Positions 1-64,000 of a stretch of 64,000 bases of DNA are shown here, one piece after another (the stretch's first letter is position 1; every line of letters begins with the position of its first letter). The stretch covers positions 124,001-188,000 of the forward strand of contig NZ_KI421511.1 in assembly GCF_000473265.1 (NCBI RefSeq), given 5' to 3'. A program made the position numbers and the translations under genes. This DNA comes from Amycolatopsis thermoflava N1165 (GTDB lineage Bacteria > Actinomycetota > Actinomycetes > Mycobacteriales > Pseudonocardiaceae). The notes under the pieces are model-generated. The model was not told where the DNA came from, searched no databases, and saw nothing but the letters and a program-made list of their open reading frames with translations.

Positions 1-303
1 CTCGACGAGGCGACGATCGCCATCCGCAAGGCGCACGAGAACTCGGACCCGATCCTGCTCGGCGCCAACGAGACGATCACGCACGTCAACACCCAGCTCG
101 AGCGCGTCGACGGGATCACCGCGAACGCCCAGGCCGTGAGCGGCAACGTGTCCGCGCTGTCGTCGGTGTTCACCGCGACCCTCGGCGGCCCGCTGGTGAA
201 GACCGCCGCGCTGTCCTACGGCCTGAGCAAGGCGATCCGGTCCCGGCGCAAGGGCAAGGAGCTCGCCGAGGGCAGGCACAGCCGGAAGCGGGGCCGCAAG
301 TGA
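1..303 (+). CDS. DUF948-type membrane-associated protein, C-terminal part
   Basis: The frame is open from the first base of the window, so the start lies outside it. About 100 residues are visible. They form a heptad-like amphipathic stretch (DEATIAIRKAHENSDPIL), a region rich in small residues that resembles the tail of DUF948 proteins, and a very basic end (SRRKGKELAEGRHSRKRGRK). DUF948 proteins usually have one N-terminal membrane helix and a coiled coil; that part is not visible. The stop codon overlaps the GTG of the next gene, so the two are probably cotranscribed just upstream of alaS, as in many actinomycetes. Function unknown. Confidence 0.75.
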   Translation, partial: LDEATIAIRKAHENSDPILLGANETITHVNTQLERVDGITANAQAVSGNVSALSSVFTATLGGPLVKTAALSYGLSKAIRSRRKGKELAEGRHSRKRGRK

Positions 304-599
304 AGCGCCTGTTCTGGCTCGGCGTCGGTGTGGTGACCGGCGTCGCACTGACCCGCAAGGCAGGTCAAACGGCTCGTCAAGCGTCGCCGGCGGGGTTAGC
401 CTCGAACCTGGGTGACGCCGTGTCCGAGCTGGCCGGCGCCATCGGATCGTTCGGCGCGGACGTGCGCGCCGGGATGAGCGAGCGGGAACAGGAGCTGCGT
501 CACATGGTGGAGGACCGGTCCGGGGTGAGCACCCCGCGCGCCTCCGAAGGACGGCACGCGGCCCGGCGCCCGGCGCGAGCTCGCCGGGCGGAGAGCTGA
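300..599 (+). CDS. Small membrane-associated protein (DUF6167-like)
   Basis: A 99-residue protein starting at a GTG that overlaps the preceding stop. Residues 1-20 (MKRLFWLGVGVVTGVALTRK) form one short hydrophobic segment that could anchor it. The rest is a helical region with Asp, Glu and Arg (FGADVRAGMSEREQELRHMV) and an Arg/Ala-rich tail. It sits between a DUF948 gene and alaS, an arrangement typical of actinomycetes. The family assignment is from memory of similar small proteins next to alaS and is tentative. Function unknown. Confidence 0.7.
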   Translation: MKRLFWLGVGVVTGVALTRKAGQTARQASPAGLASNLGDAVSELAGAIGSFGADVRAGMSEREQELRHMVEDRSGVSTPRASEGRHAARRPARARRAES

Positions 600-681
600 C
601 GCAGCCCTGCCGCGCGCCCTCCGCCGACGCCGCAGCCCCCGACACCCGCGGCGCCCGCCGCATTCCCACGAGGACTGACCA

Positions 682-3338
<2,657 letters not shown>

Positions 3339-3342
<4 letters not shown>

Positions 3343-3830
3343 CGGCGCGGAAACCGGACCGCCCCGGGGAGCACGATCCCGGGGCAGGCCGGCGTCTGGC
3401 GGTCGATGTCGGATCGGTCCGGGTCGGTGTGGCGCTGAGCGATCCGGCCCCCATCCTCGCCAGCCCTCTGGTTACCCTGTCGCGTGATGCGAACAGCGAC
3501 AGCGATCTCGAACAGCTTGCCGCGCTGGTGGCCGAACACGAGGTGGTGGAGGTGATCGTGGGTCTGCCGCGCACGCTCGCCGACCGGCACGGACCGGCCG
3601 CGGAGATCGCCGCCGGCTACGCCGACGCCCTCGCCGGCCGGATCGCGCCGGTCCCGGTGCGGCTCGCCGACGAGCGCCTCACCACGGTCACCGCGTCCCG
3701 CATGCTGTCCCAGCGCGGCGTGAAGGGCCGCAAGCAGCGGGCGGTGGTCGACCAGGCCGCCGCCGTGGAGATCCTGCAGGCCTGGCTCGACGCCAGGGCC
3801 GCCCACCGCGCGCGGGCGGGTGACGCATGA
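3339..3830 (+). CDS. ruvX: Putative pre-16S rRNA nuclease / Holliday junction resolvase-like protein RuvX (YqgF)
   Basis: A 163-residue RNase H-fold protein of the YqgF family, implicated in 16S rRNA 5' maturation and, by fold, in junction resolution. The [16 protein letters not shown] strand carries the first acidic residue, ADERLTT the second, and [11 protein letters not shown] the third. The chosen GTG at 3339 overlaps the alaS stop (GTGA), giving a 20-residue tail before the conserved core. It overlaps the mltG start by four bases, so translation is probably coupled. Confidence 0.93.
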
Positions 3831-5407
3831 CCAGCGAGCAGCCACCGCGCCCCGGCCCGCCGCACCCCGGCTCGCCGCGCCGCCGTCCGCCCGTGCCCCC
3901 GCCGCCGCAGGTCCCGCCGCGCGGCGCCGACCGGCCGATGCCGGCCCGCCGTCCCGGCGTGCCGCGTCACGCGCGACCCGAGCCGCAGTCGCCTGCCACT
4001 CCGCCGACGCCTGCCGCGCCCCCGGCGCAGCCGCCGATGCCGCCGCGTCGTCCCCCGGCGCGCCGCCCGGCGCCGCCCGACCACGGCCTCGACCTGTTCG
4101 ACGAGCGGCCCCCGCCGCCGCGTCCCCGCCGGCCGCGGCAGCCGCCGCCGGACGAGTCGCCCACCGAGATCATCCACCTCGAGGACGACTACGAGTACGA
4201 CGACTACGACGACTACCCGGAGAACGCCGACGAGGAGCGCGCCGAGCCCGAGTACATCGAGCCGCCCGACGACGGCGAACCGGTCGAGACGCGGCGCAAG
4301 CGCAAGCCGCTGCGCTGGCTGGTCGCGCTCGTCGTGCTCGCCCTGATCGGCGGCGGCGCCTGGTACGGCATCGACGCCGTCTTCGGCTACGACGACTTCG
4401 AGGGCAGCGGCGAGTCCGACGTCCTGATCGAGATCAGCGCGGGCGACTCGACCGGCGCCATCGGCCAGGAACTGGCCGGGGCCGGGGTGGTGGCCAGCGC
4501 GAAGGCGTTCGTCAAGGCCAGCGAGGACAACTCGAAGGTGCTGAGCCTGCAGCCGGGCTACTACGTCGTGAAGACGAAGATGTCCGGCGCCGCGGCGGTG
4601 GCGAAGCTGACCCAGGACGGGTCGCGCGTCGGCGTGCTGCAGGTGCGGGCTGGCACCCAGCTGGACGACATCACGCAGCCCGACGGCACGGTCACGCCCG
4701 GCGTGTTCACGCTGCTGTCGAAAGCCTCGTGCGCCCAGCTGAACGGGCAGAGCACCTGCATCCCGGTGGAGCAGCTGCGCGACACCGCGGCCAAGGCCGA
4801 CCTGGCGGCGCTCGGCGCGCCGGACTGGGCGGTGCCGGTGGTCTCCGGGTCGACCGACGCCCGCCGCATCGAGGGCCTGGTCGCGCCCGGCGTCTACGAC
4901 GTCAAGCCCGGCTGGTCCGCCGAAGAGCTGCTCGGCTACGTGCTGAAGACGTCGGCCACCCGGATCCAGACCGCCGGGCTGACCGCGACGTCGAAGTTCC
5001 AGGGCCGCACGCCGTACGAGACGCTGATCGTCGCCTCGCTCATCGAGCGCGAGGGCGTGAAGCAGGACTTCGAGAACATCGGGCAGGTCATCTACAACCG
5101 GCTCGCGCAGAACATGCGGCTGCAGCTGGACTCGACGGTGAACTACCTGCTGGACAAGCCGGTCGTGACCACCACCGACGACGACCGGAACCGGCCTGGC
5201 CCCTACAACACGTACAAGATCCCAGGGCTGCCGCCGACGCCGATCTCCTCACCGAGCCCGGAGGCGATCCAGGCGGCCGAGGAGCCGACGCAGGGCACGT
5301 ACGTGTACTTCGTGAAGTGCGAGAAGAACGGCCTGTCCTGCTTCGCGTCGGACCTGCCGGAGCACGAGCAGAACAAGACACTGGCGAGGCAGCGCGGTGC
5401 CTACTGA
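3827..5407 (+). CDS. mltG: Endolytic murein transglycosylase MltG
   Basis: Cleaves nascent peptidoglycan glycan strands and is thought to help terminate their polymerisation. The 526 residues comprise a long cytoplasmic Pro/Arg-rich region (1-110), an acidic Tyr/Asp patch (116-150), one membrane helix (about 163-183, after RRKRKP), then LysM-like and YceG catalytic domains with the conserved glutamate in ASLIEREGV and the late motif [10 protein letters not shown]. The disordered N-terminal extension is typical of actinomycetes. ATG at 3827 overlaps ruvX; the end overlaps aroE by 11 bases. Confidence 0.94.
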
Positions 5408-6236
5408 GCGCAAGGCGGCGGTGCTGGGCAAACCGGTGGCGCACTCGCTGTCGCCGGTGCTGCACACCGCCGCGTACACCGCGCTCGGGCTGGACGACTG
5501 GACCTACGAGCGCGTCGAGATGGACGCCGCGGGACTGCCCGGCTTCGTGCGCGGGCTCGGCCCGGAGTGGGCCGGCCTGTCGGTGACCATGCCGGGCAAG
5601 CGGGCCGCGCTGGACTTCGCGAACGAGGCCACGCCGCGGGCGGTGGCGGCGGGCGCGGCCAACACGCTGGTGCCGACCGCGGACGGCTGGCTGGCCGACT
5701 GCACGGACGTCGACGGCGTCGCCGGGGCGCTGCGGTGCGCCGGCGGGTTCACCGGCGGGGAGACCGGCCTGGTCCTCGGCGCGGGCGGCACGGCGGCCGC
5801 GACGGTCGTGGCGTTCGCGGAGCTGGGCATCCGGCGCGCGGTGCTGGTGGTCCGCGACCCGGCCAGGGCGCGGGAGACCGTCGAGGCGGCCGGCCGGGCC
5901 GGCGTCGAGGCGGACGTGCGCGTGTGGGCCTCGGCGGACTTCGGCAAGCTCGCCGCCGACTGCGCGGTGCTGGTGAGCACGGTGCCGCCCGCGGCGGTCG
6001 CGGAGCACGCGGCCGAGCTGGCCGCCGCCCCGTGCGTGCTGGACGTGATCTACCACCCGTGGCCGACGCCGCTGGCCGAGGCGGCCGCCGGACGGGTCGC
6101 CACCGGCTTGGACATGCTGCTGCACCAGGCGTTCGGCCAGGTCGAGCACTTCACCGGCAGGCCCGCGCCGCGCGAGGCGATGCGCGACGCCCTGCGGCAG
6201 GCGACGGGCGGCATCCTGCCGCTGCCCCTGGACTAG
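5397..6236 (+). CDS. aroE: Shikimate dehydrogenase
   Basis: Reduces 3-dehydroshikimate to shikimate with NADPH in the aromatic amino acid pathway. The 279-residue protein has the substrate-binding start KPVAHSLSPVLHTAAY, the SVTMPGK loop with the catalytic lysine, the ADCTDVDGV segment, the nucleotide-binding loop LGAGGTAAAT, and the late LLHQAFGQVEHFTG motif. GTG at 5397 lies inside the end of mltG. The aroC-K-B-Q genes lie about 11 kb downstream, past an accessory stretch. Confidence 0.96.
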   Translation: MPTERKAAVLGKPVAHSLSPVLHTAAYTALGLDDWTYERVEMDAAGLPGFVRGLGPEWAGLSVTMPGKRAALDFANEATPRAVAAGAANTLVPTADGWLADCTDVDGVAGALRCAGGFTGGETGLVLGAGGTAAATVVAFAELGIRRAVLVVRDPARARETVEAAGRAGVEADVRVWASADFGKLAADCAVLVSTVPPAAVAEHAAELAAAPCVLDVIYHPWPTPLAEAAAGRVATGLDMLLHQAFGQVEHFTGRPAPREAMRDALRQATGGILPLPLD

Positions 6237-6239
6237 CGT
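6234..6239 (+). promoter_or_regulatory. Candidate -10 box for the hydroxyacid dehydrogenase gene (leaderless)
   Basis: TAGCGT fits the TANNNT form and overlaps the aroE stop codon. It ends 7 bases before ATG 6247, so transcription would begin at or next to the start codon. No -35 was recognised. Confidence 0.4.
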
Positions 6240-6246
6240 GAGCACC

Positions 6247-7188
6247 ATGAAGATCGTGGTGCTGGACGACTATCAGGACGTCGCGCGGAGCCTCGCGAAC
6301 TGGGATTCGCTGGGAGCCGAGGTCGAGGTGATCACCTCGTACGTGGGCGACCACGACGAGCTGGTCCGGCGGCTGGCCGGCGCGGAGGTCGTCGTCGCGA
6401 TGCGGGAGCGCACCCGGTTCACCGCCGAGGTGCTGGAGCGGCTGCCCGACCTCAAGCTCCTGGTGAGCACCGGGCGCCGGAACGCGGCCATCGACCTCAA
6501 GGCCACCGAGCGGCTGGGCATCACGGTCTGCGGCACCGGCTACCTGCCCCACCCGACGGCCGAGCACACCTGGGCGCTCGTCCTCGCCGCGCAGCGGCAC
6601 CTGGAGACCGAGCTCGCCGCGATGCGGGACGGCGCGTGGCAGTCCACCGTGGGCATCGGGCTGCACGGCAAGACGCTCGGCCTGCTCGGGCTCGGCAACC
6701 TCGGCCAGCAGGTGGCGCGCATCGGTCAGGCGTTCGGCATGGAAACCATTGCCTGGAGCCAGAACCTGACCGCCGAGCGGGCCGCCGAGCACGGCGTCAC
6801 CGCGGTGTCCAAAGAGGACCTGTTCGCCCGCGCGGACGTCCTGTCCGTGCACCTGGTGCTGTCCAAGCGCACCCGCGGTCTGGTCGGCGCGGCCGAGTTG
6901 GCCGCGATGAAGCCGGGCGCGTTGCTGGTGAACACCTCGCGCGGGCCGATCATCGACGAGCAGGCGCTGCTCGACGCGTTGCGGGAGCGCCGCATCCGTG
7001 CCGCGCTGGACGTCTACGACATCGAGCCGCTGCCTGCCGACCACCCGCTGCGGGCGATGCGCAACGCCACGCTGACCCCGCACCTCGGCTACGTCACGCG
7101 CGAGGTGTACGAGATCTTCTACCGCGACGCGGTCGAGGACATCGCCGCGTGGCGGGACGGGAACCCGGTCCGGGTCATGACGCTGTGA
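6247..7188 (+). CDS. D-isomer-specific 2-hydroxyacid dehydrogenase family protein
   Basis: NAD(P)-dependent interconversion of a 2-keto acid and a D-2-hydroxy acid; the substrate cannot be told from sequence. About 313 residues. Visible parts are the N-terminal catalytic half (MKIVVLDDYQDVARS), the Rossmann loop LGLLGLGNLGQQVA, the catalytic Arg in NTSRGPIIDE, Glu in the IEPLP region, and a late His in LTPHLGY. ATG 6247 is preferred to GTG 6238 because a TAGCGT box lies 7 bases before it, a leaderless arrangement seen repeatedly here. It converges on a protease gene. Confidence 0.9.
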   Translation: MKIVVLDDYQDVARSLANWDSLGAEVEVITSYVGDHDELVRRLAGAEVVVAMRERTRFTAEVLERLPDLKLLVSTGRRNAAIDLKATERLGITVCGTGYLPHPTAEHTWALVLAAQRHLETELAAMRDGAWQSTVGIGLHGKTLGLLGLGNLGQQVARIGQAFGMETIAWSQNLTAERAAEHGVTAVSKEDLFARADVLSVHLVLSKRTRGLVGAAELAAMKPGALLVNTSRGPIIDEQALLDALRERRIRAALDVYDIEPLPADHPLRAMRNATLTPHLGYVTREVYEIFYRDAVEDIAAWRDGNPVRVMTL

Positions 7189-7223
7189 CCGGGGGCGCCT
7201 CCCCGGGCGGGAGGCGCCCCCGG
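7189..7223. terminator. Bidirectional terminator-like hairpin between convergent genes
   Basis: A perfect 15-bp inverted repeat (7189-7203 with 7209-7223) with the loop CGGGC starts right after the dehydrogenase stop and ends just before the stop of the opposing protease gene. There is no U-tract, as is common in high-GC actinomycetes. Confidence 0.75.
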
Positions 7224-7227
7224 CGGC

Positions 7228-8747
<1,520 letters not shown>

Positions 8748-8884
8748 GACGAATAAACCTCCGCAGGGGTGAGGTATTCGCGCCCGACGATGTGCGCGAC
8801 AGGCAGAAGTTAGCGCGCGGAGAACCCGACGAAAGTCGCCAATCCGGTGGCATCGGCGGAAAAACACCCCAGATGGCCTACGAC

Positions 8885-9350
8885 GATCAGCCGCCCGCCC
8901 ACGGCGGCAAACATCAACCGCAGCGCCAAACACGCCACCCGCAGCGGCAAAGTCGCCGTCCGCGGCGGCGAACTCGCCGTCCGCAGGGGCGAACTGGCGT
9001 CCCCAGCGGCCAACACATCACCCGCGTCGGCAACTCGCGCCCGGCAGCAAACACGCCGCGCCTGGCGGCAAACACGCCGCCCCGCCGCCAAACACAACAC
9101 TCGCGGGGCAAACATCCCGCCTCCGGGCGGGCACTCGCTCGTCCCCGCGGCCAACACATCACCCGCGGCAGCCAACTTGCCGCCCGCAGCGGCGAACTCG
9201 CCGCCCGCAGCGGCGAACTCGCCACCCGCAGCGGCGAACTCGCCACCCGCAGCGGCGAACTCGCCACCCGCAGCGGCGAACTCGCCACCCGCAGCGGCGA
9301 ACACCCCGCCCCGAGCGGCCAACACGCCGCGCGCGGCGGCGAACTCGCCG
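8885..9350. repeat. Degenerate-to-perfect tandem array of a 21-bp palindromic unit
   Basis: The 688-base gap between the S1 protease start (8747) and the serine hydrolase stop (9436) is filled by this array. The core GGCGAACTCGCC (GGCGA/TCGCC arms, AC spacer) begins at 9191, 9212, 9233, 9254 and 9275, exactly 21 bases apart, with a degraded sixth copy at 9296 and isolated copies at 8967 and 9338. Variants (GGCAAACACGCC, GGCCAACACATC) fill the rest. Long frames on both strands (heptads GGEFAAA or PPAAANS) are by-products of the 21-base period. Beyond it, TTGCCCTTCCGGGCAA at about 9364 is another short palindrome. Confidence 0.9.
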
Positions 9351-9435
9351 CCCCACCGGTGTGTTTGCCCTTCCGGGCAAGGTGATTGCCCTTCCGAGCA
9401 ACGAAGTGCCCGTTGCGGCCCCCTGGGTGCGGGGG

Positions 9436-10251
9436 TCAGGCGCGGAGTTCAGCCAGCACGGCGTCGGTGAACGGGGGCCACGCCTCGATCGCCCACGGGC
9501 CGAAGTCCAGGTCCGTCAACACGACGCACGCGGCGCCCGCGTCCGGGTCCACCCACAGGAACGTGCCGGACTGCCCGAAGTGCCCGAAGGTCCGCGGCGA
9601 GCTGTCCGCACCCGTCCAGTGTGGACTCTTCGAGTCGCGGATTTCGAAGCCCAGCCCCCAGTCGTTGGGCTTCTGGTGCCCGAGCCCGGGCAGCACGCCG
9701 TTCAGCCCGGGGAACGCGACCGACGTGGCCGCGCGCAGGGTCGCCGGGTCGAGCAGCTTCGGCGCCTGCAACTCGGCCGCGAAGCGCACCAGGTCATCGA
9801 CCGACGACACCCCGCCGGCGCCGGGGGAGCCCTCCAGCCGGGTCGACGTCATGCCCAACGGGGCCAGCACCGCCTCGGACAGGTACCCGGCGAACGGGAT
9901 GCCCGAGTGCTCGGCCAGCGCGTCGCCGAGGACCTGGAAACCGGCGTTGGAGTACATGCGCCGCGTGCCCGGCTGGGCCATCACCCGGTCGGAGTCGAAG
10001 CCGAGGCCCGCGGTGTGCGCGAGCAGGTGCCGGATCGTCGAACCCTCCGGCCCGGCCGGCGTGTCCAGCTCGACCACGCCCTCCTCGACCGCGATCAGCG
10101 CCGCGTACGCGGTGAGCAGCTTGGTCACCGAGGCCAGCCGGAACGTGCGCCCGGTGTCGCCGTGGCTGCCCGCCACCGTTCCGTCCGCCCGCACCACGGC
10201 CGCCGCCGCGTGCGGGGCAGGCCACTGATCGATCCGCTCCAGGCTCCGCAT
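9436..10251 (-). CDS. Serine hydrolase of the beta-lactamase/penicillin-binding class C family
   Basis: A 271-residue protein with the class C-like active site: SVTK (Ser and Lys) in FRLASVTKLLTAYAAL, YSN in RRMYSNAGFQ, and HFGQSG near the end in place of KTG. No signal peptide is visible from the chosen ATG (10251, MRSLERIDQW), so it is probably cytoplasmic. The family includes esterases and D-amino peptidases as well as beta-lactamases, so the substrate cannot be stated. The longer frame upstream runs through the ptsH terminator and was rejected. Confidence 0.88.
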   Translation of the reverse strand: MRSLERIDQWPAPHAAAAVVRADGTVAGSHGDTGRTFRLASVTKLLTAYAALIAVEEGVVELDTPAGPEGSTIRHLLAHTAGLGFDSDRVMAQPGTRRMYSNAGFQVLGDALAEHSGIPFAGYLSEAVLAPLGMTSTRLEGSPGAGGVSSVDDLVRFAAELQAPKLLDPATLRAATSVAFPGLNGVLPGLGHQKPNDWGLGFEIRDSKSPHWTGADSSPRTFGHFGQSGTFLWVDPDAGAACVVLTDLDFGPWAIEAWPPFTDAVLAELRA

Positions 10252-10265
10252 ACCGCAAAGCCTAA

Positions 10266-10299
10266 ACGGCGGCTGTCCCGCGCCGGGGACAGCCGCCGT
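10266..10299 (-). terminator. Terminator hairpin after ptsH
   Basis: A perfect 14-bp inverted repeat (10266-10279 with 10286-10299) with a 6-base loop lies just after the ptsH stop and before the serine hydrolase start. It probably ends the regulator-EIIC-HPr transcript. Confidence 0.75.
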
Positions 10300-10303
10300 C
10301 GGA

Positions 10304-10570
10304 TCAGGCGTCGAGGTCGCTGGCGACCAGTTCGGCGACCGCGTCGACCGCGGCCTCCGCGCCGTCGCCCTCGGCGGCGATGACCACCTCGTCACCGTGG
10401 CCGGCCGCCAGGGTCATCAGGCTGAGCAGGCTCCCGGCGGGCACCGGGTCGCCGCCGTCCTTGGCGATCGTCACCGGCACCGCCTGCGCGGCCGCGGTCT
10501 TCGCGACCAGTGCGGCGGGCCGGGCGTGCAGGCCCACCTTGCTGGCGACCGTCACACGTCGTTGCGGCAT
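10304..10570 (-). CDS. ptsH: Phosphocarrier protein HPr
   Basis: An 88-residue cytoplasmic PTS phosphocarrier that passes phosphate from enzyme I to EIIA. The phosphorylated histidine is in KVGLHARPAALV near residue 14, and a serine region (GSLLSLMTLAAG) matches the area of the regulatory serine in other HPr proteins. It lies 13 bases downstream of the EIIC gene on the same strand, so it probably belongs to the same operon. Enzyme I is not in the window. Confidence 0.95.
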   Translation of the reverse strand: MPQRRVTVASKVGLHARPAALVAKTAAAQAVPVTIAKDGGDPVPAGSLLSLMTLAAGHGDEVVIAAEGDGAEAAVDAVAELVASDLDA

Positions 10571-10583
10571 GTTCGACCTTCCC

Positions 10584-11819
10584 TCACTTGCTGGGCGTGG
10601 CGGCGTCGGCGGCCGGCTGCTCGGCGTCGTCCTCCCGGCCCGGCGTGCGCAGGTTCCACTTCGTGATCACCCACCGGAACAGGAAGTAGTAGATCATCGC
10701 GTACACCAGGCCGATCGGGATCAGCAGCCACGCCCGGTTCGCCGCGGGCGCCGACGAGTTGAGCGCGAAGTCGATGAACCCCGCCGAGAACGAGAACCCG
10801 AGGTGGATGTCCAGGGCGTTGCAGATGGCCAGTGACAGGCCGGTCAGCACCGCGTGGATCAGGTACAGCGGCCATGCGACGAACATGAACGCGAATTCGA
10901 TCGGCTCGGTCACGCCGGTCAGGAACGAGGTGACCGCACCGGCGATCATGATGCCGCCGACGACCTTGCGCTGACCCGGCCGCGCCGTCTGCCAGATCGC
11001 CAGCGCGGCGGCGGGCAGCGCGAACATGAAGATCGGGAAGAAGCCGGTGGTGAACGCGCCGGCGTTGGAGTCGCCGTTGAAGAAGTTGGTGATGTCGCCG
11101 CCGTCGAAGATGAACCACACCGGCACGTTGATCAGCTGGTGCAGGCCGATCGGCAGCAGCAGGCGGTTGAGCAGGCCGTAGATCCCGCCGCCGGCGACGT
11201 CGTTGCCGGTCACCGCGTCACCGAGCCACTGCATCGCGTTGTCCACGGCCGGGAAGATCAGGCCGAACACGACACCGATCAGCAGCAGCACCACGGAGTT
11301 GATGATCGGCACGAACCGGCGGCCGCCGAAGAACGCCAGGTACGGCGGCAGCTTCACGCGGTGGAAACGCTGCCACAGCACGGCGGTGACCAGGCCGACC
11401 ACGATGCCGCCCAGCACGCTGTAGGGCCACTTGATGGGCTGCAGGTACCAGCCCTCCTTGAAGCCCTCCAGGTCGCTGATCGGCGCGAACACCTGCACGA
11501 CCTTGTTGAACACCACGAACCCGACGGCGGCGGCGACACCGGTGGAGCCGTCGCCCTTGCGCGCGAAGCCGACGGCGATGCCGACCGCGAACAGCAGCGG
11601 CAGCCAGTCGAACAGGCCACCGCCCGCCGCGGCGAGCACGGCGGCGACCTTGTCCCAGCCGAGACCGTCCTTGCCGAGCAGGTCGTCCTGCCCGAGACGG
11701 CTCAGCAGGCCTGCGGCGGGCAGGGTGGCGATGGGGAGCATGAGGCTGCGGCCGAAGCGCTGCAGCCCCGCCATCCCCCTCCCTTTGCCCTTGGTTCCAT
11801 CTGCGACGGTGGCGCTCAC
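10584..11819 (-). CDS. PTS transporter subunit EIIC, N-acetylglucosamine/glucose type
   Basis: The membrane channel of a sugar phosphotransferase system of the glucose/GlcNAc family. It has 411 residues with about ten hydrophobic segments, starting at FGRSLMLPIATLPAAGLL. The family signature near the sugar site is seen in ITGVTEPIEF-like sequence (FLTGVTEPIEFAFMFVAWPLY). There is no fused IIB domain; IIB and IIA are encoded divergently. The DasR-like regulator and operator next door favour GlcNAc as substrate, as in Streptomyces (inferred). The start overlaps the regulator stop. Confidence 0.92.
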   Translation of the reverse strand: MSATVADGTKGKGRGMAGLQRFGRSLMLPIATLPAAGLLSRLGQDDLLGKDGLGWDKVAAVLAAAGGGLFDWLPLLFAVGIAVGFARKGDGSTGVAAAVGFVVFNKVVQVFAPISDLEGFKEGWYLQPIKWPYSVLGGIVVGLVTAVLWQRFHRVKLPPYLAFFGGRRFVPIINSVVLLLIGVVFGLIFPAVDNAMQWLGDAVTGNDVAGGGIYGLLNRLLLPIGLHQLINVPVWFIFDGGDITNFFNGDSNAGAFTTGFFPIFMFALPAAALAIWQTARPGQRKVVGGIMIAGAVTSFLTGVTEPIEFAFMFVAWPLYLIHAVLTGLSLAICNALDIHLGFSFSAGFIDFALNSSAPAANRAWLLIPIGLVYAMIYYFLFRWVITKWNLRTPGREDDAEQPAADAATPSK

Positions 11820-12583
11820 GGGTTACCTCCGTGTTCGGCGGGGACTGTGCGATCGAGTTGCATGGACACCTCGTACCGGTCGCCCCGGTACCACGAGGTC
11901 ATGTCCTCCACGGGGACTCCGGACGCGCTGGAGACCCGGCGGAAGACCAGGAGCGGGTCGCCGGCGCGGATGCCGAGCAGCCGCGCCGTCTCCCGGTCCG
12001 CCGCTTCCGACCACACCGTCTGGCGGGCGTGGTCCAAGCGGAGGTCGTAGCGCTGCGCGAGTTGCTCGTACAGCGAGGAGGTCAGGTCCAGATCCGGCAG
12101 CCCGGGCACGCGGCCGGGGTGGTACCAGCCGCGCTCGACGGCCAGCGGGGTGCCGTCCGCGCGGCGACGGCGCACCAGACGGTACGCCTGCTCACGCACG
12201 CCCAGCCCCAGCGCGCCCGCGGTCTCCGCGGGCGGGGTCTCCAGCGCGCAGTGCAGCAGCTCGGTGGCCGGCGTCAGCCCGCGGCGGCGCATGTCGTCGG
12301 TGAACGACATCAGGTACAGCTGCAGCTCCATGCGCCGGGTCGCGGTGAAGGTGCCCTTCCCGCGGGCCCTGGTGAGCAGGCCTTCCTCGACGAGCTTGCC
12401 GATCGCGGAGCGGACCGTCAGCCGGGACACCCGGTAGCGCTCGGCCAGCTCGCGCTCCGACGGGATCGGCGACCCCGGCGGCAGCTCGCGCTCGATCGAG
12501 CGCCGCAGGATCTCGCGCAGCTGCGCGTGTTTCGGCGTCGGCCCGTCCACCACGCGGTCGGCGGTGGTCGCGGTCTGCGCCAT
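11816..12583 (-). CDS. dasR: GntR/HutC-family regulator, DasR-like
   Basis: A 255-residue transcription factor. The N-terminal winged helix (KHAQLREILRRSIERELPPG, IPSERELAERYRVSRLTVRSAI, ARGKGTFTA) is followed by a UTRA ligand domain that in DasR binds amino-sugar phosphates. It is the first gene of an operon with EIIC and HPr, and a near-perfect DasR-type operator lies in the divergent promoter region (12644-12659). It probably represses both PTS arms and itself. The DasR call rests on sequence, neighbours and operator together. Confidence 0.85.
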   Translation of the reverse strand: MAQTATTADRVVDGPTPKHAQLREILRRSIERELPPGSPIPSERELAERYRVSRLTVRSAIGKLVEEGLLTRARGKGTFTATRRMELQLYLMSFTDDMRRRGLTPATELLHCALETPPAETAGALGLGVREQAYRLVRRRRADGTPLAVERGWYHPGRVPGLPDLDLTSSLYEQLAQRYDLRLDHARQTVWSEAADRETARLLGIRAGDPLLVFRRVSSASGVPVEDMTSWYRGDRYEVSMQLDRTVPAEHGGNP

Positions 12584-12643
12584 GCCACCTCCAGGTTTCG
12601 GGTTGGTTTCCGGGGTCGCACCGGCGGCCTGGAATTGGTACGT

Positions 12644-12659
12644 TCCGGTCTAGACCATT
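12644..12659. promoter_or_regulatory. DasR-responsive element (dre) candidate
   Basis: The 10-bp palindrome GGTCTAGACC at 12647-12656 is the core of the Streptomyces dre consensus ACTGGTCTAGACCACT. The flanks match it partly (TCC...ATT). It lies between the regulator gene (start 12583, minus) and the EIIB gene (12747, plus), where one bound dimer could control both directions. Confidence 0.85.
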
Positions 12660-12746
12660 TCTTGATGGGGCAGAATGCTCCGCTACCCGGGCAGGTGTCA
12701 ACCACCGTTACGGGTTCGTGTTCGGCAAGCAGAGAAGGAGGCCGCC

Positions 12747-12983
12747 GTGGCGGACGACAGGCCGGAAAAGATCCTCGCGGCACTGGGCGGCGCGGACAAC
12801 GTCGTCGAGATCGAAGGCTGCATCACGCGGCTGCGGTGCGAGCTCGAGGACGGGTCGCTGGTGGACGAGGCCGCGCTGAAGGCGGCAGGCGCGCACGGCG
12901 TGATGAAGATGGGGTCGGTGGTGCAGGTCGTCGTCGGCCCGGAGGCGGACACGATCGCGAGCGACATCCAGGACCTGATGTGA
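12747..12983 (+). CDS. PTS glucose/GlcNAc-type EIIB component
   Basis: A 78-residue cytoplasmic PTS domain protein that carries phosphate on cysteine and hands it to the sugar. The motif is VEIEGCITRLRCEL, with the phosphocysteine in GCITRLR. The frame opens earlier, at 12675, but GTG 12747 is preferred: AGAAGGAG lies about 7 bases upstream and the protein then starts at the usual place (VADDRPEKILAAL). The stop overlaps the EIIA start. It is divergent from the DasR-like gene with the shared operator between. Confidence 0.93.
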   Translation: MADDRPEKILAALGGADNVVEIEGCITRLRCELEDGSLVDEAALKAAGAHGVMKMGSVVQVVVGPEADTIASDIQDLM

Positions 12984-13432
12984 GCGTGACCGTGCTGAGC
13001 CCGGTGCCGGGCCGGGTCACGCCCATGTCCGAGGTGCCGGACCCGGTGTTCGCGCAGTCGATGGTCGGCCCCGGGGTCGCGGTGCTGCCCGCGGGCGGGC
13101 GGCAGGACGCGCTCAGCCCGGTCGACGGGACGGTGGTGACGCTGCACCCGCACGCGTTCGTCGTCGCCACCGCGGGTGGTCAGGGCGTGCTGGTGCACCT
13201 GGGCATCGACACGGTGCAGCAGAAGGGCGAGGGTTTCACGCTGCACGTCGTCAAGGGCGAATCGGTGCGCGCCGGGCAGCCGCTGATCAGCTGGGACCCG
13301 GACGCGGTCGCCGCGGCGGGGTACTCACCGGTGGTGCCGGTGGTGGCGCTCGACGCGGACGCCGAGGCACTGTCCGGAGTGCTCACCGGCCGCCCCATCG
13401 ACGCCGGCGAGCAGCTCTTCACCTGGGATTAG
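12980..13432 (+). CDS. crr: PTS glucose-type EIIA component
   Basis: A 150-residue cytoplasmic EIIA of the glucose family. The phosphorylated histidine lies in GVLVHLGIDTVQQKG, and VVTLHPHAFVVAT supplies the neighbouring histidine that supports phosphotransfer. LSPVPGRV and SPVDGTV are family landmarks. GTG 12980 overlaps the EIIB stop (GTGA), so IIB and IIA are translationally coupled. With EIIC and HPr on the other strand, this makes a sugar PTS complete except for enzyme I. Confidence 0.93.
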   Translation: MSVTVLSPVPGRVTPMSEVPDPVFAQSMVGPGVAVLPAGGRQDALSPVDGTVVTLHPHAFVVATAGGQGVLVHLGIDTVQQKGEGFTLHVVKGESVRAGQPLISWDPDAVAAAGYSPVVPVVALDADAEALSGVLTGRPIDAGEQLFTWD

Positions 13433-13488
13433 CGCCGCTCGCGCGCGGTCGGCGCTCTGCCGCCCGCGGGGTGGGCGGCGGCTGCCCC
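13431..13488. terminator. Weak hairpins between convergent crr and Rieske genes
   Basis: AGCGCCG and CGGCGCT pair around a 12-base loop immediately after the crr stop, and CCGCCC pairs with GGGCGG further on. Both could act as a GC-rich bidirectional terminator. Neither has a U-tract. Confidence 0.45.
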
Positions 13489-13935
13489 TTAGGCGGTCAC
13501 GACGTTCTGGCCCTCGACCTTGACCGGGATGGGCGTGAGGCCGGTGTCCGCGGGGCCCTTCTCCAGCGCGCCGGTGAGGGTGTCGAACTGCGAGCCGTGC
13601 AGCGGGCACTTGATGGCGTCGCCCTCGGGAGCCACCGTCGCGCCCTGGTGCGGGCACACGGCGCTGAAGCAGGCGGCGGTGGTCTCGGTGGGCCGGGCCA
13701 GGATCGCGGGCTTGCCGTCGACCGTGACGGACTTCGCCTGGCCGACCGGGACGTCGTTCAGCGCCGCGACGGTGGTGCCGGACGGGGCGGCCGTGGCCGA
13801 GCCGGTGTTCTGGCTGCTTCCGGACGTGCCGCTGTCGCTGCCGCAGGCGGCCAGGACCACGGTGCCCGCGGCGGCGCCTGCCACGGCGACCCCGGTCGTC
13901 AGGACGGTGCGGCGGGTGGGTGAGTGAGCAGTCAT
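13489..13935 (-). CDS. Rieske [2Fe-2S] lipoprotein, Tat-exported
   Basis: A 148-residue redox protein. The N-terminus (SPTRRTVLTTGVAVAG) has a twin-arginine signal, followed by a lipobox LAAC that predicts lipid anchoring outside the membrane. After a Ser/Gly/Thr linker comes the Rieske domain with CPHQG and CPLHGSQF supplying the two Cys and two His ligands. It is much shorter than the cytochrome bc Rieske subunit, so it is a stand-alone electron carrier with unknown partner. A SigL-type promoter fits directly upstream (13943-13970), which ties it to the divergent sigma operon. Confidence 0.92.
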   Translation of the reverse strand: MTAHSPTRRTVLTTGVAVAGAAAGTVVLAACGSDSGTSGSSQNTGSATAAPSGTTVAALNDVPVGQAKSVTVDGKPAILARPTETTAACFSAVCPHQGATVAPEGDAIKCPLHGSQFDTLTGALEKGPADTGLTPIPVKVEGQNVVTA

Positions 13936-13942
13936 GCCCCGT

Positions 13943-13970
13943 GACACGGTCGCGGCCCCCGCTCGGTTCA
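13943..13970 (-). promoter_or_regulatory. SigL-type ECF promoter driving the Rieske gene
   Basis: Read on the minus strand: TGAACC (13970-13965), a 16-base spacer, then CGTGTC (13948-13943). This equals the M. tuberculosis SigL consensus as I recall it. Transcription would begin around 13936, next to ATG 13935, giving a nearly leaderless mRNA. Confidence 0.75.
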
Positions 13971-13984
13971 ATCCGGCGGCCGAT

Positions 13985-14012
13985 TGAACCCGATGGCGTT
14001 CCGCCCCGTGGT
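13985..14012 (+). promoter_or_regulatory. SigL-type ECF promoter driving the sigma operon
   Basis: TGAACC (13985-13990), a 16-base spacer, then CGTGGT (14007-14012). It lies upstream of the membrane protein-sigL-anti-sigma operon and suggests autoregulation. It is back to back with the Rieske promoter, the two -35 boxes being 14 bases apart. Confidence 0.7.
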
Positions 14013-14050
14013 GAACGGGTGCAAGGATCGCCGGTGGAGGAGGTCGGGTC

Positions 14051-14440
14051 ATGGTCGCGTGGCTGTTGCGGATCCTGGTGGTCCTCGGACTGCTCGGGTC
14101 GGCGTGGGTGCACTGGGACCTGTGGGCCAACGAGGGCTTCGACGAGATCGAGACGATCGGGCCGTTGTTCCTGGTCAACGTGGTCGCCGGGGTGGTCATC
14201 GCGGTGGCCGTGCTGTTCTGGCGCCACTGGCTGCCGGTGCTGGCCGCGATCGGGTTCGGCGCGGTCACCCTGGGCGCGTACCTGATTTCGCTGACACCCG
14301 GCGGGTTGTTCGGGGTGCGGGAGCAGTTCGCCACGTCCGCCGAGACGTGGGGGGTCGTCACGGAGGCCGGGTGCGTCGTGTTCGGGGTGGCGTTGCTGTT
14401 CGCGCAGCGGGTGCGGCGGAAGCAGGGCGTGCTCGCGTGA
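14051..14440 (+). CDS. Four-helix integral membrane protein in the sigma operon
   Basis: A 129-residue protein with about four hydrophobic segments (LLRILVVLGLLGSAWVHWDLW, LFLVNVVAGVVIAVAVLFW, LPVLAAIGFGAVTLGAYLI, VVTEAGCVVFGVALLFA) and an Arg/Lys end. The HWDLW stretch is reminiscent of small actinobacterial membrane proteins of unknown role. A GGAGGAGG-like site lies before ATG 14051. The stop overlaps the sigma factor start, so it is the first gene of the sigma operon. It may be part of the stress-sensing or response module (inferred). Confidence 0.8.
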   Translation: MVAWLLRILVVLGLLGSAWVHWDLWANEGFDEIETIGPLFLVNVVAGVVIAVAVLFWRHWLPVLAAIGFGAVTLGAYLISLTPGGLFGVREQFATSAETWGVVTEAGCVVFGVALLFAQRVRRKQGVLA

Positions 14441-14949
14441 CCGACGGCGCGGAAGACCAGTTGATGCGGGCGCTGCACGACGACCACGCGGCCGCGCTCT
14501 GGTCCTACGCGCTGCGGCTGACCGGCGGTGACCGGGCCCGCGCCGAGGACGTGGTGCAGGAGACGCTGCTGCGGGCGTGGAAGCACCCGCGGGTGCTGGA
14601 CCAGACACAGGGCTCGGCGCGGGCGTGGCTGTTCACGGTGGCGCGGCGGATCGCGATCGACGACTGGCGGTCGGCCGCGCACCGCTCCGAGGTGACCACC
14701 GATTCGCCGCCCGAGCTGGTCACGCCGGACGACACCGACCGGGCGTTGCAGGGCTGGCTGGTGGCGGAGGCGTTGAAGGAGTTGTCCGCGGCGCACCGCG
14801 AGGTGCTGCTGCTGTGTTACTTCCAGGGCTTCTCGGTCGCCGACGCGGCCGCGCGGCTGGGGATTTCCGCCGGGACCGTGAAGTCCCGGACGCACTACGC
14901 GCTGCGGGCGTTGAAGCTCGCGCTGGAGGAGAAGGGGGTGACCCGGTGA
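14437..14949 (+). CDS. sigL: ECF sigma factor, SigL-like
   Basis: A 170-residue group IV sigma factor. Region 2 (HAAALWSYALRLTGGDRARAEDVVQETLLRAW, with ARAWLFTVARRIAIDDWR) binds core polymerase and the -10. Region 4 (LSAAHREVLLLCYFQGFSVADAAARLGISAGTVKSR) contains the -35 helix-turn-helix. The pattern, including the LALEEKGVTR-type end, closely resembles M. tuberculosis SigL. It is sandwiched between a membrane protein and a zinc-finger anti-sigma gene with overlapping junctions. SigL-type promoters upstream support the assignment. Confidence 0.85.
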   Translation: MTDGAEDQLMRALHDDHAAALWSYALRLTGGDRARAEDVVQETLLRAWKHPRVLDQTQGSARAWLFTVARRIAIDDWRSAAHRSEVTTDSPPELVTPDDTDRALQGWLVAEALKELSAAHREVLLLCYFQGFSVADAAARLGISAGTVKSRTHYALRALKLALEEKGVTR

Positions 14950-15578
14950 CCGAGCCCGACGAGTTCGTGACCTACGACGCGGCGTACGTGCTGGGCGCCC
15001 TGTCCCCGGAGGACCGTGCGGCATACGAGGAGCACCTGCGCGGCTGTGCGCAGTGTTCCGCGGCGGTGGCCGAACTGGCCGGCCTGCCTGGGCTGTTGTC
15101 GCAGGTGACGCCGGACATGGTCGAGGGGGAGCCGCCACCGGACCGGTTGTTGCCGGCGTTGCTGCGCGGAGTGCGCCGCGCCCGGCGGCGGCGGGTGCTG
15201 ACGACGTTCGGGGTGGCGGTGGCCGCGGCGGCGGCGGTGCTGGCGGCGATGTTCGTGCCCCAGTCCGACGGCGGTGGCGGGACGGCCATGACCCCGCTGG
15301 GGGCGTACCCGGTCCAGGCGACGGCCGCGGTGGCGTCGGTGTCCGGCGGCGGCAGCCGGGTCGACATGTCGTGCAGCTACCGGGGCGCCTACGAGGGCGC
15401 GGGGTACCTGCTGGTGGCCATCCGGTCGGACGGAACGGAGGCCCCACTGGCGACGTGGAACGCCACCCCCGACCGGGACGCCCGCATCTCGGTCGGCACG
15501 GACCTGCCGCCGGAGGAGATCAAGGCGCTGGAGATCCGGACGACGAGCGGGGTGCCGCTGCTGCGGTGGCACCCGTGA
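14946..15578 (+). CDS. Zinc-finger anti-sigma factor, RslA-like, one membrane helix
   Basis: A 210-residue protein expected to hold SigL inactive. The N-terminal anti-sigma domain has the zinc motif H-x3-C-x2-C (EEHLRGCAQCS) typical of redox-responsive ZAS proteins. One membrane helix follows an Arg-rich stretch (RRARRRRVLTTFGVAVAAAAAVLAAMF). The remaining 110 residues form an extracytoplasmic domain like the C-terminal domain of RskA/RslA proteins. GTG 14946 overlaps the sigma stop. It may sense oxidative or envelope stress, fitting the Rieske target gene (inferred). Confidence 0.88.
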   Translation: MTEPDEFVTYDAAYVLGALSPEDRAAYEEHLRGCAQCSAAVAELAGLPGLLSQVTPDMVEGEPPPDRLLPALLRGVRRARRRRVLTTFGVAVAAAAAVLAAMFVPQSDGGGGTAMTPLGAYPVQATAAVASVSGGGSRVDMSCSYRGAYEGAGYLLVAIRSDGTEAPLATWNATPDRDARISVGTDLPPEEIKALEIRTTSGVPLLRWHP

Positions 15579-15581
15579 GGG

Positions 15582-15631
15582 GAGTCAGGTGGTGCGCCAC
15601 GCTCGCGGATCTCCATGCCTGTGCCTGACTC
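15582..15631 (+). terminator. Possible weak terminator after the anti-sigma gene
   Basis: GAGTCAGG (15582-15589) pairs with CCTGACTC (15624-15631) around a long 34-base loop. It follows the anti-sigma stop immediately. The large loop makes it a weak candidate. Confidence 0.3.
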
Positions 15632-15678
15632 TCCCGTTGCGCGTCGATTCCTATCGTGTCTCGTAGCTCCCTGCCGCG

Positions 15679-15875
15679 CTTGAGGGTTCCGGCCCCCTGA
15701 AGGTTCCGTCGCGCTTGAATTCCACCCTGCCCCATTTTTTTCCGCACCTCAATTTACCGACACTCCTTGAATGTCCTGCTGCGCCTCCTTTCTTGCCGCG
15801 GCTCGGCTTCCTGTCGCACTTCAATCTCCCACGTCACGTTCCCAAATTCCAGCCGCAGCCTCAAATCTCTCACGT
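15679..15875. repeat. AT-richer degenerate repeats with CTTGAA-type cores
   Basis: In the 553-base gap between the anti-sigma gene and the prepilin peptidase gene, a CTTGA/CTCAA core followed a few bases later by TCC or TCT recurs near 15679, 15697, 15713, 15747, 15766, 15818 and 15859, at irregular spacing. The stretch is visibly less GC-rich than the surroundings (T-run at 15735-15741). No convincing gene is present in it. Confidence 0.5.
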
Positions 15876-15894
15876 CAGGACATGTCGCCCCTGG

Positions 15895-16087
15895 GCGAGT
15901 GGGAACCTCGCGCGATGATGACCTGCCCTCTCATGCGGGCAAACATCCGCACGAGAGGGTCACTCGTGTCACCGCGCCTTATCCGGCCAGGCGAGTGGGC
16001 TTCTCGTGCGTTCGCGAGCGGGACGTCTCGTGTGCCACGAAATGACCACTCGCACAAAGGAAGCCGTGCGAGTGGGAATTTCGTGCG
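15895..16087. repeat. Cluster of six roughly 20-bp repeats, GCGAGTGGG-N5-TCGTGCG
   Basis: Direct copies lie at 15895-15914, 15991-16010, 16014-16034 and 16068-16087. An inverted copy lies at 16036-16055, and a palindromic variant (CACGAG...CTCGTG) at 15950-15969. The consensus is GCGAGTGGGAANTTCGTGCG. No open frame runs convincingly through them. They end about 45 bases before the prepilin peptidase start. Confidence 0.75.
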
Positions 16088-16119
16088 CGCCGTGATTTGG
16101 CATTTCGCCGCTTGCGGCG

Positions 16120-16125
16120 CAGTCT
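16120..16125 (+). promoter_or_regulatory. Candidate -10 for the prepilin peptidase gene (leaderless)
   Basis: CAGTCT lies 6 bases before GTG 16132 and there is no ribosome-binding site. The position fits transcription starting at the GTG. Confidence 0.35.
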
Positions 16126-16131
16126 GGGTTC

Positions 16132-16692
16132 GTGAACTGGGGAATCGTGGCGGCGGTCGGCGCCGCCGGAACGACAGTGGGCGCCGGGACGGTGGGCCTG
16201 CTACGGAGAGCGGATGCTCCGGTGCCGGCCGTCGTGGTGGCGCTCGGCACCGGCGCGGCCTGGGCGGGGCTCGCCGTCCTGGCGCCCGCGTGGACGGCGT
16301 TCGTGCTGGCCGCGCTCGCCGTGCCGTTGATCGCGGCGGATCTGCGCCACCGGCGGCTGCCGGACGTGCTCACGCTGCCCGCGTACCCGCTCCTCGTCGC
16401 GGTGGCGCCGGATCCGGCGAAGGCCCTCGGAGCGGCCGCCGTGTTCGGGGGCGCGCACCTGGTGATCCACCTCGTCGCGCCGCACGCCATGGGCGCCGGT
16501 GACGTCAAGCTGGCAGGCGCCCTCGGCGCGGCGCTCGGCTCCGTGGGCTGGGCCGCGTTGCCGGTGGCAACCGTGCTGGCCGCGTTCGTCACAGCCGTCC
16601 TGGCCGCGACCCGCCGCTGGCGGAACGGGGTGCCGCACGGACCCGGCCTGCTGGCGGCGGCCACCGCGCTGGTCCTGATCCGCCCGGGATGA
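16132..16692 (+). CDS. A24-family prepilin peptidase-like membrane protein
   Basis: A 186-residue polytopic membrane aspartyl peptidase of the type IV prepilin peptidase family. The two catalytic aspartates lie in LIAADLRHRRLPD and MGAGDVKLAGALG, the latter being the family GxGDxK signature; the late VPHGPGLL resembles the FGP motif. The N-terminal methylase domain with zinc cysteines is absent, as in the short form found before aroC in M. tuberculosis. No pilin genes are nearby, so the substrate is unknown. The gap before aroC holds the minisatellite. Confidence 0.88.
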   Translation: MNWGIVAAVGAAGTTVGAGTVGLLRRADAPVPAVVVALGTGAAWAGLAVLAPAWTAFVLAALAVPLIAADLRHRRLPDVLTLPAYPLLVAVAPDPAKALGAAAVFGGAHLVIHLVAPHAMGAGDVKLAGALGAALGSVGWAALPVATVLAAFVTAVLAATRRWRNGVPHGPGLLAAATALVLIRPG

Positions 16693-16811
16693 GCACGGGG
16701 GAGGCCGGTGCCATCGGCAGCGGGCATGTCGTGCTCCTCGGAGAAGGCGGGAGTCAGGCGCGCCTGCCGCTCACGCGGGCAACCGCCCCGCGGAGCCGGG
16801 CGACCGCGAAG

Positions 16812-17345
16812 GTCGGCGCGCTAGCTTGGGCGCGCAGGCGTGACCGGCGGGTGGGCCATGTCAGCCCCGCCCCCTGCGGGCGCCGCTCGTGGGTCAGCCG
16901 CCGGGTGGGGCGGGGCGAACGCGAAGGCGGGTAGCTGCCGGTCGGCGCGCGAGCTTGGGCGCGCAGGCGTGACCGGCGGGTGGGCCATGTCAGCCCCGCC
17001 CCCTGCGGGCGCCGCTCGTGGGTCAGCCGCCGGGTGGGGCGGGGCGAACGCGAAGGCGGGTAGCTGCCGGTCGGCGCGCGAGCTTGGGCGCGCAGGCGTG
17101 ACCGGCGGGTGGGCCATGTCAGCCCCGCCCCCTGCGGGCGCCGCTCGTGGGTCAGCCGCCGGGTGGAGCCGGGCGAGCGCGAAGGCCGGCAGCCTGTCGG
17201 CTGGCGCGCCTGCTTGGGCACGCTGGCCCGACCGGCGGGTGGGCCATGTCAACCGCGCCCCTGCGGGCGCCGTTCGCGGACCAGCCGCCGGGTGGAGCGG
17301 GGCGAGCGCGAAGGCCGGCAGCTGCCAGCCGGCGCGCCATGCCGG
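16812..17345. repeat. 129-bp minisatellite, three near-identical and two diverged copies
   Basis: The 820-base gap between the prepilin peptidase gene and aroC is mostly this array. The anchor GGCCATGTCAGCC recurs with its TCAG at 16861, 16990 and 17119 (129 bases each), then diverged at 17249 and 17420. Each unit contains a small hairpin (CGCCC-CCTGC-GGGCG). Because 129 is a multiple of 3, both strands show long frames with a 43-residue repeat (MTGGWAMSAPPPAG on plus, GGGADMAHPPV on minus), probably not genes since no start signal or family is evident. Confidence 0.9.
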
Positions 17346-17500
17346 ACACCAGCCGCGCCACCCTGGGCTCACCGCCGCGCCACCCTGGACACACCGTCGT
17401 GACCAGTGGGCGGACCACATCAACCCCGCCCCCGCGGGCGCCGCTCGCGGGTGAGTCCCCGCCCGCCGGAGCCGCCTGAACCGGGCGACGACCGCCATGA

Positions 17501-17506
17501 CAGGAT
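17501..17506 (+). promoter_or_regulatory. Candidate -10 for aroC (leaderless)
   Basis: CAGGAT ends 6 bases before the aroC GTG at 17513. There is no ribosome-binding site. Confidence 0.35.
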
Positions 17507-17512
17507 CGTCTG

Positions 17513-20751
<3,239 letters not shown>

Positions 20752-20755
<4 letters not shown>

Positions 20756-21672
20756 CCGTCCCCGACCTCAGAACCGCCCGGCTGCGCCTGCGAGGCCTCG
20801 AACCCACCGACACCGAAGCGATCGTCCGGGTCTTCGCCGACCCGGACACGAGCCGCTTCCTCGCCGCCGACCTCAGCGACCCGGACCAGTGCCGGGCCTC
20901 GGTCGAGCGGCGCCTCGCCTACACCGGGCCGGACGGCACGGGCCACTGGGTCGTCGAGCGCGACGGCGTCGTCATCGGGCTGGCGCACCTGCGGCCCTCG
21001 GCCGAGCTGTCCGGCGACCTCGTGGAGATCGGGTACTTCCTCGACCCCGCCCACGGCGGCCAGGGACTGGCGACCGAGGCGGCGGCCGCGCTGCTGCGCC
21101 ACGCCTTCACCGCGCTCGGGCTGCCCGCCGTGTGGGCGCTCGTCCACGAGTCCAATGTGGCCAGCCGGAAACTGGTGCGCCGCCTCGGTTTCACCGACGT
21201 CGGCGGTGGCGAGCACTACGGCGGGCCGCACCGCGTGCTCGTCGCGCTGCCCACCGCCCTCGGGCAGTGGCACCACGTCGAACTGTGGGTGCCCGACCTC
21301 GAGCGCGCCGAGGAGAGCTTCGGCTGGCTGCTCACCGAACTCGGCTGGCAGGAACACCAGCGCCGGCGCGACGGCGTCAGCTGGAAACTCGGCGCGGGGT
21401 ACCTCGTCGTCCAGCAGTCCCCGGCACTGACCGGCGCGACGGTTCAGGCCCGGCGCGCGCCGGGCCTGAGCCACCTGGCGCTGCACGCCGGCTCGCCCGA
21501 GCGCGTGGACCAGCTCGCGGAAGCCGCGCTCGCGCACGGCTGGCGCCCGCTGTTCGCCGACCGCTACCCGCACACCGGCGGCCCTGATCATCACGCGGCG
21601 TATCTGGAGAACGCCGACGGCTTCGAAATCGAGCTCGTCGCCGAATCCCCGCGTGTCACTCGACCGGGTTAA
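20752..21672 (+). CDS. GNAT acetyltransferase-VOC (glyoxalase-like) fusion protein
   Basis: A 306-residue two-domain protein. Residues 1-170 are a RimJ/RimL-type N-acetyltransferase ([21 protein letters not shown], then [18 protein letters not shown] with the acetyl-CoA loop, and [16 protein letters not shown]). Residues about 178-300 are a vicinal-oxygen-chelate domain ([20 protein letters not shown], ending [17 protein letters not shown] with a conserved-looking Glu). The start overlaps the aroQ stop (GATGA), so it is the last gene of the aro operon. Substrates are unknown; antibiotic modification or sequestration is possible but not shown. Confidence 0.87.
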
Positions 21673-21717
21673 TCAGTCTCTACACTGAGCTTGCTGGCGG
21701 AAACGGAAGGACGACGG

Positions 21718-23226
21718 GTGGGCAGACGCAGGGTGCTCGGCGGGATGCTGGCCGCGGTGCTGGCCGTCTCCGCACTGGCCGGGTGCACCGGCAGTGTGCC
21801 GCCACAGGCCGAGGGCGCCGGGAAGGGCGTCATCGGCGGCGCCCAGCCGGAGACCACCACCGCCACGCCCGCCGAGGTCCAGCTCAAGACCGACTCGCCG
21901 CGCGAAAGCGCCGGCGTCGTCGCGGCCGGCGGCCCCGGCGCGCCCTACAACTACGGCCCCACGCTGATGGCCGACGGCCCCACCAACCGGATGTGGTGGT
22001 GCAGCCAGTACCCCGGTTCGCCGCCGCCCGGCGACGACATCCTCTACGCCGAGTCCGCCTCGCTGGACGGGCCGTTCACCGGCCCCGGCGGATCCGTGCC
22101 GCCCGCCGTGCTGTCCGGCAACCCCGGCCAGTTCGACGGCGTGCACGCCTGCGACCCGTCGGTGATCCGCGTCGACGGGACCTACTACCAGTACTACACC
22201 GGCGCGGCGGGCGACCACGCGCTCGGCAACTCCATCGGCCTCGCGACCAGCACCGACGGGATCACCTGGCAGCGCGCGAACGGTGGCAGACCCATCGTCG
22301 ACCCCGCCCACGACACCCATCGCGAAAACCTCTACGGCGCGGGCCAGCCCGCCGCGGTGTACCTCGACGGCTGGTTCTACCTGATGTTCACCGACACCAC
22401 CGGCCTCGCCGCCGGCTGGAACGGCGCGGGCCAGTTCGTGCTGCGGTCGAAGGACCCGGCGTTCGGCAGCGGCGTGGAAGCGCTGGGGGAGGCCGGGTTC
22501 GCCGCGGTCGCCGGCACGAACGCGCCGCGCACCAAGTCGCTGGTCGACGCATTCAGCGCGGACCTGATGTGGATCGACGCGCTGAACGCGTGGGCGATCG
22601 CGCACGAGACCGCCGACGGCACCACCATCACGTTCTGGGACCGCGACTTCCTGCGCGCCCCGTTCCAGCCGCTGCTGATCCCCGGCGTGTGGCGGGAGGG
22701 GCCGGGCCTGGTCCGGCGGCCGGACGGGCACGCGCCGGTGTCGGCGAAGGACCCGTGCGGACGGGTGCCGCTGGACGTCGTGCGCGCGACCGTGACCGGC
22801 GAGGCGGGCGCGCCCACCGACCTGCGGCGCTTCGGGCTGGACATCGTCGGCGTCAACGCGTGCGCCGACCCGCAGCGCGCGCTGACGGTGCTGGACGGCT
22901 TCGCCATGCCCTCGCCGGTGCGGACCATGGACCTCGTCGTGTCGGGCCAGGTCGTGCGGATCGACCGCCGCTCGGTGGCGCAGGAACTGGCCGGGCACGT
23001 GCTCGACACGCGGCTGGACGTGCTGAACCAGTTCCCGGTCGCGGCGCGGCTGGAGTCCGGCACCCGCGCGCTGCAGGCCACCGGGCTGGGGGTGGGCTTC
23101 CTGCTCGACGACGGCCGCCTCTACCCGGTGCGCCGCGCGGAAGCGGTGATCGCCAACGGCTCGTCGACCGAGGACGTGACCCCGGCGCAGTGGCGCGGCT
23201 ACCCGGCCGGCCCCGCGCTCGGCTAG
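21718..23226 (+). CDS. Secreted lipoprotein with a five-bladed propeller-like (GH43-type) domain
   Basis: About 502 residues. GTG 21718 is preferred to the earlier TTG (21691): GGAAGG lies about 7 bases upstream and a clean signal with lipobox follows (GRRRVLGGMLAAVLAVSALAGC). After a Thr/Pro linker come propeller-like motifs: HACDPSVIRVDGTYYQYYTG, IGLATSTDGITWQRA, AAVYLDGWFYLMFTD. Their pattern of an Asp followed by single-blade repeats is typical of GH43/GH32-like folds. A glycan or glycan-like substrate on the cell surface is inferred. A TACACT box at 21681-21686 may be the -10. Confidence 0.78.
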   Translation: MGRRRVLGGMLAAVLAVSALAGCTGSVPPQAEGAGKGVIGGAQPETTTATPAEVQLKTDSPRESAGVVAAGGPGAPYNYGPTLMADGPTNRMWWCSQYPGSPPPGDDILYAESASLDGPFTGPGGSVPPAVLSGNPGQFDGVHACDPSVIRVDGTYYQYYTGAAGDHALGNSIGLATSTDGITWQRANGGRPIVDPAHDTHRENLYGAGQPAAVYLDGWFYLMFTDTTGLAAGWNGAGQFVLRSKDPAFGSGVEALGEAGFAAVAGTNAPRTKSLVDAFSADLMWIDALNAWAIAHETADGTTITFWDRDFLRAPFQPLLIPGVWREGPGLVRRPDGHAPVSAKDPCGRVPLDVVRATVTGEAGAPTDLRRFGLDIVGVNACADPQRALTVLDGFAMPSPVRTMDLVVSGQVVRIDRRSVAQELAGHVLDTRLDVLNQFPVAARLESGTRALQATGLGVGFLLDDGRLYPVRRAEAVIANGSSTEDVTPAQWRGYPAGPALG

Positions 23227-23227
23227 A

Positions 23228-23686
23228 TCAGTCCCCGGCGGGCCGGGGACGCGGGCTGGGACGCGGGCGCTTGGACGGCTCGGCCTCCGCGGGGCGCTTG
23301 AGCCGCCCGCCGACGAACAGGCCCAGCCCGGCGGGCACCAGGACCAGCAGCGCGGTGAACGCGGCCCCACCGGAGATCGCGGGCCACAGCTCCTCCGCGC
23401 CGGTCCGGTCGACGAAGATCCCGCGGCCGATCACGTACAGCACCCCGGACACCGGCCCGGCCACCAGCGACGCGATGAACCAGGTGCGCCCGGCGTCCTC
23501 CCGGCGCAGCCACGCGTCCAGCGCGCTCCACAGCGCCGCGGCGCCCACCAGCAGCGCGATCACGGCGATCCGGGCCGTGGTCAGGCCCGTCGGGTCGTAC
23601 ACCGTCGCCTTGGCGAGCGCGACTTCGGCGATCGCGTGCAGCACCGCCATGCCGAGACCCCGTACCAGCCAGGACCGCATACCCAT
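23228..23686 (-). CDS. Four-helix membrane protein (B-4DMT / Rv2536-like)
   Basis: A 152-residue protein (150 if ATG 23680 is used) with four hydrophobic segments, beginning MGMRSWLVRGLGMAVLHAIAEV, and an Arg/Pro-rich cytoplasmic tail (RLKRPAEAEPSKRPRPSPR). It matches the pattern of the small four-helix protein lying opposite pepQ in mycobacteria, which databases call a B-4DMT family transporter; transport is not demonstrated. It converges with the lipoprotein gene, stops separated by one base, and is divergent from pepQ. Confidence 0.8.
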   Translation of the reverse strand: MGMRSWLVRGLGMAVLHAIAEVALAKATVYDPTGLTTARIAVIALLVGAAALWSALDAWLRREDAGRTWFIASLVAGPVSGVLYVIGRGIFVDRTGAEELWPAISGGAAFTALLVLVPAGLGLFVGGRLKRPAEAEPSKRPRPSPRPRPAGD

Positions 23687-23707
23687 CCACCCATCGTCGC
23701 ACCGCAC

Positions 23708-23713
23708 TAAGCT
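23708..23713 (+). promoter_or_regulatory. Candidate -10 for pepQ (leaderless)
   Basis: TAAGCT lies 6 bases before the GTG at 23720. No ribosome-binding site precedes the GTG. Confidence 0.45.
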
Positions 23714-23719
23714 GCCACT

Positions 23720-24817
23720 GTGCCTGACCTCCACGCCTCGCGGCGCGACGCCCTGCGCACCGTGCTCAACGAGTCCGGCGTCGACGCGTTGCTCGTCACC
23801 GACCTGCTCAACGTCCGCTACCTGACCGGCTTCACCGGCTCCAACGCCGCCCTGCTGGTCCACGGCGACGGCGAGAGCCGCACGTTGTTCTGCACCGACG
23901 GGCGCTACACCACCCAGGCCGCGGCCGAGGTGCCCGACCTGGAGCGGGTCATCGAGCGGGAGAGCGCCGCCGCCCTGCTCGCGCGCGCCGCCGGGGACGC
24001 GGCCGCCCACCGGCGCACCGGCTTCGAGAGTCAGCACGTCAGCGTCGAGGCCCACCACGAGCTCACCCGCGTCGCGGACGGTATCGAGCTGACCCGCGCG
24101 CCCGGTCTGGTCGAACAGCTGCGGCTGATCAAGGACGAGACCGAGATCGAGGCGCTGCGCATGGCGTGCGCGGCCGCCGACCGGGCGCTGGCGAGCCTGC
24201 TGGAACACGGCGGCATCCGGCCCGGCCGCACCGAGCTGGAGGTCGCCCGCGACCTGGAGAACCGCATGCTCGACCACGGCTCGTCCGGGCCGTCGTTCGA
24301 GTCGATCGTCGCCGCCGGGCCGAACTCCGCGATCCCGCACCACCGGCCCACCGGCCGCCCGCTGCACACCGGCGACTTCGTGAAACTGGATTTCGGCGCG
24401 ACCGTGGACGGGTACCACTCGGACATGACCCGCACCGTCGTGCTCGGCCGCCCCGCGGACTGGCAGGCCGACCTCTACGAGCTGGTCCGCCGGGCGCAGC
24501 AGACCGGGCTGGAGGCGTCGCTGGCCGGGCAGGAGGTCGCCGACGTCGACCTGGCCGCCCGCCGCGTCATCGAGCAGGGTGGGCACGGCGAGGAGTTCTC
24601 GCACGGGCTCGGCCACGGCGTCGGCCTGGAGGTGCACGAGGCACCGAGGCTCGCGATGAACGTCGCCGGTACACTGTCCGTCGGCATGACGGTCACCGTG
24701 GAGCCAGGCGTCTACCTCGCCGGCCGCGGTGGCGTGCGCATCGAGGACACGCTGGTCGTGCGGGACGCCGATCCCGAACTCCTCACCCTGAGCAGCAAGG
24801 AACTCGTGGTCGTGTAG
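23720..24817 (+). CDS. pepQ: M24 family Xaa-Pro dipeptidase/aminopeptidase
   Basis: A 365-residue two-domain metallopeptidase releasing residues before proline. The N-terminal creatinase-like domain (DALLVTDLLNVRYLTGFTGSNAALL) is followed by a pita-bread domain with metal ligands: Asp in VKLDFGATVDGYHSDMTRT, His in GHGVGLEVHE, Glu in TVEPGVYL and RIEDTLVV. It lies directly before efp, an order widely conserved in actinobacteria and firmicutes. Confidence 0.94.
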   Translation: MPDLHASRRDALRTVLNESGVDALLVTDLLNVRYLTGFTGSNAALLVHGDGESRTLFCTDGRYTTQAAAEVPDLERVIERESAAALLARAAGDAAAHRRTGFESQHVSVEAHHELTRVADGIELTRAPGLVEQLRLIKDETEIEALRMACAAADRALASLLEHGGIRPGRTELEVARDLENRMLDHGSSGPSFESIVAAGPNSAIPHHRPTGRPLHTGDFVKLDFGATVDGYHSDMTRTVVLGRPADWQADLYELVRRAQQTGLEASLAGQEVADVDLAARRVIEQGGHGEEFSHGLGHGVGLEVHEAPRLAMNVAGTLSVGMTVTVEPGVYLAGRGGVRIEDTLVVRDADPELLTLSSKELVVV

Positions 24818-24853
24818 CGCGGCCCGATCGGAAACAGGAGAACTGGACAACCC

Positions 24854-25411
24854 GTGGCCACCACCAACGACCTGAAGAACGGCCTGGTGCTGAACCTCGA
24901 CGGACAGCTGTGGTCCGTCGTGAACTTCCAGCACGTGAAACCGGGCAAGGGCGGCGCCTTCGTGCGCACCACGCTCAAGCACGTCCTGTCCGGCAAGGTG
25001 GTGGACAAGACCTTCAACGCGGGCACCAAGGTCGACACCGCGACCGTCGACCGGCGCAACATGACCTACCTGTACAACGACGGGTCGGACTTCGTCTTCA
25101 TGGACGGCGAGACCTACGACCAGATCACCGTGCCGCGGGAGACCGTCGGCGACGGCGCGAACTACCTGCTGGAGAACACCGAGGTCCAGGTCGCGATGCA
25201 CGAGGGCGTCGCGCTCTACGTCGAGCTGCCCACCTCGGTCGAGCTGGTCATCCAGCACACCGACCCCGGCCTGCAGGGCGACCGCTCCACCGGCGGCACC
25301 AAGCCGGCCACGCTGGAGACCGGCGCCGAGATCCAGGTGCCGCTGTTCCTGAGCACCGGCGAGAAGGTCAAGGTCGACACGCGCGACGGCCGTTACCTGG
25401 GCAGGGCCTAG
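24854..25411 (+). CDS. efp: Elongation factor P
   Basis: A 185-residue ribosome-binding factor that relieves stalling at polyproline. Three beta domains are expected; the loop VKPGKGGAF near residues 28-36 carries the lysine (Lys32 here) at the tRNA-facing tip. GTG 24854 follows an AGGAGAA site. No modification enzyme (EpmA or YmfI type) is seen nearby; actinobacterial EF-P is commonly thought to work unmodified. Followed after one base by nusB. Confidence 0.97.
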
Positions 25412-25412
25412 G

Positions 25413-25868
25413 TTGTCCGACTCCGCATCGGCGCCCCGGCGCGGTGGCCAGCCCGGCCGCCGCGCTCTCCGCAGGCGCGCCGTCGAGATCCTGTACGAAG
25501 CCGCCCAGCGTTCACTCGATCCGGTGACGCTGCTGGCGGACCGGGTGGGCTCCACGGACGCCGACCCGATCGGCGATTACACGATCTCGCTCGTCGAGGG
25601 CGTCACCGCGAACCGCGAGCGCATCGACGAGCTGCTCGCCGAGCACGCGCACGGCTGGAGCCTGGAGCGGATGCCGCCGGTCGACCTGGCCGTGCTGCGG
25701 GTGGGTGTCTACGAGCTGCTGTGGGCCGCCGACGTGCCGGACCCGGTGGCGATCGACGAGGCGGTGGGCCTGGCCAGGGAGCTGTCCACGGACGACTCGC
25801 CGCGGTTCGTCAACGGCGTGCTGGGCCGGATCGGCACGATCGCCGACCGCATCCGTGCGGTGCTCTGA
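25413..25868 (+). CDS. nusB: Transcription antitermination factor NusB
   Basis: A 151-residue all-helical RNA-binding protein acting with NusE at boxA in rRNA transcription. Signatures: RRRAVEILYEAAQRS, DYTISLVEGVTANRERIDELL, PPVDLAVLRVGVYELLW and AVGLARELSTDDSPRFVNGVLGRI. The start is a TTG at 25413, one base after the efp stop; it gives a short Arg/Gly-rich tail before the family core. A strong terminator follows. Confidence 0.95.
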   Translation: MSDSASAPRRGGQPGRRALRRRAVEILYEAAQRSLDPVTLLADRVGSTDADPIGDYTISLVEGVTANRERIDELLAEHAHGWSLERMPPVDLAVLRVGVYELLWAADVPDPVAIDEAVGLARELSTDDSPRFVNGVLGRIGTIADRIRAVL

Positions 25869-25885
25869 CGACACGCAGCAGAAAG

Positions 25886-25916
25886 GCCCGGCGCGCGGAG
25901 ATCGCGCCGGGCTTTT
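25886..25916 (+). terminator. Rho-independent terminator after nusB
   Basis: GCCCGGCGCG (25886-25895) pairs perfectly with CGCGCCGGGC (25903-25912) around a 7-base loop, followed by TTTT. It is one of only two clear U-tract terminators in the window. The stretch from here to 26083 shows no gene. Confidence 0.92.
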
Positions 25917-26083
25917 CGCTGGTCAGGCGATTTTCCCCCGGCGGGAGGGCAGTCAGCTCGCGCCGCCGCGGGTTCTGGGTCAGGCCGGTCGCGCGAAGCA
26001 CGTCCGCCCGGGGTGGCCGGGCCGGCGCGAGTTCGCGGTTCTGCCACCCGCACCGCCACGCGGGCGGCGGGAGGGCCGTTCGC

Positions 26084-26572
26084 CTAGTCCTCCTTGGCGG
26101 GCCGCGCCTCCGGCGGGAGGACGCCCCAGTCGATGAGCTGCTCGGTCAGCTCGCCAGGGGTCATGTCGTAGATGATCGCCAGCGACCGCAGGTCCTCGGT
26201 GCGGATGGAGAGCACCTTGCCGTTGTAGTCGCCGCGCTGGCTCTGGATCGTCGCGGCGTAGCGGGCCAGCGGGCCGACCTTCTCGGCAGGCAGCTGCTGC
26301 AGCCGCTCCAGGTTGATGACGATCTTGGTGGCGGGTTCGGCCCCGGACGGCACCCGGCCCTCGGGCAGCAGCTCGACCACCGGCACGCCGTAGAAGTCGG
26401 CCAGCTCGGCCAGCTTCTGCACGGTCACCGCCCGGTCGCCGCGCTCGTAGGAACCGACCACGACAGCCTTCCACCGTCCGCCGGACTTCTGCTCGACCCC
26501 GTGCAGGGACAGCCCCTGCTGCTGGCGGATCCCGCGGAGCTTCGCCCCGAGCGCCTTGGCGTAATCGCCCAT
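26084..26572 (-). CDS. bldD: Developmental regulator BldD
   Basis: A 162-residue regulator. The N-terminal XRE-type helix-turn-helix (AKALGAKLRGIRQQQGLSLHGVE, GSYERGDRAVTVQKLAELADFYGVP) is nearly identical to Streptomyces BldD. The C-terminal domain binds tetrameric c-di-GMP through RXD-X8-RXXD: here RGD at 113-115 and RTED at 124-127, where S. coelicolor has RQDD. BldD represses sporulation genes in vegetative growth. It is divergent from the pyr operon, and a BldD-box-like site lies in its upstream region. Confidence 0.95.
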   Translation of the reverse strand: MGDYAKALGAKLRGIRQQQGLSLHGVEQKSGGRWKAVVVGSYERGDRAVTVQKLAELADFYGVPVVELLPEGRVPSGAEPATKIVINLERLQQLPAEKVGPLARYAATIQSQRGDYNGKVLSIRTEDLRSLAIIYDMTPGELTEQLIDWGVLPPEARPAKED

Positions 26573-26651
26573 CTGGTGGTTCTCCGTTTCCTCGCCCAGT
26601 CGGTCTCATGGGCCGCCGGGGGACTGCCGAGTTGAACACTCAGAGTAATGG

Positions 26652-26664
26652 TTACGCATTGTCG
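26652..26664. promoter_or_regulatory. BldD-box-like site upstream of bldD
   Basis: TTAC-GCATT-GTCG matches the BldD consensus TNAC-N5-GTNA in all fixed positions but the last. It is 80 bases before the bldD start, in the shared region with pyrR; autoregulation is known in Streptomyces. The adjoining GTAATGGTTAC adds inverted half-sites. Confidence 0.5.
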
Positions 26665-26764
26665 TCACCAGGTCAAGAACATGATGCCTCCGGCACCACC
26701 CGGACGGCTGAACGGTGCCTCCTGTTAACATCGGGTGGATTTCCTCGGCAAGCAGGAGATCGAC

Positions 26765-26800
26765 GTCCTTTAAGGACCCGTCCGGTGAGGCGGGGAAGGA
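26765..26800 (+). promoter_or_regulatory. PyrR-binding leader element overlapping the pyrR ribosome-binding site
   Basis: GTCC-TTTAA-GGAC (26765-26777) is followed by CCCGTCCGGTGAGGCGGGG (26777-26796), which folds with CCCG pairing to CGGG around the conserved CCGGTGAGG loop typical of PyrR sites. The purine-rich GGGGAAGGAG ribosome-binding site begins in the 3' arm. Bound PyrR would block translation, as described for the M. smegmatis pyr operon. Confidence 0.8.
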
Positions 26801-26807
26801 GTCCGCT

Positions 26808-27398
26808 GTGGCGTCACGCCCTCGTGACGCGGCAGCACCAGGTGGCGAGCGCGAGCTGCTCTCCGCCGGTGATGTCGCGCGCACCATCGCCCGGATGGCC
26901 CACCAGGTCATCGAGAAGACCGCCCTCGACGGCGGCACGGGCGCACCTCCCGTTCTCCTGGGCATCCCGACCCGGGGCACCTCGCTCGCGGCCCGGCTGG
27001 CCGAGCGGATCGCCGAGTTCTCCGGCGTGGCGGTCCCCACGGGCGCCCTGGACATCACCCTCTACCGCGACGACCTGCGCCGCCGCCCGACGCGGCCGCT
27101 CGCGGACACCACTCTGCCCGACACCGGCATCGACGACCGCGTGGTGATCCTGGTCGACGACGTGCTGTTCTCCGGCCGGACCGTGCGCGCGGCGCTGGAC
27201 GCCTTGCGCGACCACGGCCGCCCCCGGGCCGTGCAGCTGGCCGTCCTGGTCGACCGCGGGCACCGCGAGTTCCCGATCCGGGCCGACTACGTGGGCAAGA
27301 ACATCCCGACCGCACGCGCCGAAGACGTGGCCGTCCTGCTGTCCGAAGTGGATGGGCGCGACGCGGTGCTGCTGCGCGAGGGGGAAGCGAAGGCATGA
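26808..27398 (+). CDS. pyrR: PyrR, pyr operon regulator and uracil phosphoribosyltransferase-like protein
   Basis: A 196-residue type I PRTase-fold protein that binds UMP and the pyr leader RNA. The PRPP loop is [22 protein letters not shown], with [15 protein letters not shown] and [21 protein letters not shown] nearby. The frame is open upstream, but GTG 26808 is chosen because GGGGAAGGAG lies about 7 bases before it and a PyrR site covers the region. It overlaps pyrB by four bases. Confidence 0.95.
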
Positions 27399-28327
27399 AG
27401 CACCTGCTGGCCACCGAAGGCCTGGACCCCGACCTGGCGACCGCGGTGCTGGACACCGCCGACGGCCTCAAGCGCACCCTGCTGGGCCGCGAGGTCCGGA
27501 AGCTGCCGACGCTGCGCGGCCGCACGGTCATCACGATGTTCTACGAGAACTCCACCCGGACCAGGGTCTCGTTCGAGATCGCGGGCAAGTGGATGAGCGC
27601 GGACGTGGTGAACGTCTCGGCGGGTGGCAGCTCGGTCGGCAAGGGCGAGTCGCTGCGGGACACCGCGCTGACCCTGTCCGCCGCCGGCGCCGACTGCGTC
27701 ATCGTCCGCCACCCGGCCTCCGGCGCCGCGCAGCGCCTGGCCGGCTGGCTGGAGGGCACCGGCACCTCGGTCGTCAACGCCGGGGACGGCATGCACGAGC
27801 ATCCCACCCAGGCGCTGCTCGACGCCGCCACGCTGCGGGAACGGCTCGGCGGCATCAAGGACCGGCGGATCGGCATCGTCGGCGACGTCCTGCACAGCCG
27901 GGTCGCGCGCTCCAACATCCACCTGCTGTCCGCGCTGGGCGCCGAGGTCGTCCTGGTCGCCCCGCCGACGCTGCTGCCGGCCGGGGTCGGGGCGCTGCCG
28001 GTCACCGTGTCGCACGACCTGGACGCCGAGCTGCCCGCGCTGGACGCGGTGATGATGCTGCGCGTGCAGGCCGAGCGGATGCACGGCGGGTTCTTCCCGT
28101 CGGCGCGGGAGTACTCGATCGCCTACGGCCTGAACGAGGCGCGGCTGCGGCTGCTGCCCGAGCACGCGGTCGTGCTGCACCCCGGCCCGATGCTGCGCGG
28201 GATGGAAATCGCCTCCGCGGTCGCGGACGCGCCGTCCGCGGCGATCACCGAACAGGTCCGCAACGGGGTGCACGTGCGGATGGCCGTGCTGTACCACCTG
28301 CTCGCCGGAGAGGAAGACGCGAAGTGA
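27395..28327 (+). CDS. pyrB: Aspartate carbamoyltransferase catalytic subunit
   Basis: Joins carbamoyl phosphate to aspartate, committing to UMP synthesis. 310 residues; the carbamoyl-phosphate loop [18 protein letters not shown], the [15 protein letters not shown] loop, [18 protein letters not shown], and [11 protein letters not shown] near the end are visible. No regulatory subunit gene (pyrI) is present, as usual in actinobacteria where PyrB works with PyrC. ATGA overlap with pyrR, GTGA overlap with pyrC. Confidence 0.97.
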
Positions 28328-29613
28328 ACCAGGTACTGATCAAGGGCGCCCGGCTCTACGGCGAGGGCGACCCGGTGGACGTCCTGGTCACCGGCGGCAC
28401 GATCGCCGAGATCGGGTCCGTCAGCGCGCCCGACGACGCCGAGGTCATCGAGGCGAACGGTCAGGTCCTGCTGCCCGGCTTCGTCGACCTGCACACCCAC
28501 CTGCGTGAACCCGGCCGCGAGGACACCGAGACCATCGAGACCGGCTCGGCCGCGGCCGCGCTCGGCGGCTACACCGCGGTCTTCGCGATGGCCAACACCG
28601 ACCCGGTCGCCGACAACTCGGTGATCGTCGAGCACGTGTGGCGCCGCGGCCGCGAGGTCGGCCTGGTCGACGTGCACCCGGTCGGCGCCGTGACCGTCGG
28701 CCTGAAGGGGGAGCGGCTGGCCGAGCTGGGCACCATGGCGAAGTCGGCCGCCGGGGTGCGGGTGTTCTCCGACGACGGACACTGCGTGCACGACCCGCTC
28801 ATCATGCGGCGCGCCCTGGAGTACTCGACCGCGCTGGACGTGGTGATCGCGCAGCACGCGGAGGAGCCGCGTCTGACCGTCGGCGCGCAGGCCCACGAGG
28901 GCGAGCAGGCTTCGCGCCTGGGCTACGCGGGCTGGCCCGCCTCGGCCGAGGAGTCGATCGTCGCGCGGGACTGCCTGCTCGCCGAGCACGCCGGCGCCCG
29001 CCTGCACGTCTGCCACGTGTCCACGAGCGGCACCGCCGACGTGCTGCGCTGGGCGAAGGAGCGCGGGACCAGGGTGTCCGCCGAGGTCACCCCGCACCAC
29101 CTGCTGCTGACCGACGAGCGCCTGGCCACCTACGACCCGGTGAACAAGGTCAACCCGCCGCTGCGGACGAACGCCGACGTGGAGAAGCTGCGCGCCGCCC
29201 TCGCCGAGGGCGTCATCGACTGCGTCGCCACCGACCACGCCCCGCACGCGCCGCAGGACAAGGACTGCGAGTGGTCGGCCGCCCGCCCCGGCATGCTCGG
29301 CCTGCAGACCGCACTGTCCGTGGTCGCCGCCACCATGGTCGAGACCGGCCTGCTGGACTGGCGCGGCGTGGCGAAGGTCATGAGCGAGCGCCCCGCGGAG
29401 ATCGCCGGCCTGCCCGACCAGGGACGACCGCTCGCCGTCGGGGAACCGGCCAACCTCGCGCTGGTCGACCCGGGCGCACAATGGACCGTGCGGGGGGCGG
29501 AGCTGGCCAGCCTCGCCGCCAACACCCCGTACGAGGGAATGCGGTTGCCCGCCGTGGTGACCGCGACGCTGCTGCGCGGGCGCGTGACGGCCCGCGAAGG
29601 GAAGATCTGCTGA
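28324..29613 (+). CDS. pyrC: Dihydroorotase
   Basis: Cyclises carbamoyl aspartate to dihydroorotate. It is a 429-residue amidohydrolase of the long class I type. Zinc ligands are in [11 protein letters not shown]; other visible parts are [14 protein letters not shown]-type sequence in [12 protein letters not shown], and [14 protein letters not shown] with the catalytic aspartate. The start GTG overlaps the pyrB stop. Dihydroorotate dehydrogenase and PyrE are not in the window. Confidence 0.96.
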
Positions 29614-30119
29614 TGGAACGGTTGCTGCTCACCCTGCTGGTGTTCGCCTGCTTCCTGCTCGGGCTCTGGGCCATGCGACGAAGCTGGCGGCGCCGCGCGC
29701 GCTCGCAGAGCGCGCAGCTGCCGCCGTTCCCGCAGACCCCCGCCGAGCCGGGGGAGGAGCTGCTGCCGGCGAACAAGGGGCTCTACGTGAGCACCACCAC
29801 GGCCGGCGACTGGCAGGACCGGATCGTCACGCGCGGCGTCGGCCTGCGCGGGCGCGCGGTGCTGCGGCTCTACCGCGAGGGCGTGGAGATCGACCGGGCC
29901 GGCGCGCCCGGGTTCTTCATCCCCCGCGAGTCCATTGTGGAGGTCAAGCGCGCGAGCGGGATCGCCGGGAAGGTGATGGGCACCAACAGCCTCATCGTCA
30001 TCACCTGGCGGCTCGGCGACAAGGAGCTGGACACCGGCTTCCGCGGCGACGACCTCGACGTCTATCCACAGTGGATCGAAAACTTGTCGGAACGAGAGAT
30101 CAAGGGAGGGGCCCAGTGA
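29613..30119 (+). CDS. Membrane-anchored protein with a PH-like domain (Rv1382-like)
   Basis: A 168-residue protein with one N-terminal membrane helix ([21 protein letters not shown]), a basic linker ([10 protein letters not shown]) and a C-terminal beta-rich domain ([61 protein letters not shown]). It is nested between pyrC and carA with TGATG and GTGA overlaps; the same place is occupied in M. tuberculosis (Rv1382). It is therefore a fixed passenger of the pyrimidine operon, function unknown. Confidence 0.87.
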
Positions 30120-31245
30120 CCGTGGGCACCAGGACACCGGCCGCATTGGTGCTGGAGGACGGGCGGGTGTTCCGCGGATCGGCCTACGGCGCCCAGGGCC
30201 GCACGCTGGGCGAGGCCGTGTTCTGCACCGGGATGACCGGCTACCAGGAGACGCTGACCGATCCGTCCTACCACCGCCAGATCGTGGTGCAGACCGCGCC
30301 GCAGATCGGCAACACCGGCTGGAACGACGAGGACGACGAGTCCGCCCGCATCTGGGTGTCCGGCTACGTCGTGCGCGACCCGGCGCGGGTGCCGTCGAAC
30401 TGGCGGTCCCGCCGCACCCTCGACGAGGAGCTGGCGCGCCAGGGCGTGGTCGGCATCAGCGGCGTCGACACCCGCACCCTGACCCGTCACCTGCGCGAGC
30501 AGGGCGCGATGCGGGCCGGCGTGTTTTCCGGCGACGCGCTCGACACCGAGGAGGCGATGACCGCGCAGGTGCTGGCGAGCCCGCCGATGAAGGGCGCCGA
30601 CCTGGCCGGCGAGGTCACCACCAAGCAGCCGTACGTGGTCGCCCCCGAGGGCGAGCGGCGCTTCCGCGTCGCCGCGCTGGACCTGGGCATCAAGTCCAAC
30701 ACCCCGCGCCAGATGAGCCGCCGCGGCATCGAGCTGCACGTGCTGCCCTCGACCAGCTCGCTGGACGAGCTGCTGGCCGTCGAGCCGGACGGCGTGTTCC
30801 TGTCCAACGGCCCGGGCGACCCGGCCACCCAGGACCACGCGGTCGCGCTGACCGAGGAGGTCCTGCGCCGCGAGATCCCGCTGTTCGGCATCTGCTTCGG
30901 CAACCAGATCCTCGGCCGCGCGCTGGGCCTTGGCACCTACAAGATGCGCTACGGCCACCGGGGCATCAACATCCCGGTGATCGACGTGGAGACCGGCCGG
31001 GTGGCGATCACCGCGCAGAACCACGGCTTCGCCCTGGAAGGCGAGCCGGGTCAGCGGTTCGAGTCGCCCTTCGGCGCCGCGCGCGTGAGCCACTACTGCC
31101 CCAACGACGACACGGTCGAGGGCGTGCGCTGCGCCGACGTGCCCGCCTTCTCGGTGCAGTACCACCCCGAGGCGGCCGCCGGCCCGCACGACGCCGCGCC
31201 GCTGTTCGACGAGTTCGTGACCCTGATGGAGAAGAAGAGCCGCTG

Positions 31246-31246
<1 letters not shown>
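30116..31246 (+). CDS. carA: Carbamoyl-phosphate synthase small (glutaminase) subunit
   Basis: Hydrolyses glutamine and feeds ammonia to CarB. 376 residues. The N-terminal domain shows [17 protein letters not shown]. The class I amidotransferase domain has the nucleophile in [14 protein letters not shown], the QNHGFALEG segment, and the His/Glu pair in [16 protein letters not shown] 30116 follows GGAGGGG by 6 bases and overlaps the preceding stop. Adjacent carB starts with a one-base overlap (TGATG). Confidence 0.96.
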
Positions 31247-34560
<3,314 letters not shown>

Positions 34561-34573
34561 GGGGAGCTGCGGC

Positions 34574-35383
34574 GTGACCGGCTTCGGCGCCCGGCTGGTG
34601 GAGGCGGTCGCCGCGCGCGGGAACCTGTGCGCGGGGATCGACCCCCACCCCGGCCTGCTCGACGCGTGGGGCCTGGACCGCGACCCGGGCGGGCTGGAGA
34701 AGTTCGCCCTGACGGCGGTTGACGTCCTCGCCGAGGAGGTCTCCGTGGTCAAGCCCCAGTCGGCCTTCTTCGAGGCCTACGGGCCGCCCGGGGTGGCCGT
34801 CCTGGCCCGCGTGGTCGAGCACGCCCGGGACCGCGGCGCGCTCGTCCTGCTGGACGTCAAGCGGGGCGACATCGGGTCGACGATGGCCGCCTACACGGCG
34901 GCCTACCTCGGCGACGCGGCCCCGGTCCGGGCCGACGCGATCACCGTCTCGCCCTACCTCGGGTTCGGCTCGCTGACGCCCGCCCTCGGCGCGGGCGAGG
35001 GCCTGTTCGTGCTCGCCCGCACCTCCAACCCGGAGGCGGGCGGGCTGCAGAACGCCTTGCTGGCCAACGGCAAGACCGTCGCGCAGTCGATTGTGGACGA
35101 GGCGGCCCGGTGCAACGCCGGCGCCGCCTCCCTCGGCGACGTCGGCGTCGTCGTGGGGGCCACGATCGAGCCCGGCGAGCTCGACCTGACCGGGCTGAAC
35201 GGGCCGGTCCTGGCGCCCGGTTTCGGGGCCCAGGGAGCCACCGTGGACGATCTTCGCCGCCTCTTCGGTGCGGACCTGCCCGGGGTGCTGCCCGCGTCGT
35301 CCAGGGACGTTCTCAGGCACGGTCCGGACCCCGTCGCGCTGCGCGACGCGGTGCGCCGCACGCAGGCGAGTCTGACCGGATAG
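34574..35383 (+). CDS. pyrF: Orotidine 5'-phosphate decarboxylase (type 2)
   Basis: Decarboxylates OMP to UMP. 269 residues; the type 2 form shows NLCAGIDPHPGLL, the catalytic LLDVKRGDIGSTMAAYTAAYL with the Lys-Asp pair, and VGATIEPGEL and APGFGAQGAT in the phosphate-binding region. GTG 34574 comes 13 bases after carB, behind GGGGAGC. It is the last gene of the pyr operon, followed by a terminator. Confidence 0.95.
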   Translation: MTGFGARLVEAVAARGNLCAGIDPHPGLLDAWGLDRDPGGLEKFALTAVDVLAEEVSVVKPQSAFFEAYGPPGVAVLARVVEHARDRGALVLLDVKRGDIGSTMAAYTAAYLGDAAPVRADAITVSPYLGFGSLTPALGAGEGLFVLARTSNPEAGGLQNALLANGKTVAQSIVDEAARCNAGAASLGDVGVVVGATIEPGELDLTGLNGPVLAPGFGAQGATVDDLRRLFGADLPGVLPASSRDVLRHGPDPVALRDAVRRTQASLTG

Positions 35384-35447
35384 CGCCAATATCAGGTCCC
35401 TGTCCAGGAACCGAGCGACCACCCCCCGCATTGTGGCCGGTGGCGCG

Positions 35448-35482
35448 GGGTGGGTACCGTCGCGTCACCCACCCAGAATTTT
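35448..35482 (+). terminator. Terminator at the end of the pyr operon
   Basis: GGGTGGGT (35448-35455) pairs with ACCCACCC (35467-35474) around 11 bases, followed by AGAATTTT. It lies only 10 bases upstream of the mihF ribosome-binding site, so it could also attenuate read-through into mihF. Confidence 0.7.
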
Positions 35483-35501
35483 GAGTACTACGGAGGAAAA
35501 C

Positions 35502-35819
35502 GTGGCACTTCCCCAGCTGACCGAGGAACAGCGCAAGGCGGCGCTGGAGAAGGCCGCTGCCGCTCGTCGTGCCCGCGCTGAGCTGAAGGAGCGCCTCAAG
35601 CGAGGCGGCACCACGCTCACCGACGTGCTGAAGCAGGCCGACGAGGACGAGGTTCTCGGCAAGATGAAGGTCTCCGCCCTGCTCGAAGCCCTCCCCGGCG
35701 TCGGCAAGGTGCGCGCTCAGCAGACCATGGAGCGCCTGGAGATCGCACCGAGCCGGCGGCTGCGCGGCCTTGGTGACCGGCAGCGCAAGGCGCTGCTGGC
35801 CGAGTTCAGCGGCGAGTGA
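35502..35819 (+). CDS. mihF: Actinobacterial integration host factor (mIHF/sIHF)
   Basis: A 105-residue nucleoid-associated DNA-binding protein. It has a helical N-terminus (LTEEQRKAALEKAAAARRARAELKERLKRGG), the helix-two-turn-helix region with LLEALPGVGKVRAQQTMERLEIAPSRRLRGLG, and the end RQRKALLAEF. GTG 35502 follows CGGAGGAAAA. It precedes gmk with a GTGA overlap, as in mycobacteria and Streptomyces. Confidence 0.95.
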   Translation: MALPQLTEEQRKAALEKAAAARRARAELKERLKRGGTTLTDVLKQADEDEVLGKMKVSALLEALPGVGKVRAQQTMERLEIAPSRRLRGLGDRQRKALLAEFSGE

Positions 35820-36493
35820 GCGACACCGGCAGCGACCGCGTCACCGGGGCCGGCGGGCATGCCGGCCCGGCGACGCACCGTGAGCCGGCTCCGGGCCAGG
35901 CGCGTCAGGGGTCCCGGAGCCGGCTCACGGTCGTCTCCGGCCCGTCCGGGGTCGGGAAGTCCAGCGTGGTCGGCGCGCTGCGCCGGCTGGACCCGGACAT
36001 CTACTTCAGCGTCTCGGTCACCACGCGGCCGCCCCGCCCCGGCGAGATCGACGGGGTCCACTACCACTTCATCGACCGGGCGATGTTCGACAAGATGGTC
36101 GCCGCGGGCGAACTCCTCGAACACGCCGAGTTCACCGGCAACTGCTACGGCACGCCCCGGGAACCGGTCGAGCGGGCACTGGCCGAGGGCAGGCCGGCCG
36201 TGCTGGAGATCGAGCTGCAGGGGGCGCGCCAGGTGCGCGCCGCCATGCCCGACGCCCGGCTGGTCATGCTCATGCCGCCGTCCTGGGACGAGCTGGTCGG
36301 CAGGCTCAAGGGCCGGGGCACCGAGGAGGAGGCCGCCGTCAACGCCCGGCTGGCCGAAGCGGAGCGCGAGCTCGCGGCGGCGGGTGAATTCGACGTGCGG
36401 CTGGTGAACGCCGACGTCGGGGAAGCCGCGCGGCAGTTGTTAGACTTGCTGCGGGGAGACCACCGACTTCACGAAGAGAACTCAGGAGCATAG
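35816..36493 (+). CDS. gmk: Guanylate kinase
   Basis: Phosphorylates GMP to GDP. 225 residues, with a roughly 35-residue Gly/Pro/Arg-rich N-terminal tail before the P-loop ([20 protein letters not shown]). The GMP-binding region [17 protein letters not shown] and the [21 protein letters not shown] strand are visible. It overlaps mihF; rpoZ follows after four bases. An internal later start would remove the tail, but none has a better ribosome-binding site. Confidence 0.95.
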
Positions 36494-36497
36494 GCGC

Positions 36498-36770
36498 GTG
36501 ACCGCATCGCTCGGCATTTACGGCGAGGAACTCGAAGGCATCACCAACCCGCCGATCGACGACCTCCTGGCCAAGGTCAGCTCGAAGTACGCGCTGGTGA
36601 TCTACGCCGCGAAGCGCGCTCGGCAGATCAACGACTACTACGCCCAGCTCGGCGAGGGGCTGCTCGAGTACGTCGGCCCGCTCGTGGAGCCGGGCCCGCG
36701 CGAGAAGCCGCTGTCGATCGCGCTGCGCGAGATCCACGCCGGCCTGCTCGAGCACACCGAGGGTGAGTAA
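36498..36770 (+). CDS. rpoZ: RNA polymerase omega subunit
   Basis: A 90-residue subunit that helps assemble beta prime. It shows the family core [34 protein letters not shown], and a conserved tail ending in [15 protein letters not shown]. Start GTG 36498 follows CAGGAG. It overlaps coaBC by eight bases, part of the mihF-gmk-rpoZ-coaBC run. Confidence 0.96.
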
Positions 36771-37983
36771 ACCTCGCGTCGTGCTCGGTGTGGGCGGCGG
36801 GATCGCCGCCTACAAGGCGTGTGAGGTGCTGCGCGGGCTGACCGAGTCCGGTCACGACGTCCGCGTGGTGCCCACGGAGGCCGCGCTGAAGTTCGTCGGC
36901 GCGGCCACCTTCGAGGCGCTGTCCGGCCACCCGGTGCACACGGGCGTGTTCACCGAGGTGGACCAGGTTCAGCACGTCCGCATCGGCAAGGAAGCGGACC
37001 TGGTGCTGGTCGTCCCGGCGACCGCGGACCTGATGGCCCGCGCGGCCCAGGGCCGCGCCGACGACCTGCTCACCGGCACGCTGCTCACCGCGCGCTGCCC
37101 GGTCGTCTTCTTCCCGGCGATGCACACCGAGATGTGGGAGCACCCGGCCACCCGGGACAACGTGGCGCTGCTGCGGTCCAGGGGCGTCGTGGTGACCGAA
37201 CCCGCCGCGGGTCGCCTCACCGGCGCCGACACCGGCAAGGGACGGCTGGCCGACCCCGCCGAGATCGTCGACCTGGCCCGGCTGCTGCTGGCCCAGCCCT
37301 CGGCGCTGCCGCGCGACCTGGAGGGCCTGCGCGTCGTCGTCTCCGCGGGCGGCACCCGGGAGCCGCTGGACCCGGTCCGCTACCTGGGCAACCGCTCGTC
37401 GGGCAAGCAGGGCTACGCGCTGGCCCGCGTCGCCGCGCAGCGGGGCGCCGAGGTCACGCTGGTGGCCGGCCACACCGTCGAGCTGCCCGAGCCGGCGGGC
37501 GCCGTGCTGCGGCGGGTGTCGACGGCCGAGCAGATGCGCGAGGCCGTGCACGAGGCGGCCAAGGAGGCGGACGTCGTCGTGATGGCCGCCGCCGTCGCTG
37601 ATTTTCGTCCGGCGAACCTATCCGGCCACAAAATCAAGAAAAGCGACGACCAGCCGGATCCGGTCATCACGCTTTCCCGCAATCCGGACATTCTCGCGGA
37701 ACTGGTAACGAATCGATTGCCAGGACAGGTCATTGTCGGTTTCGCCGCGGAAACGGGCGACGAGCGCGGTAGCGTACTCGACCACGGCCGTGCCAAGCTG
37801 CGACGCAAGGGCTGTGACCTGCTGGTTCTGAACGCCGTCGGGGATGGCAGGGCGTTCGAGGTCGAGGAGAACGCGGGCTGGCTGCTGGCTGCCGACGGCA
37901 CCGAGCGGCCTATCCCGCTGGGCTCCAAAGCGCAACTGGCCGCCGCGGTGTGGGACGCCGTCGGGGAATTCATCAGGCACTGA
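36763..37983 (+). CDS. coaBC: Bifunctional phosphopantothenoylcysteine decarboxylase / phosphopantothenate--cysteine ligase
   Basis: Two consecutive steps of coenzyme A synthesis. 406 residues. The CoaC half (1-185) is an FMN-binding flavoprotein ([42 protein letters not shown]) with the catalytic Asn/Cys region near [19 protein letters not shown]. The CoaB half starts at [27 protein letters not shown] and ends with the Lys-rich [11 protein letters not shown] and GFAAETGD segments. The second half includes a short more A/T-rich patch (37600-37750), unlike its surroundings. Confidence 0.96.
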
Positions 37984-37993
37984 CCGGCGCGCC

Positions 37994-37999
37994 TAGTCT
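37994..37999 (+). promoter_or_regulatory. Candidate -10 for metK
   Basis: TAGTCT lies 32 bases before GTG 38032, so metK would have a short leader of about 25 bases that contains GGAGGGA. Confidence 0.45.
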
Positions 38000-38031
38000 G
38001 GACGCCGGAGGGACAGAAGAGTTGATGGGAT

Positions 38032-39243
38032 GTGAGCGTGGTGACCGCGTCTAACCGCAGGTTGTTCACTTCGGAGTCGGTGACCGAGGGGCACCCGGAC
38101 AAGATCTGTGACGCCATCAGCGACTCGATCCTGGACGCCCTCCTGGCCAAGGACCCGCGCTCCCGCGTCGCCGTCGAGACGCTGATCACCACCGGCCAGG
38201 TGCACGTCGCGGGCGAGGTGACCACCGAGGCCTACGCCGACATCCCGACGATCGTGCGCGAGCGCATCCTCGACATCGGCTACGACTCCTCGGCCAAGGG
38301 CTTCGACGGCAACTCCTGCGGCGTGAACGTGGCCATCGGCGCGCAGTCCCCGGACATCGCGCAGGGCGTGGACACCGCCTACGAGTCGCGCGTCGAGAAC
38401 GCCATCGACGAGATCGACCGGCAGGGCGCGGGCGACCAGGGCCTGATGTTCGGCTACGCGTGCTCCGACACGCCCGAGCTGATGCCGCTGCCCATCGCGC
38501 TGGCCCACCGGCTGTCCCGCCGCCTGGCCCGGGTGCGCAAGGACGGCGTGCTGCCCTACCTGCGCCCGGACGGCAAGACCCAGGTCACCATCGAGTACGC
38601 GGGCGACCAGCCGGTGCGGCTGGACACCGTTGTCGTGTCCACCCAGCACGCCGACGGGATCGACCTGGACACCATGCTCGGCGTCGACGTGCGCGAGCAG
38701 GTCGTGATGCCCGAGCTGAGCGAGATCGACCTCGACCACAGCGACGTGAAGCTGCTGGTCAACCCGACCGGCCGGTTCGTCATCGGCGGCCCGATGGGCG
38801 ACGCCGGGCTGACCGGGCGCAAGATCATCGTCGACACCTACGGCGGCATGGCCCGCCACGGTGGCGGCGCGTTCTCCGGCAAGGACCCGTCGAAGGTGGA
38901 CCGCTCCGCGGCCTACGCGATGCGCTGGGTCGCCAAGAACGTCGTGTCCGCCGGTCTCGCCGGGCGGGTCGAGGTGCAGGTCGCCTACGCGATCGGCAAG
39001 GCCTCGCCGGTCGGCCTGTTCGTGGAGACCTTCGGCACCGAGACGGTCGACCCGGCCAAGATCCAGGCCGCGATCACCGAGGTGTTCGACCTGCGCCCGG
39101 CCGCGATCATCCGCGACCTGGACCTGCTGCACCCCATCTACGCCGCCACCGCCGCGTACGGCCACTTCGGCCGCACCGACGTCAAGCTGCCCTGGGAGAA
39201 CACCGACCGCGCCGAAGCGCTCCGCTCCCTCGCCGGGGCCTGA
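38032..39243 (+). CDS. metK: S-adenosylmethionine synthetase
   Basis: Makes SAM from methionine and ATP. 403 residues with [22 protein letters not shown], the hexapeptide [12 protein letters not shown], the [21 protein letters not shown]-loop-like motif, and [10 protein letters not shown] at the end. Start GTG 38032 has a TGATGGGA context; [14 protein letters not shown] from 38038 or so is an alternative. No SAM riboswitch is evident in the short upstream gap. Confidence 0.97.
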
Positions 39244-39273
39244 GCTCCTGGGCGTGTCTGGTAGAGAACAAGC

Positions 39274-41340
39274 GTGACCTCTTCCGACGCGCTCTGGGAC
39301 CTCCCCGCCGCCGCGCCCAAGCGCGCGGCGGCGAAGCGGCCCCCGTCCCGGAAGGGGCAGCAGAAGCCGGCGGAGAAGGATCCCGTCGCGCGCATCGTGG
39401 TCGACGTGCCGCTCGCGCACCTGGACCGCACCTTCGACTACCAGGTGCCGGACAAGCTCGACGCCGACGCGGTGCCCGGCTGCCGCGTGCGGGTGCGCTT
39501 CGCCGGGCAGCTGGTCGACGGGTTCCTCGTCGAGCGCGCGTCCACCACCGAGCACAAGGGGCGGCTGGCGTTCCTGGAGCGGGTCACCTCGCCCGAGCCG
39601 GTGCTTTCGCCCACCCTCTACGGGCTGGCCCGCCGCGTCGCCGATCACTACGGCGGCACGCTCATGGACGTGCTCCGGCTGGCCATCCCGCCCCGCCACG
39701 CCAAGGCCGAGTCCGAACCCGCCCGCGAGCGCGCCGAGGTGACCGAGGCGCCCTCGGCGCAGGCGTGGCAGCGGTACCAGTTCGGCGGGTCGTTCACCGA
39801 GGCGCTGCGGGCCGCCCGGCAGGCGCATGCCGTGTGGCAGGCGCTGCCGGGGGAGGATTGGCCCGCGCGGCTGGCCGAACTCGCGGCCCTCGCCGCTGCG
39901 AGCGGGCGCGGCGCGCTGCTCGTCGTGCCGGACCACCGCGACCTGACGCGTGTGCACGACGCGTGCGTTCGGGTCGCCGGTGAAGACGCCGTGGTCGCGT
40001 TGTCGGCGGACACCGGGCCGGCCGAGCGGTACCGGCGGTGGCTCGCGGTGTCGCGCGGGTCGGTGCCGATCGTGGTCGGCACGCGCGCGGCGATGTTCGC
40101 GCCGGTCGCCGACCCGGGGCTGTTCGTGGTGTGGGACGACGGCGACGACCTGCACGTCGACCCGCACATGCCGTATCCGCAGGTGCGAGACGTGCTGGCG
40201 TTGCGGGCGCACGCACAGGGCGCGTCGTTCGTCGCGGGTGGGTTCGCCCGCACCGCGGAAGCTCAGCTGCTGGTCGAGACGCGGTGGGCGCACCCGATCG
40301 TCGGATCCCGGGACGAGCTGCGGAAAGCGGCGCCGCGCGTGACTCCGGTCGGCGAGGACTTCGACGTGGCGCGCGACGAGGCGGCGCGGGTGGCCCGGCT
40401 GCCCTCGGTGGCGTTCGAGGCCGCGCGGCAGTCGTTGTCGGCCGGCGCGCCCGTGCTGGTGCAGGTGCCCCGGCGCGGGTACGTGCCCGCGCTGGCGTGC
40501 GGGCAATGCCGGACGCCCGCGCACTGCCGTCGCTGCGCCGGCCCGCTCGGGTTGCCGGGCGGGGCGGGGGCCGACGTGGCGCACCCGCCGAGCTGCCGGT
40601 GGTGCGGCACGCCCGAGGCGCACTTCCGGTGCCCGGCCTGCGGTTCGGCGCGGCTGCGGGCGGTCGTGGTCGGCGCGAAGCGGACCGCCGAGGAGCTGGG
40701 CCGGGCATTCCCGGGCGTGCCGGTGCGCACGTCGGGCGCGCGGGAGGTGCTGGCGTCCGTGCCCGGGCGGCCGGCGCTGGTGGTGTCCACGCCCGGGGCC
40801 GAGCCGGTGGCCGAGGGCGGCTACGGCGCGGCGCTGCTGCTGGACGGCTGGGCGCTGCTGGGGCGGCAGGACCTGCGGGCGGCGGAGGAGACGCTGCGGC
40901 GGTGGATGGCGGCGGCGGCGCTGGTGCGGCCGTCGTCGGCGGGCGGCCGGGTCGTCGTCGGCGCGGAGGCCCCGCTCGCGCCGGTGCAGGCACTGGTCCG
41001 CTGGGACCCGGCCTGGCACGCCGAGCGGGAACTGGCCGAGCGGCGCGAACTGGGCTTCCCGCCCGCGGTGCGGATGGCGAGCGTGGAGGGCACGCCGGAG
41101 GCGGTGGCCGCGCTGCTGGCGGAGACCGAACTGCCGCCGTCCGCGGAGGTCCTGGGGCCGGTGCCACTGACCGAGCCGGACGAGGAGGGCCGCTCCGAGC
41201 GGGAGCGGGCGCTGATCCGCGTGCCCCGCGGGGACGGGCGGGCGCTGGCGTCCTGCCTGGCCGCGGCGCAGGCGGCGCGCGCCGCCCGCAAGGAAACCGC
41301 GGCGGTGCGGATCCAGCTGGACCCGCTGGCCCTCATCTAG
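39274..41340 (+). CDS. priA: Primosomal replication protein N' (PriA), helicase-defective actinobacterial form
   Basis: A 688-residue replication-restart factor. The N-terminal DNA-binding domain (IVVDVPLAHLDRTFDYQVPDKL) and zinc-binding cysteines (CGQCRTPAHCRRC, CRWCG, CPACGS) are present. The Walker A motif expected before GALLVVPDHRDLTRVHDA is absent, as is typical of actinobacterial PriA, so helicase activity is unlikely. Between zinc pairs there is an insertion (GGAGADVAHPPSC) whose DNA resembles the 129-bp minisatellite. GTG 39274 follows TAGAGA by 6 bases. It overlaps the convergent membrane gene. Confidence 0.93.
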   Translation: MTSSDALWDLPAAAPKRAAAKRPPSRKGQQKPAEKDPVARIVVDVPLAHLDRTFDYQVPDKLDADAVPGCRVRVRFAGQLVDGFLVERASTTEHKGRLAFLERVTSPEPVLSPTLYGLARRVADHYGGTLMDVLRLAIPPRHAKAESEPARERAEVTEAPSAQAWQRYQFGGSFTEALRAARQAHAVWQALPGEDWPARLAELAALAAASGRGALLVVPDHRDLTRVHDACVRVAGEDAVVALSADTGPAERYRRWLAVSRGSVPIVVGTRAAMFAPVADPGLFVVWDDGDDLHVDPHMPYPQVRDVLALRAHAQGASFVAGGFARTAEAQLLVETRWAHPIVGSRDELRKAAPRVTPVGEDFDVARDEAARVARLPSVAFEAARQSLSAGAPVLVQVPRRGYVPALACGQCRTPAHCRRCAGPLGLPGGAGADVAHPPSCRWCGTPEAHFRCPACGSARLRAVVVGAKRTAEELGRAFPGVPVRTSGAREVLASVPGRPALVVSTPGAEPVAEGGYGAALLLDGWALLGRQDLRAAEETLRRWMAAAALVRPSSAGGRVVVGAEAPLAPVQALVRWDPAWHAERELAERRELGFPPAVRMASVEGTPEAVAALLAETELPPSAEVLGPVPLTEPDEEGRSERERALIRVPRGDGRALASCLAAAQAARAARKETAAVRIQLDPLALI

Positions 41341-41869
41341 GGGCGAGCGCGTGACCGGCCGCGGCGAACAACGCGAAGCCGGACAGCACACCCGACACCA
41401 GCCCGATCACCGCCGAGCTCGCGCCCACGGCGGCGAGCACGAACCCGGCCACCCCGAGCGCGGTCATGGCCACGCCCAGCGTCACGAACCGGGCGAGCCG
41501 GAACGCCCGCCCCATCGCGACGAAGTGCACCCCGACCACCACGGCGATCCACGCGACACCCACTTCGCCGTGCCCGAGCACGCCGTTGATCACGAACAAC
41601 CCGGCGAACAGCGCCACCACCTCGGCCGCGACGATCAGCTGGAACCGGCGCCGGTCGAAGAACGCCGTGCCCGCGCCGCCCGCCGGCTTCCCGCGCCGCG
41701 CCAGCACCACGAACAGCGCCACCGCCACCACCGCGGCGGCGATCCGGAGCACCAGCGGCCACGGCGCGGCGAGCCCGCCGCTGTTGACGAGCACGAACAC
41801 GAGGCCGAACACGATCGCGATGAGGGAGCCGATCGCTTCGCCGGCGCTGATCCTGGTCATGATGATCAT
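41333..41869 (-). CDS. Integral membrane protein with five or six helices
   Basis: A 178-residue hydrophobic protein (IGSLIAIVFGLVFVLVNSGGL, LVLRIAAAVVAVALFVVLARR, LIVAAEVVALFAGLFVINGVL, WIAVVVGVHFVAMG, FVTLGVAMTALGVAGFVLAAVG). ATG 41860 gives an equally good start (MTRISAGEAI). Its last eight bases overlap the end of priA on the other strand. No family recognised; it is divergent from the gamma-glutamyltransferase gene. Confidence 0.78.
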   Translation of the reverse strand: MIIMTRISAGEAIGSLIAIVFGLVFVLVNSGGLAAPWPLVLRIAAAVVAVALFVVLARRGKPAGGAGTAFFDRRRFQLIVAAEVVALFAGLFVINGVLGHGEVGVAWIAVVVGVHFVAMGRAFRLARFVTLGVAMTALGVAGFVLAAVGASSAVIGLVSGVLSGFALFAAAGHALAPR

Positions 41870-41920
41870 CCTGCCCCGCCCCGGTTGAGCGTGGGCGCGG
41901 AACCGGGCAGACTGCGGGAA

Positions 41921-43696
41921 ATGCGGACTCTGCGTGCTTTCGCGGTTCTCGTCAGTGCGGTCCTGCTCGCCCCCGGCGTCGCGTACGCCGAAGAGGCTCC
42001 ACCGAAACAGCCGGTCGCCACCGGGTTCGGCGGCGCCGTCGCCAGCATCGACGCCGACGCCACCGCGATCGGCACCCGGGTGCTGGCCGAGGGCGGCAAC
42101 GCGGTGGACGCGGCCGTCGCCACCGCCGCGGCCCTCGGCGTCACCGACCCGTTCTCAGCCGGCATCGGCGGCGGCGGGTTCTTCGTCTACTACGACGCCC
42201 GCACCCGGCAGGTGCACACCCTCGACGGCCGGGAGACCGCGCCCGCCTCCGCCGACGAGAACCTCTTCGTCGAGAACGGGCAGCCGATCCCGTTCGCCGA
42301 GGCCGTCACCAGCGGTCTGTCCGTCGGAGTGCCGGGCACGCCGGCCACGTGGCAGGACGCGCTGCGCAAGTGGGGCACCCGGTCGCTGAACCAGGTGCTG
42401 CGCCCGGCCGCCCGCCTGGCCCGCGACGGCTTCACCGTGGACCAGACCTTCCACACGCAGATCGCCAACAACGCGCAGCGCTTCTCGGCGTTCCCGAGCA
42501 CCCGCGAGCTGTACCTGCCCGGCGGGGCGCCGCCCGCCGTCGGCACCACGTTCACCAACCCGGACCTGGCCGCCACCTACGAAACGCTGGCCCGCGAAGG
42601 CGTGCGCACGCTCTACCGCGGCCCGATCGCCGAGGAGATCGCCGCGACCGTGCAGCAGCCGCCGGTCGATCCGGCCGCCGGGCTCAACGTCCGGCCGGGC
42701 AAGCTGACGACCGACGACATCGCCGCGTACCGCACGGTCGAGCGCGAACCCACCCGCACGCGCTACCGCGGCCTCGACGTCTACGGCATGCCCGCGCCGT
42801 CCTCCGGCGGGCTGACCGTGGGCGAGGCGCTCAACATCCTGGAGAACTTCGACGTCGCCCGGTTCGGCGAGGCCGACTACCTGCACCACTTCCTGGAGGC
42901 GAGCCGCCTCGCGTTCGCCGACCGCAACCGGTGGATCGGCGACCCGGCGTTCGTGGACGTGCCCGCGCGGGAGCTGCTCAGCCAGCGGTTCGCGGACAGC
43001 CGGGCGTGCCTGATCGACCCGTCCCGCGCGGCGGTGGGCACCGTCGCCGCAGGCGACCCGCGCCACCCGCAGCCGTGTGCCGCCGGGACCGCGGCGCCGA
43101 CCCCGTACGAGGGTGAGAACACCACGCACCTGACCGTCGCGGACCGGTGGGGCAACGTGGTCGCCTACACGCTGACGATCGAGCAGGAGGGCGGCAGCGG
43201 GATCGTGGTGCCCGGCCGCGGTTTCCTGCTCAACAACGAGCTGACCGACTTCTCGTTCACCCCGGTGACGCCGGGCGTGCCCGACCCGAACCTGCCCGGC
43301 CCCGGCAAGCGCCCGCGGTCCTCGATGGCGCCGACGATCATCCTGGAGCACGGCAAGCCGCTGCTCGCCACCGGTTCGCCCGGTGGCGCCTCGATCATCA
43401 CGACGGTGCTGCAGGTGCTGCTCGGCCGGCTGGACCGCGGGCTGACGCTGGAGGAGGCGATCGCCGCGCCGCGGGCCTCGCAGCGCAACTCCGGGCCCGC
43501 CCAGGTCGAACCGGCGTTCCTCGCGCTGCCGGAGGCGTCCGACCTGCGGTCGCGGGGCCAGCTCTTCTCGTCGACCCCGGCCGAGATCGGCGCCGCGACC
43601 GGCGTGGAGCGCCTCCCGGACGGCCGGTGGCTGGCCGCGGCCGAGCCGGTGCGCCGCGGCGGGGGAGCGGCGCAGGTGGTCCACCCGGTGCCTTGA
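41921..43696 (+). CDS. ggt: Gamma-glutamyltransferase (secreted)
   Basis: Cleaves or transfers the gamma-glutamyl group of glutathione-like peptides (here perhaps substrates other than mycothiol). 591 residues with signal peptide (MRTLRAFAVLVSAVLLAPGVAYA). The proenzyme self-cleaves before the nucleophilic Thr in ENTTHLTVADRWGNVVAYTLT; other landmarks are GGNAVDAAVATAAALGVTDP, GIGGGGFFVYYDARTR, GFLLNNELTDFS, and PRSSMAPTIIL. ATG 41921 is chosen from the signal peptide; the frame upstream is an artefact of the reverse gene. Confidence 0.95.
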   Translation: MRTLRAFAVLVSAVLLAPGVAYAEEAPPKQPVATGFGGAVASIDADATAIGTRVLAEGGNAVDAAVATAAALGVTDPFSAGIGGGGFFVYYDARTRQVHTLDGRETAPASADENLFVENGQPIPFAEAVTSGLSVGVPGTPATWQDALRKWGTRSLNQVLRPAARLARDGFTVDQTFHTQIANNAQRFSAFPSTRELYLPGGAPPAVGTTFTNPDLAATYETLAREGVRTLYRGPIAEEIAATVQQPPVDPAAGLNVRPGKLTTDDIAAYRTVEREPTRTRYRGLDVYGMPAPSSGGLTVGEALNILENFDVARFGEADYLHHFLEASRLAFADRNRWIGDPAFVDVPARELLSQRFADSRACLIDPSRAAVGTVAAGDPRHPQPCAAGTAAPTPYEGENTTHLTVADRWGNVVAYTLTIEQEGGSGIVVPGRGFLLNNELTDFSFTPVTPGVPDPNLPGPGKRPRSSMAPTIILEHGKPLLATGSPGGASIITTVLQVLLGRLDRGLTLEEAIAAPRASQRNSGPAQVEPAFLALPEASDLRSRGQLFSSTPAEIGAATGVERLPDGRWLAAAEPVRRGGGAAQVVHPVP

Positions 43697-43828
43697 ACCG
43701 GCCTGTGGCTGCGCCGGTGCGGGTGATGTGCCGGGTGCCCTGAAGCGGCCCCCGCCGCACTGGTGCGGGCGGTGCTCTGCGCGGCGCAGCGGTTGCACCG
43801 GCGCAACTTGGGCACCCCGCGCCCTGAA

Positions 43829-43878
43829 CCAGGGCGCCCCGCCCGGCCGGGCGCCCTGGTCCGGCCGGGCGGGGCGCC
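43829..43878 (+). terminator. Terminator after ggt with two mutually exclusive hairpins
   Basis: An 11-bp stem (43829-43839 with 43849-43859) and a 16-bp perfect stem (43833-43848 with 43863-43878) share the same 5' arm, so only one can form at a time. They lie between the ggt stop and the fmt promoter box. Confidence 0.7.
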
Positions 43879-43890
43879 GGGGCCGGTCAC

Positions 43891-43896
43891 TAGACT
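43891..43896 (+). promoter_or_regulatory. Candidate -10 for the fmt transcript
   Basis: TAGACT lies 7 bases before ATG 43904 of the 12-codon upstream ORF, and 45 bases before fmt. Transcription would start at the A of that ATG. Confidence 0.55.
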
Positions 43897-43903
43897 GGCT
43901 CCG

Positions 43904-43942
43904 ATGCCCACCCACTCCACACCCGTCGCCGAGGTGCGTTGA
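43904..43942 (+). CDS. Leaderless 12-codon ORF overlapping the fmt start
   Basis: ATG 43904 opens a 12-codon frame ([12 protein letters not shown]) that stops at TGA 43940-43942. The last base of that stop is the A of the fmt ATG (TGATG). The candidate -10 sits 7 bases before its ATG, so its mRNA would be leaderless. The fmt ribosome-binding purines (GAGGTG, 43931-43936) lie inside it. Translation of the mini-ORF would deliver ribosomes to fmt. Too short to judge by coding bias; it is a positional prediction. Confidence 0.5.
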
Positions 43943-44868
43943 TGCGCCTCGTCTTCGCCGGTACCCCCGAACCCGCCGTGCCGTCGCTGCGCGCGCTCCT
44001 CGACTCGCCGCGGCACGAGGTCGTCGCCGTCGTCACGCGGCCCGACGCGCCCGCCGGCCGGGGCCGCAAGCTGCTGCGCTCACCCGTCGGCGCCCTCGCC
44101 GACGAACACGGCATCGAGGTCCTCACCCCGCCCAAGGCGGGCGACCCGGACTTCCTGCAGCGGCTCACCGAACTCGCCCCCGACGCCTGCCCCGTCGTCG
44201 CCTACGGGGCGCTCCTGCCGCAGCGCGCACTGGACATCCCGCGGCACGGCTGGATCAACCTGCACTTCTCGCTGCTGCCCGCGTGGCGTGGCGCGGCGCC
44301 GGTGCAGGCCGCCATCCGCGCCGGCGACGAGATCACCGGCGCGTCCACCTTCCGCATCGTCAAGGAACTCGACGCGGGCCCGGTCTTCGGCGTGGTCACC
44401 GAGAAGATCGCCGGCGACGACACCGCGGGCGCGCTCCTGGACCGCCTCGCGGTCTCCGGCGCCCGCCTCCTGGCGTCCACATTGGACGGCATCGAGGACG
44501 GCGAGGTCCAGGCGGTGCCCCAGCCCGCCGACGGCGTCACCTACGCCCCGAAGGTCACCGTCGAGGACGCGCGCGTCACGTTCACCGACCCGGCCGCCGC
44601 CGTCGACCGCCACATCCGCTCGGTCACCCCGGATCCGGGCGCGTGGACCGAGTTCCGCGGCGAACGCGTCAAGCTCGGCCCGGTGACGATCGTCGACGAG
44701 CCCCCGCTGGCGCCGGGCGAGCTGCGCGTCGAGCGCAAGCGCGTCCTGGCGGGCACGGCGACGAAACCGGTGCGGCTGGGCGAGGTCCAGGCGCAGGGCA
44801 AGAAACGCATGGCGGCCACCGACTGGGCCCGCGGCACCCGCATCGAGCAAGGAGAACGGCTGTCATGA
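43942..44868 (+). CDS. fmt: Methionyl-tRNA formyltransferase
   Basis: Formylates initiator Met-tRNA. 308 residues: N-terminal [19 protein letters not shown], the catalytic Asn-His-Asp set in [23 protein letters not shown] and [10 protein letters not shown], and an OB-fold tRNA-binding C-terminus. ATG 43942 is used; a TTG lies one codon earlier. It is preceded by GAGGTG and by a 12-codon ORF whose stop overlaps its start. The stop overlaps rsmB (ATGA). def is not in the window. Confidence 0.96.
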
Positions 44869-46280
44869 ACGAGCGCAGGCCAGCCCGGCCCCAGCGCGGC
44901 CGACCGGCGCCCCGCAAACAGGGCCCCCGCCGCCCGCCTGCCGAGGACCCGGCGCGCCGCGTCGCGCTGGAGGTGCTGCGCGCCGTCCGCCAGCGCGACG
45001 CGTACGCCAACCTCGTGCTGCCCGACATGCTGCGCCGCAACCGCCTGTCCGGCCGGGACGCCGCGCTGGCCACCGAACTCGCGTACGGCGCCTCCCGCGC
45101 CCAGGGCATGCTCGACGCGATCCTCGCCGCGTGCCTGGACCGCCCGCTGGACAAGGTCGACGGCCCGGTCCTGGACTGCCTCCGCCTCGGCGCCTACCAG
45201 CTGCTGCGCACCCGCATCCCGGAGCACGCCGCGGTCACCTCGACCGTCGACCTGGCCCGCGCCGACGCCGGCTCGCACGTCGCCGGGTTCGTCAACGCCG
45301 TCCTGCGCAGCGTCTCGGAGAAGGACGAGGACACGTGGATGGCGGAGCTGACCCCGGACCGCGACAAGGACCCGATCGGGCACCTCGCGATGCGCACCGC
45401 CCACCCGCGGTGGGTGGCGCGCGCGTTCGCCGAGGCGCTCGGCGACAAGGGCGACGACCTGCAGGCGGCGCTGGAGGCCGACGACGCCCGTCCCGCCGTG
45501 CACCTGGCCGCCCGGCCCGGTGAGATCAGCGCCGACGAGCTGGCCGCCATCACCGGCGGCGACGTCGCCCCGTACTCGCCCTACGGCGTGCACCTGCCCG
45601 CCGGCGCGGGCGACCCCGGCGACTCGGAGCCGGTCCGCGAGCGCCTGGCCGTGGTCCAGGACGAGGGCAGCCAGCTGTGCGCGGTCGCGCTGACCCGGGT
45701 GCCGCTGGACGGCGCCGACGAGCGCTGGCTCGACCTGTGCGCGGGTCCCGGCGGCAAGGCCGGGATGCTCGGCGCGCTCGCCGCGACCCAGGGCGCGCAC
45801 GTGGACGCCGTCGAGCAGGCCCCGCACCGCGCGAAGCTCGTCGAGCAGGCGACCGAGGGCCTGCCGGTCACCGTGCACGTCGCCGACGGCCGCGACCCCG
45901 GCCTCGAACCCGGCTTCGACCGCGTCCTGGTCGACGCGCCGTGCAGCGGCCTGGGCGCCCTGCGCCGCCGCCCAGAGGCGCGCTGGCGGCGCAAGCCCTC
46001 CGACGTGCCGGACCTGACCAGGCTGCAGGGCGAGCTGCTCACCTCGGCGCTGGACCTCACCCGTTCCGGCGGTGTGGTGGCCTATGTCGTCTGCTCGCCG
46101 CACCTGGCCGAGACCGAGGGCGTCGTCGGCGAGATCACCCGCCGCAGCAAGGCCGAGGTGCTGGACGCGCGGGAGTTCTTCCCCGGCGTGCCCCAGCTCG
46201 GCGACGGGCCGTACGTGCAGCTGTGGCCGCACCGGCACGGCACGGACGCGATGTTCTGCGCCGTGCTGCGCAAGCCGTGA
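44865..46280 (+). CDS. rsmB: 16S rRNA m5C967 methyltransferase RsmB (Sun/Fmu)
   Basis: A SAM-dependent rRNA methyltransferase. 471 residues. An Arg/Pro-rich tail leads into a NusB-like N-terminal domain ([27 protein letters not shown]) and the catalytic Rossmann domain: [17 protein letters not shown], then the two cysteine motifs [18 protein letters not shown] and [17 protein letters not shown]. Follows fmt with a four-base overlap and precedes a small flavoprotein gene. Confidence 0.95.
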
Positions 46281-46786
46281 CCGTCCTCGGCCTGATCGGC
46301 AGCTCGTGCGGGGGACTGGACACCCGGTTCCGCGCCGAGCTGGCCGCGCCTGCCGCCGCCCGCGGCCACCGGCTCGCGATCACGCTCACGCCGACCGCGC
46401 ACCGCTGGCTGGACGCGGCCGGGGAGCTCGACCCGCTGGCCGCGCTGACCGACCTGCCGGTCCGCGCCAACTCGCGGCTGCCCGGCGAGCCGCGCCCGCA
46501 CCCCGACCCGCCGGTGTTCCTGTTCGCGCCGGCGTCGGCCAACTCGGTCGCCAAGCTCGCGCTGGGCATCGCCGACAACCAGGCCCTCACCGTCCTGGGT
46601 GACGTGCTCGGCGACCCGGCCGTCACGATCATCGTCGGCTACCAGGTCCAGGACGCCCGGTTCCGGCACCCGGCCTGGCGGCGGCACCTGGACACCCTCG
46701 CCGAGGCGGGCGTGCGGGTGCGGCGGCTGGAGTACGGCAAGCCCTGGTCGGAGATCCTGGACCTGCTGCCGGCGTCCACAGGATGA
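46277..46786 (+). CDS. HFCD-type flavoprotein
   Basis: A 169-residue protein resembling the flavoprotein family (CoaC/EpiD-like decarboxylase fold). Visible are a short [13 protein letters not shown] loop, [32 protein letters not shown] near the flavin-binding region, and an [11 protein letters not shown] end. It lacks the clear His and Asn of EpiD-type decarboxylases, so activity is not assigned. GTG overlaps the rsmB stop; the 3' end lies just before or overlaps rpe, depending on its start. Confidence 0.8.
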
Positions 46787-46816
46787 GTGGGGCCACGGGC
46801 GCGCGGACGCACGATC

Positions 46817-46822
46817 TACACT
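46817..46822 (+). promoter_or_regulatory. Candidate -10 for rpe (leaderless)
   Basis: TACACT lies 8 bases before GTG 46831, just before the conserved start of Rpe. Confidence 0.4.
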
Positions 46823-46830
46823 CCGTAACC

Positions 46831-47520
46831 GTGGCCCACCGACCTCTCATCGCGCCCAGCATCCTGTCCGCCGACTTCGCCCGTCTGGGCGAGGAGATCC
46901 ACGCCGTCGCCGGTGCCGGCGACACCAGGGCCGACTGGGTCCACGTGGACGTCATGGACAACCACTTCGTGCCCAACCTGACGCTGGGCCTGCCGGTCGT
47001 GCAGTCGCTGCTGAAGTCCACGGACATCCCGCTGGACTGCCACCTGATGATCGAGGACCCGGACCGCTGGGCCATCGGCTACGCCGAGGCCGGCGCCTAC
47101 AACGTCACCGTGCACGTCGAGGCCGCCGCCGATCCGGTGATGCTGGCGAAGAACCTGCGCGCCGCGGGCGCCAAGGCCGGGCTGTCCATCAAGCCGGGCA
47201 CCCCGCTCGAGGACCATGTCGAGACGCTCAAGCACTACGACACCCTGCTGGTGATGTCGGTCGAGCCGGGCTTCGGCGGCCAGTCGTTCATCCCGGACGT
47301 GCTGGAGAAGGTCCGCACCGCGCGCCGCCTCGTCGACACCGGCCACCTCAAGCTGGTCGTGGAGATCGACGGCGGCATCAACGCCGACACGATCGAGCAG
47401 GCCGCCGAGGCAGGCGTGGACTGCTTCGTCGCCGGCTCCGCCGTCTACGGCGCGGAAGACCCCGGCAAGGCCGTCGCGGCCCTGCGCGAACGTGCCGCCC
47501 GCGCCGGCGCGGCACACTGA
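46831..47520 (+). CDS. rpe: Ribulose-phosphate 3-epimerase
   Basis: Interconverts ribulose- and xylulose-5-phosphate. 229 residues from GTG 46831, where the protein starts ([19 protein letters not shown]) like its relatives; the longer ATG 46783 adds 16 residues and overlaps the previous gene. Signatures: [52 protein letters not shown] and [22 protein letters not shown]. In mycobacteria ribD follows; here riboflavin synthase follows directly. Confidence 0.95.
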
Positions 47521-47540
47521 CACCGACAAGGAGGCCGCCA

Positions 47541-48172
47541 GTGTTCACCGGCATCGTGGAGGAGCTCGGCGAGATCACGGCCGTCGAGCAGGTTCCCAAC
47601 GCCGCGCGGCTCACCGTACGCGGGCCCGTGGTGACCTCCGACGCCAAACACGGCGACTCGATCGCCGTCAGCGGGGTGTGCCTGACCGTCGTCGACGTGT
47701 TCGGCTCCGAGTTCACCGTGGACGTGGTGCACGAGACGCTGCAGCGCTCCCGGCTGGCCAAGATCGCCGTGGGGGACCGGGTGAACCTGGAGCGGGCGAC
47801 CGCGGTGGGGGACCGGCTCGGCGGGCACATCATGCAGGGCCACGTCGACGGCACCGGGGTGTTCCTGTCCCGCGACGCGGCCGGGCTCACCCGGTTCGCG
47901 CTGCCGGAGGGGCTGTCCCGCTACATCGTGGAGAAGGGCTCGATCGCGGTCGACGGCATCTCGCTGACCGTGACGAGTGTGACGAACGACGAGTTCTCCG
48001 TGGCGCTGATTCCGACGACACTGGAACTGACCACCCTCGGCCGTGCCGAGCCGGGTGATCTGGTGAACCTCGAGGTCGACGTGCTCGCCAAGTACGTGGA
48101 GAAGCTCGCGACGCCCCATCTGCCCGGCCGCACGGAGCACACTGGAGCCGGGGCAGGCTCGAAGGAGGACGC

Positions 48173-48176
<4 letters not shown>
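47541..48176 (+). CDS. ribE: Riboflavin synthase alpha chain
   Basis: Dismutates two lumazines to riboflavin. 211 residues with two similar lumazine-binding barrels: [17 protein letters not shown] with [25 protein letters not shown], then [14 protein letters not shown] with [18 protein letters not shown] 47541 follows AAGGAGG, and the start MFTGIVEE is universal. It is first in the ribE-ribBA-ribH run; ribBA overlaps its stop. Confidence 0.97.
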
Positions 48177-50447
<2,271 letters not shown>

Positions 50448-50456
50448 CCGCCGGCA

Positions 50457-50484
50457 GGGCGCACGTCGCCGAGACTGTGCGCCC
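50457..50484. terminator. Hairpin between the rib operon and xth
   Basis: GGGCGCAC (50457-50464) pairs with GTGCGCCC (50477-50484) around 12 bases in the short convergent gap. Confidence 0.55.
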
Positions 50485-50495
50485 CGCGCGGCGGG

Positions 50496-51272
50496 TCAGA
50501 CCGTCAGGTCGACCACCACCGGGGCGTGGTCCGAGGTGCCCTTGCCCTTGCGTGCCTCCCGGTCCACGTACGCGTCGCTCACCGCGCCGGTGAACTTCGC
50601 CGATCCGAAGACCAGGTCGATCCGCATCCCGTTGTTCTTCGGGAACGCCAGTTGCCGGTAGTCCCAGTACGTGTAGGGCGTGTCGTACTTCAGGGCGCGC
50701 GGCAGGACCTCCTCCAGGCCTGCCTCGCGCAGGGCCGCCAGTGCCGCCCGCTCCGCCTCGGTCACGTGCGTCATGCCGTCGAACAGCGTGATGTCCCAGA
50801 CGTCGTCGTCGGTCGGCGCGATGTTGAAGTCGCCCAGCACGGCGAACGGCCGGTCGTCGCCGACCTCGGCCGCGACCGTCGAACGCAGCGCCGAAAGCCA
50901 CTGCAGTTTGTACGCGTAGTGCGGGTGCGCCACCTCCCGCCCGTTGGGCACGTACACCGACCACACCCGTACCCCGCCGCACGTCGCGCCGATCGCGCGC
51001 GGCTCGGAGACGTCGTCGAACGTCGGCTCGCCGTCCAGCCCGCGCCGCACGTCCGCCAGCCCTACTCGGGACAGGATCGCCACGCCGTTCCACCGGCCGG
51101 TGCCGTACGCCGCGACCTCGTAGCCCGCCGCGGCCACCTCGGCGGGGAACGCCTCCGTGGCGCACTTCAGCTCCTGCAGGCACACCACGTCCGGCTGGGC
51201 GGTCTCGAGCCAGGACAGCAGCTTCGGCAGCCGCGCGGTGACGGAGTTGACGTTCCAGGTGGCGATGCGCAT
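50496..51272 (-). CDS. xth: Exodeoxyribonuclease III
   Basis: AP endonuclease and 3'-5' exonuclease in base excision repair. 258 residues: [29 protein letters not shown] with the metal-binding Glu, [24 protein letters not shown] with catalytic Asp/Asn, and [12 protein letters not shown] at the end with Asp-His. ATG 51272 is in the usual position. Divergent from uvrC. Confidence 0.95.
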
Positions 51273-51349
51273 GATCCCGAGAATCGCATACCCGCCCGGC
51301 CCCGCCGCACGCGGCGGGAGGGGTGCGTCGGACTGTCACACCCGAGCCA

Positions 51350-51355
51350 TAGGCT
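51350..51355 (+). promoter_or_regulatory. Candidate -10 for uvrC (leaderless)
   Basis: TAGGCT lies 7 bases before GTG 51363. No LexA-type box was seen nearby. Confidence 0.45.
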
Positions 51356-51362
51356 GGAGGGC

Positions 51363-53306
51363 GTGGCTGACCCGTCCACCTACCGTCCCTCGCCGGGGAG
51401 CATCCCGGAAGAGCCCGGCGTCTACAAGTTCCGCGACGCGACCAAGCGGGTCATCTACGTCGGCAAGGCCAAGAGCCTGCGCAGCAGGCTGAACTCCTAC
51501 TTCGCCGACCTGTCCGGGCTGCACCCGCGGACCAGGCAGATGGTGACCACCGCGGCCAGCGTCGAGTGGACCGTGGTCTCCACCGAGGTCGAGGCCCTCC
51601 AGCTCGAGTACAACTGGATCAAGGAGTTCGACCCGCGGTTCAACGTCCGCTACCGCGACGACAAGTCCTACCCGGTGCTGGCGGTGACCCTGCACGAGGA
51701 GTTCCCGCGGCTGCACGTCTACCGCGGCCCCCGCAAGAAGGGCGTGCGGTACTTCGGCCCGTACGCGCACGCGTGGGCGATCCGCGAGACGCTCGACCTG
51801 CTGCTGCGCGTGTTCCCGGCGCGCACCTGCTCCAACGGCGTGTTCCGCCGTCACGGTCAGATCGGCCGCCCGTGCCTGCTCGGCTACATCGACAAGTGCT
51901 CCGCCCCGTGTGTCGGCCGCGTGACCGCCGAGGAGCACCGGGACATCGTGGAAGACTTCTGCGACTTCCTCTCCGGGCGCACCGACGCGATGGTGCGCAA
52001 GCTGGAGCGGGACATGGCCGAGGCGGCCGAGAACCTGGAGTTCGAGAAGGCCGCCCGCCTGCGTGACGACATCGGCGCGCTGCGGCGGGCGATGGAGAAG
52101 CAGGCCGTGGTGCTCGGCGACGGCACGGACGCCGACCTGGTCGCCTTCGCCCACGACGAGCTGGAGGCCGCCGTGCAGGTCTTCCACGTGCGTGGCGGTC
52201 GGGTGCGTGGCCAGCGCGGCTGGGTGATCGACAAGGCCGACGAGATGGGCGTGCCGGAGCTCGTCGAGCAGTTCCTCACCCAGTTCTACGGCGAGCAGGT
52301 CGAGCTGGCCGAGCAGGGCACCGACCTGGGCACGCCGGTGCCGCGCGAGGTGCTGGTGCCGGAGCTGCCCGAGGACGCCGAGGCGATGACGGAGTGGCTG
52401 TCCGGGCTGCGTGGCTCGCGGGTGCAGCTGCGGGTGCCCCAGCGCGGCGACAAGCGCGCGCTCGCCGAGACGGTGGAGCGCAACGCGCAGGAGGCGTTCC
52501 AGCAGCACAAGCTGCGCCGCGCGGGCGACCTGACCGCGCGGTCGGCCGCGCTGGCCGAGCTGCAGGAACACCTGGGCCTGGACAGCGCGCCGCTGCGCAT
52601 CGAGTGCGTCGACATCAGCCACACGCAGGGCACCGACGTGGTGGCCTCGCTGGTGGTGTTCGAGGACGGCGTGGCGCGCAAGTCGGAGTACCGCCGGTTC
52701 GCGCTGCGGGAGGCCGCCACCGAGGGGGATGTCGCCTCCATTGCCGAGGTCGTGCGGCGGCGGTTCGCTCGCTACCAGACCGAAACCCAGGAGGGCCTGG
52801 CGGGCGAGAAGCCGGGCATCGACCCGGAGACCGGGCGGCCGCGCAAGTTCGCCTACCCGCCGAACCTGCTCGTGGTCGACGGCGCCGGCCCGCAGGCGAC
52901 GGCGGCGGCGGACGTGCTGGCGGAGATGGGCATCACCGACATCGCCGTGGTCGGCCTGGCGAAGCGGCTGGAGGAGGTGTGGCTGCCCGGCGACCCCGAT
53001 CCGGTGATCCTGCCGCGCACCTCGGAGGCCCTGTACCTGTTGCAGCGGGTGCGGGACGAGGCGCACCGGTTCGCCATCGCCTACCACCGGCAGAAGCGCG
53101 CCAAGCGCGTTCAGGTGTCCGCTTTGGACGGTGTGCCGGGGCTGGGGCAGGCGCGGCGGGCCGCGCTGATCAAGCACTTCGGCTCGGTGAAGCGGCTGAA
53201 GGAAGCAGGGGTGGACGAGATCGCGCAGGTGCCTGGCGTGGGGAAGCGCACGGCCGAGGCGATCTTCGCCGCGTTGGCCTCACTTGGGGAGTCGGAGAAG
53301 CAGTGA
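51363..53306 (+). CDS. uvrC: UvrABC system protein C
   Basis: Makes both incisions in nucleotide excision repair. 647 residues: GIY-YIG nuclease ([21 protein letters not shown]), cysteines around [10 protein letters not shown], UvrB-binding motif ([20 protein letters not shown]), RNase H-type nuclease ([24 protein letters not shown]), and a tandem helix-hairpin-helix ([35 protein letters not shown]). GTG 51363 gives the normal N-terminus. First gene of uvrC-rapZ-yvcK-whiA. Confidence 0.97.
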
Positions 53307-54199
53307 CGGGAGAGACGATGGCCGAGGACCGGGGCACCGGCATGGAGGTCGCGGTGGTGACCGGCCTGTCCGGCGCCGGCCGCAGCACGGCCGCGAAGTG
53401 CCTGGAGGATCTGGGCTGGTTCGTGGTGGACAACCTGCCACCGGAGCTGATCGCGACCATGGTCGAGCTGGGGGCGCAGGCCCGCGGCGCGATCACGAAG
53501 GTGGCCGTCGTGATGGACGTGCGCTCGCGCGCGTTCACCGACGACCTGTCCTCGATCATCAAGGACCTCGACGCGCGCGGCTACAAGCCGCGGGTGCTGT
53601 TCCTGGAGGCCACCGACGCGGTGCTGGTGCGCCGGTTCGAGCAGGTGCGCCGAGGCCACCCGCTGCAGGGGGACGGCCGTCTGATCGACGGCATCACCGC
53701 CGAACGGCAGATGCTCGCGCCGCTGCGCGAGGAGGCCGACCTGGTGCTGGAGACCTCCGCGCTGTCGGTGCACGACCTGCGCGCGAAGATCGAGGACGCG
53801 TTCGGCACCGAGTCCGCGACGCAGACGCGGGTCACCGTGTTGTCCTTCGGCTACAAGTACGGCCTGCCGATGGACGCCGACCTGGTGATGGACGTGCGGT
53901 TCCTGCCGAACCCGTTCTGGATCCCGGAGCTGCGCGACCACACCGGGCTGGACGCGGAGGTGCGCAACTACGTGCTGTCGCAGGAGGGCGCCGAGGAGTT
54001 CCTCGACCGCTACCACCAGCTGCTACGCCTGATCGGCGCCGGCTACCGGCGCGAGGGCAAGCGGTACCTGACGCTGGCGGTGGGCTGCACCGGCGGGAAG
54101 CACCGGAGTGTCGCCATCTCCGAGGAGCTGTCTCGGCTGCTGTCCAATGAGGACGGTATGGCGGTGAAGGTCATCCACCGGGACCTGGGACGCGAGTGA
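53303..54199 (+). CDS. rapZ: RapZ-family nucleotide-binding protein (Rv1421-like)
   Basis: A P-loop protein whose E. coli relative is an RNA-binding adaptor; the role in actinomycetes is less clear. 298 residues with [33 protein letters not shown], a Walker B-like [33 protein letters not shown], and [19 protein letters not shown] 53303 overlaps the uvrC stop; ATG 53318 is an alternative with GGGAGAG before it. Overlaps yvcK. Confidence 0.93.
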
Positions 54200-55173
54200 C
54201 CGGGAATCTGCGCGCCGTCGCGCTGGGTGGTGGCCACGGGCTGCACGCGACGCTGACCGCGTTGCGGCGGCTGACCCCGGACGTGACCGCGGTGGTCACG
54301 GTCGCCGACGACGGTGGTTCGTCGGGCAGGTTGCGGCGCGAGCTGGGTCTGTTGCCGCCGGGGGACCTGCGGCAGGCACTGGCCGCGCTGGCGGTCGCCG
54401 AGAAGGGCGAGTCGCTGTGGGCGGAGGTGTTCCAGCACCGGTTCGGCGGCAGCGGCGCCCTCACCGGCCACGCGGTCGGCAACCTGGTGCTGGCCGGGTT
54501 GTTCGAGGTGCTGGGCGATCCGGTGGCCGCGCTGGACGAGGCGCGGCGGTTGCTGGGGGTGTCCGGCCGGGTGCTGCCGATGTCGCCGGAGCCGCTGGAG
54601 ATCGAGGCGGAGGTGTCCGGCCTCGACGACGACGGGACGCTGCGCCGCATCCGCGGCCAGGTCGCGGTGGCGAGCACACCGGGCCGGGTGGAGCGGATCA
54701 CGCTGCGCACGCCGCGACGGCCCGGCGGGGTGCCCGCCGCGTGTGACGAGGCGGTGCAGGCCGTGCTGGACGCCGAGGCGGTGTTCCTGGGGCCGGGGTC
54801 GTGGTTCTCGAGCGTCATCCCGCACCTGATGGTGCCCGGGCTGCACGACGCGCTGCTGCGCACCGAGGCGACGAAGATCGTGGTCCTGAACCTCGTCCCT
54901 CAGCCGGGTGAGACGGCGGGGTTCTCACCCGAACGGCACTTGGACGTACTCTTCCAGCACGCGCCCGGGCTGCGGGTGGACGCGGTGATCGCCGACCGGG
55001 ATTCGGTGCCGGCACCGGCCCGCCTGCGGGACGCGGCGGCGGGACTGGGGGCCAAGGCGCTTCTGGCGGACGTGGCGGACCCTGGTCGCGAGGGTGTGCA
55101 CGATCCGGATGCGCTGGCGAGCTGTGTGCGGGAAGCTCTCGGTCTCAGCGAGACCGAGGGCCGGAAAGGGTAG
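54196..55173 (+). CDS. yvcK: YvcK/CofD-like protein (gluconeogenesis factor family)
   Basis: UDP-sugar-binding Rossmann-like protein involved in cell-wall and carbon metabolism in other bacteria. 325 residues with ALGGGHGLHATLTALRR, VVTVADDGGSSGRLRRELGLLPPGDLRQALAAL, and FLGPGSWFSSVIPHLMVPG. CofD proteins of F420 synthesis share this fold, but the neighbours (rapZ, whiA) identify it as YvcK. GTG overlaps rapZ. Confidence 0.93.
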   Translation: MTGNLRAVALGGGHGLHATLTALRRLTPDVTAVVTVADDGGSSGRLRRELGLLPPGDLRQALAALAVAEKGESLWAEVFQHRFGGSGALTGHAVGNLVLAGLFEVLGDPVAALDEARRLLGVSGRVLPMSPEPLEIEAEVSGLDDDGTLRRIRGQVAVASTPGRVERITLRTPRRPGGVPAACDEAVQAVLDAEAVFLGPGSWFSSVIPHLMVPGLHDALLRTEATKIVVLNLVPQPGETAGFSPERHLDVLFQHAPGLRVDAVIADRDSVPAPARLRDAAAGLGAKALLADVADPGREGVHDPDALASCVREALGLSETEGRKG

Positions 55174-55182
55174 GGAGGGGCC

Positions 55183-56172
55183 ATGGCGATGACCGCCGCC
55201 GTGAAGGACGAGCTCAGCAGGCTGCAGATCACGAAGATCGGGCCGCGCCGGTCCGAAGTCGCGTCGATGCTGCGCTTCGCCGGGGGCTTGCACATCGTGG
55301 GGGGACGGGTGGTGGTGGAGGCCGAGCTCGACACGGGTTCGGTCGCGCGGCGCCTGCGCAAGGAGATCCACGAGCTGTACGGCCACCATTCGGACGTGCA
55401 CGTGCTGTCCGCGGGCGGGCTGCGGAAGACGACGAGGTACATCGTCCGGGTGGTTCAGGACGGGGAGAGCCTGGCGCGGCAGACGGGCCTGATCGATCAG
55501 CGGGGCCGCCCGGTGCGGGGCCTGCCCGCCGCGGTGGTGTCCGGCGGGATCGCCGACGCCGAAGCCGCGTGGCGGGGCGCGTTCCTGGCGCACGGTTCGC
55601 TGACCGAGCCCGGCCGGTCGTCTTCGTTGGAGGTCACCTGCCCCGGCCCGGAGGCGGCGCTGGCGTTGGTGGGGGCGGCCCGGCGGATGGGCATCCAGGC
55701 CAAGTCGAGGGAGGTGCGGGGAGCCGACCGGGTGGTGGTCCGCGACGGCGACGCGATCGGCGCCCTGCTGACCCGCTTGGGCGCCCACGCGAGCGTCCTG
55801 CAGTGGGAAGAGCGGCGGATGCGCCGCGAGGTCCGGGCGACGGCCAACCGACTGGCCAACTTCGACGACGCCAACCTCCGCCGCAGCGCACGAGCAGCGG
55901 TCGCGGCGGCCGCCAGGGTGGAACGAGCGCTCGACATCCTGGCCGACAGCGCACCCGAACACCTCCTCGCCGCCGGACGGTTGAGGCTGGACAACCGGCA
56001 GGCGTCGCTGGAGGAGCTGGGCCAGCTGGCCGACCCCCCGATGACGAAGGACGCGGTGGCCGGCCGGATCAGGCGCCTGCTCGCGATGGCCGACAAGCGG
56101 GCGAAGGAACTGAACATCCCCGACACCGAAAGCGCAGTGACCCCGGAGATGCTGGAAGAGGAAAGCGTTTAA
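55183..56172 (+). CDS. whiA: Sporulation regulator WhiA
   Basis: Developmental transcription factor acting with WhiB. 329 residues: two LAGLIDADG-like halves in the N-terminal part ([56 protein letters not shown]) and a C-terminal helix-turn-helix ([33 protein letters not shown]). ATG 55183 follows AGGGAGGGG. In many actinobacteria gapA-pgk-tpi come next; here a hairpin-rich gap and an opposite gene follow. Confidence 0.96.
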
Positions 56173-56207
56173 CGGCGCGCCCAGCGCCACGCCTTGAACC
56201 AAACCCA

Positions 56208-56356
56208 GCTGGGTGGTCATCCCGTCGCCTGATACGCAACGATCACCTTGAGCCAGGGCCGCAACCTCCGCGCCCGCGTGAGTTGACATGCCAACCTTGC
56301 GGCCCTGGCTCAAGGTGATATGCACAAACCGGAAGGCGACGGGATGACCACCCAGC
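56208..56356. repeat. 149-bp two-tier inverted repeat after whiA
   Basis: Two perfect 23-bp stems are nested: outer arms 56208-56230 with 56334-56356, inner arms 56242-56264 with 56297-56319, separated by unpaired 11 and 14 bases and closed by a 32-base loop. A partial direct copy of the outer arm (TGGTCATCCCGGAGCCTG) lies at 56394-56411. It occupies the first third of the 493-base gap between whiA and the opposing beta-lactamase-like gene. No transposase is present. Confidence 0.9.
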
Positions 56357-56445
56357 GACCACCTCGGCAAGGTGGGACGAGGCACCCAACCCCTGGTCAT
56401 CCCGGAGCCTGCCCGTCCGGCGAGGACTTCTTTTGATCTTTAAAC

Positions 56446-56461
56446 CCGCGCCTTCGCGCGG
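56446..56461 (-). terminator. Small tetraloop hairpin, possible terminator of the beta-lactamase-like gene
   Basis: CCGCGC (56446-56451) pairs with GCGCGG (56456-56461) around CTTC; read on the minus strand it is followed by GTTTAAAG. Weak U-content. Confidence 0.4.
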
Positions 56462-56530
56462 AAAATGCGCCTCACGGCGCCAAACGGTCACCTTCCGACC
56501 ACCCCCGCCCCCTCTCCCTGATTGTGTTTC

Positions 56531-56590
56531 AGTCGCCGAGCAGTCGTGTCAAGGCGGGAAAGCGTGCCTTGACACGCCTGGTCGGCGACT
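56531..56590. repeat. 60-bp two-tier inverted repeat
   Basis: Outer arms AGTCGCCGA (56531-56539) and TCGGCGACT (56582-56590), inner arms CGTGTCAAGGC (56545-56555) and GCCTTGACACG (56566-56576), all perfect, with 5-base asymmetry-free gaps between and a 10-base loop. It repeats the two-stem design of the element at 56208. It lies about 75 bases beyond the 3' end of the beta-lactamase-like gene. Nothing else is evident between it and 56665. Confidence 0.85.
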
Positions 56591-56665
56591 AAAGATCGGC
56601 TGTGGATCGGGGGCGGGGGAGGTCTGGTTGGGGTAGTCGCTTGCTTTTCGTTGCCGGCTCGCGGT

Positions 56666-57457
56666 TTAGTTCAACAGATTTTCGATTGTCGTTGTTGTTT
56701 CGGTGACCTCTCGCATTGCGGTCTCCAGCGCCGTTCCGCCCGGGCGGTGGCTCAGCACCACCACGACGTATTGGTCCCCAGTCCCGACCACGCCGCTGGT
56801 GTGCGCGTCGACCCCACCGCGGCCTGCTGCCCACCCCTGTTTGATCGCCCACGGTCGGCCCGGTAGCGCGTCCGGGATGCCGAAGTACTGGTCGACGCCG
56901 TCGGCTGCCACCTGGTGCGCGTTCCGCAGCGGGTCGAGTATCAGCTGCCGCTCGCGGGACGGCATCGCCAGCACCGCCCGGTAGATCTTGACCACGTCTT
57001 CGGCCGACAGGAGTGTGTCGCCCCAGCGGCCTGGGTCCGCGGGGGGCTCGGTGGCCGTCAGCCCCAGCGAGGTCGCCGTGCGGCGGACGATGTCGGGGCC
57101 GCCGCCGGACTCCCACAGCTGGTTGGCGATCGCGTCGTCGCTGTAGGACAGCATTCTCATCACCCGCGGGCTCGGGCGGTCGGGCGTCACGTGCCCGCGC
57201 TGCACCAGGTCGACGGCGATCAGCAGCTTCACCAGCGACGCCGACCGGTAACGCGTTCCGGCGCCCTCCTGGCGCAGGGTGCGGTTCTGCTTGCGGTCGT
57301 AGACGAGAACGCTCGTCGCCGAGGAGTCGGCCGGCACCGGCTCGGAAGCGTCGCCGCGGAGGGCGAGCGCGGCGCCGAGGGCCAGTGCGATCACGACGAC
57401 GGCGACGACGAGGACGACGATCGGGCCACGGCGGAGTGGCCTGGTCTGCACGGACAT
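56666..57457 (-). CDS. Class A beta-lactamase-like serine hydrolase, membrane-anchored
   Basis: A 263-residue protein with a basic start, one membrane helix (GPIVVLVVAVVVIALALGAALAL) and a serine hydrolase domain. SxxK is clear (SASLVKLLIAVDL). The SDN position reads SDD (LSYSDDAIANQLW) and the KTG position reads KQG (AIKQGWAAGRGG). These changes make true beta-lactamase activity doubtful; a cell-wall or transpeptidase-like role is possible. Divergent from the response-regulator operon. Confidence 0.85.
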   Translation of the reverse strand: MSVQTRPLRRGPIVVLVVAVVVIALALGAALALRGDASEPVPADSSATSVLVYDRKQNRTLRQEGAGTRYRSASLVKLLIAVDLVQRGHVTPDRPSPRVMRMLSYSDDAIANQLWESGGGPDIVRRTATSLGLTATEPPADPGRWGDTLLSAEDVVKIYRAVLAMPSRERQLILDPLRNAHQVAADGVDQYFGIPDALPGRPWAIKQGWAAGRGGVDAHTSGVVGTGDQYVVVVLSHRPGGTALETAMREVTETTTTIENLLN

Positions 57458-57546
57458 GGTGATCAGCTTCGGCCGCGGATGTCCGTGTCCCGTCGTCGTC
57501 GTGTCATGGTTTTGCTACAGAGTCGCCGGAGTTGGTGAAACGCCGC

Positions 57547-57552
57547 CATAAT
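57547..57552 (+). promoter_or_regulatory. Candidate -10 for the two-component operon (leaderless)
   Basis: CATAAT lies 7 bases before GTG 57560. Confidence 0.4.
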
Positions 57553-57559
57553 CGGCCGG

Positions 57560-58234
57560 GTGCCGACATTGCTGTTGATCGAGGACGACCCGGCGGTCCG
57601 GGAAGGACTGTGCCTGGGCCTGCGCCGGCACGGTCACGACGTCGAGCCGGCCGCCGACGGGGAGGCCGGCCTGCGGCTGCTCAACGCCCGCCGCCCGGAC
57701 CTCGTGCTGCTCGACCTGATGCTGCCCGGCATCGACGGGTTCGAGGTGTGCCGCCGCATCCGCGCCACCGGCCCGGTCCCGATCATCATGCTCACCGCCC
57801 GCGGCGACGACATCGACGTGGTCGGCGGGCTCGAAGCCGGCGCCGACGACTACGTGGTCAAACCCGTGCAACCCCGCGTCCTCGACGCCCGCATCAAAGC
57901 GGTCCTCCGCCGCGGCGGCGCGGCAGGCCAGGCCCGCGAACAACACGGCGCCCTGACCATCGACCGCACCGCCTGCGAGGTCACCAAGAACGGCGAACCG
58001 GTCCGCCTCACCCCCACCGAACTGCGGCTGCTGCTGGAACTGTCCCGCGTGCCCGGCCGCGTCCTCAGCCGCCAGCAACTGCTGGAACTGGTGTGGGAAC
58101 ACGACTACCTCGGCGACTCGCGGCTCGTCGACGCGTGCGTGCAGCGGTTGCGGGCGAAACTGGAGGACCAGCCCGCGGCGCCGGTGTACGTCCGCACCGT
58201 GCGCGGCTTCGGCTACCGGTTCGGTCCACTGTGA
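57560..58234 (+). CDS. OmpR-family response regulator, CseB-like
   Basis: A 224-residue DNA-binding regulator. The receiver domain has LLIEDDPAVREGL with the acidic pocket, the phosphorylated Asp in LVLLDLMLPGIDGFEV, and the Lys in DDYVVKPVQ. The winged helix domain includes LTPTELRLLLELSRVPG, SRLVDACVQRLRAKLE and VRTVRGFGYRFG. It resembles CseB of Streptomyces, which responds to cell-envelope stress; that link is inferred. Followed by its kinase with a GTGA overlap. Confidence 0.92.
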   Translation: MPTLLLIEDDPAVREGLCLGLRRHGHDVEPAADGEAGLRLLNARRPDLVLLDLMLPGIDGFEVCRRIRATGPVPIIMLTARGDDIDVVGGLEAGADDYVVKPVQPRVLDARIKAVLRRGGAAGQAREQHGALTIDRTACEVTKNGEPVRLTPTELRLLLELSRVPGRVLSRQQLLELVWEHDYLGDSRLVDACVQRLRAKLEDQPAAPVYVRTVRGFGYRFGPL

Positions 58235-59631
58235 TCAGACGGCTTCTCGCGCGGCTGCGGGGAATCCGGGCACGGCTGGTGCTGATCATCAGCCTCGTCG
58301 CGGTGCTGGCGACCGTCGGCGCGACCGGCGTCAACTACGTCACCGCGCGGCGCACCGTGCTCGCCGCGACACAGGACCAGGTGATGACGCGGCTGCGCGA
58401 CGCCGTGGACGCCGCCGCCCCCGCCATCACCATGCCGCCGGACCAGGACAGCCTCACCGAGCTCGTGCGGACGCTGCCCGGGGTCGCGGCCGCCCGGTAC
58501 GGCAAGTTGAGCGCCGGGCCCGCGGACTTCGTCCCCGCCGAGCTGGCGGAACGGGTCCGCGCCGAGCAACGCCTGGTGTTCCAGCGCGTCGACTCCTCCG
58601 GCGTCCCGGCCGTCGTGGTCGGCATGCCCGTCCTGACCACCGACACGAACTTCACCCGCGTGCCGTCCGGGCTGGAGGTGTACGGCTGGTACTCGCTGGG
58701 GGCCGAACAACACCAGATCAGCGAGTTCGCGCTCAACGGGTGGCGCACCGCCGCCGTCGCGGTGCCGCTGGCGGTCGTCCTGGCGTGGCTGGCCGCGGGG
58801 GCGGTGCTGCGACCGGTGCGGCGCCTGCGGGACGGCGCCCGCCAGCTCGCCCACGGCCGGCTGTCCACGCGCCTGCCCGAGCGCGGCGGCGACGAACTGG
58901 CCGAGCTGGCGCGCACGTTCAACGAATCCGCCGCCAGCCTGGAGAAGTCGGTGGGGGAGCTGCGCCGCATGGAGGCCGACGCGCGCCGGTTCGTCGCCGA
59001 CGTGTCGCACGAGCTGCGCACCCCCCTCGCCGCGATGACAGCGGTGACCGAGGTGCTCGACGAGGAGGCGGCGCGGCTGCAGGGCGACGCGGCCACGGCC
59101 ACCCGGCTGGTCAGCGAGGAAACCCGCAAACTGACCCGGCTCGTCGACGACCTCATCGAGATCTCCCGCTTCGACAACGGCCGCGCCCGCATGGACCGGC
59201 GCGAGGCCGACCTCGGCGAGCTGATCGCCGCGACCCTGCGCGCCCGGCAGTGGACCGAGCGCGTCGAGGCCGATCTGCCGCCCGGGATCATCGCCGCGGT
59301 GGACGCGCGGCGCTTCGACGTCATCGTCGCGAACCTGGTCGGCAACGCCCTGCGGCACGGCGAGCCGCCGGTGCGGGTGCGGCTGTCCGCGTCGGGCGCG
59401 GACGCCGTCGTCGAGGTCACCGACCACGGGCCGGGCCTGCCCGACGACGTGCTCCCGCACGTGTTCGCCCGGTTCTACAAGGCCGACACCGCGCGATCGC
59501 GGTCGGAGGGGAGCGGACTCGGGTTGTCCATCGCGGAGAAGAACGCCGGACTCCACGGCGGCACGATCGAGGCCGGCAACAACCCGGGCGGCGGCGCCCG
59601 GTTCGTGCTGCGGCTGCCGGGGCGGTGGTGA
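58231..59631 (+). CDS. HAMP-type sensor histidine kinase, CseC-like
   Basis: A 466-residue membrane kinase. Two membrane helices (LVLIISLVAVLATVGATGV and TAAVAVPLAVVLAWLAAGAVL) enclose a roughly 140-residue extracellular sensor. A HAMP region follows, then the H box ADVSHELRTPLAAMTAV, N box NLVGNALRHG, G1 DHGPGLPDDV and G2 GSGLGLSIAEKN. GTG overlaps the regulator stop and its own stop overlaps the downstream lipoprotein gene, so the three form an operon. Confidence 0.94.
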   Translation: MIRRLLARLRGIRARLVLIISLVAVLATVGATGVNYVTARRTVLAATQDQVMTRLRDAVDAAAPAITMPPDQDSLTELVRTLPGVAAARYGKLSAGPADFVPAELAERVRAEQRLVFQRVDSSGVPAVVVGMPVLTTDTNFTRVPSGLEVYGWYSLGAEQHQISEFALNGWRTAAVAVPLAVVLAWLAAGAVLRPVRRLRDGARQLAHGRLSTRLPERGGDELAELARTFNESAASLEKSVGELRRMEADARRFVADVSHELRTPLAAMTAVTEVLDEEAARLQGDAATATRLVSEETRKLTRLVDDLIEISRFDNGRARMDRREADLGELIAATLRARQWTERVEADLPPGIIAAVDARRFDVIVANLVGNALRHGEPPVRVRLSASGADAVVEVTDHGPGLPDDVLPHVFARFYKADTARSRSEGSGLGLSIAEKNAGLHGGTIEAGNNPGGGARFVLRLPGRW

Positions 59632-60161
59632 GCGTGCGCTGGACCTGGCTGCTGCTCGTGCTGGTGCTCGCCGGCTGCGGGGTGCGCCCAACCGATCCGG
59701 TGCCCGCGGGCGACCCGCCGGTCGGGGCCGCGCCGGGGCCGATCCTGTTCTTCCTCAAGGCGGGCAAGCTCGCGCCCGTCGTCCGCCAGACCGGCCACCT
59801 CGGCACGGTGCCCGACGCGGTCACCCTGCTCCTGGCCGGGCCGAACACGCAAGAGGCCGCCGCCGGCTACGCGACCATGCTCCCCACCGGCGCACTCGGC
59901 GTCTCGGTCGGCGCACTGGACCAGGGGGTCGTCACGGTGAACCTCACCGCGCCGCTGGAAACCCTGCCCGAACTGGCGAAGGACCAGATCGCGTGCACGG
60001 TGATCGCGGTGCACGCCCAGACCGGTGCGCGGGCGGCCAACCTGCTCGTGCGGCTGATCGGGACGCCCGGCATCACTCAGGTCGACGGCTACCCTGTCGT
60101 CACCACACGACCCGAGGCGGAAACCCCGGCACAGGGCCGGTCCTGCCCGCTGCTGCGCTGA
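59628..60161 (+). CDS. Lipoprotein with GerMN-like domain
   Basis: A 177-residue lipoprotein: signal MSVRWTWLLLVLVLAGC with lipobox LAGC, then a domain like GerMN (YFFL-type strand ILFFLKAGKLAPVVRQTG, PDAVTLLLAGPNTQEAAAGYATMLP). In the two-component operon it may modulate the kinase outside the membrane, much as the lipoprotein CseA does in Streptomyces, though the sequence match to CseA itself was not established. Followed by a 150-base gap. Confidence 0.82.
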   Translation: MSVRWTWLLLVLVLAGCGVRPTDPVPAGDPPVGAAPGPILFFLKAGKLAPVVRQTGHLGTVPDAVTLLLAGPNTQEAAAGYATMLPTGALGVSVGALDQGVVTVNLTAPLETLPELAKDQIACTVIAVHAQTGARAANLLVRLIGTPGITQVDGYPVVTTRPEAETPAQGRSCPLLR

Positions 60162-60212
60162 AGTTCAAACGCGACGGATGTGCAAGGTGTGTTACGACCG
60201 CCCGTTGCCGGG

Positions 60213-60224
60213 TACGAACTCGTA
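60213..60224. promoter_or_regulatory. Palindrome upstream of gpgS
   Basis: TACGA-AC-TCGTA is a perfect palindrome with a 2-base spacer, inside GGTACGAACTCGTAACC. A second half GTTACGA lies at 60191-60197. It sits about 90 bases before the gpgS start and looks like an operator. Confidence 0.35.
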
Positions 60225-60313
60225 ACCTGCCGGTTTCATCCCGGAGCGGTCGGCGAAACCCGTCTGCCGAAGCATCGATCACGCCGATGTCCGGTTCGGG
60301 GAAGGGGATGCGC

Positions 60314-61342
60314 ATGCGAGGCTTCAGGGCGAGGAAGGCGGCGGCGCCGCAGGTGTCCGCCGACGTCGGCGCCTGGCTGCCCCGGCGCAGCAGCCAGGCG
60401 GGCGACTGGCCGGTGGCCGATCTGGTCGCCGCCAAGGGGGACACGACGGTCAGCGTGGTGATCCCCGCCAGGGACGAGGAGGCGACGGTCGGCGACATCG
60501 TGCGCACGATCCGCCGTGACCTCGTCGAACGCCACCAGCTGGTCGACGAGGTCATGGTCGTCGACTCGCGCTCGCAGGACGCGACCGCCCAGGTGGCGGC
60601 GGAAGCGGGCGCGACGGTGGTGGCGCAGGATTCGGTGCTGTCCGCCCTGCCCGGGCTGCAGGGCAAGGGGGAGGCCCTGTGGAAGGGGCTGGCGGCTTCC
60701 ACCGGGGACATCGTCGTGTTCGTCGACGGCGATCTGTACGACTTCACCAGCGACTACGTCACCGGCCTGCTCGGCCCGCTGCTCACCGACGACTCCATCG
60801 CCTACGTCAAGGGCTTCTACCACCGGCCGCTGGTCGGCGCGGTGAGCACCGACGCCGACGGCGGCGGCCGCGTCACCGAGCTGGTGGCGCGCCCGCTGCT
60901 CAACCTCTACTGGCCCGAGCTGGCCGGGTTCGTGCAGCCGCTGGCCGGCGAGTACGCCGGGCGGCGCGAGGTGCTGGAGCGGGTGCCGTTCGTGGCGAAC
61001 TACGGCGTCGAGGTCGGGCACCTGATCGACATCCTGGAGTCCTACGGGCTGGACGCGCTCGCGCAGGTCGACCTCGGCAAACGCACCCACCGGCACCAGA
61101 ACACGCAGGCGCTGGGCCGGATGTCCGGCCAGATCATGCTGACCGTGTTCGACCGGCTCGAGCGCTACGGCCGGCTGGTGTCGGCCGAACCGCCCGCGAC
61201 GATGCTCGCCCAGTTCCGCCGCGGCGAGTCCGGGCACGGTGTGGACCGCGAGCTGGTGGTCACCGACCTGGCGTGTGAACAGCGCCCGCCGCTGGCGACG
61301 CTGCGCGCGGCGGACGGCTCGGGGCTGCGGGAGATCGCCTGA
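60314..61342 (+). CDS. gpgS: Glucosyl-3-phosphoglycerate synthase
   Basis: GT81 family glycosyltransferase that makes glucosyl-3-phosphoglycerate, the first step of (methyl)glucose lipopolysaccharide or glucosylglycerate synthesis. 342 residues; VSVVIPARDEEATVGDIVRTI, MVVDSRSQDATAQVA, GKGEALWKGLAASTGDIVVFVDGDLYDF with the metal-binding acidic residues, and AYVKGFYHRPL are visible. ATG 60314 is preferred; GGGGAAGG at 60298-60305 is too close to ATG 60308. Converges with the oxygenase gene. Confidence 0.92.
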   Translation: MRGFRARKAAAPQVSADVGAWLPRRSSQAGDWPVADLVAAKGDTTVSVVIPARDEEATVGDIVRTIRRDLVERHQLVDEVMVVDSRSQDATAQVAAEAGATVVAQDSVLSALPGLQGKGEALWKGLAASTGDIVVFVDGDLYDFTSDYVTGLLGPLLTDDSIAYVKGFYHRPLVGAVSTDADGGGRVTELVARPLLNLYWPELAGFVQPLAGEYAGRREVLERVPFVANYGVEVGHLIDILESYGLDALAQVDLGKRTHRHQNTQALGRMSGQIMLTVFDRLERYGRLVSAEPPATMLAQFRRGESGHGVDRELVVTDLACEQRPPLATLRAADGSGLREIA

Positions 61343-61346
61343 CGCC

Positions 61347-62048
61347 TCACGTGGCGTCGTGGAAGACCAGGCCCAGGGTGTGGCGGATGCCGGTGCGGAC
61401 GGTGCTCACGCCGTGCCGCACCGGCGCCGCCGACCAGCCGCGGGAGGACCGCACCGGCCGGTCCCGCGTGGTGAAGATCAGGCCGTGGCCCTGCGGCAGC
61501 TGGGTCACCGTGCCGCGTGACTGCGCGCGCGGCCGCTGTTCGACCAGCAGGAACTCGCCGCCGGTGTGGTCGGTGCCGGGCGCGTCGAGCCCGATCACCA
61601 CCTGCAGCGGGAACACCAGCTCGCCGTAGAGGTCGCGGTGCAGCGCGTTCCAGTCGCCTGCGCCGTAGCGCAGCAGGATCGGTGTCGGCCGGATCTGGCC
61701 GGCCCGGTGGCACCGGTCCAGCCAGCTCTCCAGGTCGTCCGGCCACGGCGCGTCCCAGCCCAGCTTCGCCGCCCAGTCCCGCGCGATCGGCAGCAGGTGC
61801 GGGTAGAACGCCGCGCGCAGGCGGGCGACCGGATCCGGCAGCGGGTAGGCGAAGTAGCGGTACTGGCCGGAGCCGAACCGGAACCGCGCCATGTCGATCG
61901 TGGACCGGAAGCGGCCCACGTCGTCGTACAGCGCCGACAGCTCCCGGCACTCCCGCTCGCTGAGGATGGGCGGGGTGAGGGCGCAGCCGGTGTCGTTCAG
62001 TTCTGCCGTGAGGGCGGGCCAGTCGAAGCCCGCGACGTCCGAGATCAC
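61347..62048 (-). CDS. 2-Oxoglutarate/Fe(II)-dependent oxygenase
   Basis: A 233-residue hydroxylase of the double-stranded beta-helix family. Iron ligands are the HxD in WNALHRDLYGELVFPLQVV and a distal His in PVRHGVSTVRTG, with the Arg that holds oxoglutarate probably the one in the last segment (TGIRHTLGLVFHDA). The PPOX gene lies 43 bases upstream on the same strand. The substrate is not predictable; protein or amino acid hydroxylation is possible. Confidence 0.87.
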   Translation of the reverse strand: MISDVAGFDWPALTAELNDTGCALTPPILSERECRELSALYDDVGRFRSTIDMARFRFGSGQYRYFAYPLPDPVARLRAAFYPHLLPIARDWAAKLGWDAPWPDDLESWLDRCHRAGQIRPTPILLRYGAGDWNALHRDLYGELVFPLQVVIGLDAPGTDHTGGEFLLVEQRPRAQSRGTVTQLPQGHGLIFTTRDRPVRSSRGWSAAPVRHGVSTVRTGIRHTLGLVFHDAT

Positions 62049-62091
62049 CCCGCCCAGTCTGCGCGCCCGGACGGCCGCGGGCTGGCGGAAA

Positions 62092-62529
62092 TCAGTCGGC
62101 GAGACCGCCGTACGCGATCACCTTCGTGATGCGCGCCCGGACCAGCAGCTCGCCGGGCACGGCGTTGCGCTTGCCGAACTCGTCCGCCCGGTCCTCGCCC
62201 ATGTAGCGCGCGCCGATGCGGGTCGACCAGTGCAGCATCTCGTCCAGGTCCTCGTGCAGCGTCGCCTCGGCGGTGAACTGGACGAACGCGAACGGCGGCT
62301 CCTGGTCGTCCACGCACAGCGACAACCGCGGGTCCCGCCGCAGCGCCCGGCCCTTCACCGACTCCGCGCCGGTGTTGAAGATCAGCTCGTCGGCGCCGTC
62401 GCCGGGGTTGACGACGAACCAGATGGGCGTCACGTGCGGGCTGCCGTCGGCGCGCGTGACGCCCAGCTTCCCGGTGCGCGTGCCCGCGGAAGCGAACTCC
62501 AGCCACTCGTCCCTGCTCAGTTCGTGCAT
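62092..62529 (-). CDS. PPOX-class (F420-dependent) oxidoreductase
   Basis: A 145-residue split-barrel flavin/deazaflavin-binding protein of the pyridoxamine phosphate oxidase-like family. Visible: TGKLGVTRADGSPHVTPIWFVVN, ELIFNTGAESVKGRALRRDPRLSLCVDD, and EFGKRNAVPGELLVRARITKVIAYGG. Relatives in actinobacteria use F420; the cofactor is inferred. It is divergent from a MarR regulator with 25 bases between them. Confidence 0.86.
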   Translation of the reverse strand: MHELSRDEWLEFASAGTRTGKLGVTRADGSPHVTPIWFVVNPGDGADELIFNTGAESVKGRALRRDPRLSLCVDDQEPPFAFVQFTAEATLHEDLDEMLHWSTRIGARYMGEDRADEFGKRNAVPGELLVRARITKVIAYGGLAD

Positions 62530-62554
62530 GGGGCGACCTTAGCGACGTGGGATC

Positions 62555-63028
62555 ATGACGGGCATGTCGAGCGACGCACCGACCGCCGACGAGGCCGTCC
62601 GCACCATGCTGCTGCTCCTGCCGCGGCTGGTCGGCCGCGCCAAGAAGCTGCCGGTGCCGGAGCGGCTGCGCGACTTCAACCTCGCCCCGCGGCACCTGTC
62701 GCTGCTGTCCTACCTGCTGTTCGACGGGCCGATGACGGTCAACGAGCTGGCCGCGCGGCTCGAGGTCGCGCCCACCACCGTCAGCCTGATGGTCGGCGAC
62801 CTCAGCCGCCGCGGGATCCTCGACCGCACCGAGGACGAGAGCGACCGGCGCCGCACGATCGTCAGCATCGCCGCGACCTACCGCGCCGAGGTCGAGGGCT
62901 GGCTCGCCGCCGGCGCCCGCGCCTGGCGCACCGCCCTCGATCCGCTCACCCCCGAGCAGCGGCGCCTGGTCATCGACACGCTGCGCACCTACGAGCGTGA
63001 AGTCGAGCGAGACAGGACGCCCAGGTAG
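62555..63028 (+). CDS. MarR-family transcriptional regulator
   Basis: A 157-residue winged-helix dimer. Core: RHLSLLSYLLFDGPMTVNELAARLEVAPTTVSLMVGDLSRRGILDRTEDESDRRRTIVSI, with dimerising helices on either side. ATG 62564 (MSSDAPTADEAV) is an alternative start. It is divergent from the PPOX gene and may control it and the neighbouring 2OG oxygenase. The stop overlaps the -10 candidate of the next gene. Confidence 0.92.
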   Translation: MTGMSSDAPTADEAVRTMLLLLPRLVGRAKKLPVPERLRDFNLAPRHLSLLSYLLFDGPMTVNELAARLEVAPTTVSLMVGDLSRRGILDRTEDESDRRRTIVSIAATYRAEVEGWLAAGARAWRTALDPLTPEQRRLVIDTLRTYEREVERDRTPR

Positions 63029-63031
63029 TCT
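63026..63031 (+). promoter_or_regulatory. Candidate -10 for the window-edge kleisin-like gene (leaderless)
   Basis: TAGTCT overlaps the marR stop codon and lies 8 bases before GTG 63040. Confidence 0.4.
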
Positions 63032-63039
63032 GGCGCGCT

Positions 63040-64000
63040 GTGCGTGACTCGGACCTGATCAGCGGGGGGCTGGTGGACGAGGGCCTGGCCCGGCGGCTCA
63101 AGGCGCTCGCCTGCACCGCGCCCCTGCACGACCTGGACGCGCGCAAGTCCAAGCTCGACTGGGCCGACGCCACCGTCTACCAGATGGCCGAGATCGCGTT
63201 GCACACGATCGACCTGGTCACCATCGCGATGGACTTCGACACCGGCGCCAACCACGACGACGTCGTCCGGCGCCTGCAGCCGTTCATCGCCGCACAGGCC
63301 CCGCGCCGCCCGGCCGAGGAGCACCTGCGCGTCGCCCGCTGGGTGCTGGACAACCTGATCAACGTCGGCACCACCGACCGCGGATTCCGCCGCGTCTACG
63401 GCAGCCTCGACGCGAACGGCACCTACCGGCGCCGCGCGTTCGACTTCAAACTGCTCGTCGAGCTGGCCGCACCCGACGGCGAGGTGTACCTGCGCGCCAG
63501 CGACGAGGCGATCAACGTGCTGGTCGGCGCGCTGGACACCGACGTGGAGTCCGCGCAGATCGCGGCCGAGGTCAAGCTGGAGAACCTGATCAGCCGCGGC
63601 CGCCTCGCCGACGCCAAGCTCGCCGCCGAGCAGGCCCGCTACCGCACCGTCCAGTACGGCGAGACGCTGCGCGCCAAGCTGGACGCCACCCGCCGCGACG
63701 TGCGGGCGGTGGACTGGGACCGCGAGATGCCCGAGCTGCTGGACTCGGCGCTGACCCACATCGAGGCCCGCTTCCGCGCGGAGAACGCGATCCTGCGCAA
63801 CATCACCGCCGCCCGCGACGAGGCCGAGGACGTCGACCACAAGCGTCGCGCCGCCGAGCTGGTCGACATCGTCAGCGACTGCATCAGCCGCCACACCCAG
63901 CTGCAGGCCCGGCTGCAGGCGGCGGGCGCGGTGTTCCGCGCCGAGCAGGACCGCCAGCAGTTCTCCGGCCCGCCGCAGCGCGCCACCGTCGACCTGTTCG
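63040..64000 (+). CDS. N-terminal part of a MukF/JetA-like kleisin candidate, truncated by the window end
   Basis: A frame open from GTG 63040 to the last base (320 residues, no stop). It starts VRDSDLISGGLVDEGLARRLKALAC. A winged-helix-like region (DLVTIAMDFDTGANHDDVVRRLQPFI) is followed by ARWVLDNLINVGTTDRGFRRVYG, YLRASDEAINVLVGALDTDVESAQ, EVKLENLISRGRLADAKLAAEQ and long helices (PELLDSALTHIEARFRAENAIL, KRRAAELVDIVSDCISRHTQLQARL). This order resembles MukF and the JetA kleisin of Wadjet systems, whose operon would continue with JetB, an SMC-like JetC and JetD. The gene is likely real; the family is an inference by pattern. Confidence 0.72.
   Translation, partial: MRDSDLISGGLVDEGLARRLKALACTAPLHDLDARKSKLDWADATVYQMAEIALHTIDLVTIAMDFDTGANHDDVVRRLQPFIAAQAPRRPAEEHLRVARWVLDNLINVGTTDRGFRRVYGSLDANGTYRRRAFDFKLLVELAAPDGEVYLRASDEAINVLVGALDTDVESAQIAAEVKLENLISRGRLADAKLAAEQARYRTVQYGETLRAKLDATRRDVRAVDWDREMPELLDSALTHIEARFRAENAILRNITAARDEAEDVDHKRRAAELVDIVSDCISRHTQLQARLQAAGAVFRAEQDRQQFSGPPQRATVDLF

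Follow-up and report, generated by a model that had tools for sequence, protein, structure and literature searches.

SigL of Mycobacterium tuberculosis has a −35 consensus of TGAACC and is autoregulated. In the available part of PMC6372665, its −10 specificity is assigned to residues His54 and Asp60, the latter setting the G at −11, and the experimentally revised −10 consensus is given as T-G-N-C/A-A-G; the targets named in the available part of PMC13002591 are pks7-pks10, Rv1138c-Rv1139c and recN. The available text of PMC2877774 describes how RslA holds zinc through His25, His50, Cys54 and Cys57 and how oxidation of its CxxC loosens SigL; by the same partial source, SigR-RsrA and RpoE-ChrR also have HxxxCxxC zinc anti-sigma factors, a likeness shared by the locus reported below.

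This locus lies in a 64,000-nt stretch of Amycolatopsis thermoflava N1165 DNA (hereafter the window, meaning the whole stretch analysed) and, like SigL-RslA, combines a sigma factor with regions 2 and 4 only with an adjacent membrane anti-sigma factor carrying HxxxCxxC. It differs from that system by an extra first gene, ORF1, and by a divergent Rieske target, the order of the four-gene module being Rieske, divergent from ORF1, SigL-type sigma factor and zinc anti-sigma factor. We consider it likely that the region between Rieske and ORF1 holds two separate divergent SigL-type ECF promoters, from which the linked sigma factor would drive its own operon and a leaderless Rieske transcript. No link between a SigL-type sigma factor and a Rieske protein was found in the titles and abstract openings of the papers listed by the literature searches, which is not proof of novelty, and none is made in the available parts of PMC5445863 and PMC6922518, where ECF sigma factor, Rieske, anti-sigma factor and promoter occur together.

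On the minus strand, positions 13489-13935 encode a Rieske [2Fe-2S] lipoprotein of 148 residues (ATG at 13935; PF00355, E 3.7e-14). The plus strand carries ORF1 (14051-14440), a 129-residue four-helix membrane protein by its AlphaFold model (pLDDT 92.7), whose Shine-Dalgarno sequence GGAGGAGG can be read at 14036-14043, so that ORF1 is leadered, unlike Rieske; the SigL-type ECF sigma factor (14437-14949, 170 residues); and the zinc-type (HxxxCxxC) anti-sigma factor (14946-15578), identified by a family match, a match to RslA and its predicted structure. The sigma factor start overlaps the ORF1 stop, and the anti-sigma start overlaps the sigma stop, in both cases as GTGA. Both genes of the sigma/anti-sigma operon proposed in a preliminary description made from the sequence are thus present, but its first gene is ORF1 rather than the sigma factor. 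Elsewhere in the window are a tandem array at 16811-17337 (129-nt unit, 4.1 copies, 93% match), immediately before an ORF that we take to be a chorismate synthase gene, and a degenerate one at 8918-9353 (21-nt unit, 21 copies, 73% match).

The SigL-like character given to the sigma factor in that description is upheld by three lines of evidence. The protein passes model NF007227 (PRK09645; 244.7 bits against a cut-off of 202), the description of which is silent on SigL; its best PDB sequence match is SigL (E 3e-54); and in a tree of 63 rows, midpoint-rooted for drawing and not including M. tuberculosis SigL itself, it groups with other Rieske-linked factors of its family, with factors of Nocardioidaceae, Microbacteriaceae and the mycobacterial SigL type as looser neighbours. 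The window's genome (G000) encodes two SigL-like paralogues, 47-48% identical to it; both fall away from it in a group of 28 rows, set off by a branch with 100/100 support, that also includes Streptomyces rows L098 and L113_n0 and the Rieske-adjacent L180. Judged against the residues named in the available part of PMC6372665, His50 of the window protein aligns with SigL His54, and SigL Asp60 is unmatched, aligning with Gln56, which Asp55 adjoins.

The anti-sigma factor has RslA as its best PDB sequence match (E 1.3e-13), and a fold search places RslA (3hug) third (E 2.5e-3), aligned on the zinc domain. H30, C34 and C37 of its HxxxCxxC are invariant in 25/25 rows. RslA His25, the fourth zinc ligand in the available text of PMC2877774, falls on E6, and rows L073 and L081, both mycobacterial, have no His there either; because of this unmatched ligand we call the protein RslA-like rather than RslA. 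In its model a single long helix spans residues 68-102, and the external β domain is predicted with confidence; the PDB fold search gave no match to this domain at E≤0.001. The protein is thus predicted to be membrane-bound, with an external domain bearing one invariant cysteine, unlike RsrA and ChrR, which are soluble. This single external cysteine, C143, is kept in 25/25 rows from Pseudonocardiaceae to Mycobacterium and is a candidate sensor; through either the cytosolic CxxC or C143, either end of the protein could sense.

The divergent gene product shares the Rieske domain with the Rieske proteins of bc1 and b6f complexes and with arsenite oxidase small subunits, the corresponding NCBIfam matches being well below their cut-offs. 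Its N-terminus reads by eye as a twin-arginine motif (RRTVLT) followed by a lipobox (LAAC), and its cluster motif is CPH...CPLH. Among 26 rows, the cluster ligands C94, H96, C110 and H113 are invariant (26/26), as is the lipobox cysteine C31, and R8 and R9 are each found in at least 90%, a combination that marks the protein as a probable Tat-exported lipoprotein. Unlike bc1/b6f Rieske proteins, it is predicted to be a free lipoprotein, no cytochrome b gene being seen by eye beside it in the window, and its clade lacks the two disulfide cysteines: both are present in 23/26 rows, and the window protein has A99 and L112 in their places. The joint loss marks one subclade, formed by the window protein (CPHQGA..CPLH), L032 and L145.

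ORF1 has invariant residues H21, W57 and E105; all its Pfam matches are sub-threshold, and a PDB fold search returned no match at E≤0.001. In genomes without the sigma factor, ORF1 and Rieske still adjoin in 6 of 11 Rieske loci (L044, L047, L056, L206, L209, L213; not side by side in L207, L208 and L210-L212), and this retained adjacency suggests that the two share a function.

The promoter boxes proposed in the preliminary description are present exactly as it gave them. Toward Rieske, on the minus strand, a TGAACC −35 box (13965-13970) is followed after 16 nt by a CGTGTC −10 box (13943-13948), with the ATG 7 nt further on; toward the ORF1-sigma-anti-sigma operon, on the plus strand, TGAACC (13985-13990) is followed, again after 16 nt, by CGTGGT (14007-14012). 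The resemblance of the −10 boxes to the SigL consensus is closer on one side than on the other: set against the revised consensus in the available part of PMC6372665, CGTGTC followed by A agrees at T, G, C and A, but CGTGGT only at T and G. A simple scan of 13400-15800 found no sigma-70 promoter for the Rieske gene. A repeat search revealed a feature absent from the earlier account: the two extended −35 boxes form a perfect 9-bp inverted repeat, GGTTCAATC-N8-GATTGAACC, spanning 13965-13990 (arms 13965-13973 and 13982-13990, 8-nt spacer).

Two matches to TGAACC-N16-CGTG occur in the window against 0.16 expected, a number reached in 1/100 shuffles, and one match to GGTTCA-N5..30-TGAACC against 0.02 expected, reached in 2/100. 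Genome-wide, the first pattern has 57 sites in G000 (reversed control, 1), and 45 of the 55 outside the window pair are called coding by a GC3 test, which makes a single box pair weak evidence and would suit the view that the boxes are functionless sequences, present by chance or by shared ancestry only in a short conserved intergenic stretch. We regard that view as scarcely credible: the 8.69-Mb genome contains the divergent pair with both −10 boxes at a single place, the reversed-pattern control for the pair across 390 genomes of the family Pseudonocardiaceae yielded none among the matches listed, spacer and gap sequences diverge in relatives while the boxes stay, and the same boxes occur in other families. 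A chance origin was rejected on the shuffles, the reversed control and conservation taken together.

A search of related genomes, the check proposed for the divergent pair in the preliminary description, found it in 82 of the 390 family genomes. The 70 matches that were read (L001-L030 and L141-L180) come from 69 genomes besides G000, G220 being represented twice; of the other 12 among the 82, four (G328, G329, G349, G360) were covered by way of their Rieske gene. All four module genes are present at 40/70 matches, and three more (L175, L177, L180) have a sigma factor and a Rieske match without ORF1; the sigma-Rieske link looks real because relatives carry the same arrangement. The other 27 lack Rieske or the sigma factor: nine adjoin a SigL paralogue (L157-L161, L173, L174, L176, L178), and 15 are without any sigma factor (L008, L027, L029, L156, L162-L172). 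L001, L002 and L179 are pattern matches that look unrelated.

Seven of the 15 sigma-less pair loci were translated and adjoin a CHRD-like secreted protein, mostly with a small lipoprotein (both named by the look of the sequence); these neighbours are perhaps a second conserved target of a SigL-type sigma factor. In L180, L175 and L177, a SigL paralogue has near it another Rieske gene that is distinct from the first; this gene is divergent in L180, and farther away and weakly matched in L175 and L177.

Spacing separates two promoters from a single regulatory site. The perfect 9-bp arms with their 8-nt spacer, their rarity in the window and the commonness of an extended ATTGAACC on both sides are what the operator of a dimeric transcription factor would show, with the −10-like boxes incidental. 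Among the linked loci, taken from 62 distinct Rieske/ORF1 intergenic stretches (59 of them sigma-linked), the gap between the −35 boxes nevertheless varies from 1 to 27 nt, which argues against one operator, while the −35/−10 distance is 16 and the Rieske ATG lies exactly 7 nt past the −10 hexamer in 56 of the 58 linked stretches with a Rieske-side motif. Single-strand copies, moreover, precede other Rieske genes, and the Rieske-side box stands alone in six of 18 linked loci. We thus judge the operator very improbable; a single dimer site, which would need fixed half-site spacing, was rejected on the variable gap.

For the reading as two divergent promoters, the fixed start has a further consequence. 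Between −14 and −4 relative to the ATG, where the −10 box takes up some of the sequence, none of the 56 exactly spaced genes has GGAG, GAGG or AGGA, and because of this and the 7-nt spacing the Rieske mRNA is probably leaderless; the numbering in the available part of PMC6372665 would put the A of the ATG at about −1/+1, for a predicted leader of zero to two bases. On the other side, the first in-frame start of ORF1 lies 36-43 nt past its −10 box in 43/53 stretches.

Base frequencies at the box positions are circular for the pattern-picked loci (L001-L030, L141-L180), and sets chosen independently of the motif were therefore used. One consists of the best 70 of 124 Rieske matches, the other 54 being weaker; sigma linkage is known for its first 30 loci, of which 18 are linked (L031-L043, L045, L046, L048, L049, L055). 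TGAACC-N15..17-CGT occurs within 260 nt upstream, in gene direction, of 35/70 Rieske genes (23/30 of the first, 12/40 of the rest), against 13/70 on the opposite upstream strand and 0/70 inside the genes on either strand. All 18 sigma-linked genes have the upstream motif, and so do 5 of the 12 unlinked ones among the first 30. The ORF1-side box is found in 12/18 linked loci (missing in L036, L038, L041, L042, L045 and L046), and autoregulation through these boxes is therefore less general than the Rieske promoter, which by these counts appears the more constant of the two.

The second set was chosen by the sigma factor. A Rieske gene lies within about 3 kb in 10/80 of its loci and has the motif upstream in 8 of these 10 (not in L071 or L078), ORF1 is found in 9/80 with the motif in 9/9, and in 28/80 the motif occurs in the 300 nt that precede the sigma gene. 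The remaining 70/80 SigL-type loci have no Rieske gene nearby; in the Streptomyces rows of this set, Rieske is absent throughout, as is the motif in front of the sigma gene. Because the matches include loci from Actinotalea, Nocardioides and a Frankiales MAG, the link extends beyond the family.

SigL-type promoters also appear to precede Rieske lipoprotein genes outside the module. In 15 such genes not known to be sigma-adjacent (L051, L053, L057, L058, L269, L271, L272, L274, L275, L278, L282, L283, L289, L290, L303), the motif lies 39-89 nt upstream of the matched portion of the Rieske gene.

In G000 itself, a wide regulon was considered on the basis of the 57 strict sites and rejected: beyond the window pair, only the site at G000:C1:8239102 precedes a clear fitting gene, that of a lipoprotein, and nine further sites not called coding were judged unconvincing by eye, the scan covering strict boxes. 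Within locus L214 (G000:C1:8231000-8246000), two SigL-like sigma/anti-sigma pairs occur at 5336-10277 in the neighbourhood of secreted proteins, and at +8103 TGAACC-N16-CGTGTG precedes a lipoprotein gene whose product has two GxVLTDxxGxTxYxF units.

The preliminary description suggested that the sigma factor controls both itself and Rieske. Conservation of the boxes supports this, in 12/18 linked loci on the operon side and 18/18 on the Rieske side, but the boxes do not pin the activity to the linked factor: because two paralogous sigma factors have similar boxes nearby, the assignment rests on linkage and loss. The promoters could thus be of the ECF type, with the Rieske one used mainly by one of the SigL-like paralogues (8236329 or 8240108 in G000). 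Such paralogues do exist, one has TGAACC-N16-CGTGTG before the lipoprotein gene beside it, CGTA-type boxes lie by the other, and like promoters precede SigL-paralogue operons in other genera. We nonetheless think this unlikely, since linkage with the present sigma factor is conserved across many genera of the family, since the −10 box is CGTG in 15/18 module Rieske genes but CGTA in 10/15 away from the module (CGTG in 5/15; L044 and L268 set aside), and since 8/9 promoters are gone where the linked factor is absent.

This last point comes from a natural loss experiment in genus g33, from which the sigma factor is missing: none of its 12 genomes (five of them 82-91% complete) has a SigL match at E≤1e-30, and neither do two genomes of g17. 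Of nine g33 Rieske genes read, eight are without TGAACC-N16-CGT, and L044 keeps the motif despite the absent sigma factor. Five of the nine (L206, L207, L208, L047, L210) have instead GGAGG four bases before the ATG and, by eye, GATAAT or CATAAT further upstream; in L206 and L047, a remnant TGAACG-N16-CGGG marks the former promoter site. Decay of this kind is to be expected of a promoter whose sigma factor has been lost; because a single genus was compared, the loss counts as few independent events.

We infer that the linked sigma factor, rather than a paralogue, uses these promoters as follows. Upon release from the membrane anti-sigma factor, by oxidation of the cytosolic CxxC as in RslA and/or by proteolysis of the single-helix membrane protein, it would transcribe the ORF1-sigL-anti-sigma operon and, from the leaderless promoter, the putatively Tat-exported Rieske lipoprotein. 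Rieske and ORF1 may act as an electron-transfer pair on the outer face of the membrane, made, in what is the weakest step of the scheme, under oxidative or metal stress of the envelope. A bolder extension, which we hold to be doubtful, is that SigL-RslA systems of actinomycetes guard an outside electron-transfer unit, with ORF1 and Rieske as a membrane redox pair and C143 reading the redox or metal state of the compartment in a feedback loop.

In summary, the exactly spaced and probably leaderless Rieske start would be a clean case of a promoter and a start codon fused as one unit. A conserved SigL-type promoter before a predicted exported iron-sulfur protein in these soil relatives would give sigma factors of this type a concrete target and, with it, a testable physiology, that of cell-surface electron transfer and iron.
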